This document shows positions 1 through 64,000 of a stretch of DNA of 64,000 bases, in pieces. Below the pieces are notes generated by a model. It made no database searches, was not told where the DNA came from, and saw nothing but the letters and a program-made list of their open reading frames with translations. Source of the stretch: Halovivax limisalsi (lineage in GTDB: Archaea > Halobacteriota > Halobacteria > Halobacteriales > Natrialbaceae). The position numbers and the translations under genes were made by a program. Numbering within the stretch: the stretch's first letter is position 1; every line of letters starts with the position of its first letter. The DNA is taken from assembly GCF_023093535.1 (NCBI RefSeq), contig NZ_CP095757.1, positions 3,534,001-3,598,000 on the forward strand, in the 5' to 3' direction.

Positions 1-720
1 GATCAGGACGTCCATATTCGCGCGCCCGTTCTTCACTAGCGCCTTGTACGAGTTGACGTAGAACGGCCGGCCGAGGACGATCTGAACGGGGGTCGCCAGC
101 AGGAAGCCGACCCAGTGGAATTCGAAGCCGAAGACCGTCTCGGGCAGGAGCGTGCCGCCGAGCAGGAATCGATCGGTCAGGAAGAGGAGGAACGGCGCCG
201 ACAGGACCGCGCCGAACAGCGTCAGGCGAAGCTGTTTGCTGATCTCCTCGTTGCGCGCGGCGTCGCGACGCTCCTGGTCGGTCTCGTCGTCGCCGTCGTC
301 GTCGCGAACCGGCGTGTATCCGGCCCCCTCGACGGCCTCGTACAGCTGGTCCCGAGAGACCGCGGCGGGGTTGTACACGACCTGCGCCTCGTCGGTCGCG
401 TAGTTCGCCTCCGCCTCGATGACGCCCGGGACGGCCTCGAGCGCCTCCTCGTTCGTCGCGGCGCAGTTCGAACACGTCATGTCCGCAATGCCGATCGAGA
501 CCGTCTCGCGCCGGGCGTGATAGCCCGCATCGTCGATCGCCGCGTAGATCTCGGCCAGCGAGACCTCGGCCGGATCGTACGTGACCGAGCCCTCGTCAGT
601 GGCGAAGTTGACGTTCGCCTCGGTCACGCCCGACAGCCCCTCCACCGCCTCGGTCACCGACTGCGAGCAGTTGGCACAACTCATGCCCCCGATCTCGAGT
701 CGGACGGTTCGTTCACTCAT
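1..720 (-). CDS. copA: Copper-translocating P-type ATPase, N-terminal part (cut by window edge)
   Basis: Only the first 240 codons are inside the window; the rest lies to the left. Two tandem heavy-metal-associated (HMA) domains are visible, with metal-binding motifs CANC (residues 15-18) and CSNC (residues 83-86). Each sits in a GGMSCANC/ADMTCSNC-like context. A charged linker rich in D, E and R follows, and then the first hydrophobic segments of the P1B-ATPase membrane domain. In this family the HMA domains receive Cu(I) and the ATPase exports it across the cytoplasmic membrane. The catalytic DKTG and the CPC motif are outside the window, so the substrate is inferred. It lies on the same strand behind an AsnC/TRASH regulator, the usual haloarchaeal copper arrangement. 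Confidence 0.9.
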   Translation of the reverse strand, partial: MSERTVRLEIGGMSCANCSQSVTEAVEGLSGVTEANVNFATDEGSVTYDPAEVSLAEIYAAIDDAGYHARRETVSIGIADMTCSNCAATNEEALEAVPGVIEAEANYATDEAQVVYNPAAVSRDQLYEAVEGAGYTPVRDDDGDDETDQERRDAARNEEISKQLRLTLFGAVLSAPFLLFLTDRFLLGGTLLPETVFGFEFHWVGFLLATPVQIVLGRPFYVNSYKALVKNGRANMDVLI

Positions 721-788
721 TGGGTATGCCTACGGGATCCACACTTACCCGCCTTACTGGTTCGAATCGAAGGTTCAGTGGCGATCAA

Positions 789-805
789 ACTTTCGATGTG
801 AAAGT
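789..805. promoter_or_regulatory. Short inverted repeat upstream of copA, possible operator
   Basis: ACTTTC and GAAAGT flank a 5-base spacer in the 125-base gap between the regulator stop and the copA start. The repeat lies about 70-85 bases upstream of the copA start codon, just upstream of where its promoter should be. It is a candidate binding site for the neighbouring TRASH regulator. The arms are only 6 bp, so chance occurrence is possible. Confidence 0.3.
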
Positions 806-845
806 GTCCAGGCTAATTCGCCCGGGTGGGACCTGCCCGTCACCC

Positions 846-1433
846 TCAGGCGCCCTCCTCGATCCGGTCGTAGCGCTCCGAAAACCGACTGCGGCAGGAG
901 GAACAGCAAAAGTGGTAGATCTCGTCGTCGATCCGCGTCGACTCGCCCTCGCTGTCGACGGTGTTCCCGCACTCCGCGCAGGTGAGCGCGAAGTCGGTTG
1001 CGCCGAGTGAGGGGTGCCACTCGACGGCGTCGACGAGCGTCACCGCGTACTCGACGGACTCGCCCTCGAACAGGCGGTCGAGCCACTCGTGGGCCGCGCC
1101 GACCTGCGTCCGACCGGAGAACCAGAGTTCACCCTCGGCGGTCAGGAAGAGGTGCTCGACGGCCTCGTCGTCGGCGACCCGCTCGCGAAGCGTCGCGACG
1201 TCGATCGACTGGGGGCTGGCCCGCACGAAGACGGGGATCCCGGCCTGGAGCTGCGATCGATCCACGTCGACCGTGAAACCGTTGATCACCCCGGCCTCCT
1301 CGAGTCGACTCACGCGATCCGAGACGGCGGGCCCCGACAGCCCGACCGCCTCCCCGATCGCGGCGAACGGCCGCCGACTATCCTCGCCCAGCAGGCGGAG
1401 GATTTCGAGATCCGTTTCGTCGAGCGACTGCAT
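846..1433 (-). CDS. AsnC/Lrp-type regulator with C-terminal TRASH metal-binding domain
   Basis: A 195-residue protein. Residues about 1-60 form the AsnC-type helix-turn-helix (starts MQSLDETDLEILRLL, with PAVSDRVSRLEEAGVI as recognition region). A ligand/dimer domain follows. The C-terminus has a TRASH-type cysteine cluster: CAECG, then FCCSSC about 20 residues later. Proteins with this architecture in haloarchaea sense copper and control a P-type ATPase; the copA gene directly downstream on the same strand fits that role. I chose the internal ATG because a TATA-like box lies about 26 bases before it, typical of leaderless transcripts. An ATG 24 bases upstream would place the start inside that box. 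Confidence 0.85.
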   Translation of the reverse strand: MQSLDETDLEILRLLGEDSRRPFAAIGEAVGLSGPAVSDRVSRLEEAGVINGFTVDVDRSQLQAGIPVFVRASPQSIDVATLRERVADDEAVEHLFLTAEGELWFSGRTQVGAAHEWLDRLFEGESVEYAVTLVDAVEWHPSLGATDFALTCAECGNTVDSEGESTRIDDEIYHFCCSSCRSRFSERYDRIEEGA

Positions 1434-1455
1434 GGGCGGACGTGGCGACGAAGAC

Positions 1456-1463
1456 AATTATAT
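1456..1463 (-). promoter_or_regulatory. TATA-like box of the AsnC/TRASH regulator gene
   Basis: An AT-rich ATATAATT-like stretch (reading the minus strand) sits in otherwise GC-rich DNA, centred about 26 bases before the chosen ATG. This spacing supports a leaderless transcript and decides between the two possible starts. Confidence 0.5.
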
Positions 1464-1662
1464 CTCCCGACTGGGTTTTGAATCGTAATTCGTTAGAGGG
1501 TTTGACGATTGAATCGAAGGAGAGGCGGGAATGGAAGGAGCGTCCCGATCGAGGGCCGGTCGGTCTCCGGGTGAAGTCGGCGCGATGCGCTGGCCAGCGG
1601 GTCCGCATCGAGTGACCGGTTTAGGCCGGTCCAGCAACTGAAGCCGTACCGCTCGGAAGGGA

Positions 1663-3006
1663 CTAGAGGAACGGAATCGGTGGCGCCGCGTAGAGATCGG
1701 TCACGCCGAGGTACAGCGTGACGAAGACGCCGGCGAGGACGTAGGTCCGGATCGACCACAGCCAGGCCGTTGCGAACGTCTCCCCGCCGCCGGTCCCCTT
1801 CTCGATCTCGTCGACGGCCTCCGGCCCGTACACCCAGCCGACGAAGATCACGACCAGCAGGACGGAGACCGGGAGCAAGACGCCGTAGGCGAGCGAGTCG
1901 AACCAGCCGAGCCAGGCCGTGTTCCACGCCGAGAGCGTCCCCAGCGCGAAGATGGCGAACGCGACGCCGAACGCAGTGACCGGTCGGCTATACCTGTAGT
2001 TGTCGACGACGTAGGAGGTGACGACCTCCAGCAGGCTGATCGCCGAGGAGAGCGCGGCGATGAGCACGACGCCGAAGAACGCGACGCCGAGCACCCGGCC
2101 GGCGACCCCCAGATCCGCGAACACCTGCGAAACTCCGACGAACAGCGCGTCCGGACCACCACCAGCGGCCACGCCGGGAACGTCGCCGAACTGGACGAAC
2201 AGCAGCGGGATGACGACGAGTCCCGCGAGCAGGCCGACCGCCGTGTTCAACACGACGATGAGGCTCCCGTCGGCCGGGAGGCTGTCGTCGTCTCCGAGGT
2301 AGGAGGCGTAGGTGATCATCGCGCCCATCCCCAGCGACAGCGAGAAGAAGGCCTGGCTGACGGCGAACGGGACGATACTCCCGAAGTTATTCGCCAGGTA
2401 GTCGAAGTCGGGAGAGAGGTAGTAGCTGTACGCCGGTCCGGTCCCGTCGAGCGTGAAGGCGTAGATGGCGAGCCCGACGAGCATCACGACGATGGAGGGG
2501 ACCATCAGCCGGGTCGCCTTCTCGATGCCCTTCTCGACGCCGAACGCGACGATGACGGCGGTAGCCGCCATGAAGCCGGCGTGGAACGCGATCGCCGCCC
2601 AGCCCACCGAAATCTCACCAAAGTGCTCGGCGGGCGTCGAGAAGTACGCGCCCGTCGCGCTGTCGATCATGAAGCGGATGACCCAGCCGCCGACGACGCT
2701 GTAATACGAGAGGATCCACAGCCCCGTCAGGAGCCCGACCGCGCCGACGACGGTCCACGCCGGGTGTTTCAGCCGGTCGAACGCCTCGACGGCGTTGATG
2801 TTCGCCCGCCGGCCGATCACGAACTCGCCGAGGATGGCGGGGAGGCCGATCAGGAACGCGGCGACGAGGTAGACGAAGACGAACGCCGCGCCGCCCTCCG
2901 CCGACGTCTTGAACGGGAACTGCCAGATGTTGCCCAGCCCGACGGCGCTCCCGACGGCCGCCAGGATGAATCCAACTCTGGTGGCCCAGGTTTCTCGTTG
3001 ATTCAT
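1663..3006 (-). CDS. Sodium-dependent transporter of the NSS/SNF family
   Basis: A 447-residue integral membrane protein with about eleven to twelve hydrophobic segments. The N-terminus shows the NSS signature: a W-A-T-R-V-G-F-ILAAVGSAVGLGNIWQFPF-like TM1 with the unwound glycine-rich Na+/substrate site. A further motif, GMGAMITYASYL, corresponds to TM6. The family couples Na+ entry to uptake of amino acids or related small molecules, so it acts in the cytoplasmic membrane. The start at MNQRETW was chosen because the family consensus begins there; an in-frame ATG 17 codons upstream lacks homology-like sequence. The substrate cannot be read from the sequence. It appears to be transcribed alone. 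Confidence 0.92.
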   Translation of the reverse strand: MNQRETWATRVGFILAAVGSAVGLGNIWQFPFKTSAEGGAAFVFVYLVAAFLIGLPAILGEFVIGRRANINAVEAFDRLKHPAWTVVGAVGLLTGLWILSYYSVVGGWVIRFMIDSATGAYFSTPAEHFGEISVGWAAIAFHAGFMAATAVIVAFGVEKGIEKATRLMVPSIVVMLVGLAIYAFTLDGTGPAYSYYLSPDFDYLANNFGSIVPFAVSQAFFSLSLGMGAMITYASYLGDDDSLPADGSLIVVLNTAVGLLAGLVVIPLLFVQFGDVPGVAAGGGPDALFVGVSQVFADLGVAGRVLGVAFFGVVLIAALSSAISLLEVVTSYVVDNYRYSRPVTAFGVAFAIFALGTLSAWNTAWLGWFDSLAYGVLLPVSVLLVVIFVGWVYGPEAVDEIEKGTGGGETFATAWLWSIRTYVLAGVFVTLYLGVTDLYAAPPIPFL

Positions 3007-3174
3007 GTTCGACCGCCCGTTTGCAGACGGGTACCAAAAACCGCACGACTGCATCATCGAGTGGTATTCTCACACAATCGTCCGGACCGAGAGTCCGCCG
3101 TCTCGCCGTCCATCGACGGACCCGCTCGGGACGACGCCGCCAGCCCGATCCGTCGCGGTCCGTCTGACGTAAGA

Positions 3175-3182
3175 ACTATACT
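3175..3182 (+). promoter_or_regulatory. TATA-like box of sepF
   Basis: ACTATACT is centred about 27 bases upstream of the sepF ATG, consistent with a leaderless transcript. Confidence 0.5.
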
Positions 3183-3204
3183 CGCGGCGGCGGAGTCACT
3201 GCCT

Positions 3205-3561
3205 ATGGGCCTCATGAGCAAGATTCTCGGTGGCGGCGGGACGCGGGCCGCCGAGGATTACGTCGAACTCGACCCCGACGCCGTCGCGGCCGAGACGGGC
3301 GAGGCGGCGATGCGCGTACAGTTCGCCGAGATCGCCGGCCAGTCGGATACCGTCGACATCAAGGACGCCGTCTACGACGGCGACGTCGTCATCGCCGACA
3401 TCACGCGCCTGCGCACGAAGGACAAGACCGTCGAACACGTCCTCGACGAGCTCCGCCAGGTCGTCCAGGAGGTCGGCGGCGACATCGTCCAGAAGGGCGA
3501 CGATCAGATCGTCGTCACGCCGACCGGCGTCCAGATCGGTCGCGAGAAACTCGGACGGTAA
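3205..3561 (+). CDS. sepF: Cell division protein SepF
   Basis: A 118-residue protein with the archaeal SepF (formerly DUF552) fold. Residues 1-12 (MGLMSKILGGGG) form an amphipathic membrane-targeting stretch, and the C-terminal two thirds match the SepF core (VVIADITRL..K..VEHVLDELR..V...GGDIVQKGDDQIVVTPTGVQI). In haloarchaea SepF anchors FtsZ1/FtsZ2 to the membrane at mid-cell. It is divergent from the transporter on its left and stands alone. A second ATG three codons in would give MSKIL; the first is preferred because its TATA spacing is good. Confidence 0.93.
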   Translation: MGLMSKILGGGGTRAAEDYVELDPDAVAAETGEAAMRVQFAEIAGQSDTVDIKDAVYDGDVVIADITRLRTKDKTVEHVLDELRQVVQEVGGDIVQKGDDQIVVTPTGVQIGREKLGR

Positions 3562-3610
3562 ACCCGTCGCCACGGCTGACCCGCAACTCCCCGTGGCTGG
3601 ACAGTCCCCG

Positions 3611-3850
3611 TTAGGCGTACGTCCGCTCGAGATGGGCGACAATGTCGTCACTTTCAGCCAGTCCCTCGATTCCGTGTGCCGGGTCGACGAGCACCGGAAC
3701 GCCGGACTGACCGCTCACCGATTTCACGCGGAAGCGGAAGAACCGAATGGGAAAGACGATGTGGGACTCGTACTCGAGCCCGAGTTCGTCGAGTTTCCGT
3801 TCGACGTTCCGACAGTAGGGACACCCCGGGAGTCGATACAGTTCCAGCAT
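3611..3850 (-). CDS. Small glutaredoxin/GST-N-like thioredoxin-fold protein
   Basis: A 79-residue protein with a single thioredoxin-like domain. The redox motif CPYC is at residues 10-13 (LYRLPGCPYC). The cis-proline loop appears as SGVPVLVDP, followed by a GLAESDDIVAHLERTY helix typical of glutaredoxins and the N-terminal domain of glutathione S-transferases. It probably acts as a cytoplasmic thiol-disulfide oxidoreductase; haloarchaea use gamma-glutamylcysteine rather than glutathione, so the reductant is uncertain. It lies convergent to sepF. The ATG at MLELYR was chosen because the upstream extension is arginine/serine-rich and non-homologous in character. Confidence 0.85.
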   Translation of the reverse strand: MLELYRLPGCPYCRNVERKLDELGLEYESHIVFPIRFFRFRVKSVSGQSGVPVLVDPAHGIEGLAESDDIVAHLERTYA

Positions 3851-3947
3851 CGAATCACGTGAGAGCAGGCGCGAGTCCCGTAAAACGCTGTCGGAGGTCC
3901 GAACTGACGCGACGCGAGTGCCGCTCCCGTTCGAGCGCGAGCGGCGG

Positions 3948-4754
3948 CTAGTTGTGGCCCGAACGTTCGTCACCGATCGACGTCGCCGCCGCCCACGCGC
4001 GGTCGAACCGCTCGATCGCCTCGTCGACGAACATATCCTCGCGGGAGAGTGCGACCCCGAGCCGCTCGGCCGGGTCGAACGGGTCGGGGAGGTCGAGACA
4101 GCACTCGACGTCGTCGACCACGTACACGGAGAGGCGAACGGCCGACGCGACGCGGACCGCGATATCGGAGAGGCCGTCGATCACGGTCCCGATCTCGCCG
4201 TCGGGGAGGTGATGGAAGACGGAGTCGGACAGCAACACCCGGACCGAGACGTCGCTGCCGATCCGGTCCGCGGGCGACAGTTCGGCGGCGTAGGTCGCCC
4301 AGTCGGCGGCGTCGTACGGCGGGCCGACGGCCATCCGGTACCGGTCGGTCGCCGTCTTCGCCTGCTCGCGCCAGAGGGCGAGGGCGTCCTCGCTTCCGAG
4401 GTCGGTCCGCCAGAGGGTCGCACCGGCCGGCACCGTCGGCGCGAGGTCCGACCGAACCGATCGGGCCGCCTGGCGCAATTCGGCCTCGCGGCGGTCGAGC
4501 TCGCGCGTGCGTTCCTCGAGCAGGCGGTCGACGGCCGTCTCGGGATCGATCGGCTCGTAGACCGTCGGCTCCGTCCCGACGCGGGTTTCGACGAGTCCGC
4601 GGGCTGCGAGGCCGTTGAGAACGTCGTAGATTCGCCCCGTCGGCACCGACGCTCGCTCCGCGATCTCGCTGGCTGTCGCCGACCCGAGCGAGAGCATCGC
4701 CCGGTAGGCCCGCTCCTCGTAACTGGAGAGCCCCAGTTCCGTCAGTTCGCTCAT
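3948..4754 (-). CDS. TrmB family transcriptional regulator
   Basis: A 268-residue protein. Residues 1-70 form a TrmB-type winged helix (LGLSSYEERAYRAMLSLGSATASEIAERASVPTGRIYDVLNGLAARGLV), followed by a short coiled-coil helix (about 75-105). The C-terminal effector domain is an alpha/beta, phospholipase-D-like fold common in haloarchaeal TrmB paralogues. Classical TrmB senses sugars, but the sugar-binding C-terminus of Thermococcus TrmB is not obvious here, so the ligand is unknown. It is divergent from the SMR exporter gene across a 145-base gap, making that exporter a plausible target. Confidence 0.88.
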   Translation of the reverse strand: MSELTELGLSSYEERAYRAMLSLGSATASEIAERASVPTGRIYDVLNGLAARGLVETRVGTEPTVYEPIDPETAVDRLLEERTRELDRREAELRQAARSVRSDLAPTVPAGATLWRTDLGSEDALALWREQAKTATDRYRMAVGPPYDAADWATYAAELSPADRIGSDVSVRVLLSDSVFHHLPDGEIGTVIDGLSDIAVRVASAVRLSVYVVDDVECCLDLPDPFDPAERLGVALSREDMFVDEAIERFDRAWAAATSIGDERSGHN

Positions 4755-4899
4755 GGACGAGTCGTCTCACCCGACGAAATAAGGCCTGTGGGAATGCGAG
4801 GCGCATGTCGAACCGTTCGGCGCCCTTCGAGCGGACAACCCGCTGCAAGTGGCACCGCGTTTCACCAGCCACATACCGGTCTCCCGAAAAGATCGGTGT

Positions 4900-5232
4900 A
4901 TGAATCCGTACGCGTTGCTCGCCGGCGCGATCGTCTCGGAACTCGTCGGGACGACCGCGCTCAAACTGTCGGACGGGTTCAGCCAGCCGATTCCGAGCGC
5001 AGGCGTCGTGATCGGCTACGGCCTGGCCTTCTACCTGCTCTCGCTGACGCTCGAGGAGTTACCGATCGGCGTCGTCTACGCCACCTGGGCGGCGCTGGGG
5101 ATCGTCGGCGTGGCCGCGATCGGCCTCGTCGCCTTCGACGACCCGATCGACCTTCCCGGCGCCCTCGGCATCGCTCTCATCATCGGCGGCGTCTACTGCG
5201 TGAACGTCCCGTCGTCGATGTCGGCCCACTGA
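4900..5232 (+). CDS. Small multidrug resistance (SMR/EmrE-like) transporter
   Basis: A 110-residue protein with four transmembrane helices, the full length of the SMR family. The signature glutamate in TM1 is present (AGAIVSELVGTTALKLSDGF, E at residue 14). TM3-4 carry the usual GVVYATWAALGIVGVAAIG segment. Members export cationic hydrophobic compounds or guanidinium in exchange for protons as antiparallel dimers. The start was set at MNPYALL because TM1 begins directly after it. The divergent TrmB gene is a likely regulator. Confidence 0.92.
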   Translation: MNPYALLAGAIVSELVGTTALKLSDGFSQPIPSAGVVIGYGLAFYLLSLTLEELPIGVVYATWAALGIVGVAAIGLVAFDDPIDLPGALGIALIIGGVYCVNVPSSMSAH

Positions 5233-5439
5233 TCGGCGGGGAAGCCTCGGTACACTCGACTGTCCCCTCTCGTTCGACCCTCCCGGCCCGCGTAAACGGC
5301 CCCAGGACGACGGCGGCGGACGTCAGCCAACGGCACCGAGCGAGCGGCGGGGCTCACTGACGACCGGTCAAGCGCCCCAGTAGTTAGGGAATGGCCTTTC
5401 CCCGTAACTTAAGTGGGGTGCACACCGACCCATAGTGAG

Positions 5440-6582
5440 ATGGATCCAGCGGATTTCGCCGATGGACCCGGCCAAATCGACGACTACGACGGGCTCCCCT
5501 GCCACCGACCGGCGAGTCTCCCGCCGGATCTCGAGGTGACCGAGGACGTGCTCGCGGTCTACGGCGACGCCCAGTACGCGCTGGGGCGGCTGGCGACGCT
5601 CGAACGCCACCTCGAGAATCCCACCCTCCTGATCGCCCCTTTCGTCCATCGCGAGGCCGCGATGAGTTCCCAGGTCGAGGGGACGAACGTGACGATCTCG
5701 GACATCTACGCCCACGAGGTCGGCGCCTCGCCGAAGCGCGCCGCGGCGGAACTGGCCGACGTTCGCGAGGCGTACAACTACGTCGACGCGGTCACCCACG
5801 GGTTCGAGCGCCTGAACGCGGGCGAATCGATCGACGTCGACCTGATTCGTCGGCTCCACGAGACGCTGCTTGGCGGCGTCCGCGGCGAGGAGGACCGCCC
5901 CGGCGAGCTCCGCGACGTCCCGGTCTACATCGGCGCGCGGGGCGACGGCCCCGACGGCGCCTCGTTCGTCCCCGCCAGTCCCGACTACGTGCCGCTCCTG
6001 CTCGAACAGTGTCTCTCGTACCTCCGTCGCGGGGAGTACCCGCCGCTGGTCGACACGGCGCTCGTTCACTACCAGTTCGAGGCGATCCACCCGTTCCGCG
6101 ACGGCAACGGCCGCCTCGGGCGCCTGCTCATCATGCTCCAGCTCTACGACGCCGGCCTGCTGCCCGGCCCGTACCTCTACCTCAGCGCGTACTTCAAGCG
6201 CCACGGGGTCGCGTATCGCGAGAAACTCCTCGAGGTGAGCACCGACGGCGCCTACGAGGAGTGGGTCGTCTTCGTCCTCGACGCGATCGCCGAGCAGGCC
6301 GTCGACGCCTACGACTGCGGCGTCGCGCTGACGGACCTCCGCGAGTCCTACCGCGCGAAGTTCCCCAGCTTTCCTACCGCCCGCGAACTCGTCGACTACG
6401 TCTTCGAACAGCCCTACCTCACGGGCCCACGCGCCGTCGAGGCGACCGGGCGCTCGAAGCCCTCCGTCTACGACGCCATCGAAGCGCTCGAGGCCGAGGG
6501 CATCGTCGTCGAGACGACCGGCCAGGAGCGAAACAAAGTGTACGAAGCGCCCGAGGTGCTCGCCGTGCTGGACTCGGGGTGA
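5440..6582 (+). CDS. Fic-domain AMPylase/nucleotidyltransferase with built-in inhibitory helix and C-terminal winged helix
   Basis: A 380-residue protein. The Fic catalytic motif HPFRDGNGRLGR (residues 217-228) is intact, including the histidine base and the phosphate-binding GNGR. Upstream, at residues 76-81, SSQVEG fits the inhibitory [S/T]xxxE[G/N] motif of class II Fic proteins, in which the glutamate blocks ATP binding. The C-terminus (about 315-375) looks like a winged helix (ATGRSKPSVYDAIEALEAEGIVVE), so DNA or dimer binding is likely. Fic proteins transfer AMP or other nucleotides to protein hydroxyls; the target here is unknown. CTTAAG lies about 27-32 bases upstream of the ATG, fitting a leaderless start. 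It is convergent to a toxin-antitoxin pair with only 23 bases between. Confidence 0.93.
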   Translation: MDPADFADGPGQIDDYDGLPCHRPASLPPDLEVTEDVLAVYGDAQYALGRLATLERHLENPTLLIAPFVHREAAMSSQVEGTNVTISDIYAHEVGASPKRAAAELADVREAYNYVDAVTHGFERLNAGESIDVDLIRRLHETLLGGVRGEEDRPGELRDVPVYIGARGDGPDGASFVPASPDYVPLLLEQCLSYLRRGEYPPLVDTALVHYQFEAIHPFRDGNGRLGRLLIMLQLYDAGLLPGPYLYLSAYFKRHGVAYREKLLEVSTDGAYEEWVVFVLDAIAEQAVDAYDCGVALTDLRESYRAKFPSFPTARELVDYVFEQPYLTGPRAVEATGRSKPSVYDAIEALEAEGIVVETTGQERNKVYEAPEVLAVLDSG

Positions 6583-6605
6583 ATCGTCGATAGGGCCGCA
6601 GAATC

Positions 6606-6941
6606 CTACACGTCGAGGCCGAGATATCGGCCACACTGACGTGTGATTCGTTCGATCGCTGACTCGGTTAGCCGACCCTCTCGACCATCGATATCTGCGT
6701 GACGAATCGACGCGAGCGTCCAGGGATTGACGTAGCTCTCGCGTGGCAGGCCACCGCTAGCGAAGTCGGCATCGCCGAGCGAAATCGCCTCCGGCCGAGG
6801 GATTGACCTCAGCGCTGCGTAGAGCGCCTCTTCGCCCGCGAAGGGGTGATTCTCATCGCTCACGCAAACGAACGGGCGGTACGAGTTGTCAGCGAATAGA
6901 TCCGGCCCCTTGACCACGCCACCACGCTCGTATCGCGCCAT
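6606..6941 (-). CDS. PemK/MazF-like toxin
   Basis: A 111-residue protein that starts MARYERGGVVKGPDLF, resembling the N-terminal strand-turn of PemK/MazF toxins (RGGVV..PDLF), followed by a short beta-rich body and a helical C-terminus. It is preceded with no gap by a small winged-helix gene: the antitoxin's TAA is directly followed by this ATG. This order and spacing match a type II toxin-antitoxin pair common in haloarchaea. MazF-family toxins cleave single-stranded RNA. Sequence similarity to the canonical family is moderate by eye, so RNase activity is inferred. Confidence 0.75.
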   Translation of the reverse strand: MARYERGGVVKGPDLFADNSYRPFVCVSDENHPFAGEEALYAALRSIPRPEAISLGDADFASGGLPRESYVNPWTLASIRHADIDGREGRLTESAIERITRQCGRYLGLDV

Positions 6942-7256
6942 TTATTCCTCGTAGAAATCGTCCGTCGCAGAGACGGAACTCGCCCCCACTTGCGCTGCAA
7001 ACGACGCCAACCGGTCGTCTTCACCGATCGCCCAATATCGACCACGGTGTCGAACCAGCCCTCGATCTTCGAGACGCGACAGAACGGCACCGACGCTCCC
7101 TCGGTTGATTCCGGTCGCGTCGTGGATCTCGGTTTGGGTAAACGCTTGATCCGCGTTCGACGCCAAAAATTCCAGGATGAGATACGGTTGCGTCCCTGCT
7201 TCCAGGTCGAGTGCCTCGTCGCACCCGTTTTCGAAGCGGTCGATACTGATCGGCAT
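6942..7256 (-). CDS. Winged-helix (MarR-like) antitoxin/regulator of the PemK-type pair
   Basis: A 104-residue protein: a short N-terminal tail, then a winged helix (AYILEF-like helix, QTEIHDATGINRGSVGAVLSRLEDRGLVRHRGRYWAIG) and an acidic C-terminal tail that could occupy the toxin. The ATG at MPISIDRF was chosen because a TATTAT-like box lies about 26 bases upstream on the minus strand. It is translationally adjacent to the toxin gene (TAAATG), and probably represses the shared promoter. Antitoxins with a MarR-like DNA-binding domain are less common than AbrB or RHH types in well-studied bacteria. Confidence 0.78.
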   Translation of the reverse strand: MPISIDRFENGCDEALDLEAGTQPYLILEFLASNADQAFTQTEIHDATGINRGSVGAVLSRLEDRGLVRHRGRYWAIGEDDRLASFAAQVGASSVSATDDFYEE

Positions 7257-7278
7257 GTGCAATACTTCGTAATAGATC

Positions 7279-7285
7279 GTAATAA
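7279..7285 (-). promoter_or_regulatory. TATA-like box of the toxin-antitoxin operon
   Basis: TTATTAC on the minus strand, centred about 26 bases before the antitoxin ATG, consistent with a leaderless bicistronic transcript. Confidence 0.5.
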
Positions 7286-7345
7286 GCCTGGCGAGTACCC
7301 GACCGTGCCTATCGGTTCGACGTTCCACCCGTCGTGCCCAACTCG

Positions 7346-9628
7346 TCAGATCGGAATCCGGCCGATCCCGAATAGACCGGGCGGGTCCCCGCCGCCGACC
7401 GTCATGTTCTCGGGCCACTCGACGTCGGCCACCTCGCCGACCGTCAGCTCGACCGCATCCCCGGATCGGTTGCCGAACGCGTCCTCGAGTCCGCCGGCGG
7501 GGATCGTGACGACGTCGCCCTCGTCGACGTCCTGAACGGTCGCGACCCAGCCACCGGCCACCTCGTCCCACTCAGCATCCACCGTCTCCCCGTCGATCTC
7601 AAGGGTCGCCGTCCCGCCGTGGGGTGAGCGTTCGCGCGACCGCAGGTTGTCGTCGGGATCCGGCGGCGGATTCTGCGCGAGGACCGTGAGTTCGACCCAT
7701 CCGTCCGACGTCGGCTCGGATGTTCGGATACCGCGAACCAGGAGCCCGGTCGAGGGGACCACCTCGAACGGATCGCTCGCGAGTTCGTATCGGGCCGCAT
7801 TCACCCGGAATCGGTACGTACCCGTCGGCAGGTCCGGCGTGACGTCGAATCGTGCCGCGTAGTCGCCATACCACTCGGTCCAGACGAAGCCGAGGCCGCG
7901 ATCGTCGCCGACGGGCTCCCACTCGTCGGATCCGGCCACGGCCCGCTCGAGGATGACGAACGGGTCGCCGACCGGCCGGTCGGCGCCCGAGTTCCCGCCA
8001 GACCACTCGAATCCGACGGTCTCCATCCGTTCGACGGTCGCCGGCGGCTCCGCGGTGATGGACCCGCCGTCGGCGCCCGCACCGACGGGGGCGTCGGGAC
8101 TCGACGGCCGCGAACCCGACGGATCGGGCGTGTCGCCGAGACCGTCGGCGAACGCGGCGGCGAGTTCGCGTTGGTGTCGTTCGACGAGGCGCGAGGCGTA
8201 CTTACCGAAGACGGTGTGGCCGCCCTCGTAGTGTTGCTGGTCGTACTCCTCGGGGGTCGTGAAGTAGCCGTTGTAGCCGTTCGCGACGCCGACGACCGTG
8301 ACGTCCGCGACGTCCTCCGGCGCAGCGTCCGCGGCCGCGGTCTCCATTCGCCGCCCCATCTCCACCGTGGGTTCGCCGGGGACGGTCACCAGCAGTCGGT
8401 CCCCGAGCCGAATGACCTGGATCTCGACGTCGCTCGACCACGGGGCCGGTCCGAGGACGATCTTGCGACCCTGTACCGGGTCGGCCAGCCACTCGGGACG
8501 GCGCTCGCCCTCGAGTTCGAGCCCCGAGAACGGCGTCGGGCCGTTCTCCCCGCCGTTCAGGATCGGCTTGCCGACGAGTCCCGTGCTCCCGACGCGCTCG
8601 TCGCCGTCGACGCGCTGGCCGTCGTACTCGACCACCCTCGATCGACCGCCGACGGGCAGGTCACGGGTGAGCGCATCGCCGGCAGCCCGCCAGGCCGCCC
8701 ACATCGCCGACTCGACGCGGACGGCCGTCCGCTCGGCCAGCGCGTACATCCCGTAGTCGTCGTAGTGCGTGATCTGATCGCCCGGATCGCTCGCCGCCGA
8801 CAGCGTGACGGGCGCCGCGCCGCCGTCGAACCGGTGGGCGAACCAGCGCGCGGCCACGCCGGGGAAATCGGCGGAGTAGGTCCGGTTCGCCGGGGTGAAC
8901 GTCGTCGGGTGATTGGCGTAGCAGGTCCAGGCGGCGATCGGCGCGTCGTCGACGCCCTCCACGCGGAGCAGGCGGAGGGTGTCATCGCGAGCGAGCGACG
9001 GATCGACGGGGTGGTCCTCCGGCGATCCCTCGCCCGGCGGGATGTCGAGACCGTAGTTCGCGAGGTGCGCTTCGATGGATCGGTTGACGTTGTTGTCGGG
9101 CACGTCCGCCTCGGCCCACGCCGCCCGCGCCGGTCGCCGGTTCGCGTCGGCCGCGGCGATCGCGTCGCCGATCTGTGCCGCGATCCAGTCGTCGAACTCG
9201 TCGGGACCCGCGTGCGTGTGCGTCGTCGCGTAGAGGACCGTGTCGCGGTCGAACCCGAGCGGGCGGGCGTGCTCGAGCACCGTCTCGCGGGCCATCGGAC
9301 GCCCGAGGTCGGCGCCGACGAGGGCCACCGTTCGCTGACCGTCCGACAGGACGAGCGCCCGGGCGTACAACCGAATCGAGACGCCGCTCGCCGTGATGTC
9401 CGGTCGCGCGTAGCCGAAGAAGGGCTCGCCGTTCGCCGGCGTGATATCTCGTACCGCCGCACCGGCGGTTAGCGTCCCCGCGCCGTCGAGGTCGCCATCG
9501 GTCGTTGCCCCGCGGTCGGCCCCCTTGGACGAGTCACTCGCCCCAGTGACGGTCGCGCTTGCGCCTAATCCCGAAGCAGCCGCCGCATAGCCGACGAATC
9601 GCCGCCGGTCCAGTCGTCGGTCGCTCAT
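7346..9628 (-). CDS. Tat-exported neutral/alkaline ceramidase-like protein
   Basis: A 760-residue protein with a twin-arginine signal (DRRRFVGYAAAASGLGASA, residues 7-26) followed by a short low-complexity linker. The body matches the neutral ceramidase catalytic domain. All four zinc-ligand motifs are recognisable: THTHAGPD (137-139), ANHPTTF (H240), PGEPTVEMGRRM (E419) and YNGYFTTPEEYDQQHYEG (Y455). The usual nucleophile motif GDVSPN aligns with GDQITH (residues 283-288), so the catalytic serine is not in place. A C-terminal beta domain (about 540-660) corresponds to the ceramidase immunoglobulin-like domain. Archaea do not make typical ceramides, so an exogenous amide or ester substrate is more likely. 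It sits alone on its strand. Confidence 0.85.
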   Translation of the reverse strand: MSDRRLDRRRFVGYAAAASGLGASATVTGASDSSKGADRGATTDGDLDGAGTLTAGAAVRDITPANGEPFFGYARPDITASGVSIRLYARALVLSDGQRTVALVGADLGRPMARETVLEHARPLGFDRDTVLYATTHTHAGPDEFDDWIAAQIGDAIAAADANRRPARAAWAEADVPDNNVNRSIEAHLANYGLDIPPGEGSPEDHPVDPSLARDDTLRLLRVEGVDDAPIAAWTCYANHPTTFTPANRTYSADFPGVAARWFAHRFDGGAAPVTLSAASDPGDQITHYDDYGMYALAERTAVRVESAMWAAWRAAGDALTRDLPVGGRSRVVEYDGQRVDGDERVGSTGLVGKPILNGGENGPTPFSGLELEGERRPEWLADPVQGRKIVLGPAPWSSDVEIQVIRLGDRLLVTVPGEPTVEMGRRMETAAADAAPEDVADVTVVGVANGYNGYFTTPEEYDQQHYEGGHTVFGKYASRLVERHQRELAAAFADGLGDTPDPSGSRPSSPDAPVGAGADGGSITAEPPATVERMETVGFEWSGGNSGADRPVGDPFVILERAVAGSDEWEPVGDDRGLGFVWTEWYGDYAARFDVTPDLPTGTYRFRVNAARYELASDPFEVVPSTGLLVRGIRTSEPTSDGWVELTVLAQNPPPDPDDNLRSRERSPHGGTATLEIDGETVDAEWDEVAGGWVATVQDVDEGDVVTIPAGGLEDAFGNRSGDAVELTVGEVADVEWPENMTVGGGDPPGLFGIGRIPI

Positions 9629-9863
9629 GCTCGGTCACCCGCAGTTGGAGCCGAAGTGGTGCTGCGAACCATGGGAGAGAAACACTACCAAGATTCGTAA
9701 CGTTCGCTCTTGTATACAACGGGTGTTTTTATAATAATTACGTTCGGTAACTGTACGGTGAGTCGTCGGTGGGTACGAGGCGTCGTCCGCGATCGGCCCG
9801 TGCGGAACGGTACCTCCGAGCGAAACGATAAGTATCACCGCGACACAGCAAAGAAAGACCGAG

Positions 9864-10529
9864 ATGGACCCGGCACCGCTCCGATTCGTGACGCTCTCGC
9901 TCTCACCCGAGGAGTGGCTGGGCGAGACGGACGAGCACGTCTTCGCGAACCCCGACCTCGCACACGGTCCGGTGTACGACGTCCGCCTGCTCCCAGACGG
10001 CTCCGTCGTCACCCTGTACGAATTGCGGGGCCCGCCCGACCGGATCGAGACGCTGCTCCGAACGCACGACCACCGCGACGTCGCGATCGCGCCGAGTCAC
10101 GACGGCGCCGGCGCCTTCGTCTACGCACACGGCGCCCACCACGAGACGGTGGCCGCGCTCCTTCGTAACGTTCGAGCGCTGGGACTCGCGATCGACCGAC
10201 CGATCGAGTTTCGCCCCGACGGTTCGATCAGGGTCACCCTCGTCGGGGACGAGGAACGCGTTTGCGGGCTCTTCGAGCACGTCCCCGAGTCGGTCTCGAT
10301 GGCGGTCGAACGGACCGGTGCCTACGAACCCAGGCCGAACCGCGTCTACGCGTCCCTCACCGATCGCCAGCGCGAGATCCTCCGGGCGGCCGTCGAGCTG
10401 GGCTACTATCGACACCCCCGGGAGACCTCCTACGAGGAGATCGCCGAGCGTCTCGACACCTCGGAGGCCAACGTCGGCGAACACATTCGCCGGATCGAGT
10501 CGAAGATCGTCGCCGCCGTCGTCCCGTGA
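9864..10529 (+). CDS. Bacterio-opsin-activator-type HTH-10 regulator
   Basis: A 221-residue protein. The N-terminal 150 residues form the alpha/beta domain seen in bat-like haloarchaeal regulators, and the C-terminus is the HTH-10 domain (LTDRQREILRAAVELGYYRHPRETSYEEIAERLDTSEANVGEHIRRIE). There is no PAS, GAF or receiver domain, so the sensed signal is not visible. It is divergent from the ceramidase-like gene across about 235 bases of AT-rich DNA; ATAAGTAT lies 29-36 bases upstream of the ATG. It may control that exoenzyme or itself. Confidence 0.9.
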   Translation: MDPAPLRFVTLSLSPEEWLGETDEHVFANPDLAHGPVYDVRLLPDGSVVTLYELRGPPDRIETLLRTHDHRDVAIAPSHDGAGAFVYAHGAHHETVAALLRNVRALGLAIDRPIEFRPDGSIRVTLVGDEERVCGLFEHVPESVSMAVERTGAYEPRPNRVYASLTDRQREILRAAVELGYYRHPRETSYEEIAERLDTSEANVGEHIRRIESKIVAAVVP

Positions 10530-10634
10530 GCGACATCCCGGCGACGGGCGGGGAGAGCCGCGATCACGCCGGGGTAGAGAGTGTGCCTCCGCCGAGCGGG
10601 TAGCGCCGCGACGATGCCGAGTGCCACGCCGCGC

Positions 10635-11975
10635 CTACGCCGGGTCGAACAGCGCGCTCAGTTCGTCGTTCAGAAACGTACCCTCGGGGTCGAAGCGCCG
10701 TCGAACCGACTCGAACGCGTCCCACTCCGGATAGCGCTCGCGGAGTCGAGTCCGGTCGAGCGAGTACCACTTTCCCCAGTGCGGCCGACCGTCGAACGCG
10801 TCGAAGACCGACTCGCAGGCCTCGAAGTACGGTCGGAACGGCTTGCGGTGGTAGGCGTGGACGGCGACGTAGGCGACGTCCCGGCCGGCGGCCGGCGAGA
10901 GCGGGATGTCGTCCCCGGCGACGTACCGGAACTCGACGGGAAAGACGATCTCCGGGTGGGACGGGAGGACCCGGTCGCGAAGCCGGCGAAGCACCGCCGG
11001 CCCGTCCGCCGCGGGAACGGCGTACTCGGTCTCGTTGAACCGGACCTCGCGGCGGTTCGCGAACACCTCGTGACTCGGGCCGACGGTCTCGCCGCCCGAG
11101 AGGGCCCCACCGGTGAGCCGAGCGAGGTGCGGTGACAGCCGCGGAAATCGACTCGAGAGTCGACAGACGGCCTCCCAGGCCAGGTTCGTCGCTCCCTCCG
11201 CGACGCCGTCCGGAATCGGCGATTCAGCGGGCGGTTCGTCCGTCTTCTCGAGAATCTTGACGAGCGCGACGTCGGTGTGGGGAAACCAGAACAGTTCGAC
11301 GTGGCGGTGCCGATCGCGAATGGTCTCGATCCCTCCAAGGACCGCCTCCAGCGGAGCCGTCCAGGCGCGTTCGCGCAATCGGTAGGCCGGTTCGACCTCG
11401 AGGGTGACCGCCGTGACGATCCCCAGGGCGCCGAGCGAGAGCTGTGCCGCCCGAAAGGCGTCGCCGTCGTCCGCGGAGAGGGTTCTGATCTCGCCGTCGA
11501 CGGTGACGAGTTCGATCTCGGCAATCTGCGTCGAGAGGATGCCGAGCTCGATGCCGGTGCCGTGGGTGCCGGTCGCGAGCGCGCCGGCGATCGTCTGGCG
11601 ATCGACGTCCCCGAGGTTCGTCATCGCCAGCCCGTGGACCGACAGCGTCTCCGACAGCTCGGCGAGCGTCGTCCCGGCCCTGACGGTCGCCCGCCGGCGG
11701 TCGTGCTCGACCGATCTGACGCCGGTGAATCGCTCGAGCGAGACGAGCACGTCGTCGGTGGGAACGACCGCGGAGAAGGAGTGCCCGGAGCCGGCCACCC
11801 GGATCGTTCGTTCGCCGGCGTGGCGTTCGACAAGGGCTCGAATCTCCGCGACCGTCCTCGGCCGGTGATACCGTTCGGGACGGCAGGAGACGGACCCGGA
11901 CCAGTTCCGCCAGCGACCGGGATGCTCGCTCGATCCCCTCGCCGCCTCGCCCGATTCGCGATCCGGTCCCGTCAC
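10635..11975 (-). CDS. FAD-linked aldonolactone oxidase (D-arabinono-1,4-lactone oxidase family)
   Basis: A 446-residue protein. The N-terminal FAD-binding type 4 (PCMH/VAO) domain is intact: RPRTVAEIRALV, then AGSGHSFSAVVPTDDVLVSLERFTGV and GDVDRQTIAGALATGTHGTG, where a histidine is often the covalent FAD site. The C-terminus is the ALO domain, with HWGKWYSLD near the end, a hallmark of gulono/arabinono-lactone oxidases. These enzymes oxidise sugar lactones using O2 or another acceptor. I chose the GTG start because its GTG shares bases with the TGA stop of the upstream gene (GTGA), indicating translational coupling. Its true substrate is unknown; the partner gene suggests a joint pathway. 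Confidence 0.88.
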   Translation of the reverse strand: MTGPDRESGEAARGSSEHPGRWRNWSGSVSCRPERYHRPRTVAEIRALVERHAGERTIRVAGSGHSFSAVVPTDDVLVSLERFTGVRSVEHDRRRATVRAGTTLAELSETLSVHGLAMTNLGDVDRQTIAGALATGTHGTGIELGILSTQIAEIELVTVDGEIRTLSADDGDAFRAAQLSLGALGIVTAVTLEVEPAYRLRERAWTAPLEAVLGGIETIRDRHRHVELFWFPHTDVALVKILEKTDEPPAESPIPDGVAEGATNLAWEAVCRLSSRFPRLSPHLARLTGGALSGGETVGPSHEVFANRREVRFNETEYAVPAADGPAVLRRLRDRVLPSHPEIVFPVEFRYVAGDDIPLSPAAGRDVAYVAVHAYHRKPFRPYFEACESVFDAFDGRPHWGKWYSLDRTRLRERYPEWDAFESVRRRFDPEGTFLNDELSALFDPA

Positions 11976-13216
11976 ACGAACCACGCCCCGTCGCCGCGGT
12001 ACGTCGGATATCGATCGACCATCTCCCCGTCGTCGATCACGTGCAGGTGCTCGAAGTGCGCGCACAGTTCGCCGGCTTTGGCGTGCCGGAGCACGACCGG
12101 ATCCCCGAGTCCCAGGTCTTGCGGGCCGTCGTAGGCGATCGGCGTCTGCACTTCGCCGGCGCCCTCGGCGTCGAACAGCGACGCCCCGCGGGGCAGGTGG
12201 ACCATCGGCGTCTTGTCCACCCCGGGCGGTCCACTCGCGACGTAGCCGCCGCCCCGGCAGGTGTAGACGTCGGATTCGGGCTGTCGGACGATCTCGACGG
12301 CGAACCCCGCGGCCGGTTCGTACGAAAATCCGCGGTAGTAATCGAACAGGGCGGGCGCGAAAAAGGCCGACCCCGCGGCGAGTTCCGTCACCGAGGAATC
12401 CCGCCGGGTCGATTCGAAACAACCGGTCCCGCCGCCGTTGACGAAGTCGAGGTCGAATCCTTCCCGTTCCAGCGCGGCGACGGTCTCCCGGCGGCGCTCG
12501 TGGACGATCGGTTCAGACCGGCGCTTGAGCCGGCGCACGACGGCGTTCTTCGGGGCCGAGTTCGACGGATCGTCGTCCGGGAGCCCGGCGAGTTGACCCT
12601 CGTAACCCATTAGCCCCGCGAGGGTGACGGCCGGTACGTCGGCGATCGTTCGCGCGAGTTCGAGGGCGCCAGTCGGCGAACGGATTCCCGAACGCCTGAC
12701 GCCGAAGTGGATCCCGAGGTGTTCGGTCGAGACGTCGAGATCGAGACAGAGCGGGACGGTGACGCCCCGCTCCGCGGCCACCCCGGCGATTCGCTCGACG
12801 TGTGCCTCGCTGTCGACCATCAGGACGACCCGCGTTCCGTCGTCGATCGCCGCACAGACCGCGTCAAGTTCGTCGGCGTCGACGATCGGATAGGCGACCA
12901 GCAGATCGTCGAAGCCGTCGGCCGCGAGATGGGCGGCTTCGTGGCCGGTGTAGCACATGACGCCGTGAAACCCGTCCCGATCGAGGACCTCCTGGAGAAC
13001 GGCGCGACAGCGGATCGACTTCGAGGCCACCCGGACCGGGAGCCCACTCGCGCGACGGCGCGTCGTCCGGAGGTTCGCCTCGAACGCCGATCGATCGAGA
13101 TACGCTAGGGGGAACGACTCCCCCGAAAGGGCCGAGCGAAACGCATCGTACGTCGAAGGCACGATTGCAGATCGACTCGGACGCACATAGGCGTGCGTCC
13201 CGTGTAGAACAGTCAT
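11972..13216 (-). CDS. Alanine-racemase-fold PLP enzyme (amino acid deaminase/D-threonine-aldolase-like)
   Basis: A 414-residue protein with the alanine racemase/ornithine decarboxylase TIM-barrel fold. The PLP lysine is in RVASKSIRCRAVL (about residue 66), followed by GVMCYTGHEAAHLA and LLVAYPIVD strands. A glycine-rich phosphate loop appears as FVNGGGTGCFEST, and the C-terminal beta domain ends HAKAGELCAHFEHLHVID. Members act as D-threonine aldolases, D-serine deaminases or amino acid deaminases. In actinobacteria a similar gene lies beside an FAD lactone oxidase, as here, so the pair probably works together. An alternative GTG ten codons downstream (MRPSRS) sits nearer the expected distance from a TTTAAA box overlapping the annotated ATG. 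Confidence 0.85.
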   Translation of the reverse strand: MTVLHGTHAYVRPSRSAIVPSTYDAFRSALSGESFPLAYLDRSAFEANLRTTRRRASGLPVRVASKSIRCRAVLQEVLDRDGFHGVMCYTGHEAAHLAADGFDDLLVAYPIVDADELDAVCAAIDDGTRVVLMVDSEAHVERIAGVAAERGVTVPLCLDLDVSTEHLGIHFGVRRSGIRSPTGALELARTIADVPAVTLAGLMGYEGQLAGLPDDDPSNSAPKNAVVRRLKRRSEPIVHERRRETVAALEREGFDLDFVNGGGTGCFESTRRDSSVTELAAGSAFFAPALFDYYRGFSYEPAAGFAVEIVRQPESDVYTCRGGGYVASGPPGVDKTPMVHLPRGASLFDAEGAGEVQTPIAYDGPQDLGLGDPVVLRHAKAGELCAHFEHLHVIDDGEMVDRYPTYRGDGAWFV

Positions 13217-13527
13217 TTAAACCGACGGTCATCGAGACGGCATCATCCGTACTGCCTGCTATCAGTCGACTCGGTCCGAGGACGGATACGCTGGCGGACC
13301 CCGGCCGGTCGATCGGGCTTACCAGCAGTCGAATAAACGGCCCCATAGTAATATTATTGTCTATTTCCCTAACTTAACGCATAGATAGCGCGGCCTACGT
13401 AAGCCTTCGGCGAGGATGGACGTGCATCGGTTGCGATCCGACGAATAGCGGACGCATCGTACGATTCCTGCGAACAGTGTCCGAACCGACTATAGGCGAT
13501 CGAACGCAACTGGCGGCGAGTTGCATA
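13217..13527. other. Intergenic stretch without a supported gene
   Basis: No convincing reading frame. It holds a TTTAAA box directly upstream of the racemase-fold gene and an AT-rich island near 13345-13375 (TAATATTATT followed by TTAACGCATAG) that could be a promoter. No tRNA or other RNA fold was recognised. Confidence 0.5.
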
Positions 13528-13648
13528 CGGCGCGCTCCGCGCGCCGTTTCACCGCGAGCGCGTTTGCGCTCGCGGCCTTTTTCATCGACGTTTTTTGCCG
13601 GGGGTCGAGGCCGCCTTCGGCGGCCGACGCCCCCGGTAAAAAAGGTCG
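13528..13648 (-). terminator. Three-hairpin 3' element/terminator behind aEF-2
   Basis: Reading in the direction of aEF-2 transcription, the stop codon is followed by a T6 tract, a long GC hairpin (13598-13635, arms GGGGG..GCCGCC/GGCGGC..CCCCC), an A6 tract and the core CGTCGATGAAAAAG. Then comes a perfect 10-bp stem (13552-13561/13566-13575) and a perfect 8-bp stem (13528-13535/13539-13546). T tracts terminate archaeal transcription, so the proximal part is probably the aEF-2 terminator. A very similar arrangement follows the L10e gene near 53.8 kb, suggesting a repeated extragenic element. Confidence 0.6.
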
Positions 13649-15835
13649 TTAGAAGTAATCGACGCTCGGCGGGAGTTCGAGCTTCATGCCCTTGCGTTCG
13701 CGGATCTCCATGATCTTATCACGCTGGAGCGAGTCGGCCATGAACTCGAAGCCGGCGTTCTCGGTGTTCCAGGAGGCCCGTCCCTCGGTCGCCGAGCGGA
13801 TGTCGCTGGCGAAGCCGATCATCTCGTCGACGGGGGCGATGCCCTCGACGACCATGAGGTCGCCTTCCTGGTACATGTCGTCGACGCGGCCGCGCCGACC
13901 CTGGATCTCGCCGGAGGCGGCGCCCATGTGGTCGTTGGGAACGTCGATGCGGACGTCCTGCATGGGCTCTTTCATGGCGATGTGGGCGTCGATCAGCGCC
14001 TTGTGGACGGCCTCGCGGGTCGCCGGGATGACCTGCGCCGGGCCGCGGTGGATGGTGTCCTCGTGGAGCTTCGCGTCGTGCAGGCGAATCAGGGTGCCCT
14101 GGACGGGTTCGTTTGCGAGCGGACCGTTGTCGAGGGCCTCCTCGAGCCCCTCGACGAACAGCTCCATCGTCTCGTTGAGATGCTGAATCCCCTTCGTCTC
14201 GTCGAGCAGGATGTTCGCGCCGTGGATCTGCTCGACGTTCTGGGAGTCGTCCTTGTCCATGCCGGCCTCCTGCAGGGCCTCGCGGCGCTCGAGTTCGGGC
14301 ATGTCCATCGAGGCCTCGCCGCGTTTGAGCGTCTCGACCAGATCGTCCGAGAGGGGTTCGGCGGAGATGTAAAAGCGGTTGTGCCGGTTGGGCGAGATAC
14401 CTTCGACGGTGTCGGAGGCGCGCTGGACGGCCTCGCGGTAGACGACGATCGGTTCGCCGGTGTTGACCGGAATGCCCTGGTTCTTCTCGATCCGCTGAGT
14501 CTGGACTTCGAGGTGGAGTTCACCTTGGCCGGAGATGAGGTGTTCGCCGGTGTCCTCGTTGATCTCGATCTGGATCGTGGGGTCTTCCTTCGAGACCTGC
14601 CGGAGCGTCTCGATGAGCTTCGGGAGGTCGTCCATCGTCTGGGCCTCGACGGACTTCGTGATGACGGGTTCGGAGATGTGCTCGATGGACTCGAACGGCG
14701 TCATCTCGACGGAAGAGACGGTGGATCCGGCGATGGCGTCGCGCAGGCCGGTGACGGCGGCGATGTTGCCGGCCGGAACCTGCTCGACCTCCTCGCGCTC
14801 ACCGCCCATGTAGATGCCGACGCTCTGGACGCGGTTCTTGCCCGCCGTTCCGGAGACGTAGAGCTCCTGGCCCTTCTCGAGGGTGCCCGAGAAGACGCGG
14901 CCCGAGGCGACCTCGCCCGCGTGCGGGTCCATCGCGATGTCGGTGACCATCAGCACGACCTCGCCGCTCTCGTCGACGAGCCGCATCGTCTCGGCGAGTT
15001 CGGAGTCGGCGTCGCCGCGCCAGATGCGCGGGATACGCATCGGCTGGGCGTCGACCGGGTTCGGGAAGTGCTCGCAGACCATGTCGAGCACGACGTCCGA
15101 CAGCGGCGTTCGCTCGTGGAGCTCCTGGCGCTCGTCGTTGCGTTCGAGTTCCATGATGTCGCCGAAGTCCATGCCGGTGCGCTGCATCGAGGGCATGGAG
15201 ACGCCCCACTTGTAGAGCGCGGAGCCGAAGCCGACGGTGCCGTCCTCGACGGAGACGGTCCAGTCCTCGATGTCGTCCATGTCCTCGGTCATGCCGCGGA
15301 TGAGTTCGTTGACGTCGCGGATGACCGAGAGCAGGCGCTCCTGCATCTCCTCGGGACCCTCCTGGAGCTCCGAGATGAGGCGGTCGACCTTGTTGATGAA
15401 CAGGGTCGGTTTGACGCCCTCGCGCAGCGCCTGGCGCAGGACGGTCTCGGTCTGGGGCATCGCGCCCTCGACGGCGTCGACGACGACGAGCGCGCCGTCG
15501 ACGGCGCGCATCGCGCGGGTGACGTCGCCGCCGAAGTCGACGTGGCCCGGCGTGTCGATGAGGTTGATGAGGTGGTTCGTGCCCTCGTACTCGTGGGTCA
15601 TCGAGACGTTCGCCGCGTCGATGGTGATGCCTCGTTCCTGTTCGTCCTCCTCGGTGTCCATCGCGAGCTGTTCGCCGGCGGTCTCGTCGGAGATCATGCC
15701 GGCCCCCGCGAGGAGGTTGTCCGAGAGTGTGGTCTTTCCGTGGTCGACGTGAGCGGCGATGGCGATGTTCCGGATGTTCTCCGGTTCGTCCATCAGCCGT
15801 TCACACTCCTGTACGATCTTCTTGCGTCGGCCCAT
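13649..15835 (-). CDS. fusA: Translation elongation factor aEF-2
   Basis: A 728-residue protein, the usual haloarchaeal length. The GTPase motifs are intact: AHVDHGKTT (P loop), ERGITIDAA (switch I), DTPGHVDF (G3) and NKVDR (G4). Domain IV carries the diphthamide region ending IHRGPAQ, with the modified histidine. It drives ribosomal translocation. The start [23 protein letters not shown] is the conserved archaeal N-terminus; the long in-frame upstream extension is non-homologous. In many haloarchaea this gene lies close to rps7; here about 8.7 kb separates them. Confidence 0.98.
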
Positions 15836-15875
15836 ATACACCCTCGTACCGGTAGCGGGGTCAAAAGGGTGCTGT

Positions 15876-15909
15876 TTCGCATCTGGCGTTTCGTATCGCC
15901 AGATGCGAA
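15876..15909. promoter_or_regulatory. Perfect 13-bp inverted repeat upstream of aEF-2
   Basis: TTCGCATCTGGCG and its exact reverse complement flank an 8-base loop, 41-74 bases before the aEF-2 start codon. It lies in the divergent gap with the DUF5781-type gene. It is long enough to be unlikely by chance and could be an operator, a leader RNA hairpin or the terminator-like end of an upstream transcript. Confidence 0.5.
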
Positions 15910-16127
15910 GCTCGTCACGGGTGAAACGAAGTGACGGCGTTTCGCGTGGGGCACGGATCGACCCCAGTTCGGGTTCTACGCGTCGAACGGCCAAGTTTGC
16001 GTGCGTGGGAGGCGCGCACGGAACCCTCGCGACCGCAACCGACCGATCCGTCGCCGTGCGTGCTTCGCTCTCACCAGCCGGACGCGCCACAACGCTCATG
16101 GTCCTTCCTCCCGTGATATCTCTACTC

Positions 16128-16877
16128 ATGGAACTACGCGTACGGGGTCCGGGCCCGGCGGCCCCGTTTCTCGGCGCTCGCGACCTGTTCGAGACCGAGC
16201 GGGATCTCTCGCTGCCCGTCGAGGTCCACCTCCGGGACGACCCGGACGAACGGACCTGGGCGGGTCACTACGACGATCGTCACGTGCTGAACATCTCGCG
16301 ACAGGCCGCCAACTCGGCGATGGCGCGCGAACTCGCCCTCCACGAGTTCGCCCACATGGCCCGCTACGAGGAGGACCACCCCTCGCACGTCCAGTCGACC
16401 GAGGAAGCCCTCTACCTCGCGCTAACCGGCCGGGACGTCGAGCGACGGGAGCTGGCCCACTGTTATCAGATCGCCAATCACATGAAAGACATCTACGCCG
16501 ACGACATCACGCTCTCGGTCGGGCCGGGCGAGAAACTGCTCTCGTACCTGGAGTCGAGCCTGGCGACGGCGGTCGCGGATCGACCGGCGCCGCCCCGGCC
16601 CGGCTTCCAGCGGATCGGCGCCGGCGCCGACCCGGAGATCACGGCCGTCAACGCGGCGTTCGCGCTCGCCCTGGCCGAACGGCACGACCTGATCGACGAC
16701 GACCACCGGCTGTACGACCTCGCCCACGCCGCCGCGATGGACGCGCCGGCGGTCGACCTCGAGTCGTTTCGGACCCGGTTTCGCGAGCTCGCGCACGAAC
16801 CCGACGCCAGCACGTATCGCCGACACCTCGTCGAGGCTACGCGTTCGTACGCCGCCGGCGGTCCGGCCGCGGAGTGA
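16128..16877 (+). CDS. DUF5781-type protein with HEFAH zinc-peptidase-like motif
   Basis: A 249-residue soluble protein. [20 protein letters not shown] (about residues 66-85) contains an HExxH-type motif (HEFAH) followed by acidic residues, suggesting a gluzincin-like metallopeptidase fold; activity is not established. The later region is helical. I recognise it as a conserved haloarchaeal family (DUF5781, tentative number) that usually sits beside aEF-2, as here, divergently. An in-frame ATG ten codons upstream is possible, but the family similarity starts at MELRVRGPG. Confidence 0.75.
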
Positions 16878-17226
16878 AATTAAAGTCTATATTGCGTCAC
16901 CTGGCGAGTACGGAGATGCCAGTCCGCCGCGACGACTCGTGTAAAACCACCCCAGGTGTGAGTGTATTAGCCCAGTACAAGTGCAATAATCAACGTGCAG
17001 CTGGAGATCGGCTGTCTCTCGGCACGTAGTATAATCTCAGATCCGAAGACGTCATTTGTGATTCAGGAAGAGAGATTAGTAAAAATTGGGGCTTTCTATC
17101 CTTAGTTTCGAAATCAATCGATAGGCGGATGGGGTTGGTCAATAACAATAACCCGTTTGTTTCAGATATATAAATTTCATGATAATCAAAAATTTGATAT
17201 AGGGGTCGAATGTATTGATTATAGTA
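16878..17226. other. AT-rich intergenic stretch
   Basis: No supported gene. Base composition drops sharply compared with both sides, and continues so into the next gene. TTTGATATAG, about 23-32 bases before the following ATG, is its probable TATA box. No RNA fold was recognised. Confidence 0.5.
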
Positions 17227-18114
17227 ATGTCCAAGAAGAATGTCGGTAAGGGTTGGAATAGAAGATCGGTACTACGGAGGACTGGGCTCGCCGCAGGTTC
17301 AGTTTCACTAATAGGCCAGGGTAGCGCCTCTGCTATCAGGGGAGGGGACGGGTCACAATCCAAAGAGACAGCCCACACCGCCAATGACAGCGATGAAAAG
17401 CAGTTACTAACTACAGAAGAGCGGCAACGATTTAGTGAACGATTAAAGGCAAATAGTATCGAACCAGCAACACTCCAGATCAGTCAAAAACGGAATACCG
17501 GAGGTGAATATCGTGTTTCCGAGGTAGATCCGTTGCAAGAAGATCCCACAGACACCCCTGGCGAAATAGTCTGGGAGGATACAGCATACAGGAAAGATGA
17601 CACCGCCATCGGAAATACAATTGTGGAAGCGGACTACTACCTTGTTTGTTACAAAACAGACATAATGAACGATGTCGGGCATCGGTACTATATCTTGTAT
17701 GGCTGGGCTGGGTGCCGGCCTCAAGAACACGCCTTGTGGACTGGTAACCTGAAAGAGGCGTACATTGAATACGAATTCGTCGGTGGAGAAGGAGATATGA
17801 AGCGATATAAACCTGGTGGGGACCGAAATAAACACGGTATACCAATGACAATGTCGATGACGGTCTCTGGGGAGAGCGGTGGTATAGGGGGTTCAGCCAC
17901 TCTAAGTGGCGAATTTACGATCGGAGGAGGTACTGTGAGACCGCATCGGAGTAGAATGAACATGTCAAATGATCGTTTCAACGTTATATTCGAGGGAAGT
18001 ACCGAGGCAACATGTGAAGTAATGGGAATGTGTGCATACACCCGTCCCGAGGATGTGGTAACAGAATGGGATTACAACCTCGGCATTGACGGTGAGCGAT
18101 GGAATAAGGAATGA
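17227..18114 (+). CDS. AT-rich Tat-secreted protein of unknown function
   Basis: A 295-residue protein. A twin-arginine signal is clear: NRRSVLRRTGLAAGSVSLIGQGSASA (about residues 11-36). The mature part begins with a polar linker, then a mixed region with four cysteines, and a glycine/serine-rich beta-like block (SGESGGIGGSATLSGEFTIGGG). No known family is recognised. The gene is strikingly AT-rich with AGA, ATA and TTA codons unlike its neighbours, a sign of recent transfer. A lipoprotein gene follows 21 bases downstream with its own ribosome-binding site, suggesting an operon. A halocin-like or adhesin-like exoprotein is possible but unsupported. Confidence 0.7.
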   Translation: MSKKNVGKGWNRRSVLRRTGLAAGSVSLIGQGSASAIRGGDGSQSKETAHTANDSDEKQLLTTEERQRFSERLKANSIEPATLQISQKRNTGGEYRVSEVDPLQEDPTDTPGEIVWEDTAYRKDDTAIGNTIVEADYYLVCYKTDIMNDVGHRYYILYGWAGCRPQEHALWTGNLKEAYIEYEFVGGEGDMKRYKPGGDRNKHGIPMTMSMTVSGESGGIGGSATLSGEFTIGGGTVRPHRSRMNMSNDRFNVIFEGSTEATCEVMGMCAYTRPEDVVTEWDYNLGIDGERWNKE

Positions 18115-18122
18115 ACAAGTAA

Positions 18123-18126
18123 GGAG
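18123..18126 (+). promoter_or_regulatory. Shine-Dalgarno site for the TTG-started lipoprotein gene
   Basis: GGAG within AAGGAGATT lies nine bases before the TTG. In this mostly leaderless genome such a site inside an operon supports re-initiation on the unusual TTG start. Confidence 0.5.
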
Positions 18127-18135
18127 ATTATAGCC

Positions 18136-18609
18136 TTGAATTCAAGTCTGACTCGGCGACAGGCGTTGGGGACGCTCACGGTAGCCATGGCTGGTGGATT
18201 AACGGGTTGTGCCGGGAGCAATAGCACGACTGATGATACCACGAGTTGCTCGATGTACGACCACGACGCCGACAGAAGTGCCCCGTTAGTGAAGGCGAAA
18301 ATCGTCACGTGGGGAACGGATCACGAACTCGCAAAGCTGAGAGTGACGGTAGACGAATCAACCGTCGATGAAACGGACGCTGCCGTCGTCAACGCCTACA
18401 ACCCACACGACGAGAGTCAAAATCCCCGTCACACAATACCAATACATCAGGGTTCGAACCGGCCGGCGGACCACAGGGGTGACGGAGATCGGTTCACCAG
18501 AGAAACCACAATTGGCACGACACCCGTTACCGGCCGGCTACGGGTCGAAGTACAGGACGGGAACGGATCCACGATCGCGTACGAAGAACTCAGCTTCGAC
18601 TGTTCGTAA
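18136..18609 (+). CDS. Putative Tat-dependent lipoprotein
   Basis: A 157-residue protein started by TTG. The N-terminus has a twin-arginine motif and lipobox: LTRRQALGTLTVAMAGGLTGCAG, with the lipidated cysteine at about residue 25. The mature part is a hydrophilic domain of predicted beta strands, with two further cysteines (TTSCSMYD and SFDCS at the end) that could form a disulfide. No known family is recognised. It is probably anchored on the outside of the membrane and cotranscribed with the secreted protein just upstream. Its base composition is close to the genome average, unlike that partner. Confidence 0.7.
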   Translation: MNSSLTRRQALGTLTVAMAGGLTGCAGSNSTTDDTTSCSMYDHDADRSAPLVKAKIVTWGTDHELAKLRVTVDESTVDETDAAVVNAYNPHDESQNPRHTIPIHQGSNRPADHRGDGDRFTRETTIGTTPVTGRLRVEVQDGNGSTIAYEELSFDCS

Positions 18610-18703
18610 CGCTCCTCGGAAGCGAACCGTAAACGGTCATCGCTCGCGCCTGACCGGTGGTCCCACACGATTCTACCGAGACCCGTTTTGAAGCGTCCAA
18701 TCG

Positions 18704-19567
18704 CTAATCACCGAAATCGGGGTCAGCAGCGGTCGATCCGTTCGTTCTCGGCGCGTCGGCCATCGGGTCGGACGCGCCGTCGAACCGGGCGCGGAGTCGA
18801 TCCGCAGCGCCGACGCTCCAGACGGCCAGCAGGATGCCGGCGACGACGTCGACGACCCAGTGAATCCCGAGGTACATGGTCGAGTAGACGACCGATCCCG
18901 CGACGATCGCGGCGATCGGGAACCAGCGGGGATAGACGCGCCGGGTTCGCCAGGCGAAGCACAAGACGACGACGGCGAGCGAGGTGTGCAGCGAGGGAAA
19001 GACGTTCGTGTTCGAGGAGATCGCGGCGGTCATCGCCTGGGTCTGCGGGTAGGCCTCGTACATCAGCCCGTCGACCGAATCGAGGTGGATGCGCGGGCCG
19101 CGGGCGATAAAGAGCGTATAACAGAGCGAGCCGACGGCGTAGTTGAGCACGTACGCGAGCAGCAGGGACTTGAGGTGGCGCGTCCGGGCCAGGCCGAAAT
19201 ACAGGATCGGCGCGGCGATCAGGAGGAACGGAAAGCCGAACATGTACATTATCGTAAAATATTCGAGGAGTCCGGGGGCGGAGGCGGCCTGGATCACGGC
19301 CACGACGTCTCCCTCGATCGCGTAGATCGCGTCGGTGATGTTCCAGTCGATGCGATACGAGAGGGCGACGCTGGCCGGGTGGGCGACGCGTCGTGCGAGG
19401 AAGAACGCCGCGACCACGGCGAGGTACGGTCCGACGTCGCGAAGCCGGGGTCGGACCGCCGCGAGCGTCTGACGGAGGCGATTCCTGTCGAGACAGACGA
19501 ACCCGGTTGCGACGACGCCGAGGCAAACGGTCAGGACGGTGAGGACGAAGACGGGTGCGAGTGCCAT
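18704..19567 (-). CDS. PAP2-family membrane phosphatase / inositolphosphotransferase-like
   Basis: A 287-residue protein with about six transmembrane helices. The PAP2 motifs are present: CYTLFIARGPRIH (motif 1 region), FPSLHTS (motif 2) and GIHWVVDVVAG (motif 3), with the two catalytic histidines. The arrangement resembles the AUR1/IPT1-like branch, which handles lipid phosphates or phospho-head-group transfer in the membrane. The substrate is unknown. The C-terminal 35 residues are a disordered acidic tail. Confidence 0.87.
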   Translation of the reverse strand: MALAPVFVLTVLTVCLGVVATGFVCLDRNRLRQTLAAVRPRLRDVGPYLAVVAAFFLARRVAHPASVALSYRIDWNITDAIYAIEGDVVAVIQAASAPGLLEYFTIMYMFGFPFLLIAAPILYFGLARTRHLKSLLLAYVLNYAVGSLCYTLFIARGPRIHLDSVDGLMYEAYPQTQAMTAAISSNTNVFPSLHTSLAVVVLCFAWRTRRVYPRWFPIAAIVAGSVVYSTMYLGIHWVVDVVAGILLAVWSVGAADRLRARFDGASDPMADAPRTNGSTAADPDFGD

Positions 19568-19905
19568 GTGTGATGTCGTGTGGCGGGGAATCGTGCACGT
19601 GGAGCGATCGGCAGGTAGTCGCCCGGCTTTCCGTTAGAACGACCCGGGCGCGTCGTCGATCGCCACGGGCAGTGCGTCACGTCGATCCGGCGATACGTAT
19701 CGAAGTATCCTCCACTGGTCGTAGTTAAATAGTTCCCTCCGGCGTAACCGTGGTAGGGAAGAACTAACGCGGGGCGATCGGCCGGACGAAGCGATCGGCC
19801 GGCGCATCGAACCGCGAAACGTCGGCGACCCCGCCGCTCCGAAGCACCCACAGCAAGGGCGACGACACCGCCGCCGGGCACCGCTACCGCGCCGCCCGGC
19901 GCGCG
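19568..19905. other. Intergenic stretch without a supported gene
   Basis: Lies between two minus-strand genes. TAGTTAAATAG near 19722-19732 could be a promoter for the phosphatase with a long leader, but no good box lies at the leaderless distance. No gene or RNA was recognised. Confidence 0.45.
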
Positions 19906-21138
19906 TTACGAACCGGTACCGTTCGTCGCGTTCCACGTCAGCATCGACCCGTAGTAGTGCAGTGCCTTCCCGCGGAACTGCGCCGGCTGCGGCGGACCAG
20001 ACGCCACCGTCGCCACGGTCGCCGTCATGATCTCGGGACCTTCCTCGTAGAAGGTCACCGACTCAGGTGCGCCCTCGAGGTCGTCCGTCTCGACCGCGAA
20101 CTCGTAGGGGACGTCGCCCAACGCCGTTATATCGGTGATCTTGGTCTCGATGGCGGACGCCGTGTCCGAGTAGGACATGATCGCCACGTAATCCAGCGCC
20201 GGGTTGTCCAGCAGCGTCGTCAGTTCCGCCTCGGCCCGGGTGCGCCACCACGGGGCCACGGCGGTCGACACGTCGAGGCCCTGGGAGTCGACCGTTTCTC
20301 CGTCGACGGTCATGTTCTCGATGGCGGTGAGGTTCCCGTCGATCTCCGCCATGACGGTCGGAACGTCGTCGGATCCACCGTACGGCTCGATGTTGAGGTG
20401 GATGCCGTCGTAGGTGGCCTGGCTGGACCGGTTCGCGTTGTACGCCAGAACGTCCGCCACCTCGTCGAGCACTCCGCTGGCCTGCCCGACGCCGCGTGCG
20501 CTGGCCAGCGCGTGCACCGCCAGCCCCCGGTCGTGGGCGGCCTGGATAAACGACGAGCGGTCCGCCGGAGAGACGTCTGCGGTCGCCCCCGACGAGAGGT
20601 ACACCGTGTCGACGCCGTACTGCTCGGCGGTTTCGAAGAAGTTCGTCCTGCTGCCCTCGTCGGTGGCGATGTCGTCACCACGCTCCCACACGTAGAGGGC
20701 GGTCGTACCGTTGTCGTACCCCGTGGTGTCGTCTGGTTCCACCTCGACCGTCCACGTCGCCTTCGCGGGCGTCCAGTCGTCGTCGTAGACGACGGCCGTG
20801 ACGGTGAACGTCCCCGCCTGGTCGAACGTCGAGGCGAACGACGTCGTCGCCGACGCCCCGCTTATCACGTCCGTCTCCTGATGTCCTTCCAGGTACCACC
20901 CGACCCGGAACAGATCGCCGTCCGCGTCCGTCCCCGCCACCGTGAAGGTCACCGTCGATCCCTCCGAAACCACCACGCCACCGTCCGGCGCGTCGCGCGT
21001 GGCGTCCGGGTCGTGATCGTCCGGCCCTGTAGCGATCGGTTCCGGTTGCGTTTCTGCCGGCCGATCGACCGCTACCACCGGGGCCACCATCCCGCCGACC
21101 GACAGCAGCGCGACGACCAACACGAGTATGTATCTCAT
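19906..21138 (-). CDS. Secreted PKD-domain protein with glycosidase-like TIM barrel
   Basis: A 410-residue protein. Residues 1-24 are a Sec-type signal (RYILVLVVALLSVGGMVAPVVAV). Residues about 50-135 form a PKD/immunoglobulin-like domain (VSEGSTVTFTVAGTDADGDLFRVGWYLEG, AGTFTVTAVVYDDDWTPAKATWTVEV). The rest looks like a TIM barrel of glycoside-hydrolase type (ALYVWERGDD, VDTVYLSS, DRGLAVHALA, YDGIHLNIEPYG, DYVAIMSYSD), with an acidic residue in HLNIEP as a possible catalytic site. It probably acts outside the cell on a polysaccharide. A TTATACG-like box is about 27 bases upstream of the ATG. Confidence 0.75.
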   Translation of the reverse strand: MRYILVLVVALLSVGGMVAPVVAVDRPAETQPEPIATGPDDHDPDATRDAPDGGVVVSEGSTVTFTVAGTDADGDLFRVGWYLEGHQETDVISGASATTSFASTFDQAGTFTVTAVVYDDDWTPAKATWTVEVEPDDTTGYDNGTTALYVWERGDDIATDEGSRTNFFETAEQYGVDTVYLSSGATADVSPADRSSFIQAAHDRGLAVHALASARGVGQASGVLDEVADVLAYNANRSSQATYDGIHLNIEPYGGSDDVPTVMAEIDGNLTAIENMTVDGETVDSQGLDVSTAVAPWWRTRAEAELTTLLDNPALDYVAIMSYSDTASAIETKITDITALGDVPYEFAVETDDLEGAPESVTFYEEGPEIMTATVATVASGPPQPAQFRGKALHYYGSMLTWNATNGTGS

Positions 21139-22021
21139 GTATACAGGAACGGTAATAACTCTCTATCGTATAAGTACGTATTATAATTAAAAATTGAACT
21201 CGGTTAATCAATGATATACATATACATTCGATGTGGTGTATCCGGGGATCGATCCGCATTCCGCGTCTCCGACGATTCCCGACCCCGGCCAGCGGCGTCA
21301 AACGGGAACGGACAGCCGACATCATGCCCGTTCGATCAGGCCCCGTGGAGCGATCGAAGTGCGACCGCTGTGACGTCATCCATCGATTCCCACGCCGCAA
21401 CACTGGAGACAAACAGGAACCCGAGGTCGACTGCGTCCGCGCCGGCGCCAGGTCGCCCTCGTCGTGTGGTGGACCGGATGCCTATCGGGGCCAGATCCAC
21501 GGAGTAGGCTGGGCAGTACCGAGGAATGTCGTCGGTCGAGTAAGATCGGAACCCATTTGAATTTGCCGTCGACGGGACGTCAGTCGACGCATCAGTCTGC
21601 GTTCTGTCGGTAGACACAGCGACCGACCTGACGTCAGTGGCACCCTCGGGTGCGACGAAACGGCCCGAGCGCCGTCAGGACCAGCCGGACGAGGAAACCG
21701 ACGAGCAGGAGGGGAAACGAGGCGAGAACGCCTCTCAGCGCTATCCGTATCTGCGTTCCCGCCTGCGTCCGGTTTCGTCTCCCCCATCAGCGTCGTCCGT
21801 CGTCGAGACCGCTACGCCCTCGGTGCGGGCCGATGTGAGCAGCCCAAATGCGGCCCTCGCGTCGGTGTTCGAGCCCGACAAATCGATCCGCACAATACGG
21901 GAGAAACGCCCGATTCTTCGGGCCGATCAATCGAACCAACTTCGATGTCGATTCTTCACGCCGGCGGAAATACTGGATAGGTCGACCCGTGAGACTCCGA
22001 CGCCAGGAATGCGAGAACGTC
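21139..22021. other. Long intergenic stretch, possibly degraded coding DNA
   Basis: About 880 bases without a convincing gene. On the minus strand near 21645-21780 there is a short frame encoding a hydrophobic, membrane-like segment (FPLLLVGFLVRLVLTALG) with no plausible start, which could be the remnant of a membrane protein. A 10-bp palindrome CTGACGTCAG lies near 21630. The adjacent transporter gene is broken, so this block may be decaying. Confidence 0.4.
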
Positions 22022-23247
22022 TTACCAAACCAGTGCCCGCCATCGGCCCGTCCGCACGGTGAACAGCAGCGTCACAGCCAGCAGCCCGACGCCGAGCAGC
22101 GCGACGGTCGCCACCGGGGAGGTCGCGTCCGCGACGGCGCCAGCCACCGGTTTCAGCGGCGCTCGCACGAGCGCGAACCCCATCGACGTCGCGCTCAGGA
22201 TCGTCGCCCTGGCGGCCGATCCGGTGCGGTCGTTGACGTACTGGGCGACCAGCGGCTTCGAGAGCGCGTGGGCGCCTTTCAACAGGACGAACGCAGGGAT
22301 CGCGAGGGCCGCCACGAACCACGGGACGAGCAGCGCGAGCGCTACGCCGACGGCGAGCAGGGCGACCGCCGATCGCGCGTCGAGGCGGGCCCGCACCGCC
22401 CCCGTCCGATCGCTGGCGATGGCACCGACGGCCGCGAAACAGGCGTAGAGAACCCCGAGTAGCGCGGGTTCCGGAATCGACCGCCCGCCGACGGTGACGC
22501 CGGCGAGCGCGTCCGCGAGGACGCCCTCCGCGATCGGCTGGATGAACGTGTCCGTCGCCTGTATCACGGCGAAGAAGCAGGCGACGAACGCGACGAAGGT
22601 CCGGAGATCGCGCGAGAACAGGACGGTGCGCGTGACCGAGAGCGAGCCCCGGACGCCGACGCCGCCCGACTCATCGTCGGTCCTCGAACGCCGGTCATCC
22701 GCTGCCGTCGCATCGTCCGTCCCTCCCGTCGAATCCGCAGCCGTCGATTCGTCCGTCTTCCCCGCCTGCTCGCCGCCGTCCGTCGCCCCCCTTCGGTACT
22801 GCGCGTTCCGGGGCACGCTCGTGACGAGTACCATTCCGAGGCAGTGCAGCGCGGCCGAGGCGACGAACGGGTACGTCGGGTGCGCGACGTACAGCAACCC
22901 GCCCGCGATCATCGTCCCCGCCGAGGTCCACTCGTAGACCGCGCCGCCACGCCCGCGAACGCGGGCGAACTCGTCCTCGCGAAGCGACTCGCGGAGCGCG
23001 TCGTAGAGCCAGGCGTCGGCCGTCCCCGAGTGCAGCGCCGTCGACAGCGCCCAGACGACGTAGAGAACGACGAAGTGGGCGAACGTCTCCGCGACGACGA
23101 ATCCGAGCAGCGAGGTCGCCATCGCCAGCAGGCCGAGTCCGAGGACGCGTCGGCGCCCGATCCGATCGGCCAGATGAATCCGACCGAGTAGGTGGCCATG
23201 AAGCCGTAGTACTTCAGGATCGTCCACTCGCCGTGACCGTCCGACAC
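22022..23247 (-). pseudogene. MFS transporter broken by a frameshifting deletion
   Basis: Two frames make up the gene. The first, from a GTG at the right end, reads a normal haloarchaeal MFS start (EWTILKYYGFMATYSVGFIWPI, TM1). At 23162-23173 the reading changes frame into LADRIGRRRVLGLGLL, the loop 2-3 motif A of MFS proteins, and then runs through about ten transmembrane segments to the end. The second half of TM1 and all of TM2 are missing. CTGGCCGATC encodes both WPI in the first frame and LADR in the second, so the loss looks like a deletion between short repeats. An ATG further upstream in the second frame could still give a truncated protein. Confidence 0.75.
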
Positions 23248-23370
23248 AGTTCTCGATCGGGAGTAGCCGTCGATCCGTCAAAGAGGCTTCCTGAGCCGCG
23301 TTTTTGTAGATTTTCGGAGACGTCGTGGAACGCGGTCGGCGAGTTCTCGCAACCGGCCGCCGCGGTCGCC

Positions 23371-23422
23371 GACGGCGGAACCCACATCTCTAAGCCGACG
23401 ACGGAACCCACACCTCTAAGCC
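23371..23422. repeat. Tandem 26-bp duplication before the AIR-synthase-like gene
   Basis: Two adjacent 26-base units (23371-23396 and 23397-23422) differ at two positions. Each contains CGGAACCCACA and CTCTAAGCC. The second copy ends five bases before the GTG start of the following gene, so the duplication copies its promoter-proximal DNA including the CTCTAAG TATA-like box. Confidence 0.8.
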
Positions 23423-23426
23423 GACG

Positions 23427-24458
23427 GTGGCCGACGCCCCAGTCGTGCCCGATCTCGGAAAGATAGACCGACCGTTCTTCGAGCGCCACGTCGCGCCGAA
23501 CCTCGGCGCCGACCGTGCGGACGTCCGACTCGGGCCGACACACGGCGTCGACTTCGGCGTCGTCGACGTCGGCGGGCGGGCGCTCGTGACCGCGACCGAC
23601 CCGCTCTCGATCCTCCCCGACCTCGGCTACGAGCGGGCGGCCAGGTTCGCGCTCGACGTCGTCCTCGCGGACGTCGCGGTCAGCGGCGTCTCACCGACGC
23701 ACCTCTCGATCTGTTTCACCCTGCCGGCGTCGATGACCGACGAGGCGTTCGCAACAGTGTGGGAAGAAATCCACGCCGAGTGCGTCGACCTCGGGGTGTC
23801 CGTCGTGACGGGTCACACCGCGCGATACGACGACGTCAGTTTCCCCTGGGTCGGAGCAGCGACGGCGGTCGGCGTCGGCGATCACGACGCGATCGTCCGC
23901 CCGGACGGGGCGCGACCGGGAGACAGACTGCTGCTGACGTCGGGACCCGCCGCGGAGGCGGTCGGGCTCCTGAGCACGTGCTTTCCGGATCAGCTCGATC
24001 TCCCGGCCGAGACCCTCGACGCGGCCCAGGATCGCCTCGAAGAGGTGTACAGCGTCCGCGACGCGCTCACGGCCGCCGCGGCCGGCCCCGTGCGGGCCGT
24101 GCACGACGTCACCGAGGGCGGCCTCGCCGCCGCGCTCACCGAGATGGCCGACGGGGCGAACGCACGCTTCGCGATCGATCGCGAGGCCGTCCCGATGCGC
24201 CCCGGCGTCGCCCCGGTCTGTGACCACCTCGGCATCGACCCCTGGGCGGCGACCAGTTGCGGCGCGCTCGTGATCGCCGTCGAACCGGACGGTGCGGACG
24301 CCGTCCGAACGGCGCTCGCCGACCGGGGAACCCCGGTGGCCGTGATCGGCCGCGTCGAGTCCGGTTCGGGCGTCGTCGTCGACGGTGAACGACTCGAACA
24401 CCCCCGTGTCGACCCGTCGTGGGACGCCTACGCCCGGCTCGCCGAGCGGTCGGACTGA
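23427..24458 (+). CDS. AIR-synthase/HypE-like kinase-fold protein
   Basis: A 343-residue protein of the PurM/ThiL/HypE/SelD superfamily. The N-terminal half has the ATP-binding DFGVVDVGGRALVTATDPLS segment with the metal-binding aspartate, and VVLADVAVSGVSPTHLSICF. The C-terminal half has HDVTEGGLAAALTEMA, the hallmark glycine-rich loop, and CGALVIAVEP near the end. Related enzymes activate a carbonyl or sulfur group with ATP. It resembles the HypE/AIR-synthase-related group without a clear match to PurM or ThiL; no hydrogenase genes are nearby. It starts with GTG directly after the 26-bp tandem repeat. Confidence 0.82.
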   Translation: MADAPVVPDLGKIDRPFFERHVAPNLGADRADVRLGPTHGVDFGVVDVGGRALVTATDPLSILPDLGYERAARFALDVVLADVAVSGVSPTHLSICFTLPASMTDEAFATVWEEIHAECVDLGVSVVTGHTARYDDVSFPWVGAATAVGVGDHDAIVRPDGARPGDRLLLTSGPAAEAVGLLSTCFPDQLDLPAETLDAAQDRLEEVYSVRDALTAAAAGPVRAVHDVTEGGLAAALTEMADGANARFAIDREAVPMRPGVAPVCDHLGIDPWAATSCGALVIAVEPDGADAVRTALADRGTPVAVIGRVESGSGVVVDGERLEHPRVDPSWDAYARLAERSD

Positions 24459-24537
24459 GCAACGCGGACCGCGCCGTCGGCGATCGCTCTCTGCGTCGCG
24501 GCTGAAGGAAGACGACGGAAAACTCGCGGCGCCTGCG

Positions 24538-25152
24538 TTATCTCGCGGCCGCGGCGACGCGCTCTTTCTCCTCTTTCTGGCTGACGGCGTAGGTGCCGAC
24601 GTCGCCCTGGGCGGCGCCGACGAGCTGGTTCGCGATGGCCTCCTCGGCGGACGTCGGCGACTTGAACGAAGCGTTCTGGACGCCCTCGGCGAGGAACTTC
24701 AGCGCCTGGTCGACGCGGCGCTGGGGCGCGACGTCGACGGCCTTCGGGACGGAGATGCCGCCGTACTTCAGGCGGACGGTCTCCTCGCGCGGCGCGGCGT
24801 TCTCGACGGCGGTGACGAGAACCTGTATCGGATTCTCGTCGGTCCGCTCGTGGACGAGTTCGAACGCGTCGCGGACGAGATTGAGCGTCTGCTGTTTCTT
24901 GCCCGTGTTATCCTCGGTCTGCATCAGGCGATTGATGAAGCGCTCGACGATGGAGATCTCCGACTTCTGGAACTGCTTCGAGGCGTGCCGTCCCGCGGTG
25001 TGGGCGACCGGCGTCACCGTGATGTAGCGCTTCGTCGAGGGGTCGTTGTACTCGATCTCGACCGTCTCCCAGCGACCGAAGAGCTTCGCCGAGAGATCGG
25101 AGTCCTCGCCGCCCGCCGGCGCGTCGGGTTCGGGTTGGTCGTCGACGCTCAT
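24538..25152 (-). CDS. rps7: 30S ribosomal protein S7
   Basis: A 204-residue S7 with the acidic N-terminal extension usual in haloarchaea. The conserved core is clear (KLFGRWETVEI, VERFINRLMQ, ENPIQVLVTAVENAAPREE, GGISVPKAVDVAPQRRVDQALKFLAEG, AQNASF-like helix). It binds the 3' domain of 16S rRNA near the decoding head. One base separates its start from the rps12 stop, so it is translated from the RNA polymerase operon transcript or its rps12 segment. Confidence 0.97.
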   Translation of the reverse strand: MSVDDQPEPDAPAGGEDSDLSAKLFGRWETVEIEYNDPSTKRYITVTPVAHTAGRHASKQFQKSEISIVERFINRLMQTEDNTGKKQQTLNLVRDAFELVHERTDENPIQVLVTAVENAAPREETVRLKYGGISVPKAVDVAPQRRVDQALKFLAEGVQNASFKSPTSAEEAIANQLVGAAQGDVGTYAVSQKEEKERVAAAAR

Positions 25153-25153
25153 G

Positions 25154-25582
25154 TTATCGCACCGGTTTCTCCGCGTTCCCGCGGACGAGTTCCTTGAGCG
25201 AGACGCCGTTTACCTTCTCGACCTTGTAGTTGACGCCGGAGATGTCGCCCATCGCACGACCCTTGGCCCCGCCGATGCCGGCGATGGTGACCTCGTCGTG
25301 CTCGTCGATGAACGAGATGGCGCCGTCGCCGGGACAGAACGCGGAGACCTGCTTCCCGTTCTTGATGAGCTGAACCCGGACGCACTTCCGGATGGCCGAG
25401 TTGGGCTGTTTCGCTTCGATGCCGATCTTTTCGAGGACGATGCCGCGGGCCTGCGGCGCGCCCTCGAGCGGGTCCGACTTCTCGCGGAGGCCGCGAGCGC
25501 GTCGCGCGTAGTCCGAGTCGGACCACCGCTGTGACTGGCGGTCCTTCTTCAGCTTCCGCGCGGCGTATTTGCCGTTTGCCAT
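25154..25582 (-). CDS. rps12: 30S ribosomal protein S12
   Basis: A 142-residue archaeal S12 (uS12). The decoding loop [31 protein letters not shown] and the conserved [18 protein letters not shown] are intact, including the lysine that contacts the decoding site. The start at [10 protein letters not shown] is the family N-terminus. It follows nusA after a 192-base gap, which could hold an internal promoter (CACTTAAGC near 25602). Confidence 0.98.
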
Positions 25583-25774
25583 GGGGGTGGCTATCCGACG
25601 CGCCCACTTAAGCACCCCGTTTCGAGACCACGACGACGGCCCGAGCGCCCTCGATGCGGGTCGATGACGGGATCTGAGACCGTTTCGTCTCCCGTCGGAC
25701 TCGCTCCATGCGTCACTCCCATCGGTCGGAGAAATCAGATCGGCCGCGACCTGCACAGTCCGCCCGAGACGGCG

Positions 25775-26194
25775 CTACGTCAACTGGACGTCGTCGATCC
25801 CGAAGTGACGGGCGGCCAGTTGCCGGGCCGCCTCGATCGTCTGCCCCTCGCTCCCGATCGCGACGCCGCGATCCCCCTCGGCCACCTCGACGGAGGCGAC
25901 GGTGTCGTCTCCCTCGCTGATCGTGACGTCGTAGACCGCCGCCGGTTCGAGCGCGTTGGCGACGAAGGCTTCGGGGTCGTCGGCGTACTCGACGAGTCTG
26001 ACCGGGCGGCCGACCCGATCTTCGAACCGCCCGACCGTCTCGCCGCCGGGGCCGATCGCCTCCGCAATCCCGCCGCGGGCGACGACGATCACCAGCCGAT
26101 CGTCGGCGACGAGACAGTCGCGACCGGCGACGCCGGTGACGTCCTCGAACAGCGAGAGGTAGCGCCGGGCCTCGTCGTCGAGGGTGAGCCCCAT
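25775..26194 (-). CDS. nusA: NusA-like transcription factor (two KH domains)
   Basis: A 139-residue archaeal NusA homologue, which has only the two KH domains of bacterial NusA. KH motifs are visible as IAEAIGPGGETVGRFE (first) and RGVAIGSEGQTIEAARQLA (second). It binds RNA and is thought to act in transcription elongation or antitermination of stable RNA. It starts two bases after the rpoA2 stop, part of the same operon. Confidence 0.95.
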   Translation of the reverse strand: MGLTLDDEARRYLSLFEDVTGVAGRDCLVADDRLVIVVARGGIAEAIGPGGETVGRFEDRVGRPVRLVEYADDPEAFVANALEPAAVYDVTISEGDDTVASVEVAEGDRGVAIGSEGQTIEAARQLAARHFGIDDVQLT

Positions 26195-26196
26195 CG

Positions 26197-27405
26197 TCAG
26201 TCGGCCGTCCGGTTCGAACTCGTCGAGCCCATGCGAAGGTCGACGTCGCCGGTGCCGAGCTTGATCGGTTTGCCGACGATGACGTTCTCGGTGACGCCCT
26301 GGAGTTTGTCGACCTCGCCGTGGATCGCCGCGTTGAGCAGGTGATTGACCGTCACCTCGAACGCCGCGCGAGCGAGCACGGAGTCCTTCGACCCGGAGAT
26401 GCCGTGGCGACCGATGGACTCGATCGTCCCCTCGTTGGTCATGATGTCCGCGACCAGCATGAGGTGGCGGACGTTGACGTCGTCCAGCCCCTGCTCGGCC
26501 AGCGTGTTGTTCGTCTCCTCGATGATGATCTCGCGGGCGGCCTCGACGCCCAGGTTGCGGTAGATCTCGTGGATGTTGTTACACGTCGTCCGCGAGGCGT
26601 CGACGCCCTCGATCTCGAGGACGTCGCCGAACGCGGAGCCCTCGGTGTAGAGGACGAACTCCTCGTCGGCGCCCGACGGCGCGTCCGCCATCTCCTCGCG
26701 CCGGATGACGACCCGGGAGACCTCCTCGATGCCCTTGAACGTGATGTCGCGCAGCTCCTCGACCAGCTGGAGCAGGTCGCGGTAGGACGGCTCTTCCGGG
26801 CCGAACTCGATCGTCGTCCCGTTCTGGACCGTCTTCACGCCGAGGTGGTCCTGGATGATCTCCGCGACCTCCTCGGCCGTGATCATCCGCTCTTCGAGCG
26901 TGTCGGCGTTGAGCGAGATGACGACGCGCATGTCGGCGACGTTCGTCGAGACGTCGCCCAGCGCGAGGATCTTCGTCGCCTCGATCTTCCAGACGACCTC
27001 GTGGGCCTTCTCGCGCTCGGTGGCGTACTCCTCCTCCAGGTGGACCGTCATCATCGGCGTGTCCGGCGTCTTCCGCGCGTCGACCAGCTCGATGAGCCGC
27101 GGCAGTCCCTGCGTGACGTCGATCTCCGCGACGCCCGCGTAGTGGAACGTGTTCATCGTCAGCTGAGTCCCCGGTTCGCCGATCGACTGGGCCGAGACGG
27201 TCCCGACGGGATCCAGCGGATCGACGCGGGTGTCGAGGTAGCGGTTCTCGACCGCTCTCGCGACCTCGTCGGCCTGTTCGACGGTGACGTCGTCGCGCTC
27301 GGCCAGCGTCTCGTAGACGCGATCCTTCAGCCGGCGGGGCAGATCGGTGTCCTCCACAACGGCCTCGATATCGTCGTCGAGGCCGAGTTCGGCTGCCTCA
27401 GTCAT
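26197..27405 (-). CDS. rpoA2: DNA-directed RNA polymerase subunit A''
   Basis: A 402-residue C-terminal part of the archaeal large subunit, equal to the bacterial beta-prime C-terminus. Conserved blocks include [30 protein letters not shown] (trigger loop/bridge region), [16 protein letters not shown] and [41 protein letters not shown]. It completes the active centre with subunit A'. No intein is present. Its start overlaps the end of rpoA1 by eight bases. Confidence 0.98.
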
Positions 27406-30355
27406 CGGAGCTCACCCCCGCGTCCTCCGCGAGCCGATCGTCGGCGTACTCGGAGAGGTTCGTCGGGCGCGCCTCGGTGCCGAGGAAGCGCTCCTTCTCC
27501 TCCTCGTCCGCGAACTCGCTCTCGAGGACGCGCTGGGTGATCCCCTCGACGTCGATGTCGTGGTCGTCGCCGGAGGAGACCTTCACCGGCGAGGTGCCGT
27601 CCTCGCCGAACTCGAACTGAACGATGGTGTCCGAGGTGTCCCGGACGGTGCCGTCGTACTGCGCTTCGAGTTCCGAGAGCGCGTTGATGAGCCGGCGCTG
27701 CAGGTAGCCGGACTTCGAGGTCCGGACCGCCGTGTCGACCAGGCCCTCGCGGCCGCCCATCGCGTGGAAGAAGAACTCCCGCGGGGTGAGCCCGGCCGTG
27801 TAGGAGTTCTCGACGAAGCCGTGGGCGTCCGCCGAGAGGTCGTTCGGCTCGTAGTGACTCAGGGTGCGATCCTCGTAGCCGCGGTTGATCCGCTCGCCGC
27901 GGACGACCTGCTGGCCGACCGCGCCGGCCATCTGCGTGAGGTTGAGCATCCCACCGCGGGCCCCGGACTCGGCCATGATGACCGCCGGGTTGTCGCCGGT
28001 GAAGTGCTCCTCGGCGATCGTCCCGGCGTTGTCGCGGGCGCGCGAGAGCGTCTGCATGATCTTCATCTCGAGCGTCTCGTCGAGGGTCCGACCCGGCAGG
28101 CTCTCGAGTTCGCCGCGCTCGTAGGCCTCGATCAGCTCCTGGACGCGATCGTAGGCGTCGTCGATCGTCTCGGTGATCTGCTCGCGGGCGGCGGGCTCGA
28201 TCGTCTCGTCGTCGATGCCGATCGAGAACCCGAAGTGCATGATCGTCCGCATCGCGAGCGTCGACAGCTCGTTGATGAAGATCCGCGCGCGAGTATTGCC
28301 GTATACCTTCGTGATCGTGTCGACGATCTCGCCGCCGAAGCCGCCGACCTCGTCCTCGGCGATGGTCCCGGAGACGAGCTGGCCGTTCTCGATGACGACG
28401 TCGTCGACCGTGCCGGTGAACTCGAGGTTCAGGTCGTCGGGTAGCAGCTCCGAGAAGACGGTGCGACCGGTCCAGTACTCGACGCCGTCCTCGTCGACGC
28501 CGTCCGGTTCGGGCAGTTCGTCGACCCGGGTCGCCCGCAGGAGGTCGAGCGCCTGCGTCTCGTTGAAGTGTGGGTTCTCGTGCGTGAGCAGGTAGGTGCC
28601 CGAGATGTGGTCCTGGATGGCGCCGATGATGTTGCCCCCGAAGCGCGGACTCAGGATCTGCTCCTGGACGCGCATGAGGACGCGAGCCTCGGCGCGTGCC
28701 TCCTCGTTCTGTAAGGCGTGCATGTTCATCTCGTCGCCGTCGAAGTCCGCGTTGTACGGCGGACAGACGACGGTGTTCAGCCGGAACGTCTTGTACGGCA
28801 TGACCACGACCTCGTGGGCCATGATCGACATCCGGTGCAGCGACGGCTGGCGATTGAAGATGACGATGTCGCCGTCGACCAGGTGGCGGTTGACCTCCCA
28901 GCCGGGGCCCACCGTCTGCACGCCCTCGTCCTCGGCCTGGTCGGTCATGCCGGCCAGCGCTTCGGCGTTCTTCTCGGTGACCTTCAGTCGCCGGCCGTCC
29001 GGGCGGCGGACGTAGTTCGCGCCGGGATGCTCGTTCGGTCCGTTTGCGACGTACCGGCGCGCTTCCTCGACGTTGCGCTCGGTGACGAGCATCGTCTGGG
29101 TCATCTCGGTCGCGACGCGGTCGGGGACGCCGACCTCGTTGAGCGAGAGGGTCGGATCCGGCGAGATGACGGTTCGCGCGGAGAAGTTCACGCGCTTCCC
29201 GGACAGGCTCCCCCGGAAGCGGCCCTCCTTGCCCTTCAGACGCTGGCTGAGGGTCTTGAGCGGGCGGCCGGAGCGGTGTCGCGCCGGCGGCGTGCCCGAA
29301 ATCTCGTTGTCCATGAAGGTGGTGACGTGGTACTGCAGGAGCTCCCAGAGGTCCTCGATGATCAGCTGGGGCGCGCCCGCCTCGCGGTTCTCCATGAAGC
29401 GCTGGTTGATGCGGATGATGTCGACCAGCTTGTGCGTGAGGTCGTCCTCGGAGCGCTGGCCGTTGTCGAGCGTGATCGACGGCCGCGCGGTCACCGGCGG
29501 CACCGGCAGGACGGTGAGGATCATCCACTCGGGGCGCGAACGCTCCGAGTCGATGCCTAGCACCTCGATGTCCTCGTCCGGGATATTCTCGAACCAGTCG
29601 CGGATGTCGCTCGGCATCAGCTTGTTCGTGTCCTCCTCGGTGAGGTCGATGCCGAGCGCCTTCTCGATCGCCTCGCGCTGTTCCTCGCGCGGACGGAACG
29701 AGCCCGAGAGGATCTCGTTGATTCGCGTGAGGTCGATCTCGGTCTTCTCGGCGAGTTCGTCCGGCGTCGTGCGCTCGACGCCCGCCTCCTCGTCGCCCTG
29801 CATCGCGCCGGCGATGCGCTGGGAGTACTCGCTGGCCAGCACCTCCTGGACCTCGTAGTAGGTCGTCGGCTTCTCGTGGTCGATGTCGTACTGCACCTCG
29901 CCGCAGAACGGACAGCGATCCTTCTTTCGCGCCTGCCGGATCGCCGCCTTCGTCACGTCGTTCAGATCGCGACCCAGCTTTCGCGTCTGGTCGATCTGGT
30001 CGCGAAACTCGTCGCGCTCGTCCTCCGTGAGAAGCAGGCGCGAACACTCCCGGCAGGTACCCCGAAGCAGCCGGCGGATGAGCTTCGTGAAGCCGACGTG
30101 GATCACCGGCGCGGCCAGTTCGATGTGGCCGAAGTGGCCGTTACAGGACCCCGAGTGCTTGCCGCAGGTTTTGCACTCCAGTCCGGGATCGATCACGCCG
30201 AGACGCGGGTCCATTAGCCCCATGTCGATGGGGAACCCGTCGTCGTCGTAGGTGTCGGCGGTGATGATCTTCGTCGCGCTCATGTCACGGTACTCCTCGG
30301 GCTCCATGAGCCCGAAGTCGATCGATCCGATGTCTTTCGGTGTGCTCTGTCTCAT
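27398..30355 (-). CDS. rpoA1: DNA-directed RNA polymerase subunit A'
   Basis: A 985-residue protein. Zinc-binding clusters in the clamp are present ([36 protein letters not shown]). The catalytic magnesium motif [12 protein letters not shown] is intact. Other landmarks are the lid/rudder region [16 protein letters not shown] and the bridge helix near [28 protein letters not shown]. It carries the active site of transcription. It follows rpoB1 with one base between the two genes. No intein is present. Confidence 0.98.
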
Positions 30356-30356
30356 C

Positions 30357-32189
30357 TTAGACGGCGTCCTCCAGTTCCAGTCGCGGCGCGATTCCCAGGG
30401 CCTTCATCTCGTCTAAGAGGAGCTTGAAGGCGTAGCTCATCTCGATTTCGTGGATGTCCGTCTCCTCGCCGCAGTTCGGACAGTAGACGCGGCGCTGGTC
30501 GACGTTCTCGACCGCGCTCATCCCGCAGTTACCGCAGACGTGGATGTACTCGCGGTCGGACTCGTCGAGCAGGCGCTCCTTGAGCGTCAGCGCCGCCCCG
30601 TGCCCGATGAAGACGTCCCGCTCCATCTCCCCGATGCGGAGCCCGCCCTCGCGGGCGCGTCCCTCGGTCGGCTGTCTCGTCAGCACCTGCACGGGACCGC
30701 GCGAGCGGGCGTGCAGCTTGTTCGAGACCATGTGGTAGAGCTTCTGGTAGAAGATCACGCCGACGAAGATTTCGGCCTCGATCTTCTCGCCGGTGACGCC
30801 CGAGTACATGACCTCCTTGCCGGCCGAGTCGAAGCCGGCCTCCTCGAGCCCGTCGCGGAGTTCGTCCTCGTCCTCGCCGAGGAACGGCGTCCCGTCGACG
30901 CGCCGGCCCTCCATCGAGCCGAGCTTGCCGCCGATCATCTCGAGGATGTGCCCGACGGTCATCCGCGAGGGCAACGCGTGGGGGTTCAGCACGAGGTCGG
31001 GGACGACGCCCTCCTCGGTGAAGGGCATGTCCTCCTGAGGCGCGAGGTGGCCGACGACGCCCTTCTGGCCGTGCCGGCTGGCGAACTTGTCGCCGAGTTC
31101 GGGGATGCGCTCGTCGCGCACGGAGACCTTCGAGAGCTTCGAGCCGTCCTCGCCCTCCATCAGCGTGACCGTGTCCACGACCCCGCTCTCGCCGGAGCGC
31201 ATCGTCACCGACGTCTCGCGGCGCTTCTGGGGAGAGAGTCCGCCCATGTCGTCCGGTTCCTCGAGGAATCGCGGCGGACTGGTCTTGCCCAGCAGGACGG
31301 AGTTCTCGTCGACGACCGTCTCGGGATTGACCAGGCCGTCCTCGTCCAGGTGCGCGTAGGCCTCCTCGCCGCGGGCCCCGCGGACGTCCTGGGAGGGTAT
31401 CTCGAAGCGGTCCTCCTGGCCGCCGGGGTAGCGCCGCTCCTCGCCCTCGTAGGTCCGGAAGAAGTGCGAGCGGGCGAGGCCGCGCTCGACGGACGCCTTG
31501 TTCATGACCAGCGCGTCCTCGATGTTAAAGCCCTCGTAGCTCATCACGGCCACGACGAAGTTCTGGGCGGCGGGCCGGCGGTCGAAGCCGATCTGCTCGG
31601 TGGTCTGGGTCTTGACCATCGAGAGCTGCGGGTAGTGCAGCAGGTGCTGGCGAGTGTCCGGTCGGATCCGGTAGTTCGCGCTCGGCAGCCCCAGCGACTG
31701 CTTGACCATCCCCGCCCCCATCGTGATGCGCGGGCTCGCGTTGTGCTCGGGGTATGGGATCATCCCCGCGCCGATCCCGAAGATCAGCTGCGGGTCGATC
31801 TCGAGGTGCGTGTGTCGCTCGTTCAGGTCGTCCTCGTCGACGGCGACGTAGATGTCCTCTTCCTCCTCGGCGTCGATGAACTCGATGTAGCCGTGGGCGA
31901 CCAGGTCCTCGAACTCCAGGTCGCCGTCCTCGAGCGCCTCGATCTCGGACTCGGTGATGCGCGGCTCGCCGTCCTCGACGACGATCAGCGGCCGGCGGGC
32001 CCGCCCGGCGTCGGCGTTGACGATCACTTCGCGCGTGCGCTCTTTCACCGAGACGTTGACCATCTCGCTGACGTCGCCGACGCGACGCGCCTCGCGGATC
32101 TGTTCGGCCAGTTCGTGCGGGTCCGGGTGGGTGCCCACCAGCGACCCGTTGACGTACACCTTCGCCTCTCGCTGTTGTTGACTCGCCAT
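30357..32189 (-). CDS. rpoB1: DNA-directed RNA polymerase subunit B'
   Basis: A 610-residue C-terminal part of the split archaeal second subunit. Landmarks are [28 protein letters not shown], the [15 protein letters not shown] switch region and a C-terminal zinc ribbon ([23 protein letters not shown]). It contributes the hybrid-binding domain and NTP entry side of the polymerase. The split from B'' is typical of halophiles and methanogens. One base separates it from rpoB2. Confidence 0.98.
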
Positions 32190-32190
32190 G

Positions 32191-33759
32191 TTAGTCGTCC
32201 GCCGGTGTTCGGTTGGCGTGCTCGAGCCCGGGGATGCCCTCGACCCCCATCGACGCCAGTTCTCGTTTGAGTGCCTGTTCGTCAGCGACGTTCTGGGAGA
32301 GCTCCATCGCCTGCGCGAAGTTCTTCACCAGGCCGCAGTTCGGTCCCTCCGGCGTCTCGGAGGGACAGATGCGACCCCACTGGGTCGCGTGTAAGTCCCG
32401 CGCCTCGAAGTGCGGTTGCGAGCGCGACAGCGGCGAACGGAGCCGGCGCAGGTGGCTCAGCACGCCCATGTAGTCCGTTCGGTCGACCAGCTGACTCACG
32501 CCGGAGCGGCCGCCGACCCAGTTGCCCGTCGCGATCGGGTGCTCCAGACGCTCGGTCAGGACGTCCGAGCGGACGACCGTGTTGACCGAGAGCTGCCGGT
32601 TTCGCATGTTGGCGCGCTCGAGCTGGTACTTCACGTCCCGGGCCAGCTTGTTCAGCGCCGTCCGGAACAGGTCCTTCATCAGGTCGCCCGAGACCTTCAG
32701 GCGCTTGTTCGCGTAGTGGTCCTTGTCGTCGGCCTCTCGCCGGCCGAGCGCGAGTTCGAAACACGCCTCGGCCATCCGACAGAGGTAGTGAGCCTTGTTG
32801 ATGCGGACGTCCTCCTCCTCGACGCCCTCCTCGTGGAGGTGCGGCAGGAGGTAGCGGTCGATGACGTAGTTCGCGCGCTTGAGCTGGTAGTTCTTGCCCT
32901 GCCCGGAGGCGACGCGCTTGCCCAGCTCCTCGATGGCCTCCTCCTCGGTCTGGACCTCGGCCTCCTCCAGGTTCTCCAGCATGTACTTGACGATCTCGGG
33001 GTCGTTCGAGACCTTGTGGACGATCTCCTCGTCGGACTCGAGCCCGAGCGCCCGGACGAGCGTGACGAAGTTGATCGATCCGGATACCGAGGGGAAGGAT
33101 ACCTCGAGCAGACCGTTTCGGGTACGCTCGCAGAGCACGAGCGCGCGGTAGCCGCGGCGCTGGGAGAAGGTCTTCGCGACCTGGATCTCGTCGCCGTACT
33201 TGGTGTCGTACTCGGCGAGGATCTTGTTCGGCGCGAGGTCCTCGCTGGTCATCAGCACGCGCTCGGAGCCGTTCACGATGAAGTAGCCGCCGGGGTCGGC
33301 GGGGTCCTCGCCGATCTCGACGAGCTCCTCGTCGGAGAAGCCCGCGATGTTGCACTTCTCGGAGCCGACCATGATCGGCATGCGGCCGATCTTCGTCTCG
33401 GTCTGGTCGACGACGCGCTCGTCGCCCTCCTCGCCCTTGACGATCGCCATCTCCATGAAGACGGGCGCGGAGTAGGTGATGTTGCGCAGGCGCGCCTCCT
33501 GGGGATAGAGCAGCTCCTCGCTGCCGTCGGCCTCCCGCACGCGCGGGGTCACGACGCGCACGTCGCCCAGCTCGACGAAGACGGGCTCCTCGCCCTCCTT
33601 GTCGCCGATGTCCGTGTCGATCGTCTCCTTCTCGTCGACGACCCGCTGCATCCCCCGGTTGAGGAAGGAGTTGAACGAGCGGAAGTGGTGCTCTGCCAGT
33701 CGATCCGCCGAGAAGTACTCCCGGGAGATCGTCCGTCGGTCGCTTCGGTCTACACTCAT
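32191..33759 (-). CDS. rpoB2: DNA-directed RNA polymerase subunit B''
   Basis: A 522-residue N-terminal half of the second subunit, with lobe and protrusion domains ([40 protein letters not shown]) and the fork region [45 protein letters not shown], where the rifampicin-type pocket lies. Its ATG overlaps the stop of rpoH (TAATG), so translation is coupled. Confidence 0.98.
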
Positions 33760-33986
33760 TAGTCTACCACCAGTCGGTACACGACGGCCTGGTCGGTCGT
33801 GCGCGAGTCGCGGACGATCTCGATCACGTCGCCGACGTCGGCCGCGTCGGGCAGCGCGGGATCGGATCGTTTGATCTTCGGTAAGTCGGTGCGGTCGATG
33901 TCGTATTCGTCCAGCACGTCCTCGACGGCCGATTCGTCGAGGACCGAGTGCTCCGGGACGAGTTCGTGTTGGCTTACGTCTACCAT
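33759..33986 (-). CDS. rpoH: DNA-directed RNA polymerase subunit H (Rpo5)
   Basis: A 75-residue archaeal subunit H, equal to the C-terminal domain of eukaryotic Rpb5. Conserved segments are [42 protein letters not shown] and the C-terminal AVVYRLVV. It sits at the jaw of the polymerase. It is the first gene of the operon rpoH-B''-B'-A'-A''-nusA-(rps12-rps7). Confidence 0.98.
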
Positions 33987-34333
33987 GTGTGGGTCAGGGG
34001 CTGGCTGTCAGCTATCGGGAGAGAAGTGGCTGTCACGAGATACTACAGCCAGCTACCGGCCCCGGGCATTTAAGAATTACTAACCGGCCGCGGGCAGCAC
34101 CGCTCTCCGCTCCGCGCACAGCGGCGGGGAACGCTTGCTCACACCGTCGACTACCGCATAAACCTATAAATCCCTTTGGGAGCCTGTCACCCAACGGACG
34201 GAACGGCCTGGCAATTGTCATCCACCGTGGCTTATAGGTGAAGTGATCAGCAGTCACACGCATTCTCACCGCATCAACGACCCTCGACCGGACGAAATCG
34301 CGAGCCAGCTCGCAACCGTACGATCACTCATAT
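33987..34333. promoter_or_regulatory. Promoter region of the RNA polymerase operon, with facing TATA-like boxes
   Basis: No gene is supported. TTCTTAAATG on the minus strand (about 34068-34077) is a likely TATA box for rpoH, giving a leader of roughly 55-60 bases. Further right, ACCTATAA (34162-34169) and its exact complement TTATAGGT (34232-34239) face each other across 62 bases; each reads as a TATA box on its own strand, so a short convergent transcript or a divergent control point is possible. Confidence 0.45.
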
Positions 34334-34378
34334 CTGCTATATCCCCGTTCACGGGAGAACAGGTCGAATATATAGCAG
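34334..34378. promoter_or_regulatory. 9-bp inverted repeat enclosing the promoter of the small membrane protein
   Basis: CTGCTATAT (34334-34342) and its exact complement ATATAGCAG (34370-34378) are separated by 27 bases. The right arm overlaps the TATA-like box AATATATA that lies about 27 bases before the next ATG. A repressor bound here would block that promoter. Confidence 0.45.
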
Positions 34379-34400
34379 TGGCAATGACCGTCAGACAGCA

Positions 34401-34691
34401 ATGGACGCCAAAGACGATCCGAGTGGAGATATCCGCCTGCAGTTGTCGCCCGGCGAATTTCAACAGGTCGTACAGAGCGCCGTTCAGGCGGCGATTCTCG
34501 ATATCATGATATTCCTCGCCGGACTGGCCGCCACCTGGATGTTCGTCATCATGGGACTCGGAAATATCGTCGACGGACCGGGATTGCACGGGGACGTGTT
34601 CGGGGTCCTGAGCATCGGGTTCGGACTCTTCATCTTCTGGTTGGCCGTGCTCGACGGATCGATCCCACGTCGAATGCCGATCGGTCGGTGA
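34401..34691 (+). CDS. Small two-helix membrane protein, unknown function
   Basis: A 96-residue protein: a charged N-terminus with an amphipathic helix (SPGEFQQVVQSAVQAAI), then two hydrophobic segments (IMIFLAGLAATWMFVIMGLG and VFGVLSIGFGLFIFWLAVL) and a basic tail (PRRMPIGR). No family is recognised. The AATATATA box at the leaderless distance, within an inverted repeat, supports real expression. It lies between the RNA polymerase operon promoter and tRNA-Asp. Confidence 0.6.
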   Translation: MDAKDDPSGDIRLQLSPGEFQQVVQSAVQAAILDIMIFLAGLAATWMFVIMGLGNIVDGPGLHGDVFGVLSIGFGLFIFWLAVLDGSIPRRMPIGR

Positions 34692-34839
34692 TGGACCAGT
34701 CCGTTACCGCCGGCGGGTCGAGGATCCCAGCCGCCGCATCGGACGCAGAAACCGCCCGACCGCGTTGCGCGAGTACACCTGCCACACCGCCATCGATTGG
34801 AAAGCCTTATACATATCTCCCGGATACGTAGGAGTGCAG

Positions 34840-34912
34840 GCCCGGGTGGTGTAGTGGCCCATCATACAACCCTGTCACGGTTGTGACGCGGGTTCAAATC
34901 CCGCCTCGGGCG
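34840..34912 (+). tRNA. tRNA-Asp (GTC)
   Basis: A 73-base cloverleaf without intron. The acceptor arms GCCCGGG and CTCGGGC pair (one G-T), the anticodon stem CAACC/GGTTG encloses CTGTCAC with anticodon GTC, the T arm is CGGGT TCAAATC CCG-like, and the discriminator is G. A TTATACAT box lies about 30 bases upstream. Its last 22 bases recur twice downstream, so the gene has served as an integration site. Confidence 0.95.
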
Positions 34913-35046
34913 CTTCTTCGATTGCTACTCCGTGAGCGACCGGCATAGCCGTGTCGCGAACATCCGAAATCGAAGAGCGGCGGAAACGGGATTTGAGCCC
35001 TGTCAGTCGCGCGCAGCGAACGAAGTGAGCGAGCACGTCTGACTTC

Positions 35047-35068
35047 GGTTCAAATCCCGCCTCGGGCG
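35047..35068 (+). repeat. First downstream copy of the tRNA-Asp 3' end (att-like)
   Basis: 22 of 22 bases match tRNA-Asp positions 34891-34912, covering the T arm and 3' acceptor strand (GGTTCAAATCCCG through CTCGGGCG). The rest of the tRNA is absent, so it cannot form a tRNA. Confidence 0.9.
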
Positions 35069-35206
35069 TCTTCTTCCGCGAACTATCTCGACGAGCACCG
35101 CATAGCCTGTGCTCGATATCCGTGAGTGAAACAGACCCTACAAAAGGATTTGAATCAGAGAGAGCGCAGTCTTGCGAACGAAGTGAGCAAGGAAGCGATC
35201 GACCGT

Positions 35207-35228
35207 GGTTCAAATCCCGCCTCGGGCG
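35207..35228 (+). repeat. Second downstream copy of the tRNA-Asp 3' end (att-like)
   Basis: Again 22 of 22 bases match the end of tRNA-Asp. It lies 160 bases after the first copy and 157 bases before the nuclease gene, marking the outer edge of the scar region. Confidence 0.9.
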
Positions 35229-35384
35229 CTTTCTGCTGCCGCCAAAAACGAGAGAGGAGCATAGCGACGAGCGACTGCGTGGGGAGCAAACGAACCAGGC
35301 TCTGAAGGACAGTGTTCACAATATCAGTCGAGGGGCGCCTACCTATTCCGCAGGTTCATATCCGAGAGCGATGCCAGCGCCGAC

Positions 35385-35792
35385 ATGGCGAATTCGAAGG
35401 ACGTCGGTGACGAGACAGAGGCAAAGGTCATCTCCGCGGCGATTTCGGCGGGATACAGTGTCTCGATCCCGTTCGGTGATAACGACAAGTACGATCTGGT
35501 GTTAGACGATGGCGACGAACTGCTCCGAGTACAATGTAAGACCGCCTGGGAGAACAAATCGGAGACGATCCGTTTTAATACTCACTCCCAGACCACGAAG
35601 GAGGGGGCGTACCACGAGGCGACGTATCAGGACGCCATCGACGCGTTCCTCGTCAGATACCCGCCTGACGAACGGTTTTTCTGGATTGACGCCGCGGACG
35701 CGACGACACAGAAGATGGAACTCCGATTCGACGGAACGATCGATCATCCGTCGATCAACTGGGCCGTCGAGTACGAATTGGACTGGGAATAG
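35385..35792 (+). CDS. PD-(D/E)XK family endonuclease-like protein
   Basis: A 135-residue protein matching the small PD-(D/E)XK nucleases found in haloarchaea (group I intron endonuclease-like family). Catalytic pieces are visible: an early glutamate in DVGDETEAKVISAAI, the aspartate of NDKYDLVL and the QxK of LLRVQCKTAW. It could be a Holliday-junction-resolvase-like or homing nuclease. It lies directly beyond the att-like repeats of tRNA-Asp and is probably cargo left by an integrated element. A CATATC box at the leaderless distance supports the ATG. The natural target is unknown. Confidence 0.78.
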   Translation: MANSKDVGDETEAKVISAAISAGYSVSIPFGDNDKYDLVLDDGDELLRVQCKTAWENKSETIRFNTHSQTTKEGAYHEATYQDAIDAFLVRYPPDERFFWIDAADATTQKMELRFDGTIDHPSINWAVEYELDWE

Positions 35793-35859
35793 TATCCATA
35801 CCCCGGCATGTAGCCGCGCCAGCAGCGTTTCTGTAAGGTGATGCATACCGTGGTCCCCA

Positions 35860-35865
35860 CTTAAG
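35860..35865 (+). promoter_or_regulatory. TATA-like box of the PrsW-family gene
   Basis: CTTAAG is centred about 27 bases before the ATG, fitting leaderless transcription. Confidence 0.45.
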
Positions 35866-35889
35866 TTCCATTTTCCCGAATACGTACCC

Positions 35890-36882
35890 ATGAGCGCCGA
35901 CGAGACGGATCCCGTTCAGGATGGTGACACGGAGATGGATCTCTACGGGATCACGACGTGGGAGCGACGGTCGCGGCTCGATACGCTGTCGGTCTGGATC
36001 TACTGGCTGGCCGTGCGGTTGGGCCAGGGGCTCGTCGTGGGCCTCGCGCTGGCCACGCTGTTCGCCGTCGGCGGCGTCGGCGCCCTCACGGACCCGGCCA
36101 TCGGCGCGCTCACGGTCGTCTCCGCGCTGCCGGCGTTCGCGCTCGCGATCTACGTCTGGTACAGCGACGTCACGACCAGCGAACCGGCCTCGCTGCTTTC
36201 GATCACGTTCCTGCTCGCCGTCGTGCTGGCCGGCTTCGCGGCGGTCCTTAACGGCCTGCTCCAGCCGCTGTTCGGCGGGCTCGGCGTCGTCGGCGTCGTC
36301 CTGTTCTTCTACCTCGTCGTCGGACCGGTCGAGGAGACGATCAAACTGCTCGCGGTGCGACTGTACGCCTACACCGACGATCGGTTCGGCGCGGTCGTCG
36401 ACGGGGCGGTCTACGGGGCGGTCGCCGGGCTCGGGTTCGCGACGATCGAGAACGCCCTCTACATCGGTCGCGCGGTCGCCGAGGTCGGCGGCGTCCCGCT
36501 CGGTCTGGAGCTGATCGGCGTCGGCGGCGACATCACGGCGACGCGGGCGCTGGCGGGTCCGGGTCACGTCGTCTACTCCGCGTTCGCGGGGTACTACCTC
36601 GGGCTGGCGAAGTTCAACCCCGGAAAGCGGGGCCCGATCGTCGTCAAGGGAATCCTCGTCGCGGCGCTGATCCACGCGACCTACAACGCGACTGTGACCC
36701 TGGGAACGTCGCTGATCCGGTCGGCGACCGGGCTCTCGGAGTTCGCCGCGTTCGTCGCCTTCGTCCTCGGGTACGTGGGCTTCTTCGGTCTCCTCCTCGT
36801 TCGGAAATTATCGCGGTATCGGACGGCGTACCGGCGCGCCGACGCGACCGCGTCGAACCCCGTCGACACCGATGCCGAGTGA
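35890..36882 (+). CDS. PrsW-family intramembrane metalloprotease
   Basis: A 330-residue membrane protein with about eight helices. The PrsW/CPBP-like motifs are clear: VGPVEETIKLLAVR (EExxK), LGFATIENALYI (FxxxEN), GHVVYSAFAGYYLG and ALIHATYNA, supplying glutamates and histidines for zinc. PrsW in Bacillus cleaves an anti-sigma factor; archaea lack that pathway, so the substrate is unknown. The N-terminus is a cytosolic acidic tail. Confidence 0.88.
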   Translation: MSADETDPVQDGDTEMDLYGITTWERRSRLDTLSVWIYWLAVRLGQGLVVGLALATLFAVGGVGALTDPAIGALTVVSALPAFALAIYVWYSDVTTSEPASLLSITFLLAVVLAGFAAVLNGLLQPLFGGLGVVGVVLFFYLVVGPVEETIKLLAVRLYAYTDDRFGAVVDGAVYGAVAGLGFATIENALYIGRAVAEVGGVPLGLELIGVGGDITATRALAGPGHVVYSAFAGYYLGLAKFNPGKRGPIVVKGILVAALIHATYNATVTLGTSLIRSATGLSEFAAFVAFVLGYVGFFGLLLVRKLSRYRTAYRRADATASNPVDTDAE

Positions 36883-37016
36883 GCGAGCGGCACTCGGGCG
36901 ACGGCCCGCGAGCCGATCGACCTCCCCAGCTCTCGAGGTCGCGGGAGCCCGTGCGGCTTCGTTCGGCAGTCCGCGGAGCGCCCGTCGCGACCGTTCCGGA
37001 ACCGGCCCCGCACCCC

Positions 37017-38105
37017 TCAGTCGCGGAGGATGGTGCTGGCGAGGTCGGGGAAGACGTCGTGGGCGAAGTGAACAAGCAGGACCACGACGATCGGGCCGAA
37101 GAACAGCCCGTACCAGCCGAACGCGAGCGTCCCGAAGAAGTAGCCGAGCAGGACCAGCCCCATGTGAATACCGCTGCGGGCCGAGAGGAACGATCGGGCG
37201 AAGAAGTCGGGGATGGTGTCGACGACGGTCGCCGAGACGGCGAAGAACGCGATCGGGTGCCACAGCGGCCGGGGCGTCGCGACCGCGAATCCGAGCATCA
37301 CCAGGCCGTAGGGAACGTAGACGATCTTCATGCCGACGGCGGGAATCAGCGTGCCGATGCCGATGAGCAGCGCCAGCAGGACGGGCGTGTCGACGACGCT
37401 GCCCGTCGCGATCAGGTTCAACCCGTAGTAGGAAACGGCGGCGAACACCGCCGCGACGCCGACGACGGCGAGGTTGCCGACGAATATCACCTCCAGATCG
37501 TCGTCGACCGCGTCGAGGAAGGCGAAGATCGACGCGTCGCGGCCGACGCTGCGTTCGAACCAGTGACGAAGTTTCTCGTCGTCCCGGAGCAAGTAGAACA
37601 GAACCGTGATCATGAGGAAGAACTTCGCGAGGAGTCCGAGGACGAAGCCGGCGGCCGACGAGAGGCGTTCGAGCGCCGTCGGAAGTCCTTGCCGCAAGAC
37701 GGCACCGATCGAGCCGTCGGTGTCCTCCGTGAGCGCATCCCGGAGTTCGCCGAAGTCGCCCCGGCGAACCGGCGCGAGGTACGGATCGAGCGCCGATCGC
37801 AACGGCTCGAGATCGGTCGCGGCGAGGAACTGGTCGAGTTCCCGAAGCGCCACGAACCCGGCGTAGCAGACGATCGCGAACATGGGGAGGACGACGAGCA
37901 GGATCGTCACCGTCGCGGTGACGTTCGGGTGGCCGAGGTGGCGCTCGATCCGCTCGTAGACCGGTCGCGTCGCGTAGTAGAGAAAGATCGCGAAGAGGAC
38001 GGACCCGACGTACCGGTAGAGGGCGAGACCGACCAGCGCCGCGAGGACGACGCCGAGTGCGATCCAGACGAGTCGAGGATCGGGCCACCCGGAGTCCTGG
38101 GGCAT
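37017..38105 (-). CDS. AI-2E family transporter (PerM-like permease)
   Basis: A 362-residue protein with about seven to eight transmembrane segments: two at the N-terminus, a long soluble segment (about 110-180) and a C-terminal bundle. The family signature near the C-terminus is present (GIGTLIPAVGMKIVYVPYG, DFFARSFLSARSGIHMGLVLLGYFFGTLAFGWYGLFFGPIVVVLL). Members export AI-2 or act as Na+/H+ antiporters; no autoinducer role is known in haloarchaea, so function is open. Confidence 0.9.
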   Translation of the reverse strand: MPQDSGWPDPRLVWIALGVVLAALVGLALYRYVGSVLFAIFLYYATRPVYERIERHLGHPNVTATVTILLVVLPMFAIVCYAGFVALRELDQFLAATDLEPLRSALDPYLAPVRRGDFGELRDALTEDTDGSIGAVLRQGLPTALERLSSAAGFVLGLLAKFFLMITVLFYLLRDDEKLRHWFERSVGRDASIFAFLDAVDDDLEVIFVGNLAVVGVAAVFAAVSYYGLNLIATGSVVDTPVLLALLIGIGTLIPAVGMKIVYVPYGLVMLGFAVATPRPLWHPIAFFAVSATVVDTIPDFFARSFLSARSGIHMGLVLLGYFFGTLAFGWYGLFFGPIVVVLLVHFAHDVFPDLASTILRD

Positions 38106-38243
38106 ACGCGCCGAACCACGTCAGTGACCAAAAGCCCGGGTGGACGTTTCCAGGACGCGATACGGCTCACTCGTCGGGCCATCGGTGAGACGAACCGCCG
38201 CATCGGCCCCTCGGCGCGTCGGTCCATCGGAGGGGCCCCGGCA

Positions 38244-39032
38244 TCACTCCTCGGAATCCCGAGCGCCGGTGGCCTGGGCCACGTGACTGAACGTGACGAG
38301 TCCGAGTCCGCCGACGAGGTTGCCGGCCGTCGAGACGACCGTGACCGTGGCCAGCGTGGCGAGGCTGACCTCCGCCCCGAACCGCATGCCGAAGAGCACG
38401 TGGAGGACGGTGACGATGACGTGATCGAAGGGGCCCAGAGCCAGCAGGAAGCCGACGACGTAGGCCACCCCGAGGCGGCTTCCGGCGCTGTCGACGGCCA
38501 CGAGCAGGTGCGAGAGCAACGCCACGAGGGTGCCGCCGGCGATGGCGTCGGCGAACATGCTGACGTTCCTGCGGTGGGCGAGGTGGCCGGCGGTCGTTCG
38601 CAGCGCCTCCCCCGATCCGGGCGGGAGCGCACCCTCGACGGAGAGCACGAAGACGAAGAGGGCGCCGCCGACGAGGTTGAAGACGAACGTGAGCGTCCAC
38701 AATCGAAGGAGCGGCCCGACCAGCCACGTCCCCTCGCGCTCGACCGCCGCCGCGACCGGGTCGAAGAAGTTCTCGTTGAACAGTTCCGCGCGGCCGCCGA
38801 TCAGCAGCACGAGGCCGACGCCGAACGCGAGCGCGCCGGCGACCCTGGCCACCTCGCCGAACTGTGGTTCGACCGCCATGTGGACGATCCCGAGCGCGGC
38901 CATCCCGAAGACGATCGTGAAGCCGGCGATGAAGCTCGTCGCCACCAGTTCCAGCAGCGACTGGTCGAGCCGCCGGCTCCCTTCTTCGTTCGCGCGGTGA
39001 AAGATCTCGGAGGGGTCCGGTGCTGCGGACAC
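38244..39032 (-). CDS. Formate/nitrite transporter (FNT) family protein
   Basis: A 262-residue protein with six helices typical of the pentameric FNT channels. The omega-loop region and constrictions are represented by FGMAALGIVHMAVEP, GGRAELFNENFFDPV and GPFDHVIVTVLHVLFGMRFG. It most resembles the YfdC-like branch, in which the central histidine of classical FocA/NirC appears in FDHVIVT. The transported monovalent anion cannot be predicted. Confidence 0.88.
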   Translation of the reverse strand: MSAAPDPSEIFHRANEEGSRRLDQSLLELVATSFIAGFTIVFGMAALGIVHMAVEPQFGEVARVAGALAFGVGLVLLIGGRAELFNENFFDPVAAAVEREGTWLVGPLLRLWTLTFVFNLVGGALFVFVLSVEGALPPGSGEALRTTAGHLAHRRNVSMFADAIAGGTLVALLSHLLVAVDSAGSRLGVAYVVGFLLALGPFDHVIVTVLHVLFGMRFGAEVSLATLATVTVVSTAGNLVGGLGLVTFSHVAQATGARDSEE

Positions 39033-39177
39033 GGGTCACCCCGTCGTTCGGTCCAGCGCCCGGAAAAGCCCCTGCTTGCCATCCGCCGAACGGGCGTCGC
39101 GCGTCGGCGGCCGCCGGCGGGCTGTCGGTGCAGGTAGAACGCCTACCGGTCCCCGGGTCGTAGACGGGGCCGTCGAC

Positions 39178-39687
39178 ATGGTCAACGCCTTCTGGCTCGA
39201 TCGCGACCTGGACCGGACGGCGCGGTGGCTCGTCGACCGCCACGTCGGGAGCAGCGTCTTCGAGGGGGCGATGGTGCTCACGACGGCGGTCCAGCTGAAC
39301 GGCTACCCGCGGTCCGACGCCCTGTACTTCACCCACCCCGACAATCCGTTGACGCGGTGGGCGGCGCGGTCGCGCGCGAACTGGCGATTCCTCCGGGCGT
39401 ACGTCGAGGCCGCCCACGACGAGTGGCGCTACCGCTGGGACCACGGCCCGGACGAGCGCCACGGCAGCTGGCGGACGGTCCGGTCGCTCGACGACGAGAC
39501 CGTCGCGTCCCTCGAGTGGCCCGAGGCGGACCGGACCGATCCACCCCAGCTGACCGGCGAGTGGACGGCCGACGACTACGTCGAGGCCTACCGGTACTAC
39601 TACGCGAACGAGAAGCGCCACCTCTTCCAGTGGGCGAAGGATCGGTCGATGCCCCCGTGGATTCCCGAGTACGCGGTCGACGCGTGA
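39178..39687 (+). CDS. Homologue of a phage-associated protein family of unknown function
   Basis: A 169-residue protein. Its pattern matches small proteins common in tailed phages that begin like FYLDxDPxxAAQxxxDKHVVKMxLE: here FWLDRDLDRTARWLVDRHVGSSVFEGAMVL. Further shared landmarks are THPDNPLTRWAARSRANWRFL (HP..W...S..N..WL), EWRYRWDHG and the C-terminal YRYYYANEKRHLFQWAKDR.MPPW. The conserved histidine, aspartate and tryptophan positions suggest an enzyme, but no function is known. No other phage gene adjoins it. The ATG was chosen because similarity begins there. Confidence 0.65.
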   Translation: MVNAFWLDRDLDRTARWLVDRHVGSSVFEGAMVLTTAVQLNGYPRSDALYFTHPDNPLTRWAARSRANWRFLRAYVEAAHDEWRYRWDHGPDERHGSWRTVRSLDDETVASLEWPEADRTDPPQLTGEWTADDYVEAYRYYYANEKRHLFQWAKDRSMPPWIPEYAVDA

Positions 39688-39823
39688 CGCCACCGACGAC
39701 GCGTCGACCGTCGGCCGGGCGACGCGATCGGCGACGTGCCGGACGACGGCGACCGTACCGCGCGAGCCGATACCACCGCCCTCCGGGCAAAGTTACTTGG
39801 CCGTCCTCGCGGTCAGATCCCTC

Positions 39824-40762
39824 GTGTCCCGCGACGTCTCGGGCGGCGGGTCGACGGAGCCGAACGACGCGGCCGCCCGTCGGCGCCTCGTGTTGAACCC
39901 GACGAGTGGCGACGGCGCCCACGCGAATCGCGTCAGAGAACTGGCCGACGAGTACGGGTTTTCGGTCGTGGAGACCGAACGAGCCGGCCACGCGAGCGAG
40001 CTGGCCGAAACGGCAGCCGCCGACGGCGTCGACCTCCTCGCCGCCTGCGGTGGCGACGGCACGATCCACGAGGTGGTCAGGGGGCTCGTCGCCGCCGACG
40101 CGCTCGACGACGTGACGTTCTGCGTGATCCCGGCCGGCACCGCGAACCTCTACGCGTCCGGCCTGGGGATCCGGTCCGTTCGAGAGGGGTTCGCGGCCGC
40201 CGAACGGGGCGAGACGCGACGGCTCGACCTCGGGATGGCCGGCGACGAACCGTTCGTGCTGTCGGCGATCGCCGGCCTCCCCGCGGAGGCGAGCGTCGCG
40301 ACGGGGAGCGAGTTGAAAGCTCGAATCGGGACGTTCGCGTTCGTCATCGAGGGGCTGCGGGCCGCGCGGGAGTTCGACGGGGTGCAGGTTGCGATCGCCG
40401 CCGACACCGACGACGGAACGTACGCGTGGCGGGGCGAGGCGCTGTCCGTCCTCGTCGGGGTCCTTCGGGACTTCACCGGCGAGAACGACCCCTCGAACGC
40501 CGAAACCGGTCGGTTCGAGGTGACGATCGTCGAGCAGGTCCCGCCCACCGACGCGGTCGCCGAACTCGTCGAGCAGCGGCTCCTGGATCGGGAGACGCCG
40601 CACGTGACCACGCTCGAGGCGACCGCCCTCGAAATCGACGCCCGCACCGACGAGCCGGTGGCGTTCAGCCTCGACGGCGAACGTCGCGCCTACGACCACC
40701 TCGACATCCGCATCCGGCCGGCCGCACTCCGCGCGTGCGTCGGGACCGACGGCGTCGGCTGA
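39824..40762 (+). CDS. Diacylglycerol-kinase/YegS-like lipid kinase
   Basis: A 312-residue protein with the DAGK catalytic fold: RRLVLNPTSGDG (N-terminal strand), LAACGGDGTIHEVVRGL (GGDGT nucleotide site) and VIPAGTANLYASGLGI. The C-terminal beta domain ends SLDGERRAYDHLDIRIRPAALR, where the DGE motif is typical. It probably phosphorylates a lipid such as archaeol-type glycerol at the membrane surface. I chose the GTG (MSRDVSGGG); a TTG nine codons upstream is possible but would overlap the likely promoter TTACTTGG. Confidence 0.88.
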   Translation: MSRDVSGGGSTEPNDAAARRRLVLNPTSGDGAHANRVRELADEYGFSVVETERAGHASELAETAAADGVDLLAACGGDGTIHEVVRGLVAADALDDVTFCVIPAGTANLYASGLGIRSVREGFAAAERGETRRLDLGMAGDEPFVLSAIAGLPAEASVATGSELKARIGTFAFVIEGLRAAREFDGVQVAIAADTDDGTYAWRGEALSVLVGVLRDFTGENDPSNAETGRFEVTIVEQVPPTDAVAELVEQRLLDRETPHVTTLEATALEIDARTDEPVAFSLDGERRAYDHLDIRIRPAALRACVGTDGVG

Positions 40763-40940
40763 GCGTGGACGCCGACTGAGTGTAGACGCTGGATGAGGGT
40801 ACTGCGGGGCCGGACGAGGGCACGTCACTCGAGTGAAGACGTCGACTGACGGCGGCGAGACCGTCGAGAGCGCGACCGCCGTCCCCGAGCCTGTGGATGC
40901 AGGTGAAACGATGACCCGTCCGCGCCGGGTACTGCAACCG

Positions 40941-41444
40941 ATGAGCGACGAGAACGCAGATCGGGGTGACGGCCGGAACCGCGCCGAGCGGACGCGAGAC
41001 GACGGGCAGAATCGGCACGGTGATGGCCGAAGCGACGGTCGAAACCGGGCCGAACCGGACCGGGACGACGGTCGCGAATCGCTCGGGTACGACGGGCCGT
41101 CGTCCGACCAGCCCACCCGGGGCGACGCGGCGCGCGATGACGACGACCACGATACTGACGAGAAACTCGTCGACACCGAACCCGAGGCGGAGGCGATCGA
41201 CGAGCCGACCGTCGACAGCGAGCACGCCTCGAGGGAGTCGCGCTGGGGAATCCAGCAAGGGCTTGCGATCGGGATCGTCTCCATCGCCGTCGGCCTGCTG
41301 GTGGCCGTCGGCCTCATGCAGGCGACCGGGCTCCTCACCCTCCCGGGCCCGTTCGAGGGCTCCGCGATCGCCAACTGGGCCGTCTTCGTCGCGCTGGCCG
41401 TACTGCTCGTCGCCGCGTTCGCGTACAGCCAGCGGGGAACGTGA
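40941..41444 (+). CDS. Small membrane protein with long disordered acidic N-terminus
   Basis: About 167 residues from this ATG. The first 100 residues are charged and low-complexity, with an internal repeat (DGRNRAERTRDDG and DGRNRAEPDRDDG). Two transmembrane helices follow: GLAIGIVSIAVGLLVAVGLMQ and AIANWAVFVALAVLLVAAFAY, separated by LTLPGPFEGSA, with a short basic end. It looks like a haloarchaeal DUF7312-type protein, a tentative recognition. In-frame starts at 40833 (GTG) and 40911 (ATG) would add 36 or 10 residues; none has a clear promoter. Confidence 0.6.
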   Translation: MSDENADRGDGRNRAERTRDDGQNRHGDGRSDGRNRAEPDRDDGRESLGYDGPSSDQPTRGDAARDDDDHDTDEKLVDTEPEAEAIDEPTVDSEHASRESRWGIQQGLAIGIVSIAVGLLVAVGLMQATGLLTLPGPFEGSAIANWAVFVALAVLLVAAFAYSQRGT

Positions 41445-41597
41445 CGTATCGGGGAACGTGACGTCCGCCACCGACCGGCCGATTCGCGCAGCGTCCTCGG
41501 TCCAGGGTCGAACCGACCGGACCGAACGGGACGATCGAATCGAGTAGACGGGGAATCGAATTGTACGGGTGCCGGTCGGGAATGGTACGCGCGCCGG

Positions 41598-43361
41598 TCA
41601 GGGGGTCACGAGCTGGCGCGGATCGTCGAGGTACTCGAGAACGCCCTCCGCGGCGCGGAACGCGAGCGCGCCGACGGTGCCGGTCGGGTTGTAGCCGCTG
41701 TTGTGCGGGAACGCCGACGCGCCCGGGATGAAGAGGTTCTCGGCCTCCCAGCACTGCAAGTAGTTGTTGACCACCGACGTCTCGGGGTCCGGCCCCATGA
41801 TGGCGCCGCCGGTGTTGTGCGTCGACTGGTAGGGCGTGATGTCGAAGCTCCCCTCCAGCGCCGTGGTCGCCTCGATCCTGTCGGCGCCCATCTCCTCCAT
41901 GATCTCCTGGAGGTAGGGACCGATGTACTCGACGAGGTTGCGATCCTGATCGTGCCAGTCGAACGTCATCCGGAGCAGCGGCCGGCCGTACTGATCGGTG
42001 TAGTTGGGATCCAGGTCGAGGTAGTTGTCCGCGAACGGCATCACCGATCCCTGGGCGGCGATGCCGAGCGTGCTGTGGTAGTTCTCGATGCTCTGTCGCT
42101 TGAACTCCGATCCCCACGACGGCACGTCCGACGGCACCGGGTTGTTCGCGATCGGGCGATCGCCCGTCTGGCTGATCGCGACGTTCCCGCCGTGGATGAA
42201 GTCGAGGTCCGAGTGATCGAAGTTGTCGCCGTTGAAGTCGTCGATCGCGGTGCCGAGCGCGCCGGCGCCCATGTAGAGGTTCCAGGCCTCGTCGTCGAAG
42301 AAGCCCGTCGCGGCGGCGCCGAAGTTCTGGTAGCAGTAGTTCTTCCCGACGACGCCCTCGCCCGTCTCCGGGTCGTACGGTTCGCCGATGTCCGACAGCA
42401 GGAGCAGCCGGACGTTGTTGAGGACGTAGGCGGTGAGCGCGACGACGTCGGCCGGCTGTTCGTAGACCTGATCGGTCCGGCGATCGACGTACCTGACGCC
42501 CGAGACGCGCCCCTCGTCCGCGTCGTAGAGCAGTTCGACGACGTCCGCGTGCGTGCGAAGTTCGTAATTACCCGTCTCGCGGGCGGCGGGGAGGACGGTC
42601 GTGATGGGCGAGGCTTTGGCGCCCCACTCGCAACCGAACCGCTCGCAGTAGCCGCAGTACTGACACTGGCCCTGCTGGACGCCGTCGGGGTTAGTATACT
42701 GCTCCGAGAGGTTGGCCGAGGGCTGCATGAACGGTTCGTAGCCCAGGCTCGACGCCGCCTCGGCGAAGCGCTCGAGCGGCGGCGTTTGCTGCATCGGCGG
42801 CAGCGGATACTCGTCCGCTCGCGGTCCCTCGTAGGGATTGCCGCGCCCTTGGATCACACCGCCGATGTTGCCAGCCTCGCCGGAGATGCCCGCGGTGTAC
42901 TCGAAGGTGTGGTAGTACGGCTCCAGTTCCTCGTAGGTGATCCCCCAGTCCTGGAGGAGCATGTTGTCGGGGATCTTCTCCTCGCCGTACCGGTCGATCG
43001 TTTGCGAGCGGATCTGGAAGTCGTAAGGGAGGAAGCGCCAGGTGACGCCGTTCCAGTGGACGCCCGCCCCGCCCTCGCCCGATCCCGGCAGGAAGGCACC
43101 GTAGCGCCGCATCGGCAGCGCGACGTCCTCGGGCGCGTTCCGGAAGGTGATCGTCTCCTTCGAGAGGTCCTGCATGAGCTTGTACCGCAGCGCGTAGCCG
43201 AGCTCGTCGTGGACGGTGAAGAAGTTCTCCGTCTCGCGCTCGCCACCGCGTTCGAGGCTGAGGACGTCGAAGCCGTTCTGGGCCGCTTCCTTCGCGACGA
43301 TGCCGCCGGTCCAGCCGGCGCCGATCGTCAGCACGTCGACCGGCTCCTGCTGGACGATCAC
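41598..43361 (-). CDS. GMC-type flavin dehydrogenase, large subunit
   Basis: A 587-residue protein of the gluconate 2-dehydrogenase/FAD glucose dehydrogenase alpha-subunit group. The FAD site GAGWTGG (residues 14-20) and the adenine ribose acid (LERGGERE) are intact. A cysteine cluster CQYCGYCERFGCEWGAKAS (about 234-250) resembles the iron-sulfur-binding region of such dehydrogenases. The C-terminal GMC motif STHNTGGAIMGPDP with the catalytic histidine, and GASAFPHNSGYNPTGTVGALAFRAA, are present. It oxidises a sugar or alcohol and passes electrons on. Its ATG overlaps the small-subunit gene by four bases; it lacks its own signal, so it is probably exported with the small subunit. Confidence 0.9.
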   Translation of the reverse strand: MIVQQEPVDVLTIGAGWTGGIVAKEAAQNGFDVLSLERGGERETENFFTVHDELGYALRYKLMQDLSKETITFRNAPEDVALPMRRYGAFLPGSGEGGAGVHWNGVTWRFLPYDFQIRSQTIDRYGEEKIPDNMLLQDWGITYEELEPYYHTFEYTAGISGEAGNIGGVIQGRGNPYEGPRADEYPLPPMQQTPPLERFAEAASSLGYEPFMQPSANLSEQYTNPDGVQQGQCQYCGYCERFGCEWGAKASPITTVLPAARETGNYELRTHADVVELLYDADEGRVSGVRYVDRRTDQVYEQPADVVALTAYVLNNVRLLLLSDIGEPYDPETGEGVVGKNYCYQNFGAAATGFFDDEAWNLYMGAGALGTAIDDFNGDNFDHSDLDFIHGGNVAISQTGDRPIANNPVPSDVPSWGSEFKRQSIENYHSTLGIAAQGSVMPFADNYLDLDPNYTDQYGRPLLRMTFDWHDQDRNLVEYIGPYLQEIMEEMGADRIEATTALEGSFDITPYQSTHNTGGAIMGPDPETSVVNNYLQCWEAENLFIPGASAFPHNSGYNPTGTVGALAFRAAEGVLEYLDDPRQLVTP

Positions 43362-44512
43362 GATCCATCACCTCCGTCGCCGTCGACGTCGGCCGGTGAC
43401 GCGTCGGCGGTGGTCGAGTCGTCGGGGCGCCCGGACGGTCCGTCGGTGGCGGCCGAGTCGTCCGGGCCCTCGGTCGACCCGTCGGCGGCGTCCGTTTCGT
43501 CGACGGTCGCGGCCGGGCCGTCGGCGTCCCCGCGGGCGGCCGCCTCGTCGACGATCTTCGGGAAATCGGCCTCCGCGGCGTCGTGAACGTGGGCGTGGCC
43601 GCCCTCACCCTGGTCGTTCGCCGGCACCTCGTTTTCGTCCCCGATGCCGAGCGAGTCGACGTCGTCGGCCAGTTTTCGGTAATCGCCCTCCTCGAGTTCG
43701 ATGTACTCGCCCTCTTCGAGCAGGCCCCGGTAGCTCCCGAGCGCGCCCGGCGTTCCCGGGAACCCTTTCAGGCGCCAGCCGACCATCTCGCGGTTGCCCC
43801 CGTACATCGGATCCGAGAACATGCCTTCGATGGTGTTCTGGCGAACCAGGCCGAAGAAATCGGGCGCCGTCACGGGGCCGTCCTCGAACGTTCCGATCTC
43901 GCCGGCCTCCAGCGCGGCCACCACCTCGTCCTGCTGGTCGTCGTCGAGTCCCGTGAAGGAGGCGACGTCGTAGTTCGACCGGACGTGGCGTTCGATGGCG
44001 TCGATCGCCCAGTCGTAGACCTGGTTCGGCGTGAGCGCGTACTGCCAGCCCTGGGTCTGGGCCGGCGTCGTCTCGCCCCACGGAACCTCGGTATCCTGTT
44101 CGCCCTCGGTGTCCTCGCCCTCGTCCTGGAAGGGGTCGGTCGGATCGCGTCCGGCGAACGGTCCCTCCATGTACCAGCGTTCGCCCCGGCCCCAGGCGTT
44201 GTTGAGCTGCTTGTCGATGAAGTAGACGACGCCGGCTTCGGGCGCGCCGGGGCCGTTCTCGTCCGACGGGAAGATCCGCCCCGTCAGGTCGTGGACGACC
44301 CGGGCCTGCTGGATGGTGAAGTACTGCAGCCCCTCGGGTTCGACCTCGACCTCCTGTAACTGCGCCAGCGGAGTGACGTCGAAATCCTCGGCCGTAAACG
44401 TCCCCTCCGCCGGCGCGGCGATTCCGAAAACCGCCAGTGCGCCCCCGGCCCGCAGTACGTTTCGCCTCGGTACATCACGCGTGAAGTCGATTCGTGGCTC
44501 CTCGCCCGCCAT
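43358..44512 (-). CDS. Gluconate 2-dehydrogenase subunit 3-like small subunit, Tat-exported
   Basis: A 384-residue protein. A Tat signal is clear (PRRNVLRAGGALAVFGIAAPAEG, residues 15-37). The core (about 60-260) matches the gluconate dehydrogenase gamma-subunit family (DLTGRIFPSDENGPGAPEAGVVYFIDKQL, GYALTP-like, FFGLVRQNTIEGMFSDPMYGGNREMVGWRLKGFPG). The last 100 residues are an Asp/Ala/Gly-rich low-complexity tail that is unusual for the family. It is followed by the flavin subunit with an ATGA overlap. No cytochrome c gene is nearby, so the electron acceptor differs from bacteria. The ATG fits the Tat signal; upstream frame is non-homologous. Confidence 0.9.
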   Translation of the reverse strand: MAGEEPRIDFTRDVPRRNVLRAGGALAVFGIAAPAEGTFTAEDFDVTPLAQLQEVEVEPEGLQYFTIQQARVVHDLTGRIFPSDENGPGAPEAGVVYFIDKQLNNAWGRGERWYMEGPFAGRDPTDPFQDEGEDTEGEQDTEVPWGETTPAQTQGWQYALTPNQVYDWAIDAIERHVRSNYDVASFTGLDDDQQDEVVAALEAGEIGTFEDGPVTAPDFFGLVRQNTIEGMFSDPMYGGNREMVGWRLKGFPGTPGALGSYRGLLEEGEYIELEEGDYRKLADDVDSLGIGDENEVPANDQGEGGHAHVHDAAEADFPKIVDEAAARGDADGPAATVDETDAADGSTEGPDDSAATDGPSGRPDDSTTADASPADVDGDGGDGS

Positions 44513-44724
44513 ACACGCGTCCCACCGCGGAACGGAAGATAGAGGCCATCCCTGCGAACGCGTGTCACCATTACGGGAGAGCGAACCGAGATCGATCTCA
44601 GCCCCGATCGCTGCAGGTTCGCTTGCCCCATCGCCCACCAGGTCGGGCGCTCGGCGACCGGGGGCACCGGTCCGGGGTCAGGGCTAGAATCCTTTCGTGG
44701 GTCGCGCCCCCGGAGTGCGTGACC

Positions 44725-44738
44725 ACTAATATATTAGT
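44725..44738. promoter_or_regulatory. Perfect 14-bp palindrome containing a TATA-like core
   Basis: ACTAATATATTAGT is an exact palindrome in the gap between the dehydrogenase operon and the bat-type regulator, about 41-54 bases before the regulator ATG. It can serve as a TATA box in either direction, or as an operator for autoregulation. Confidence 0.5.
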
Positions 44739-44778
44739 CATTCCGGCGTGCAGACACTGCGTACGACCGATCGCCAGC

Positions 44779-46896
44779 ATGTCCCAAGCCATCGACGTCC
44801 TGCTCGTCGACAACGAGCCCAGTTTCGCCACGCTCGCCGCCGAGATGCTCGTCCGCGCCGACGAGTCCCTCGACGTCACGACGGAGACCAGTCCGTCTGC
44901 CGCCCTCGAGGCCGTCCGCGACGACCCGGTCGAGTGCGTCGTCTCCGACTACGACATGCCCCAGATGAACGGGCTCGAGTTGCTCGAAGCCGTTCGCGAG
45001 GCCGACGAGAACCTCCCGTTCGTCCTCTTTACGGGGAAGGGATCGGAGGAGATCGCGAGCGAGGCGATCGCCGCGGGCGTGACCGGCTACGTCCAGAAGA
45101 AGGCCGGCGCGGAGCAGTACGAACTGCTGGCGAACCAGATCGGCAACGCCGTCGCGCAGTACCGCGCCGAGACGGAGCTACGCGAGAGCGAGAAGCGCTA
45201 CGAGCGGACGCTGACGGGGCTGCACGAGACCACGCGCGACCTGATGCGCGCCGAGACCAAAGCCGAGATCTACCGCGCGGCGATCGACACGGCCGACGAC
45301 ATCCTCGGCGTGCCGATCGTCGCGACCTACCGGTTCGAACCGGCGGCACACGAACTCGAACACGCCGCCGCGACGGTCGCGACGGCGGAGTCGCTCGATC
45401 CCGACCGCAGCTACGCCCGGGGCGAGAGCGCGGCCTGGGAGGCGTTCTCCGCGGGCGAGATGGTCCACGTTCCCGACGTGGCGGCCGAGGGCGATTCGGC
45501 GGCGGATCGACGCCGGCGGAGCGAGGTGATCGTCCCCCTCGGCTCGCACGGCATCCTCGTCGCCGGCAGCGAGGCGCGCGACGGCTTCGACGAGACGACG
45601 ATCGAACTCATCCAGATTCTGGCGGCCAACACCGAAGCGGCCCTCGACCGCGCCGAGCGCGAACAGCTCCTTCGAGAACACGATCGACGGCTCACCCAGC
45701 AGAACGAGGAGTTGACCCGGCTCAACCAGACGAACGAGCTCGTCAGGGAGATCACCAGAGGCGTCGCCCAGGCGACGACGCGCACGGAGATCGAGACCAC
45801 CGTCTGCGACCGACTGGTCGGGGGCGACGGCTACCTCGGGGCCTGGATCGCGCCGGCGGAGGATCCCTCGGCGATCGCCGCACGAAGCGGCATCGACGCG
45901 ACCTACGCCGAACGGATCGAAGCCGACGGCGCGTCGGCCCCGGAGATCGATCTCGTCGAGCGGACGATCGCCGACGAGCGCGTCGAGGTCGTCCGGAACG
46001 TCCACGACGAACCCGCCTGGGACGGGCGGCGGTCGACCGCGCTCACGCACGGCTTTCAGACGGTCGTGGCCGTCCCGCTGCTCGCGCGCGATCGGTGCTA
46101 CGGCGCCATCGTCGTCCACGCGGTCGCGCCGGACGCGGTGACGGACCGCGAGAAGGAGGTGCTCGCGGAGCTGGGCGAGACGATCGGCCACGCGATCCGG
46201 AGCGCGGAGCGAACGCAGGCGATGCTCACCGACGAACGGGTCGAGCTCGACCTCGACTGCACCGACGAGCACGTGCTGTTCAACCAGCTCTCGAGCGCGA
46301 TCGATCGGCCGCTCTCGCTCGAGGGGATCGTCGAGCGCGACGGGGATCGGCTCGTCTGCTTCGTCCGCGTCGAGACCGGTTCGGACGGCGACGTTCCCGA
46401 CGTCGCAGCGACGGTACCCGGCGTCGAGCGCTGCTCCGTCGTCTCGGACGGCGACGACTCCCTCCTCCTCGACGTGACGGTCCGGACGACCCCGCTGCTC
46501 GAAGCGCTGCGCGAGTTCGATACGCGCCTGCTCGACGCGACCGCCGACGGGACGACCTGTTCGCTCACGGTGCAGCTCCCCCACGGTGTCGACGCCCGGG
46601 CGCTCGTCGAGGCCGTCCGCGAGACGTTCCCATCGCTCGAGCTCGCCGCCCGTCGGGAGACGAGCCGGGGCCGACAGTCCGCTCCCTCCGACAACGGGCT
46701 CGAGTCTGCGCTGACGGGGAAACAGCTCGAAGCGCTCGAGTCGGCCCACTACAGCGGCTTCTTCGAGTGGCCACGCGAGAGTACCGGCGAGGACCTCGCG
46801 GAGACCCTCGGCGTGTCCGCGCCCACGCTCCACTACCACCTCCGAGCGGCCCAGCGAAAACTCGTCGAACTGGCGTTCGACGGCGGTTCTAAGTAA
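44779..46896 (+). CDS. Receiver-GAF-GAF-bacterio-opsin-activator-HTH regulator
   Basis: A 705-residue protein. Residues 1-120 are a receiver domain (DVLLVDNEPSF, phosphoacceptor in VVSDYDMPQMNGLELL, and the lysine in VQKKAG). Two GAF domains follow (about 145-295 and 315-475), then the bat-associated domain (about 480-640) and the HTH-10 domain at the end (LTGKQLEALESAHYSGFFEWPRESTGEDLAETLGVSAPTLHYHLRAAQRKLVELAF). It probably takes a phosphoryl group from an unlinked histidine kinase and senses a ligand or light/redox signal with its GAF domains. The divergent dehydrogenase operon is a plausible target. Confidence 0.93.
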   Translation: MSQAIDVLLVDNEPSFATLAAEMLVRADESLDVTTETSPSAALEAVRDDPVECVVSDYDMPQMNGLELLEAVREADENLPFVLFTGKGSEEIASEAIAAGVTGYVQKKAGAEQYELLANQIGNAVAQYRAETELRESEKRYERTLTGLHETTRDLMRAETKAEIYRAAIDTADDILGVPIVATYRFEPAAHELEHAAATVATAESLDPDRSYARGESAAWEAFSAGEMVHVPDVAAEGDSAADRRRRSEVIVPLGSHGILVAGSEARDGFDETTIELIQILAANTEAALDRAEREQLLREHDRRLTQQNEELTRLNQTNELVREITRGVAQATTRTEIETTVCDRLVGGDGYLGAWIAPAEDPSAIAARSGIDATYAERIEADGASAPEIDLVERTIADERVEVVRNVHDEPAWDGRRSTALTHGFQTVVAVPLLARDRCYGAIVVHAVAPDAVTDREKEVLAELGETIGHAIRSAERTQAMLTDERVELDLDCTDEHVLFNQLSSAIDRPLSLEGIVERDGDRLVCFVRVETGSDGDVPDVAATVPGVERCSVVSDGDDSLLLDVTVRTTPLLEALREFDTRLLDATADGTTCSLTVQLPHGVDARALVEAVRETFPSLELAARRETSRGRQSAPSDNGLESALTGKQLEALESAHYSGFFEWPRESTGEDLAETLGVSAPTLHYHLRAAQRKLVELAFDGGSK

Positions 46897-47252
46897 TTAG
46901 TGTTTATCCGTTGTCATACGCAAAGGAATAGGCATTATTCTTAACCCCCCGGCAGCCATACACATAGTTGGCGCTACGACGGTACTAGTCGCCATCCACC
47001 CACCCCACCCCCCAATCCCTTTACGCGGTGGACCCCCCAACATCCCCACTAGCCGACGCGTTTCCCGCCTGTCGAGCCCGAGACCGACGACGAGCTTCGC
47101 CCACGGAGACTTCGTCACGAGCCAGTGGTCGTGAAACCGAGCCGTCGAGCCAAGCAAGTCGCCCCGAGACGTCGCAGTCAGTGCGGAGCGATGCCGAGTT
47201 CACGGCGACGGGCTCCCACGTCGACGAACCGCAACCGTGAACCCACCGTTCG
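46897..47252. other. Intergenic stretch with a C-rich tract
   Basis: No gene is supported. It begins with an AT-rich stretch (ATTATTCTTAACC near 46935) behind the regulator stop, which may terminate it. Around 46990-47040 there is a strand-asymmetric C-rich run (CCACCCACCCCACCCCCC). The remainder resembles ordinary GC-rich DNA. Confidence 0.45.
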
Positions 47253-47987
47253 TCAATCCGACTCCCACTCGATCCAGTCTCGCTCCCAGCCGCGCCTCGC
47301 CGCCGCCCGCCGGGCCGCGACTTCCTCGTCCTCTCGCGTCGTTCGGTTGCGTTCGAGCGCGCCCGACTGCTCGCCCGGAACGAGCAGCGGTTCGAACGAG
47401 ACCGCCTCGCCCTCGACGGGGCCGGACGGGGTCTCGACCACCAGCCGCTGACCACCAGCGCCCCGCGGGTACACGAGTCGACCGTCCGCAGCGAGCTGGC
47501 TCCCCAGCGCGTCGGGAACGGAGACGGCCGCGGCCTCGAGCAGAATCCGGTCGAACGGGGCGTACGCCGGCAGGCCGCGAGCGCCGTCGCGCCAGTCGAC
47601 CAGGACGCCGTCGTAGCCCGCCTCCGAGAGGTTCCGTCGCGCCGCGGCGACCAGCGGCCGGGCGATCTCGACCGCGTGAACGTTCGTCTCGCCGACCAGT
47701 TCCGCGAGCACCGCGGCGGTGTACCCGACGCCGGCCCCGACCACGAGGACGGAATCGTCTCGCGCCGGCGCGAGCGCTTCCAGCAACCTGGCGACGTCGC
47801 TCGGCGAGAGGATGCGCGTCCCGCGGTGGTCGTACTCGCGATCCGCGTACGGATCGACCGAGTTCGGGAGGAAGACTTCGCGGGGAACCTCCTGCATCGC
47901 GATCGCGAGAGTATCGTCCGACAGCACCGCCTTCGACTCGTGCTGGAGCCCCTCGACCATGTCGGCGCGGAGCACCGCGGGATCCAT
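47253..47987 (-). CDS. Protein-L-isoaspartate O-methyltransferase-like protein, divergent paralogue
   Basis: A 244-residue protein. The SAM-binding region is present (LVVGAGVGYTAAVLAELVG, VHAVEIARPL) and the N-terminus keeps the VPREVFLPNS motif of PCMT. The substrate loop of true PCMT enzymes (QTISxPxMVA) is replaced by RILSPSDVARLL, so L-isoaspartyl specificity is doubtful. The C-terminal 45 residues are charged and helical. A canonical Pcm gene lies just upstream on the same strand with a 125-base gap. The ATG at MDPAVLR was chosen; an upstream in-frame extension is possible. Confidence 0.82.
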   Translation of the reverse strand: MDPAVLRADMVEGLQHESKAVLSDDTLAIAMQEVPREVFLPNSVDPYADREYDHRGTRILSPSDVARLLEALAPARDDSVLVVGAGVGYTAAVLAELVGETNVHAVEIARPLVAAARRNLSEAGYDGVLVDWRDGARGLPAYAPFDRILLEAAAVSVPDALGSQLAADGRLVYPRGAGGQRLVVETPSGPVEGEAVSFEPLLVPGEQSGALERNRTTREDEEVAARRAAARRGWERDWIEWESD

Positions 47988-48112
47988 ACCTCGCCTATCC
48001 AGCGGATCGATAAGAATGGCGCGCTTGCATCGGGTCGGCTGGGGTTCGCCCACCCGCGCCGGCGGGTTTCGACTCCCTATTCAGCGAGTTCAGCGACGGT
48101 GCGACCGGCCGC

Positions 48113-48787
48113 TCACCCCCGGACCTGGACGAATCGAACGGCCCCGTGTTCGCTGCGCTCGACCTCGCCGGACGGCGCCACGTCGAGTCGCACGAGCACC
48201 TGCCGCGAGCGACCGATCGGCGCCAGGAGCGTCCCTCTCGGTCGCACCTGCTCGAGGACGGCCTCCGGCGCAGACTCGAACGCACACGTGGCGTAGGCCG
48301 CGTCGTAGGGCGCGTTCGCGGGCCAGCCCTCGCGACCGTCGCCGACCCGAACCGAGACCGCCCCGTACCCGAGTCCCGCGAGGCGCTCGCGCGCCCGCTC
48401 GGCCAGTTCGTCGCTGTACTCGACCGAAAAGACGTTCTCCGCGCCGACGAGTTCGGCCGTCACGGCCGCGTGGTACCCGCAGCCGGTGCCGATTTCGAGG
48501 ACGCGATCGCCCCGGTCGAGTCCGAGCCGGTCGCACATGATCGCCACCATGTGCGGCGCGCTGATCGTCTGGTCGTCGGCGATCGGGAGCGGTCGATCGC
48601 GATAGGCGCGGTCGCGCCGCTCCGGCGGGACGAACGCGTGTCGCGGCACCGCCTCCACGGCGTCGAGGACCCGTTCGTCGTCGATGCGACTCGAAAGGGT
48701 CTCGCGAAGCGCCCGTCGCGCCTCGGCGTAGTCGTCGAGCGCTCCGTCCGCCATCTCGAAATCGTCGGTGTCTGCGTCCTCGCTCAT
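48113..48787 (-). CDS. pcm: Protein-L-isoaspartate O-methyltransferase
   Basis: A 224-residue protein with all PCMT landmarks: VPRHAFVPPERRDRAY, ADDQTISAPHMVAIMCDRL (substrate loop), LEIGTGCGYHAAVTAELVG (SAM motif I), VGDGREGWPANAPYDAAYATCAF and the C-terminal strands. It methylates L-isoaspartyl residues formed by protein ageing so they can return to L-aspartate. It acts in the cytosol. It lies between a divergent paralogue and a zinc-finger protein, with an aminopeptidase nearby, suggesting a protein repair and turnover cluster. Confidence 0.93.
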   Translation of the reverse strand: MSEDADTDDFEMADGALDDYAEARRALRETLSSRIDDERVLDAVEAVPRHAFVPPERRDRAYRDRPLPIADDQTISAPHMVAIMCDRLGLDRGDRVLEIGTGCGYHAAVTAELVGAENVFSVEYSDELAERARERLAGLGYGAVSVRVGDGREGWPANAPYDAAYATCAFESAPEAVLEQVRPRGTLLAPIGRSRQVLVRLDVAPSGEVERSEHGAVRFVQVRG

Positions 48788-48829
48788 CGACTCACCTCGG
48801 TTGGGCCTCGGTTCCGGCCGCCGCGCACG

Positions 48830-49483
48830 TTACCAGGCCGACCACGCCGAGGACGTCTCGTCCCAGGCGTAAACGCGCTTTGCGTCCTTCGCGAGGACGA
48901 CGTCGCCCTCCATCTCGTACCGGTCGCGATCGTAATCGTCGACGTCGCCGCGGACGACGATCGCGTCGATCGAGAATTCCTCGTCGTCGACCGACTCCGT
49001 CTCGCCCACCGTCAGTTCGTAGTCCCCGGGGACGAACAGCGTCGTCGAGCGGCTCTCGTCGTGGCTTCCGTCCTCCGGGTGGATCGTGACGTTGACGGCG
49101 ACGTTGTCCACCTCGCGGGTCCAGACGGTCTCGACGTCCTCGGCCGGTGCCGATTCGCGCCGGCGGTGCCCGTCCAGTTCGACGCTCGTCACGCGAACCG
49201 TCGCGAGCAGTTCGTCGGTCTCTAAGAGGAACTCGTCGCCGACCGCAACGGTCTCGTCGGCCGGCGTCGTCACGTTCGCCGCGAACGACTCGCCACCCTG
49301 CGAGACGACGACGTCGAGGGTCACCTCCGCCGTCGACTCTGGCTGGGTCTTGTGGACGTGCGCGCACTCGCCGCAGCGGACCGTCACCGATCCGCCGCCG
49401 GGCGACAGCACCTCGTGGACCGTCTCGACGTCCGGCGAACACGACGGACACGAGACGGCGAGGCGGTCCTGGATCTCGCTCAT
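48830..49483 (-). CDS. HVO_0476-type zinc finger protein
   Basis: A 217-residue protein. The N-terminus has a zinc-ribbon-like pair: SCPSCSPDVETVHEVL and VRCGECAHVHKTQ. The remaining beta-rich domains (TLDVVVSQGGESFAANVTTPADETVAVGDEFLLE, ELDGHRR..., VVLAKDAKRVYAWDE) are conserved in a haloarchaeal family I recognise as HVO_0476-like. Function is unknown. It sits directly upstream of pcm on the same strand with a 42-base gap, a context often seen in haloarchaea. Confidence 0.82.
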   Translation of the reverse strand: MSEIQDRLAVSCPSCSPDVETVHEVLSPGGGSVTVRCGECAHVHKTQPESTAEVTLDVVVSQGGESFAANVTTPADETVAVGDEFLLETDELLATVRVTSVELDGHRRRESAPAEDVETVWTREVDNVAVNVTIHPEDGSHDESRSTTLFVPGDYELTVGETESVDDEEFSIDAIVVRGDVDDYDRDRYEMEGDVVLAKDAKRVYAWDETSSAWSAW

Positions 49484-49516
49484 ATCCACTCTTACGGCTA
49501 CGCGCGTAAAAGACGA

Positions 49517-49552
49517 TTGGACTGGCGGACGGGCTTGGACTGGCGGACGGGC
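49517..49552. repeat. Exact tandem repeat, 2 x 18 bp, with degenerate third unit
   Basis: TTGGACTGGCGGACGGGC occurs twice in direct succession, followed within ten bases by the related TCTGGACCGGCGGGCG. It lies 34 bases upstream of the zinc-finger gene start, over its presumed promoter region. The length may vary among strains. Confidence 0.85.
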
Positions 49553-49641
49553 GGGGTCTGGACCGGCGGGCGAACCGAGCACCGTCCCGCTCGGATAGCG
49601 AAAGGGATCGGGCGGAAGCGCGGAGGCGCGTTCGGCCGCTC

Positions 49642-50604
49642 TCAGGCGTCCGGTTCCGGCAGGGTAACCTCGGTCCCGTCGGCGTAGACGGTCGCGTCCT
49701 CGATGATGCCGTCGAGGTGGATCGGCGCCTCGACGTCGCCGCCGATGCCCATGTCGTCGCCGATCGCGATGTGGACCGTGCCGCCCGCCTTCTCGTCGAG
49801 CAGGACCGATCCGACCAGGTCGGTCACCGCGACGTTCGTCCCGATGCCGAGCTCCGCGAGGTTGTACGCCGCGTCGCCGACCGCTTCGGCGGCTTCCGCG
49901 ACCGTCTCGCGCACGTCCTCGTCGCTAATCTCGGTGACGAGGCCGTCCTCGACCGTGAAGCTCAGGGTTTGGCCCGCCTCGAGCCGGCCGTGAGGCATCA
50001 TCGTCCCGTCGACGACGTACGTCCCGTCGGCCGATTCCGGGCTGACGAACACCTCGCCCGCCGGAAGGTTCGACATCGCGCCCGGCTCGTGGACGATCCC
50101 CGTGTCGGCGTTCCACGCTCGCGACCCCACCTCGAACGTGATATCCGTCCCGCCAGGACCGGTCACCCGGATCTCGTCCGCGCCGTCGACCTGTTCGAGG
50201 ACGTCCTCGCAGTGGCCGGCGATCGCCTCGTAATCCGCGTCGAGCCCGGTCGTGAACACCGCCTCGGTGATCCCCGGCAGCGTCGCGACGCGAGCGCCCG
50301 CCTCGTTGGCCTCACCACGCGCGCGAGTGTGACTCAAGCTCTTCGACGTCGGCGCGAGGACGACGTCGGCAGCGGCCATCGCCGCCGCGACCGGCTCCGG
50401 CGGTTCGCTGCCGTGGGTTTCGCCCGGCGGATAGCGCACGATCACCGCGTCGTCCGTGATTTCGCTCGCGACGCGGTACAGCGCCTCGCCGATCGCCTGG
50501 CGGTTATCGTCGGTCACGATCGCACACGACTCGGTCGCCTCGAGGGCGAGACACTGCTCGACCGCCGTCCGCGCGGGGGCTCCCAGCGATGGATCGACGT
50601 TCAT
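49642..50604 (-). CDS. M29-type aminopeptidase
   Basis: A 320-residue protein similar to the thermophilic metalloaminopeptidase family (AmpT/AmpS), somewhat shorter than the usual 360-410. Motifs include [40 protein letters not shown] in the N-terminal half and [48 protein letters not shown] and [17 protein letters not shown] near the C-terminus, which contain the glutamate, histidine and aspartate metal ligands. It removes N-terminal residues from peptides in the cytosol. Confidence 0.87.
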
Positions 50605-51014
50605 GGCTCACCGTGGGCGCGGCCGCGGGAAAGCCCTTCTCACTTTCGGCGGACATACCGATAGTAGCGCCGACCGCCGACGTCGCGTTTCGAAAGCGGA
50701 GCCTGCTGTCGGAACGTCGATCGAGACGGGCGCTTCGGACCGCGAATCAGCCGATCGATCGGCGGAACGATTCGCGACGGAGGAAACCGGTAGGGCGAGG
50801 TCCGTCCGGCGACGGCGCCTGCCATCCCGAGCGAAGGGCCGTCTTCCCGCAACCCATTTCGAGCCCGCAAGCGCCATCAGACGACGAATTTCGCCCTGGT
50901 CTCTGCACGGTAGTAGCTCTCTCGTCGGAACGTACCGGCCCCACGCCGGCTCGATCGATTACTGAAAGCGGACCTCGAAACGCTTACCCCCCTCGATACT
51001 GGAGTTTCCCGCAC
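50605..51014. other. Intergenic stretch between aminopeptidase and GAPDH
   Basis: No gene is supported; frames are arginine-rich and lack promoters. Both flanking genes are transcribed away from it. GCTTACC near 50980 could be a weak TATA box of GAPDH. No tRNA or other RNA fold was recognised. Confidence 0.45.
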
Positions 51015-52028
51015 ATGCTACAGGTCGCGATAAACGGGTACGGGACGATCGGCAAACGGGTCGCGGACGCCGTCCGGGCCCAGCCGGACATGGCGGTCGC
51101 GGGCGTCGCCAAGACGCGGCCGAACTTCGAGGCCGAGACGGCCGTCGAGCGCGGCTACCCGCTCTACGCCGCGGTCGCCGATCGCGCCGAGCGATTCGCC
51201 GAGGCGGGCCTCGAGGTCGAGGGCCCGGTCGCGGACCTCGTCGCGGCGGCGGACGTCGTGGTCGACGCCACGCCGAGCGGAATCGGCGCGTCGAACAAGG
51301 AGCTCTATCAGGAGTACGACACGCCGGCGATCTACCAGGGCGGCGAGGACGCCGACGTCGCCGACGTGAGCTTCAACGCCCGATCGAACTACGCGGACGC
51401 GATCGACGCCGAGCACGTCCGCGTCGTCTCGTGTAACACGACGGGCCTCTCGCGGCTCATCGCGCCGCTCTCGGAGACCTACGGCATCGAGAAGGTCCGA
51501 GCGACGCTCGTCCGCCGCGGCGGTGACCCCGGCCAGACGTCCCGCGGGCCGATCAACGACATCCTGCCGGACCCGGTGACGATCCCGTCCCACCACGGCC
51601 CCGACGTCAACACGATCTTCCCCGACGTCGACATCGACACCATGGGGCTGAAGGTGCCGGCGACGCTGATGCACACCCACAGCCTGAACGTCACCCTGGA
51701 GTCGGCCGTCGACGCCGCCGACGTCCGCGACCTGCTCGCCGAGGAGGATCGCCTCTTCCTGATCCCAGAAACGTTCGACATCGACGGCGCCGGGAAACTC
51801 AAGGAGTACGCCGACGACGTCGGCCGGCCGCGCGGCGACCTCTGGGAGAACTGCATCTGGGCGGAGTCCGTCTCGACGGAGGGTCGCGACCTCTACTGCT
51901 TCCAGGCGATCCACCAGGAATCCGACGTCGTCCCGGAGAACATCGACGCGATCCGCGCGGTCACCGGCGCCGCCGACGCCGCGGAGAGCGTCGCGCGGAC
52001 GAACGAGACGATGGGGATCGGGCTCTGA
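51015..52028 (+). CDS. gap: Glyceraldehyde-3-phosphate dehydrogenase, archaeal type II
   Basis: A 337-residue archaeal-type GAPDH. The nucleotide-binding [14 protein letters not shown] opens the protein, the catalytic cysteine is in [13 protein letters not shown] and the active-site histidine region reads [15 protein letters not shown]. It interconverts glyceraldehyde-3-phosphate and 1,3-bisphosphoglycerate with NAD(P); in haloarchaea the archaeal-type enzyme mainly serves gluconeogenesis. The ATG at [10 protein letters not shown] is unambiguous. Confidence 0.97.
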
Positions 52029-52149
52029 GCGACCGGAGCGAATCGAAGGCCATCGGTCGCTGCAGACGGCCGAGTCGAACCGAGGCGTCCGCCTCCCCGA
52101 CCCGTTTGCCGACAGAAAGCTTTTGGACGGCCGGGCGCAACGCCTTCGT

Positions 52150-52548
52150 ATGAGACGAGACGACCGCGACGAACCCTTCGACGATCTCTTTCGCGAAATC
52201 GAACGGATGATGAACGACATGATGAAGGGTGCGAACGTCGAGTTCGACTCCTCGACGACGACGGTCGAAAACGGCTTCGGCGCCGACACCCACGTCGACA
52301 TTCACGACACCGACGACGAGATCCGCGTCGTCGCGGACCTGCCCGGCGTCGAGAAAGACCACATCGAACTCGAGTGCGACGGCAAGACGATGACGATCTC
52401 CGCCCGTTCGGACCGCCGCGAGTACGACGAGCGCGTCTCGTTGCCGCGACGCGTCAACGAACACACCGCGAGCGCGACCTACAACAACGGCGTTCTGGAG
52501 GTCGTCTTCGAACCCGCAGAGCAGAGTTCGGGCATCAGCCTCGAGTGA
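52150..52548 (+). CDS. Hsp20/alpha-crystallin small heat shock protein
   Basis: A 132-residue protein. The N-terminus is a polar/methionine-rich helix (FDDLFREIERMMNDMMKG). The alpha-crystallin domain (about 50-125) is complete: DTHVDIHDTDDEIRVVADLPGVEKDHIELECDGKTMTISA and RRVNEHTASATYNNGVLEVVFEP. It holds unfolding proteins as an oligomeric chaperone. The ATG at MRRDDRD was chosen because AAGCTTTTGG lies 24-33 bases upstream. Confidence 0.92.
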   Translation: MRRDDRDEPFDDLFREIERMMNDMMKGANVEFDSSTTTVENGFGADTHVDIHDTDDEIRVVADLPGVEKDHIELECDGKTMTISARSDRREYDERVSLPRRVNEHTASATYNNGVLEVVFEPAEQSSGISLE

Positions 52549-52594
52549 TCCCGCCGCGGTCACAGCGCTTTTCCGTCTCGAAACTGGTCGACGT

Positions 52595-53449
52595 CTAGTC
52601 CGCCGTCGACCGGATCACGTCGACGAGTCGGTCGAAAAAGTCCGGTTCGTACTTTTCGGCGGCGTCGATCGTCGGGCGCACGTTCGTCTCGGTGACGACG
52701 ACCCGGTCGTCGGTCGCGAGGAGATCGACGCCGAGGTAGGGGCTCCCGATGGCGTCGGCAGCCCGCTCCGCGATCTCGTGCCACGCCGCTGGCAGCTCGG
52801 CGCCCACCGCCTCCGCGCCGCGGTGGACGTTGTACTTCCACCGATCTCCGTCCGAATCGGCCGGGAGTCGCCGCTCGACGCCGCCCGCGTACGCGCCGTC
52901 GAGGACCATCGCGCGGTAATCCGCCGCGCCCGGGAGATACTCCTGGACGAGGTAGGTGCGGTCCTCGACGGCCGGATTCGTGTGGAGGAGATCGAGATAG
53001 TCGACGACGCCCGAGAGGGAATCGTAGTCGTCGACCTTGACGACCCCCTCGCCGCGGGTCGCGTAATCCGGTTTGACGACGACCGGGCCGTCGAATCGGT
53101 CGAACACGGACGCCAGCGACTCCGTCGTCAACGGGTTCGAGACCGAGATCGTCTTCGGCGTCGGAACGCCGGCGCTGTTCAGGCGAGCCAGCGTCTCCGC
53201 CTTGTACCGCGAGCGAAGGAGCGTCTCTCGGTCGTTGACCCACGGTACGTCGAGGAGTGCGTCCGCGACGCCGCCCTCGGGGAGGCGCTGTGGATAGACG
53301 AATCCGACGTCGACGTCCGCGTCGCTCGCAGTGTCGAGCTGGACTGTCCGCTCCTCGGTCGGCACGTGTACCGGCGTGATTCCGCGTTCCCGCAGCGGCG
53401 CTTCCAGGCGATCGTACTCCGGTTCGGTCGCGAGTGCGAGGCGGGTCAT
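52595..53449 (-). CDS. RimK-like ATP-grasp ligase
   Basis: A 284-residue protein. A short N-terminal domain (1-85) is followed by an ATP-grasp fold: GVPTPKTISVSN, VVVKPDYATRGEGVVKV (phosphate loop), YLVQEYLPG, YRAMVLDGAYAGGVERRLPAD and the metal-binding YLGVDLLATDDRVVVTETNVRPTID. RimK relatives join amino acids to a carboxyl group; the substrate is unknown. A 65-base stretch near its 3' end occurs again, exactly, upstream of rpa3. No partner genes are obvious. Confidence 0.85.
   Translation of the reverse strand: MTRLALATEPEYDRLEAPLRERGITPVHVPTEERTVQLDTASDADVDVGFVYPQRLPEGGVADALLDVPWVNDRETLLRSRYKAETLARLNSAGVPTPKTISVSNPLTTESLASVFDRFDGPVVVKPDYATRGEGVVKVDDYDSLSGVVDYLDLLHTNPAVEDRTYLVQEYLPGAADYRAMVLDGAYAGGVERRLPADSDGDRWKYNVHRGAEAVGAELPAAWHEIAERAADAIGSPYLGVDLLATDDRVVVTETNVRPTIDAAEKYEPDFFDRLVDVIRSTAD
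52665..52729. repeat. 65-bp segment duplicated exactly at 60495-60559
   Basis: This part of the ATP-grasp gene (encoding about VDLLATDDRVVVTETNVRPTID) is repeated with no mismatch 7.8 kb away. Both copies begin TCGATC and end GATCGAC, so the shared block is bounded by GATC sites. Confidence 0.95.
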
Positions 53450-53811
53450 GGTCAGCGGTGGATCGATCGCGTCAGAGTGAGTACGAAGCGGCCGACAAAG
53501 AAGGCCCCGATGAACGCCTGCAGGCTTCCGAGTAACCGGAACGTCCGCGTACCCGCCACCGCCCGAACTCGTCATCCCCATCGAAGATGACCACCAAAGC
53601 CACCGCGAAGATGGTCGCGAAAGCCACCGATCGGAATAAAGCGTCCGAACGACGGCCGCGAGCGCGTGATCGCGCCAGCGATCCGCGCGACCCGGGGGAG
53701 GGCAGGGCTCGCCGACGGGTATCGCACCGCGAGGGAGTCCGCGTGCGGACTCGCGAGCGGGCCGACGACCGATGTGAAGCGCGCAACGCGCGCTGAACGG
53801 AGGGAGGAGTG
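53450..53811. other. Intergenic stretch with GC hairpins
   Basis: No supported gene. It holds a perfect 8-bp stem (GAGTCCGC/GCGGACTC, 53735-53752) and a 7-bp stem (AGCGCGC/GCGCGCT, near 53777-53793). They occupy the same relative position as the two distal stems behind aEF-2, and belong to the element continued by the next entry. Confidence 0.55.
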
Positions 53812-53874
53812 CTTTTCATCGAAGTTTTTCCGAGTGGGGTCGCGAAGCGACCCCACGCAGAGAAAAAGTTCGGT
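53812..53874 (-). terminator. Hairpin 3' element/terminator behind L10e, copy of the aEF-2 element
   Basis: In the direction of L10e transcription: a T5 tract, a perfect 10-bp stem with three-base loop (GTGGGGTCGC/GCGACCCCAC, 53834-53856), an A5 tract and the core CTTCGATGAAAAG. The order T tract, hairpin, A tract, core and two further hairpins is the same as behind aEF-2 near 13.6 kb. The proximal T tract is a likely terminator. Confidence 0.65.
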
Positions 53875-54405
53875 CTACGAGATGAGCTGCTGCTCGCCCT
53901 TCTCGACGTCGATCGTACACGGCGGCGTGATCTTGTTGTACGCGCGGCGCATGGCTTCTTTGGCGAAGCCGGCGTCGTCGACGTCGCACCAGATGGTGAA
54001 GATGCGGTCGCCGCGGTCGATGCGGGCGGCGGTGCCGACGATCTTCCCGAAGGACTGGCGCATCCCGTCGGAGACGCGGTCCGCGCCCGCCCCGGTCGCC
54101 TGTTTGTTCTCCCGGATGACCTGGTGGGGGAACTTCCGGAGGATCATCTTGTAGTTGCCCTCGCCGGCGTTCTTGATCATGTGGCGGTTGGCCGAGAGGC
54201 GCGACGCCTCCAGGCTGCCGTGGCGGATCTGGACCGCCTCGTCGGTGACGAGGCTGATCTGGACGGGGTAGTCGTCGGGTTCGGCGGTGATGTCGCCCAT
54301 CTTGTGCTGTGCGATCTTCGAACCCGGGATGCCGGTGATGTACTCGCGTCGCGTGTACGCCGGCTTGTCGATGTCCCGGTACATGGAGGCGGGTTTCTCT
54401 GACAT
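53875..54405 (-). CDS. rpl10e: 50S ribosomal protein L10e/uL16
   Basis: A 176-residue archaeal uL16 (L10e). Conserved blocks are [88 protein letters not shown] and [18 protein letters not shown]. It helps form the tRNA accommodation site near the peptidyl transferase centre. It is transcribed alone here, with the hairpin element after its TAG stop. Confidence 0.97.
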
Positions 54406-54620
54406 GGTTGTGGTTACTTACCGGAACCGAAGCCCAGAACCCGGATAAAGGCTTCGAACCGTCGACGGTGTGCTCGACGTCACGCCAGCCCGCTCCATCG
54501 CGCGACGACCGGGATGGACCGTACGCACGGGATCCCGTCCCACTGAACGGCGCGCAGGCCGTCGCCGGCTGGCTCTCACGCGTCGGGCGGTTTAAGGGCG
54601 CAGCGACGGTACCAGTCGGT

Positions 54621-55805
54621 ATGTGGAAGAGTTTCCGGATCGGCTCGCTCTTCGGGATCCCCCTCAAACTCGACGTCACGTTCCTGTTGATCCTGCCGGT
54701 CTTCGCGTTTCTCATCGGCCGCCAGATCGAGGCGGCCGCCGGCGTGTTCAACGAGGCGCTCGGAGCCGGAATCGAGGTGGCCGCGCTGACCGGCGGACTC
54801 ACGCCGTACTTCTGGGGGCTGGTCGCGGCGATCGGGCTCTTCGTCGGCGTGGTGTTACACGAACTCGGCCACTCGTTGACCGCCCAGCGATTCGGCTACC
54901 CGATCGACTCGATCACGCTGTGGCTGCTCGGCGGCATCGCGTCGCTCACCGACATGCCGGAGGACTGGCGCCAGGAGTTCGCGATCGCGATCGCGGGACC
55001 GATCGTCTCCGTCCTCCTCGGCGTCGGTTCGTTCGCCCTCTTTCGGCTCGCGCCGGTCGATCAGGCGGGGATTCGGTTTACGTTCGCGTACCTCGCGATA
55101 CTGAACGTCGTGCTCGCGATCTTCAACCTGCTCCCCGCGTTTCCGATGGACGGCGGCCGCGTCCTGCGGGCGTTGCTCGCCCGATCCCGGCCGTACGCGA
55201 CGGCGACCCAGCAGGCGGCGACCGTGGGGAAGCTCTTCGCGGTCCTCATGGGACTGGTCGGGCTGTTCGCCTGGAGTCCGGTGTTGATCGCCGTCGCGCT
55301 GTTCGTCTACATCGCCGCGTCCGGCGAGTCCCAGCAGGTGACCATGAAAGCGGCCTTCCAGGACGTCACCGTCGCGGACATCATGACGCCGGCCGACCGC
55401 CTCCAGACGGTGGAGACCGAGACGACGGTCGAAGAACTCGTCCAGCGGATGTTCCAGGAGCGCCACACCGCCTACCCCGTGCTCGAGGACGGACTGCTCG
55501 TGGGGATCGTGACGCTCACCGACGCGCGCAACGTGAAACCGGTCGAGCGCGACGCCTACACCGTCGAGGAGATCCTGACGACCGATCTGGAGACGATCGA
55601 TCCGGCGGCCGACGTGATGACCGCGATCGAGCGCATGCGCGAGGAGGGGATCGACCGCCTGCTGGTCATCGAGCAGGCCGGCGGGTGGGGCGACGACAAC
55701 GGCGACCTCGTCGGGATCATCTCGCGTTCGGACGTCATGACGGCGCTGGACGTCGTCCAGCAGAGCGGGTCCGTGACGCCTGGCGGGGGACGCGCCGCCG
55801 ACTGA
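54621..55805 (+). CDS. Site-2-type intramembrane metalloprotease with CBS pair
   Basis: A 394-residue protein. The first 230 residues are a site-2 protease core with about six helices: VVLHELGHSLTAQRFG (HExxH), LLGGIASL and FPMDGGRVLRALLA (second metal-site aspartate). The C-terminal 140 residues are two CBS domains (VADIMTPADRLQTVETETTVEELVQRM, TTDLETIDPAADVMTAIERMREEGIDRLLVIE), which usually bind adenine nucleotides and could gate the protease. Its substrate is unknown. The ATG at MWKSFRIGSLFGIP matches the usual N-terminus. Confidence 0.92.
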   Translation: MWKSFRIGSLFGIPLKLDVTFLLILPVFAFLIGRQIEAAAGVFNEALGAGIEVAALTGGLTPYFWGLVAAIGLFVGVVLHELGHSLTAQRFGYPIDSITLWLLGGIASLTDMPEDWRQEFAIAIAGPIVSVLLGVGSFALFRLAPVDQAGIRFTFAYLAILNVVLAIFNLLPAFPMDGGRVLRALLARSRPYATATQQAATVGKLFAVLMGLVGLFAWSPVLIAVALFVYIAASGESQQVTMKAAFQDVTVADIMTPADRLQTVETETTVEELVQRMFQERHTAYPVLEDGLLVGIVTLTDARNVKPVERDAYTVEEILTTDLETIDPAADVMTAIERMREEGIDRLLVIEQAGGWGDDNGDLVGIISRSDVMTALDVVQQSGSVTPGGGRAAD

Positions 55806-55857
55806 CGGCGGCTGGTGTCCCGTCGCCCGATCCCGGGTGGTCGGTCGTCGCGATCGC

Positions 55858-56703
55858 TCACGCCGGGTCTGCCGGCGTCGGTGGGAGCCGTTCGGGTGGG
55901 TCGCTTCCGACCAGCGAGCGGAGGTGGGCGGGATCGAAGTGGCCGAAATCGGCTTTCCGGTGACAGGGCGGACAGAGCGTGAGGACGTTCTCGAGCGCGT
56001 GGGCGTCGGTCTTCTCGAAGTCGGTCGCCTCGATAAAGTGACGAACGGGGACGATGTGGTGAACGTCGGGGTTCCGACCGAGTTCCGCCCGGTCGGTGCC
56101 ACAGCGGACGCATCGATAGTCGTCGCGTTCGAGGGCGGCCCGCCGCGTCGCCGCCCAGCCTTCCCCGTAGGGTTCGTTGCCGCCGCCCTTCCAGTTCGGG
56201 TGGCCCTCGCCGGTGAAGGACTCGGAGAGCCAGGTCCGTCGACAGACCTCGCTACAGAGAACCGCCTCGCCCGATACGTTGCTCGGATAGCGCTCGACCG
56301 GCTCGGCACAGACGGTACACTCGAGTTCGAGTTTGCCGCCGTTCCAGCGATGGTGGTCCGCACCAGTTGCGGGGGTGACCTCGCGCCAATCGACCGTCTC
56401 TACGCACTCGGCGCAGTACAAACCCGCTTTCTCCGACGGATAAAACGAAAATGTGAGACCGCAACAGACGCAATCGGTTTCTTCTTTCGCTCCCCGATAG
56501 TTCGGATTGTTCTGGCCAGCGTAGGCGCCACTCTTTTCGAGGCAGTCCGCCGAGCAATAGGCCTTCTCGTACGTCGAGTGGAATGCCTCCCCGCAGTTAT
56601 CGCAGGTTCGGTTGGGAAGTCGTTCGTCGTGGACACTAGTATGGTGGACGGCGCGTCCGCGCTCCGTTTCGAACGACTCACCACATGTTGGACACGTACA
56701 CAT
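55858..56703 (-). CDS. HNH endonuclease with several zinc-finger-like modules
   Basis: A 281-residue, cysteine-rich protein. Order of modules: a C2H2-like finger (CPTCGESFETERGRAVHHTSVH, 4-25), a treble-clef-like finger (CDNCGEAFHSTYEKAYCSADC), a GQNNPNYRG motif, two further CxxC pairs (CVCCGLTF with CAEC, and CTVCAEPV with CSEVC), a GEGHPNWKGG motif, and an HNH nuclease at the end (YRCVRCG, PDVHHIVPV, ENVLTLCPPCHRKA). The GxxNPNYRG motifs resemble NUMOD-type DNA-binding modules of homing nucleases. It lies 120 bases beyond the 3' end of tRNA-His on the same strand. Confidence 0.85.
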   Translation of the reverse strand: MCTCPTCGESFETERGRAVHHTSVHDERLPNRTCDNCGEAFHSTYEKAYCSADCLEKSGAYAGQNNPNYRGAKEETDCVCCGLTFSFYPSEKAGLYCAECVETVDWREVTPATGADHHRWNGGKLELECTVCAEPVERYPSNVSGEAVLCSEVCRRTWLSESFTGEGHPNWKGGGNEPYGEGWAATRRAALERDDYRCVRCGTDRAELGRNPDVHHIVPVRHFIEATDFEKTDAHALENVLTLCPPCHRKADFGHFDPAHLRSLVGSDPPERLPPTPADPA

Positions 56704-56822
56704 AATTTCAACGATGTGACCGAGTGGTTTGAACTTCGGGGTACGGTTTCCGTTTTCCGAAACGTCACGTAGAGCCGAAAGTGACCCTCCTCTGCGTGTA
56801 GTTCGTGTAAGATAAGTTATGA

Positions 56823-56895
56823 GTCCGGGTGCGAAAATCGAATCCGCGTCTCAGCCTCCACAAGGCTGAAGGATAACCATTACCCCAACCCGGAC
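56823..56895 (-). tRNA. tRNA-His (GTG)
   Basis: A 73-base cloverleaf on the minus strand, counting G at position -1. The acceptor pairs TCCGGGT with ACCCGGA, and G-1 pairs with C73, the hallmark of tRNA-His. The anticodon stem CAGCC/GGCTG encloses TTGTGGA with anticodon GTG, and the T arm GCGGA/TTCGC encloses TTCGATT. No intron. No downstream copy of its 3' end was seen. Confidence 0.93.
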
Positions 56896-57061
56896 ACGTC
56901 CGCGTTCACCACTACCCACTGAGAAAGTGAAATACGTTACGCCTCGAAGCGGGCCGTGGGAACGTGTCGCAATCGTTCGGAACGCGCCGTCCCGCTTCGG
57001 TTCCAGACGGCCGACCCGATCGAATGCCTTTTCGCCGTGAGTGCGGTAGCACGACCAACGC

Positions 57062-57517
57062 GTGGCCATCACCGAGAAGATCTACCTCAAGAATCACCGG
57101 CAACTTTGTTCGCAGCTCGAGACGAACGTCCCGAAGAGCGCGTTCGCCGGCGCGACGCTCGACCTGGTGTTCCAGGGGGAGGGCCTCGAGAAAGTCGACG
57201 ACGCGACCAGAGACCGGTTGCTCGACTTCGCGAGCGACTTCCTCGATTGCGACTGTCAGGACAATCCTTACTGCGGCTGCCCGGAGCGGAAGTTCGTGCG
57301 CTACCTGCTCGATCTCCGGGCGCAGGGGCTCGGCCCGTCGGCCATCGTCGACGTCATGAGCGACGACTACATGGTTTACGCCTACGAGGGCGACGTCCTC
57401 TCTTTCCTCGATAGCGGTGTTCGCACGCTCGAAGCGGCCGAAGGACTGGCTGACGTCGACGGGCGCGCCGAGAAGCGCGACGAGATCCGGCGAGCGAAGC
57501 AGGATCTCGCCCGGTAG
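57062..57517 (+). CDS. Conserved haloarchaeal cysteine-motif protein (DUF5814-like)
   Basis: A 151-residue soluble helical protein starting with GTG. Its distinctive feature is the cluster CDCQDNPYCGCPERKFVRYLLDL (about residues 61-83), with four cysteines that could bind zinc or an iron-sulfur cluster. The N-terminus reads ITEKIYLKNHRQLCSQLE, and the C-terminus is a charged helix (RAEKRDEIRRAKQDLAR). I recognise it as a conserved haloarchaeal family, tentatively DUF5814; no function is known. It is transcribed away from tRNA-His. Confidence 0.75.
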   Translation: MAITEKIYLKNHRQLCSQLETNVPKSAFAGATLDLVFQGEGLEKVDDATRDRLLDFASDFLDCDCQDNPYCGCPERKFVRYLLDLRAQGLGPSAIVDVMSDDYMVYAYEGDVLSFLDSGVRTLEAAEGLADVDGRAEKRDEIRRAKQDLAR

Positions 57518-57703
57518 AGCGGAGCCATCCGAACCGACGGGGAGAGGGGTCCGGTTCGGAGAAGGAGACCGGAAGCGGCTGATCGGAACTGTGGGTGGGG
57601 TGTGAGCGTAGCGTCGGGGCCGAACGACCGACGAGACGCCACGGACGACAGCCGTCGCTCGAGGGCCGATCATCGCCGCGTCGACGACGCAGCTGCAGAC
57701 GGG

Positions 57704-58099
57704 TTACCCGATCTGGTAGGGCTCGTCCTCGTCCAGGTCGTCGAGCAGGAGGACTTCGTCTTCCTCGTCGTCGAGGCGGTCGCGCAGGTCGGTGACGTAG
57801 GCCTTGTGCTCTTCGAGCTGCTCGCGAAGGTGTTCGGTCTCGAGTTCGAGGCGCTCATGTTCGCGCAGGAAGCTCTTTGGCACCTCGACGGTCGGGGGGA
57901 AGGTCTCCTCCTCGGCATCGTCGGCCCCGAGTTCGTCCTCGGGGACCACCGCGACCTGGCCGTCGTGTTCGATGAGCGTGTCGACGTAGTCCCGGAAGAC
58001 GGCCGAGAGCGAGATATCTCGCTCCTCGGCGATCTGCTGGAGCGACTCGAAGGCGTCCTCGTTGACCCGGAACGAGATCGTCTTGTTCTTGTTGCCCAT
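57704..58099 (-). CDS. Ribbon-helix-helix regulator with long coiled coil
   Basis: A 131-residue protein. Residues 1-50 form a CopG/Arc-type ribbon-helix-helix (KNKTISFRVNEDAFESLQQIAEERDISLSAVFRDYVDTLI). An acidic linker follows, then a coiled coil (about 75-120: FLREHERLELETEHLREQLEEHKAYVTDLRDRL) and an acidic tail. It probably dimerises to bind DNA. The short haloarchaeal RHH regulator CdrS controls ftsZ2 and is itself controlled by a longer RHH protein, CdrL; this gene has a similar layout, but identity with CdrL is a guess. Confidence 0.82.
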   Translation of the reverse strand: MGNKNKTISFRVNEDAFESLQQIAEERDISLSAVFRDYVDTLIEHDGQVAVVPEDELGADDAEEETFPPTVEVPKSFLREHERLELETEHLREQLEEHKAYVTDLRDRLDDEEDEVLLLDDLDEDEPYQIG

Positions 58100-58294
58100 C
58101 CTGGGTCCGTCTGCGTCCCGAATCCACTTAACGATTCGTCAGACGTCCGGATCGAGCCGATCGGCGACGCGGGTTCCCCGCTCCCCAATCGGCCCCCGGT
58201 TCAGCTCGCGCGTATCGATCGTCGGCGACCGGCGCGGACGCTGTCTGTGAAAGCCACACGTCTATGCCCGCCACCGTCGAGCGATCACGTACGC

Positions 58295-58783
58295 ATGATC
58301 GAAACGGAACGGGAACTCTTCGTCGAGACGCTTCGGGAACTGCTGACCATCGAGCGCGAGCTCGAAGACTACCTCGCCGGCCTGGCGGCTGCGGCGACCG
58401 ACGAGGACCTCTCGTCGTACTTCGACGCGCACGCTGAGACGACGACCGAACAGATCGCCCGCCTCGAGACGATCTTCGCGGGCCTCGAGAACGCGGACGA
58501 GGCGCCACGCGAGAGCGAGGTGCTCGCGGCCATCGTCGCCGCGCACGACGACCGACGCCAGGATTTCCAGGATCCGAACCTGGCCGACCGGCTCACCGCC
58601 GAGACCGGACGCGAGATCGAACGGCTCGAACTGACGAAACTCGAGACGCTCCGGTCGCTCGCCTCGCGCCTCGATCTCCCGACGGAAGTGGTCGATCCCC
58701 TCGAGACCACACAAACGGAGGTCGAGAACGGCCTCGAACGGCTGCAATCGTGGTCGAACCTGGAGACGAGTCGGCCACGATAG
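58295..58783 (+). CDS. DUF892/YciF-like ferritin-fold protein
   Basis: A 162-residue all-helical protein of the DUF892 (YciE/YciF) type. ETLRELLTIERELEDYLAGLAAAATDEDLSSYFDAHAETTTEQIARLETIFAGL shows the first helices with repeated E and H positions where ferritin-like proteins bind metal, and ELTKLETLRSLASRL continues the bundle. Some bacterial relatives have ferroxidase features linked to stress. Function in archaea is unknown. Confidence 0.75.
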   Translation: MIETERELFVETLRELLTIERELEDYLAGLAAAATDEDLSSYFDAHAETTTEQIARLETIFAGLENADEAPRESEVLAAIVAAHDDRRQDFQDPNLADRLTAETGREIERLELTKLETLRSLASRLDLPTEVVDPLETTQTEVENGLERLQSWSNLETSRPR

Positions 58784-58839
58784 GAACGTCGGCGAGCGGC
58801 GTCGCTCGCGACGACCGCATCGAACGCCCGCCGATCCTG

Positions 58840-58965
58840 TCAGGTGAACAGGTCGAGGAGGTCGAGTAGCCGGTCGAGATATCGGCCGTACCGGTCTTCG
58901 GGCGCCCCCTCGTCGCTAGCGTCCTCGTCGTCCGACTCGTCCCCGGATCGCTCCGCGTTGCCCAT
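58840..58965 (-). CDS. Very small acidic protein with C-terminal amphipathic helix
   Basis: A 41-residue frame: MGNAERSGDESDDEDASDEG, then an Asp/Glu tail leading into YGRYLDRLLDLLDLF, a strongly amphipathic helix, and a TGA stop. It lies in the gap between the DUF892 gene and a small DUF protein. The composition is plausible for a haloarchaeal micro-protein, and the helix could bind a membrane or partner. No promoter was verified and no family is known. Confidence 0.35.
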   Translation of the reverse strand: MGNAERSGDESDDEDASDEGAPEDRYGRYLDRLLDLLDLFT

Positions 58966-59003
58966 GCTGGGACGTGGGCGCTTCCTGACGTGAGTGTTTT
59001 CCC

Positions 59004-59315
59004 TCACCAGGTCTCGATGCGGCCGGCCTGGACGTCTTCGGCGCAGCTCTCGCAGTCGGGATGATCGGCTTCGAAACAGGCGGGACGGAACGCCTCGTCG
59101 AGCATGACGGCACGGCGTTCCGCGTGGCGCCGACAGACGATCTTCGCGCGGCCCTCCTCGTCACTCGGTAAGCGTCGGGCGTTCTTCGCCGTCCGGTAGG
59201 CGTCCCTGGCTTCGGCGAGTTGCCCGTCGGCCGACCGACGGATTTCGGCGTATTCCTCGCCCGCCTCCTGCAGCTTCGACCGAACGAACCGCTCGAGACG
59301 ACGCCGATTGGACAT
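59004..59315 (-). CDS. Small conserved haloarchaeal protein (DUF7091-like)
   Basis: A 103-residue protein. The N-terminal half is a basic helix (SNRRRLERFVRSKLQEAGEEYAEI). The C-terminal half has conserved IVCRRHAERRAVMLDE and two cysteine pairs in PACFEADHPDCESCAEDVQAGRIETW, a possible zinc site. I think it belongs to a haloarchaeal DUF family (tentatively DUF7091). No function is known. The start was set at MSNRRR since the upstream extension is arginine-rich and non-homologous. Confidence 0.65.
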   Translation of the reverse strand: MSNRRRLERFVRSKLQEAGEEYAEIRRSADGQLAEARDAYRTAKNARRLPSDEEGRAKIVCRRHAERRAVMLDEAFRPACFEADHPDCESCAEDVQAGRIETW

Positions 59316-59446
59316 GTCGATATCGGGACTTCGGTCGCGACTCACATAGGTTCGTCGCCAGACGGCACCGTTCGTCCCCGTCCACCAGCGACCGACTGGG
59401 CGACACGTTCGCGGAGGGACGGCGGCGACCGACGACCGCACGGGTA

Positions 59447-60325
59447 TCACGTCCGAATCGACGCGACCCAGTCCGGAACGATCTCCTCGGGAAGCGTCGC
59501 GGGGCCGAGCAGGTCCACACCGGGTTCGGCCGCAGTGTCGAGCCCCGTCTCGTCGGCAACCGGTTCCTCGCGGTACTCGCGAGGGGGTGCGTCGTGGGCG
59601 TGAACGCCGTCGGGGTGATCGACCGTCCAGACGTGCATCACGCACGGCGTCTCGCACGGGAGCGAAAGTACGCGCCCGTCTCCGTGGACAGTTCGGTAGT
59701 ACCACCAGGCCTTTCGCGCGGGGAGTCCGACGTGTGCGTGCCACGGCGCGCATCGATCCGCCGCAGCGTCCTCGTCGCCGTAGACCGCCGGCGGGTCGAC
59801 GGGGTCGCCCTCGCGCGTCGCGATGAACATCACGCCGATCGCTCGCCAGCTGTGATTGTCGACCAGAACGGATTCGGGTCGCTCGGGATCGAGGATCGAG
59901 TCGTCGCCGACGTAGTCGGGATGCAGCCAGTGCGACCAGCCGTCGGCGTCGCGATCGAACACGTCGAAGTAGGGCCGAAATCCGTCGTCGGCGAGGTGGC
60001 CGACCGTCGGATACCGATCGGCCAGCGTCGCCTCGACGGCCGACCGAAGCCGGACGCTCTCTGGATGGTCGTCGGCACAGCCGTCCGTCGTCGCGCTCGC
60101 ACAGGAGACGTGACTCGGCCCGATCGTCGCGTCCGGACAGGGCTCGAACGGCCGGATCCCGTCCGGCATCCTCGCTCCCTGCTCGCCCGCTGTCTCCGCT
60201 CGTTCCCCGTCAGCAGCTGCACCGATCGGCCCGCTCCTCAGAGCCAGCGCCCCACTCGTCGCGGCCAGCACCCGCCGACGCGTGGGTTCCGCGATCCGCC
60301 CGTCCGCATTCGATCCGTCGCTCAT
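59447..60325 (-). CDS. Tat-exported protein of unknown function
   Basis: A 292-residue protein with a twin-arginine signal (PTRRRVLAATSGALALRSGPIGAAADG, about residues 14-41). The mature part has several tryptophan- and histidine-rich motifs (DGWSHWLHPDYVG, VDNHSWRAIGVMF, APWHAHVGLPARKAWWYYR, MHVWTVDHPDGVHAHDAP) that could bind a metal such as copper or zinc, and paired cysteines (SCASATTDGC, LPCETPC). No family is recognised. It is transcribed alone. Confidence 0.7.
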   Translation of the reverse strand: MSDGSNADGRIAEPTRRRVLAATSGALALRSGPIGAAADGERAETAGEQGARMPDGIRPFEPCPDATIGPSHVSCASATTDGCADDHPESVRLRSAVEATLADRYPTVGHLADDGFRPYFDVFDRDADGWSHWLHPDYVGDDSILDPERPESVLVDNHSWRAIGVMFIATREGDPVDPPAVYGDEDAAADRCAPWHAHVGLPARKAWWYYRTVHGDGRVLSLPCETPCVMHVWTVDHPDGVHAHDAPPREYREEPVADETGLDTAAEPGVDLLGPATLPEEIVPDWVASIRT

Positions 60326-60743
60326 GTCGGGAGTCCGCACACCGATCCGCGGCCTAAATCCCCGTTACTGCGATCGGGACGGTCCCGAATTGCGACTGGT
60401 CTACTAGTGCCGGATCCGAAACGAATCGTGAATGGGGAAACAACACCAAACCGCCAGTTCGGCGTCGATGGTTCCCGACCGGTGTCGGGCCGGATCGATC
60501 GTCGGGCGCACGTTCGTCTCGGTGACGACGACCCGGTCGTCGGTCGCGAGGAGATCGACCGCCGACCACTTTCACCGCCGCCGATCGATTCCCGCTGCGG
60601 TAATTTCCGGGCCACGGCGCCTCGATACGCCCTGCCGGCTCGACCGTCGCTCGTTCACTTTCACCCTGCCTCCAGTACGTTCAAGACCTCCCGGCCACAA
60701 CGGTCGAACGCCTCCCGACGAAACACAGGCGGAGGCGAGCACC
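60326..60743. other. Intergenic stretch upstream of rpa3
   Basis: No supported gene. It contains the exact 65-bp copy of the ATP-grasp gene segment (60495-60559) and a CTACTAGTG site near 60401. The promoter of rpa3 should lie in its right part, but no strong TATA box is visible. Confidence 0.45.
60495..60559. repeat. Exact 65-bp copy of an internal ATP-grasp gene segment
   Basis: Identical to 52665-52729 in the same orientation. Outside the GATC-bounded block the flanks differ at once. It lies in non-coding DNA, 184 bases before the rpa3 start, and has no evident function of its own. Confidence 0.95.
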
Positions 60744-61673
60744 ATGAGCGACGTCAGTCAGCACGCAGAAGACGTACACGCGCAGTTTTCAGACCACCTC
60801 GACGTCGACGTCTCGGACGTCGAGGACAGACTCACGACGCTGATCGAGGAGTACAAGGTCCCCGTCGAGGAGGCCCGACGCAGCGTCACAAACCACTACC
60901 TCGAGCAGGCGGGCCTCGAACGCGAGGACATCTCGAGCGGCGCCAGCGACGAGGTCGAGCTCGCGGAGATCGACGAACCCGAGCGGTGGGTCGACGTCAC
61001 CGTCAAGGTCATCGAACTCTGGGAGCCCCGCAGCGACTCGATCGACCAGGTCGGCCTGCTGGGCGACCCCAGCGGGACGATCAAGTTCACCAAGTGGGCG
61101 ACCTCCGACCTGCCCACGCTCGACGAGGGCGGCGTCTACCGGCTCGAGAACGTCGTCACCGACGAGTACCAGGGCCGGTATTCGGTCAAACTCAACAAGA
61201 CGACCGTCATCGAGGCACTCGACGACGAGATCGAGGTCGGCGACGACAGCACCGAAATCGAGGGCGCGATGGTCGCCATGCAGAGCGGCTCCGGCCTCAT
61301 CAAGCGCTGTCCCGACGACGATTGCACGCGCGTCGTCCAGAACGGCCGCTGTTCGGAACACGGCGACGTGGAGGGCGAGTTCGACCTCCGGATCAAGGGC
61401 GTCGTCGACGACGGCGTCGACGCCCACGAGGTCATCTTCGACGAGGAATCGACCGAGGCACTCACGGGCATCTCCCTCGAGGAAGCCAAGGAGATGGCGA
61501 TGGACGCGCTCGATACGACCATCGTCGCCGACGAGATCCGCGAGCAGATCATCGGCACCTACTACCGCATCGAGGGCCCGACCTTCGGGCGGTACGTCCT
61601 CGCGGACGACGTCTCGGAGCTGACCGATCCGGCCGATCCGGATCCCCTGCTGATCAGAGCGAGGTCGATGTGA
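60744..61673 (+). CDS. rpa3: Replication protein A homologue (RPA3 type)
   Basis: A 309-residue single-strand DNA-binding protein. An N-terminal helical region (EDVHAQFSDHLDVDVSDVEDRLTTLIEEYKVPVEEARRSV) is followed by an OB fold (WVDVTVKVIELWEPRSDSIDQVGLLGDPSGTIKFTKWA, YRLENVVTDEYQGRYSVKLNKTT) and a zinc finger (CPDDDCTRVVQNGRCSEHG) before a final OB-like domain. In Haloferax the rpa3 gene is cotranscribed with its partner rpap3, as here, and acts in replication and repair. One base separates the two genes. The ATG at MSDVSQHAED was chosen; upstream frame is non-homologous. Confidence 0.93.
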   Translation: MSDVSQHAEDVHAQFSDHLDVDVSDVEDRLTTLIEEYKVPVEEARRSVTNHYLEQAGLEREDISSGASDEVELAEIDEPERWVDVTVKVIELWEPRSDSIDQVGLLGDPSGTIKFTKWATSDLPTLDEGGVYRLENVVTDEYQGRYSVKLNKTTVIEALDDEIEVGDDSTEIEGAMVAMQSGSGLIKRCPDDDCTRVVQNGRCSEHGDVEGEFDLRIKGVVDDGVDAHEVIFDEESTEALTGISLEEAKEMAMDALDTTIVADEIREQIIGTYYRIEGPTFGRYVLADDVSELTDPADPDPLLIRARSM

Positions 61674-61674
61674 C

Positions 61675-62301
61675 ATGAGCCAGTCAGACATCTCCCGCGA
61701 AGTCGCCCGCCGCGTCTTCGCCTCGGAGTTCAACGACGCGACGTACACCTTCAAGGAATCGGACGACGAGCGGGCGCCCAACTACGCGCTCTTGCCCACG
61801 GGCGAGCGCGCGAATCGCGTCTTCGCCGTCGGCACCCTCACCGAGACGGAGGACGTCGGCGACGAATCGGAGTACTGGCGCGGGCGCGTCGTCGACCCGA
61901 CGGGCACGTTCTTCGTCTACGCCGGCCAGTACCAGCCCGAAGCCGCGGCGGTCCTCCGCGAGGCCGAGCCGCCGGAGTACGTCGCCGTCGTCGGCAAGCC
62001 GCGCACGTACGAACCCGAGGACGGCTCGATCACCGTCTCGCTGCGCCCCGAGTCGATCACGATCGTCGACGAGACCACCCGCGATCGGTGGGTCGTCGAG
62101 ACGGCCGAGCGGACCCTCGACCGCATCGAGGCCACCCAGGAGTGGGAGGCCCAGCGCGACGACCCTGAGGGCGGTGCGACCGCCCCGACGAACGAGTACG
62201 CCCAGCTCGCCCGCGAGGAGTACGACTCGCCGGTCGAGAACTACCGCCAGGCCGTCGTCCAGGCCCTGGAGAGCCTGGACGAACTCGAAGCGGCGGCGTA
62301 A
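61675..62301 (+). CDS. rpap3: RPA-associated protein (RPAP3, COG3390)
   Basis: A 208-residue protein of the archaeal RPA-associated family. Its N-terminus (SDISREVARRVFASEFNDATYTFKESDDERAPNYALLPTGERANRVFAVGTLTE) and OB-fold core (WRGRVVDPTGTFFVYAGQYQPEAAAVLRE, YVAVVGKPRTY, VSLRPESITIVDE) are typical. It binds its cognate RPA3 and is needed for its function in Haloferax. The C-terminal helix is acidic. Confidence 0.93.
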   Translation: MSQSDISREVARRVFASEFNDATYTFKESDDERAPNYALLPTGERANRVFAVGTLTETEDVGDESEYWRGRVVDPTGTFFVYAGQYQPEAAAVLREAEPPEYVAVVGKPRTYEPEDGSITVSLRPESITIVDETTRDRWVVETAERTLDRIEATQEWEAQRDDPEGGATAPTNEYAQLAREEYDSPVENYRQAVVQALESLDELEAAA

Positions 62302-62441
62302 TCGACGGCGCGACCGACGCCCGGCGTACTCGGAGACGCGGTCGCCGCTATCCGGGTGATCGGCCCACTTTCACAACTGAACGACGACGTTTGATGCCGT
62401 TTTCTCACTCGTGATCGGCACCCTGCGGCGCGTGGACCGAG

Positions 62442-62630
62442 TTACAGGTATCGTCGACCGACCAGGACGAGCGCGATCGCCGCGGCGAGGACGCCGATAA
62501 CCGTGGGAACGAGTTGATCGCTGCCCCACTCCCAGTCGAACATCTGCGTGCCTACGATGGCGACGATCGCAACGAGCAGTCCGATGACGGTACCGATCGT
62601 CGACGAATTTCGCCGGCCGAGTTCGACCAT
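62442..62630 (-). CDS. Small two-helix membrane protein
   Basis: A 62-residue protein with a basic N-terminus (MVELGRRNSS), two transmembrane helices (TIGTVIGLLVAIVAIVGTQMF and LVPTVIGVLAAAIALVLVGRR) and a short DWEWGSDQ loop. No family is recognised. The ATG at MVELG was preferred over one six codons upstream. Confidence 0.6.
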   Translation of the reverse strand: MVELGRRNSSTIGTVIGLLVAIVAIVGTQMFDWEWGSDQLVPTVIGVLAAAIALVLVGRRYL

Positions 62631-62688
62631 ACAGGAACTACGGGCCACCGATTGAAAAGATTACAGGAGCAAACCGCGCTGGATCCGA

Positions 62689-63198
62689 TCACTCGTCGGC
62701 GAGGTAGTCGTCCTGGACGGCGACCACCTCGCTCGAATCCTCGCACGCGGCGTACCGCCGGAGTGGTTCGGCGTTCAGTTCGAGAAACGTCTCGCCCCAG
62801 CGGAAGGGTTCGAGGAGCCGTTCGGCGTGCTCGGGCTCGCCGAGGATCCACAGGGCCGCCGCGAGCGCCTCGACGGTGGTCAGTTCGAACGGCCGACCGA
62901 AGTTGACCGGATTGGCCGCGACGAGGAACGGGAGGGCGCGGTGCTCGCCGGCCATGGAAAACGCGGCTTCGCCCGCGGATTCCCACGAGCAATCGAGGGC
63001 GACGAGCGTGTCGAGGGCGTCCGCGCGATCGGCTGGCGAGAGCGCCTGCTCGGCGTGTGGATTAAGGGCTACTCCGTAGGGAACTGCCTTCATCTGGCGG
63101 TGGAGGACGGCCTCGTCGAAGCGCTCCAGCCGGCGGGCCGTGCACTTCTCCGGATCGTCGTCGCCCTCGTAGTAAACGTGAATCTCCACGGGCGTCAT
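62689..63198 (-). CDS. tsr3: rRNA aminocarboxypropyltransferase Tsr3 (DUF367)
   Basis: A 169-residue protein that matches Tsr3: [23 protein letters not shown] at the start, then [100 protein letters not shown]. Tsr3 transfers the aminocarboxypropyl group of SAM to a modified uridine in small-subunit rRNA; in haloarchaea the corresponding 16S base carries acp3U. It is complete and ends with an acidic tail. Confidence 0.94.
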
Positions 63199-63313
63199 TC
63201 GGCGTCGCGGGCGAAAAACGGGTCGGTTTCAACCGTCGCAATGTGGAGAGAAGTGACGGGTTCATCGGACACTCTCCCGACCCCTCGTTTCCAGTTTCGA
63301 AAGCCTCGTGCGG

Positions 63314-64000
63314 TCAGGCCTCGTGAATCCGCTCGCCCCGGTTCAACCGGGTAGCGATCGAGAAGGTCTGCTCGGCCTCGCGTCGGGTCGGGAAGTGTGC
63401 AGCCATGTAGCGTGCCGTGGCGATCATGGGGAGTCTGCGATCGCGCTCGGTCTCCGCGAGGTCGTGCTGGCGGAACGCGGCCTCGACGTTCTGCAGGGTG
63501 TGAAAGCCGGCGTCCTCGCGGAGGAGTCCGTGCCCGAGGGTCCGTTTGAGTTCGTCGACGTCGCCCCCCGTATCGAAGTGCGCCGCGACTAAGCGACCCG
63601 CCTCGTTCACCGATCCCTCCTCGTCGAAGGTCTCGAGCAGGGCCGACCGGATGTCGGCCGGATCGCGATCGGACTCGGTCTCGCCGGGGGCCGGAACCGG
63701 CGCGGGCGGCGTATTGAGGAACCGATCGAGGTAGACGCTCATCGCCGCGTCGAAGACCCCGCGGTAGAGCGCCGGGGCGTCGGTTCGACGGGCGGCCTGG
63801 TGGACCGCGTTCGCGTACGTGAACGTGTGGTGGACGGTGTTCCAGTCGTTGAACTCGTTGGCCGTCCCGAAGCGGGCGACGCGCGTGGCGGCGGCGCGAC
63901 TCACCTCGGCCGCGAGTGTCGCCGAATCAGCGCCGTTGCGGACCGCCTCTGCGAGGGCGTCGACGATCGCCTCGGGATCGTCGCTCAACAGCGTCTCGCG
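63314..64000 (-). CDS. Uncharacterised protein, C-terminal part (cut by window edge)
   Basis: The frame stays open to the right edge, so its start is outside the window and 229 codons including the stop are visible. Landmarks are RVARFGTANEFNDWNTVHHTFTYANAVHQAARR and GVFDAAMSVYLDRFLNTPPAPVP, followed by an all-helical C-terminus. I recall similar N-terminal segments in bacterial proteins linked to Rieske domains, but no Rieske motif is in view. The repeated histidines could bind a metal. A TTG at 63986-63988 could in principle be a start. Confidence 0.6.
   Translation of the reverse strand, partial: RETLLSDDPEAIVDALAEAVRNGADSATLAAEVSRAAATRVARFGTANEFNDWNTVHHTFTYANAVHQAARRTDAPALYRGVFDAAMSVYLDRFLNTPPAPVPAPGETESDRDPADIRSALLETFDEEGSVNEAGRLVAAHFDTGGDVDELKRTLGHGLLREDAGFHTLQNVEAAFRQHDLAETERDRRLPMIATARYMAAHFPTRREAEQTFSIATRLNRGERIHEA

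Follow-up and report, generated by a model that had tools for sequence, protein, structure and literature searches.

A dispersed palindromic unit at haloarchaeal gene ends as a candidate two-way terminator

What is the array of hairpins that begins directly behind the stop codon of a haloarchaeal elongation factor gene, and does it serve the gene, the surrounding DNA or only its own spread? We examined this question in a stretch of 64,000 nucleotides (the window, C1:3534001-3598000) taken from a single-contig 3.89-Mb haloarchaeal genome, starting from a first-pass annotation based on the letters of the DNA. Our reading, which we hold to be probable, is that the element is a dispersed, REP-like palindromic unit of haloarchaea that serves as a two-way terminator and insulator at the ends of transcription units.

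Anatomy and covariation of the element

The hairpin element lies at 13528-13648 on the minus strand, at the place given in the first-pass annotation, directly 3' of the aEF-2 gene (13649..16129, minus strand, stop codon 13649-13651). The 826-aa product of this gene was identified by its Pfam EF-G domains GTP_EFTU, EFG_III, EFG_IV and EFG_C. Behind the stop codon, a T tract, a GC hairpin, an A tract, the core and two GC hairpins follow each other in the order previously described; in gene direction, the sequence reads C-GAC-C-TTTTTT, hairpin, AAAAAA-C-GTC-GATGAAAAAG, hairpin, hairpin. The GAC (13645..13647, minus strand), one nucleotide past the stop codon, and its partner GTC (13587..13589, minus strand) form a clamp that covaries in other copies. 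Next comes the T6 tract of the gene strand (13638..13643, minus strand), the putative termination point of the aEF-2 mRNA, then a GC hairpin of variable sequence (P1, 13597..13637, minus strand) set between the T and A tracts, and then the A6 tract, which is a T6 tract on the plus strand (13591..13596) and would offer a second U tract to transcription from the left side. The core CTTTTTCATCGACGTTTTTT (13577..13596, plus strand) is composed of T5C, an 8-nt spacer and T6, and bears the GATGAAAAAG-type tag on the gene strand. Two nucleotides before its plus-strand T5 stands hairpin P2 (CCGCGAGCGC..GCGCTCGCGG, 13552..13575, plus strand), and hairpin P3 (CGGCGCGC..GCGCGCCG, 13528..13546, without strand assignment) was delimited by folding. 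The general architecture in gene direction is thus a 3-nt clamp, C, T4-6, a GC hairpin, A4-6, C, the complementary clamp, GATGAAAA and more hairpins, while the non-gene strand reads U5-CAUCGAAG-U5, that is, two U5 tracts 8 nt apart.

For the whole 121-nt element, the fold energy is -82.8 kcal/mol in the gene strand and -88.0 kcal/mol in the opposite strand, with z values of -8.2 and -9.0 against dinucleotide shuffles, none of 200 being as good. The near-copy that the first-pass annotation had seen behind the gene for ribosomal protein L10e was located at 53813..53871 (minus strand), 3 nt past the stop codon. It has the same order of parts as the aEF-2 copy, with GAAC-T5 and A5-CTTC, and reads GAAC-T5-hairpin-A5-CTTCGATGAAAA, of which the hairpin part was folded; its 3' part, a CACTCCTCCCTCC stretch with two hairpins, extends over 53725..53812 (minus strand, ends counted by hand). 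Pfam confirmed the identity of the L10e gene (53875..54405, minus strand; Ribosomal_L16, 'L16p/L10e', E 2e-28, obtained through the same stretch in locus L031). Over both strands of the two window copies, z ranged from -5.3 to -9.0.

The proposal of a structure-conserved repeat, with stems that vary in sequence and keep their form, was borne out by copy searches and by covariation. Among 14 ungapped sequences of one subtype, 96.3% of the cells were paired, with 23 two-sided changes and a single one-sided change, and none of 500 shuffles matched the covariation score. Sixteen ungapped sequences of another subtype (alignment A4, which omits two of the 18 sequences of its length, L078 and L097, as belonging to a different subtype) had 97.9% of cells paired with 20 two-sided changes and no one-sided change; again, 0 of 500 shuffles matched the covariation score, 22 of 500 matched the count of pairs with a two-sided change, and 416 of 500 matched that of further pair types. 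The first-pass annotation had not foreseen the covarying 3-bp clamp that closes the T and A tracts, nor the double T tract on the opposite strand. Although the clamp bases vary among copies, the triplet that precedes the C-T tract is complementary to the triplet that follows the A tract and its C. In 20 relaxed matches, hand-picked from the listed places for variety of tag, the clamp was fully paired in register in 11 (GAC/GTC, AAC/GTT, AAA/TTT, CAT/ATG, GAT/ATC, CAC/GTG), fully paired with a shift of one in five (CCA/TGG four times and CGA/TCG, as read from the printed sequences) and incompletely paired in four; 44 of the 60 clamp bases paired in register, compared with 28.8 in shuffles, and none of 20,000 shuffles reached as high. 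Behind the aEF-2 genes of five congeneric genomes, no two P1 hairpins are alike (those of G000, the genome of the window, and G002 resemble each other); the clamp, tracts and form are kept, and the last 200 residues of aEF-2 are 96-100% identical.

The two strands of the hairpin are unequal. In 135 short hairpins, 2690 Watson-Crick cells were accompanied by wobbles that number 21 when the gene strand is read and 33 when the non-gene strand is read, a difference too small to assign the strand from wobble pairs. Mismatches on the gene strand were pyrimidine-pyrimidine in 231 cases and purine-purine in five (a constant C-C excluded); the non-gene strand thus bears purine-purine mismatches, G-A where the gene strand has C-U. 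The non-gene strand also folds better, on average by 4.8 kcal/mol in P1 and by 5.6 in the 110 nt downstream (n = 144), and its mean advantage in P1 is positive in every gene context. One copy, at L135:7340-7401, has its inner hairpin in reverse orientation between the T and A tracts and shows the opposite mismatch polarity as a result, which points to an inversion between arms of the palindrome. The scarcity of wobbles and of one-sided changes is unlike selection on one RNA strand and fits a need on both strands or upkeep at the DNA level.

Copies in haloarchaea and placement at gene ends

A genome search with CTTTTTCATCGACGTTTTTT found 13 places at up to two mismatches and 16 at up to three, with none in the control, and the commoner core TTTTTCATCGAAGTTTTT found 25 places at up to three mismatches, with one in the control. 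The lack of further copies, named in the first-pass annotation as one part of the outcome that would speak against its proposal, is therefore not what the genome holds. A T4-6 tract, preceded by GAAC, GACC or AAAC, stands before the hairpin in 22 of these 25 copies, which had been found by the core alone; the three others (L032, L033 and L041) do not have this sequence before the hairpin and have a decayed look. The motif CGAACTTTT occurs 34 times in the genome and not in the control. Two copies in this genome (L003/L018 and L006/L022) carry a further CGAACTTTT before their first T tract, so that their gene strand has a double T tract as well.

The element is widespread among haloarchaea. The core was present at up to one mismatch in 26 of 61 genomes (that of the window included; control 0), the strict pattern GAACTTTTN{20,50}AAAACTTCGATGAAAA in 51 of 292 genomes and 16 of 77 genera of the class (no control match seen), and a relaxed pattern in which only CTTTT, AAAAC, GA and AAAA are fixed in 60 of 116 genomes and 25 of 45 genera of the class (a single control match), the control columns of all three counts being judged by eye. 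At least 120 stretches of the named collection contain the strict pattern; since this exact pattern specifies T tract, A tract and tag, the invariance of these parts is built into the set. The 80 that were named came from Natrialbaceae genera, Natronomonas, Halorussus and metagenome-assembled genomes. Independent evidence is provided by the set found by the core only, by the aEF-2 loci found by protein and by the relaxed pattern, in which CTTTT and AAAA are still fixed. The tag exists in dialects that follow lineage (CTTCGATG, CGTCGATG, CGTTGATG, CCTGGACT and CCTGGAGG). The strict pattern was not found in viral contigs, and we rejected a virus-borne origin on this ground. The 3' end of aEF-2 carries the element in all five genomes of the genus. 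Elsewhere in the family, 16 of 17 readable aEF-2 loci were without the element and one (G021) had a related form, and among seven loci from other families the form was clear in G041 and partial in G049, all as judged by eye, with one further locus unreadable. Its rarity behind aEF-2 outside the genus means that genes can be ended in several ways, of which the element is one.

To describe its placement, we used 170 elements with TTTT within 150 nt upstream and non-identical surroundings of 136 nt, a set that is phylogenetically non-independent; of these, 144 had a distinct P1 and entered the fold comparison, and 135 short ones entered the mismatch count. Gene positions were predicted by a codon model that had been trained on the window, and not taken from annotation. 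The left and right genes were convergent in 53 cases, both forward in 46, both reverse in 33 and divergent in 14, with a missing side or another arrangement in 24. Among gaps of 100-1500 nt, the 138 with an element comprised 52 convergent, 73 tandem and 13 divergent ones, and the 403 element-free gaps of the same loci comprised 50, 199 and 154, respectively. Convergent gaps are thus enriched (Fisher 8.5e-10) and divergent gaps depleted (1.6e-11) for the element, and a gene reads into the gap in 125 of the 138 element gaps and in 249 of the 403 element-free ones. When the left gene reads in, its stop codon lies 1-7 nt from the element in 63 of 91 cases, including 16 of 17 loci in the G-numbered genomes of the genus and 47 of 74 elsewhere, where named Halovivax records are included. 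Of the 44 left genes that read away, 26 have their start codon 31-53 nt off, which places the end of the element at the beginning of the promoter. Distances to genes on the right side are broadly spread. Copies between divergent genes number 13-14, about a tenth, with clear cases at L076, L093, L077 and L103.

Ten host proteins, aEF-2 and nine left neighbours, were identified by Pfam: EF-2, L10e, a TCP-1/cpn60 chaperonin (thermosome), a TFIIS-type zinc protein (TFS), glutamate dehydrogenase, Rad51/RadA, an FAD oxidoreductase, an AAA ATPase, an acyl-CoA dehydrogenase and eIF-1A. HMG-CoA synthase, phosphotransacetylase and PAPS reductase are among the other hosts. Judging from their identity, the genes for EF-2, L10e, the thermosome, TFS, glutamate dehydrogenase and eIF-1A look like highly expressed genes. 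The commonest families among 150 left neighbours were GNAT (five) and Usp, eIF-1A and TFIIS (four each), with 150 of 151 proteins used, neighbours scoring below 15 or shorter than 180 nt dropped and long proteins trimmed to their last 350 residues; on the right side, the commonest was Peptidase_M29 (8 of 130). In L047, L064, L082, L117 and L186, the element follows a conserved left-neighbour protein of about 197 aa that ends in DATEGMETDVEF or nearly so, and the one copy scanned (L047) had no Pfam match.

Several loci bear on how copies arise and rearrange. The element occurs in tandem in L044 and at G122:C1:374023-374239, G084:C1:2763332-2763673 and G093:C21:14584-14788. The repeated unit of L044 seems to take in the last bases of the adjacent gene, which its tail suggests is probably that of an M29 aminopeptidase, as in L045. 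A single element in L055 is flanked by such a tail on either side. The copies L002 and L003 (G000:C1:120269-121119) point towards each other across less than 800 bp and are 95.8% identical over 120 nt; one of them sits behind a Rad51/radA gene. The phosphotransacetylase gene (pta) has the element at its 3' flank in the window's genome; the congeners G001-G004 (L228-L231) have another array of GC palindromes there, GAGCGGGGAACGGAGTGACCCGCGAGTAGCG-like, which makes the 3' end of pta an apparent hot spot of palindromic repeats.

Termination, self-copying and structure as competing explanations

The two-way terminator reading builds on what is known of archaeal transcript ends. In Haloferax, intergenic transcripts are reported to end at T stretches, which form a T-stretch motif, and a reporter with T5C showed 95% termination (PMC7237163). 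Efficient binding of aCPSF1 in Methanococcus maripaludis is reported to require at least two U4 tracts, and termination was highest at terminators with two U4 tracts (PMC8716108). The nuclease aCPSF1 (TIGR03675, above cut-off) is encoded in all seven genomes examined. Together with T tracts that mark gene ends, these findings lead us to read the element as a two-way terminator. A U4-7 tract at or near the gene end, as in archaeal U-tract terminators, is present here (22 of 25 copies; 63 of 91 stop spacings). Among element-free genes, T4 occurs on the sense strand within 100 nt of the gene end in 119 of 374, A4 in 61 of 374 and T4 within the last 97 coding bases in 15 of 374; the same three counts within the window are 5, 2 and 0 of 33. 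The first-pass annotation had wavered between a terminator and an extragenic repeat, and the element appears to be both; it is from the placement at gene ends and the T tracts on both strands that we infer termination.

On the gene strand, the mRNA would be released at the T4-6 tract a few nucleotides past the stop codon. On the other strand, transcription from a neighbour or of spurious origin would meet the GC hairpins and then the double U tract (U5, 8 nt, U5), the form best bound by the termination nuclease aCPSF1/FttA in Methanococcus, and its RNA would end there before reaching the gene or its promoter. The clamped hairpin would keep the opposed T tracts together as one palindromic unit and may stop or protect read-through RNA. 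The unit may spread by intragenomic copying and then be retained at useful gene ends. As described, U-tract termination has no need of a clamp or hairpin, so the strict upkeep of both must be due to something else, possibly pairing of read-through RNA, a cruciform in the DNA or a role as the copied unit itself. This covariation of parts that a U-tract terminator does not require counts against the terminator reading. So do the 13-14 copies in divergent gaps, where neither gene needs a terminator, the 16 of 17 readable family genomes outside the genus with no element behind aEF-2, and the gene-strand hairpin behind the T tract, an order opposite to that of bacterial terminators. Directly before the first T tract, the gene strand has a perfect stem of at least 7 bp in 1 of 143 cases, and the other strand has one in 45 of 167, compared with 3.3% in shuffles.

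The placement bias itself would also be expected of a neutral repeat purged from genes and promoters. Such a selfish or neutral extragenic palindromic repeat, of the REP, PATE or SMR kind, would copy itself, tolerate gene ends as sites and use the T tracts as its recognition sequence; we regard this as rather unlikely on balance. It would account for two copies in the genome that are 91% alike over 306 bp and are both absent at the orthologous sites of four of four congeners, an absence from which it follows that they were either gained in this genome or lost in the others. The left and right ends of the element differ, as seen by eye in this pair. Tandem copies and the inverted inner hairpin of L135 point the same way, the one-polarity arm mismatches (231 versus 5 on the gene strand) are expected if one folded strand is recognised, and palindromic repeats without a transposase, the PATEs and SMRs, are described for Haloquadratum (PMC3119063). 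Against self-copying alone, no match to the Y1 transposase (PF01797) was obtained in G000, G004, G041 or G052, the latter three of which have many copies; the profile matched in 41 of the 61 genomes searched. No transposase appeared among the commonest 25 of 158 and the commonest 25 of 130 neighbour families, and viral contigs did not carry the strict pattern. The 1-7 nt stop spacing and the aEF-2 copies in five of five genomes of the genus suggest retention for use. We rejected mobilisation of the IS200/IS605 or REP-RAYT type, the genome of the window having no Y1 transposase match; our guess is that copying proceeds by gene conversion or recombination.

The strong covariation, the low folding z values on both strands of the two window copies and the better folding of the non-gene strand, which would form G-A mismatches opposite the C-U sites, could instead indicate an element acting at the RNA level, with hairpins in a 3' UTR or an antisense RNA that protect the transcript or bind a protein. 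This we consider improbable, since wobbles are few (21 and 33 beside 2690 Watson-Crick cells) and 43 two-sided changes stand against a single one-sided change. Moreover, the hairpin would lie outside the mRNA if the T tract ends it, and the P1 advantage of the non-gene strand holds even where both flanking genes are forward and no neighbour is read in that direction. The near-perfect Watson-Crick palindromes with few wobbles and the almost exclusively two-sided changes would suit a DNA cruciform or a protein-binding palindrome of chromatin or topology with no role in termination, which is very improbable given that it leaves the T4-6 and A4-6 tracts, the stop-codon spacing and the orientation at gene ends unexplained. 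We found nothing in support of the small RNA that the first-pass annotation had also proposed, with no Rfam family at cut-off and a promoter scan that covers bacterial types only. At the gathering score, Rfam matched two tRNAs in the window (34840-34912, plus strand, and 56823-56894, minus strand) and none on the element; at E up to 5, four element loci gave nothing at cut-off, Sso133 overlapping the L034 element at 20.1 bits versus the 44 needed. An independent small RNA or known RNA family was rejected on these results. A kink-turn or box C/D motif for the GATGA tag was dropped, as the sequence holds no three-base bulge beside G-A mismatches, as were an attC-like site and, by eye, a small ORF that copies with CACTCCTCC carry on their non-gene strand in varying lengths and frames.

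Relation to known systems and meaning of the element

Bacterial REP and BIME repeats are short imperfect palindromes that occur in many copies in convergent and tandem gaps, form serial hairpins and have a conserved adjoining tag. The element shares with them its many extragenic imperfect palindromes and conserved tag; unlike them, it has no Y1 (RAYT) transposase match in its own genome, and it adds T and A tracts, a clamp and a tight spacing past stop codons. With the PATEs and SMRs of Haloquadratum (PMC3119063), it shares the character of a transposase-free haloarchaeal palindromic repeat, but PATEs are related to transposons of the IS605 type, and the element showed no such link among the commonest neighbour families. 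A 2025 survey of REPs includes archaea, and its main text had no match to words starting with 'halo' (PMC12306157). Like archaeal U-tract terminators, the element has T4-6 right behind genes, a close pair of U4 tracts on the non-gene strand and a T5C resembling that of Haloferax (PMC7237163, PMC8716108). It differs from them in that its tracts are opposed on both strands and joined by a covarying clamped hairpin, and in that it is carried by a dispersed repeat with the conserved tag GATGAAAA.

Bacterial bidirectional intrinsic terminators have the order A tract, hairpin, T tract. The element resembles them in having a single palindrome between opposed T tracts, whereas its order on each strand is T tract, hairpin, A tract, with the T tract before the hairpin. 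A scan of 1.34 Mb, mostly loci chosen for the element, found the T-hairpin-A order in 84 core-bearing and six other places and the A-hairpin-T order in none. Inverted repeats are reported to be enriched behind stop codons, less so in archaea (PMC13155455). The titles and abstracts found on haloarchaeal repeats, archaeal and bidirectional terminators, structured RNAs, archaeal REP and Term-seq, a scope outside which many subscription papers fall, do not describe the element.

Tentatively, plug-in terminators of a family not described before may be common to haloarchaea. Each would be a clamped palindrome whose T tracts are opposed, and copying would place it at housekeeping gene ends with no need of the transposase known from REP elements. 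Lineages would diverge in dialect (GAA/TTC-GATG, GAC/GTC-GATG, CCA/TGG-ACT and CCA/TGG-AGG), and the hairpin would be renewed by two-sided changes at the DNA level. If true, terminator sequence would evolve by replacement of modules and not by point mutation. The two-sided changes also suggest the element as a model for the self-renewal of palindromes. Archaeal termination is usually described as requiring a U tract alone. The element makes a role of hairpins in this process testable, with the 25 places in one genome as a natural series of variants, and it could supply terminator parts for haloarchaeal genetics. A two-way element at gene ends that is widespread, conserved in structure and equipped with both a double U tract and a covarying clamp points to a built terminator module in haloarchaea.

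Follow-up and report, generated by a model that had tools for sequence, protein, structure and literature searches.

The window, the whole 64-kb stretch of DNA that was analyzed, comes from a haloarchaeal genome of a single 3.89-Mb contig (G000) and carries a tRNA-Asp gene followed by two non-coding units, each closed by a further copy of the 3' end (tail) of that gene (Table 1). The repeated tail spans the tRNA from G53 of the T-loop to the discriminator, i.e., the last 21 nt of tRNA-Asp. As reported in the initial annotation of this DNA, the window contains exactly three copies of the last 21-22 bases of the gene (34892, 35048, and 35208; spacings of 156 and 160), and the words that it listed as common to both units were recovered at the expected places: CATAGCC at 34944 and 35101, with one more copy at 9586, and GGATTTGA (34989 and 35146) and GAACGAAGTGAGC (35018 and 35176), which lie nowhere else in the window. 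The complementarity noted there is present as well: reverse-complementing GGATTTGA gives TCAAATCC of the repeat, and the two pair in the predicted hairpin. The words recur in the inserts because GGATTTGA is the 5' arm, the T-loop/T-stem strand of the next tail is the 3' arm, and GCGAACGAAGTGAGC is the tip of one long hairpin. Within unit 1, hairpin 2 is predicted to pair its inverted T-arm (34987-34999) with 35047-35059 and one strand of a second helix, P2 (35002-35006), with 35039-35043, and has GCGAACGAAGTGAGC at its apex (35016-35030); the fold of the whole unit gives a z of -4.7. Unit 2 as a whole does not exceed its shuffles in stability (z -1.0), whereas its hairpin 2 alone does. The second unit ends at 35228, and the limit of 35384 set in the initial annotation is arbitrary.

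Table 1 Features at the tRNA-Asp locus, in positions of the window
Feature	Position	Strand	Basis and remarks
tRNA-Asp(GTC) gene	34840..34913	+	ARAGORN; Rfam RF00005; tail 34892-34912 (GTTCAAATCCCGCCTCGGGCG) is the repeated segment
Unit 1, hairpin 1; 5' strand T-rich, CATAGCC in apical part	34914..34977	+	Predicted fold; same module in congeners G001, G002, and G004
Unit 1, hairpin 2	34987..35059	+	Predicted fold; covariation of this hairpin class
Tail copy 1	35048..35068	+	Identical to 34892-34912
Unit 2, hairpin 1; different type, also with CATAGCC	35071..35130	+	Same type in G001 and G003; predicted fold weaker
Unit 2, hairpin 2; another type	35146..35217	+	Inverted T-arm 35146-35157 predicted to pair with 35206-35217
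Tail copy 2	35208..35228	+	Identical to 34892-34912
PDDEXK_5 protein, 135 aa, I-Ssp6803I homing-endonuclease family	35385..35792	+	Pfam PF11645, E 4e-36; adjoins the array

We read the 41 tRNA genes of G000 for tail copies, defined as segments with at most 3 mismatches in 21 nt located no more than 700 nt downstream of the tRNA. One or two further copies of the gene's own tail were present behind 20 of the 41 genes; in the same downstream DNA, none of 1,548 combinations revealed the tail of a different tRNA, and no inverted own-tail copy was found behind any of the 41. These results exclude a chance origin of the tail repeats. Comparable frequencies of downstream own-tail copies were obtained for congener G001 (18 of 31 tRNAs) and for a sample of G003 and G004 (17 of 31); upstream copies were absent from all 62 stretches of these three sister genomes, and mismatched pairs of tail and tRNA over three samples gave 0 matches in 3,220. 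Identity with the tRNA starts at G53/T54, as illustrated by tRNA-Lys, where the tRNA reads TGTTC and the copies read GGTTC. Of 285 tail copies, 238 retain the T-loop of the respective tRNA unaltered. In 12 instances, spread over different tRNAs and species, a downstream tail carries a one-base insertion, each time at one and the same T-loop place (TTCACAATC; L058, L275, L334, L353, L448-L450, L452, and L457). The initial annotation had offered two readings of the tRNA-Asp locus: amplification of an att-containing unit with inverted arms comes close to what we find, but scars of integration and excision at one tRNA is too local a description, given that the same architecture stands behind about half of the tRNAs and across the haloarchaea. 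Many units at unrelated sites away from tRNAs, which that annotation would have counted against its own reading, were not cleanly encountered: 10 of the 13 genomic copies of GAACGAAGTGAGC lie in tail arrays. The other three (G000:C1:510311, 616267, and 3100983; L040, L041, and L046) are part of a different dispersed haloarchaeal repeat, which has GAGCGAACGAAGTGAGCGAGCGGGCCGACGACCGA and a distal TTTTCAT and is located away from tRNAs.

Read away from the tRNA, the order within a unit is tail, hairpin 1, inverted T-arm, conserved hairpin 2, and next tail, for a length of about 95-190 bp, with a maximum of 240 bp, and no ORFs. The insert starts with a T-rich stretch and hairpin 1, whose stem often holds GCGAAC...GTGAGC. 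The inverted copy of the T-arm measures 9-13 nt and is tRNA-specific (e.g., GCGATTTGA for Lys, GGAGTTGAAC for Val-cac, and CGGAGATTTGA for Arg-gcg), and hairpin 2 occurs in a handful of types that are common to different tRNAs, such as CCTGCCAGTCGC...ACGTCTGGCTTC and TACCGAGGTTCTG...CAGGTTCTCGGGAGT. According to the predicted fold, hairpin 2 comprises a helix P1 formed by the inverted arm and the T-loop sequence, then a spacer of 2 and 3 nt, and then a 5-bp P2; a U.U mismatch and short paired steps lead on to the tip, which is often a triloop of the GNA type (90 of 132 triloops), a type that is typical of DNA. We assessed P2 in 50 independently fetched units in which the 5' arm was fixed by the search pattern and three P2 bases were free; 142 of these 150 positions pair, compared with a mean of 82.7 and a maximum of 102 after shuffling, and the commonest pairs are GCC/GGC, GGA/TCC, ATC/GAT, ACC/GGT, and GCA/TGC. 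Mismatches (U.U and C.A), internal loops, and the bases AGTCGC/ACGTCT are conserved across the class.

These compensatory changes and the strong predicted folds are in keeping with the main rival to the insertion of cassettes that we propose below, namely that the units are transcribed behind the tRNA and that their hairpins act as RNA (in trailer processing or termination, as a small RNA, or as a T-arm decoy), with the arrays varying only by local tandem duplication and deletion. The units always occupy the sense strand directly downstream of the tRNA, and G-U is found 72 times on the tRNA strand at the P1 junction (arm positions 0-2), where there is no A-C. The + strand is the more stable one in 91 of 115 unit hairpins when RNA parameters are used; however, the type-A set displays no such preference (25 versus 23), and neither strand is consistently ahead. 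Inside P1, G-U and A-C are equally frequent (13 and 13), and P2 lacks G-U, which does not look RNA-like, although G-U is also scarce in the acceptor stems of haloarchaeal tRNAs (5 of 287). Several properties of the arrays fit RNA function poorly: approximately half of the tRNAs have no units, and unit numbers differ between close species; the array of tRNA-Tyr keeps its form at 17 kb from its tRNA; and the tail retains its acceptor half, which is unpaired in the fold. Among strong arms, moreover, the inverted arm does not follow changes of the downstream tail (28 versus 3). Only tRNA reaches the gathering score of any Rfam 15 family within the units, the other matches being weak and due to chance. 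On balance, we rate an RNA role as unlikely, yet as an explanation to be kept seriously in mind. The inverted arm prefers the upstream over the downstream tail (34 versus 5), an observation that we discarded as support for a cassette-borne tail because it is confounded by decay of the downstream tail.

Comparison of orthologous tRNAs among the congeners revealed differences by whole units, which have been gained, lost, or reordered. For Ala-cgc and Arg-tcg, G001 possesses a unit plus tail between the tRNA and the flank, and in G000 the flank directly follows the tail; for Thr-tgt and Arg-tct, G001 has one extra unit. We count these four, together with Arg-cct, as filled versus empty sites. Arg-cct is empty in G004 and is followed by one 118-nt unit in G003, with the flanks in register at offset 119. 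An extra unit proximal to the tRNA was observed for Ile, Val-tac, and Lys-ctt; in the case of Ile, it is present in G000, whose second unit corresponds to the first of G001 (94%). The order of units differs for Lys-ttt (P-Q versus Q-P), where G003 starts with the 194-nt unit Q and G004 has it in second place (identity of 98% for Q and 94% for the flank), and for Val-cac, which reads X-Y in G004 and Y-X in G003. A decayed remnant of X behind the Val-cac array of G004 suggests that X entered anew beside the tRNA; the A-B-A pattern is also found for Ile in G000 and Gly-ccc in G001. In arrays with at least two tails, the distal tail differs more from the tRNA than the proximal one in 14 arrays and less in 3. 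Modules of hairpin 1 and hairpin 2 have recombined with joints at the inverted arm (tRNA-Ser-tga and tRNA-Lys). Orthologous units diverge by 13.8% in the body, 3.6% in the T part of the tail, and 9% in its acceptor part; the tail, which diverges less than the unit body, is constrained, homogenized, or renewed. The tRNA-Val-cac of G000 has an unusual T-loop (TTCAACT) that matches the inverted arm of the adjacent unit, behind which an older tail reads TTCGAAT, and its relatives have TTCGAAT or TTCAAAT; this single case, in which T-loop and arm have changed jointly, is as predicted for a cassette that brings its own tail.

Two other mechanisms could generate repeats of this type. Replication slippage or template switching at quasi-palindromes behind tRNAs would leave the arms and tail copies as functionless copying errors. 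Such templated copying accounts for inverted arms that are tRNA-specific and predicts that G-U is not overrepresented in P2 or inside P1, as observed, and identical tandem units do exist (Arg-cct and Leu-tag). In contrast, templated correction would erase the mismatches, internal loops, and AGTCGC/ACGTCT bases that persist class-wide, and the pattern is missing from 240 other genomes of the phylum despite their universal tRNA genes, which makes slippage an improbable source of the units. Alternatively, hairpin DNA may have been inserted into the tRNA end in the style of a casposase or of CRISPR Cas1-Cas2, the 21-nt tail representing the duplicated target and the array growing beside the tRNA as a CRISPR array does at its leader. 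This mechanism is consistent with tails that always match the local tRNA, including the species-specific variants of the tRNA-Asp tail, with the polarity of decay, and with hairpin-2 types that are common to different tRNAs; however, the insert already carries an inverted T-arm that matches the same tRNA, as is unexpected of a tail-independent insert, and 21 nt is long for such a duplication. We therefore view target duplication as quite improbable.

The distribution of the units was examined by using GATTTGANNCCTNNNAGTCGC as a half-pattern for hairpin 2. Among 295 genomes of the phylum, this pattern matched at 39 places in 19 genomes, all in the order seen in the window, and the reversed control yielded no match in the same genomes; hairpin 2 is confined to haloarchaea in this set. 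Every locus that was fetched is preceded by a tRNA of the same orientation at a distance of 38-460 nt. When 84,980 species were scanned, the listed matches were mostly haloarchaeal (Halorubrum, Haloarcula, Halosimplex, Natrinema, Halobacterium, and others). Among the matches listed, 61 of the 73 haloarchaeal ones read lie within 700 nt behind a tRNA compared with 0 of the 10 in other organisms, and the remaining haloarchaeal ones mostly belong to tail arrays or sit at contig ends. The viral and phage collections contained no real match to a unit or to the Asp 22-mer; 120 + 3 pattern matches in the viral, phage, and plasmid searches were dismissed as chance because the partner strand was missing. 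Two true units were located on plasmids, both at tRNAs (tRNA-Val of Natronorubrum bangense and a tRNA array of Haloarcula halophila), and other plasmid matches were rejected as units for sharing merely a GCGAACGAAGTGAGC-like hairpin. On the Haloarcula halophila plasmid, whose tRNA array is virus-like and which also encodes a type B DNA polymerase, hairpin 2 lies inside the T-loop of tRNA-Cys with no preceding tail (L469, about 5890-6075), and it is placed likewise within the T-loop of a tRNA-Asp in a Halobacteriales MAG (L375, reverse strand, around 340). These cases are either broken tRNAs or intron-like insertions.

Ordinary integrative elements also use these sites. A provirus-like region of ∼17 kb separates tRNA-Tyr from its array of 4-5 tail units (L147, G000:C1:3288500-3307500); it carries a tyrosine integrase (L147, 16573-17610) and is an element separate from the units. 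These tRNA ends are therefore targeted by ordinary integrases as well. No larger element ending in the Asp 22-mer turned up in the viral, phage, and plasmid collections; given the provirus at tRNA-Tyr, this second observation that the initial annotation would have counted against itself was not made cleanly either. Tail copies might be scars of integrative elements (proviruses or plasmids) lost by deletion some time after their integration at tRNA ends. Duplications of tRNA ends by integrative elements have been described in haloarchaea, where they encompass 22-43 nt of the tRNA 3' end (PMC3119063; PMC7921747), and Haloferax gibbonsii has 11 partial tRNAs that "in several cases" adjoin the full copy (PMC7921747). 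Against this explanation, the inserts found between tails were all of cassette size, hairpin 2 is missing from the right end of the tRNA-Tyr provirus, and independent random deletions would not be expected to create one architecture with covarying hairpins over many tRNAs and a whole class. We judge such scars to be a very unlikely origin of the units. The tRNA-Asp gene is often duplicated in this family, and the copies flank cellular genes, each with its own unit array (L089-L106). An autonomous element between the duplicated genes of relatives was considered and rejected, as the stretches contain ordinary cellular genes (e.g., for transducer-like and histidine-kinase-like proteins).

The gene that adjoins the array in the window encodes a member of the family (PF11645) of I-Ssp6803I, a tRNA-intron homing endonuclease. 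In 13 relatives, all 7 copies of this gene are situated 100-700 nt downstream of tRNA-Asp (5) or tRNA-Asn (2); there is usually one per genome, and it is present or absent between congeners (L421-L427). PDDEXK_5 looks like a tRNA-linked freestanding homing endonuclease and is only possibly part of the unit system. It was rejected as the driver of the arrays, since it is absent from 7 of the 13 genomes and found at tRNA-Asp and tRNA-Asn only. The tRNA-Asn genes beside it were called at 107-110 nt, ∼35 nt above the usual length (L426, 2003-2112; L427, 814-920), which suggests an insertion or intron in the tRNA.

We propose that the units constitute a haloarchaea-wide family of tiny ORF-less cassettes that are inserted site-specifically at tRNA 3' ends. 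This proposal is tentative and quite possibly correct; site-specific insertion into the T-loop is indicated by the presence or absence of whole units at a fixed point, the tail copy that keeps the tRNA intact, the proximal growth and distal decay of the arrays, and the compensatory changes in the hairpin. A cassette would consist of the tail from T54 to the discriminator, hairpin 1, the inverted T-arm, hairpin 2, and the last G. It would enter next to the tRNA, between G53 and T54 of the T-loop, where its matching tail would rebuild the tRNA as the old tail was pushed downstream; the array would grow away from the tRNA, and its distal members would decay. The form that is recognized may be the folded hairpin, with the inverted T-arm paired to the T-loop sequence, as in the attC sites of integrons. 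The data directly show the architecture, the restriction to the respective tRNA, the conserved and covarying hairpin, the occurrence at tRNAs throughout the clade, and the differences in presence and order of units among congeners. Four further points are inferred: units are gained through site-specific recombination, the cassette brings its tail along, the strand that folds is DNA, and a tyrosine recombinase encoded elsewhere acts on the units in trans. Both the T stem-loop and the 3' end of tRNA genes are known to serve archaeal tyrosine recombinases (PMC8371274), and bacterial integrons use folded hairpins (PMC2727003). In G000, no recombinase could be tied to the units: among five Phage_integrase matches, only that of the tRNA-Tyr provirus was found beside an array. 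In the viral, phage, and plasmid collections, we encountered neither a circular or mobile form nor a larger element that shares the ends of the units, and no viral contig had a copy. Weighing against cassettes, homologous recombination between the repeats suffices for gain, loss, and apparent reordering of units in arrays of two or more; only the empty and filled sites call for a further process, and even there the empty state may be the derived one, through loss. Furthermore, units of ∼120 bp are too small for the usual double-stranded circle. Going beyond the cassettes themselves, it is conceivable but rather unlikely that single-stranded folded DNA cassettes with a tRNA 3' end enter and leave T-loops by means of a putative enzyme in a class-wide archaeal recombination system, integron-like, with every tRNA gene as an anchor and an origin separate from that of bacterial integrons.

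Mobility of the units would make half of the haloarchaeal tRNA genes permanent landing sites of a previously unnoticed element, with the 3' third of the tRNA rewritten at each insertion; this would bear on the attraction of tRNA genes for mobile DNA and on how folded-hairpin recombination arose. If the units are RNA, an unannotated structured element accompanies tRNAs through the whole class. Lone tRNA-end repeats in this clade are not automatically traces of a lost provirus. The choice between cassette and RNA is testable in model archaea because the arrays differ between close relatives, and the discovery of a recombinase would make "integron-like system anchored at tRNAs" the obvious name.

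We found no described element that matches the units, and each family with which they were compared departs from them in one or more of its defining features; no description of them appeared in the literature searched, from which subscription journals are largely absent, and an earlier description is possible. Integron arrays resemble the units in having small cassettes at a fixed anchor and in the reordering of cassettes. Their attC sites are weakly conserved, imperfect hairpins that combine paired arms and an unpaired spacer with a variable tip and in which structure is conserved over sequence (PMC2727003). The predicted fold of the units looks similar, comprising P1, an asymmetric spacer (2/3 nt), P2, and a variable tip, and the arms of both read ...GAAC / GTTC.... 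The consensus of the integron core site is RYYYAAC / GTTRRRY, whereas the sites of the units read GATTTGAAC / GTTCAAATC, with C rather than R after GTT, so that GTTCAAA misfits GTTRRRY. Unlike integron cassettes, the units have no ORFs, and their anchor is a tRNA T-loop that is rebuilt by the cassette. The integron integrase (TIGR02249) gave no match in G000 and none over the cut-off in 20 relatives. Integrative elements that target tRNAs (haloarchaeal proviruses and Haloferax IGEs) share the tRNA 3' duplication of ∼22 nt and the intact tRNA, but the units are ∼120 bp, geneless, in tandem behind half of the tRNAs, and endowed with covarying hairpins; between the tail repeats there are no integrase or element genes, just structured non-coding inserts. 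Haloarchaeal MITEs, PATEs, and small mobile repeats (Haloquadratum, PMC3119063) are short, non-coding, and mobile, PATEs having near-terminal palindromes. They are dispersed, however, whereas the units sit behind tRNAs only and bear the tail of the respective tRNA; a MITE has terminal inverted repeats in common with a transposon and a constant target duplication, whereas the insert has no constant terminal inverted repeat and its inverted arm matches the local tRNA. Finally, CRISPR arrays and casposon duplications share with the units a repeat plus variable insert, apparent growth at an anchor, and far-end decay, but the inserts of the units are one structured family rather than foreign spacers, and their repeat is a functional tRNA end.
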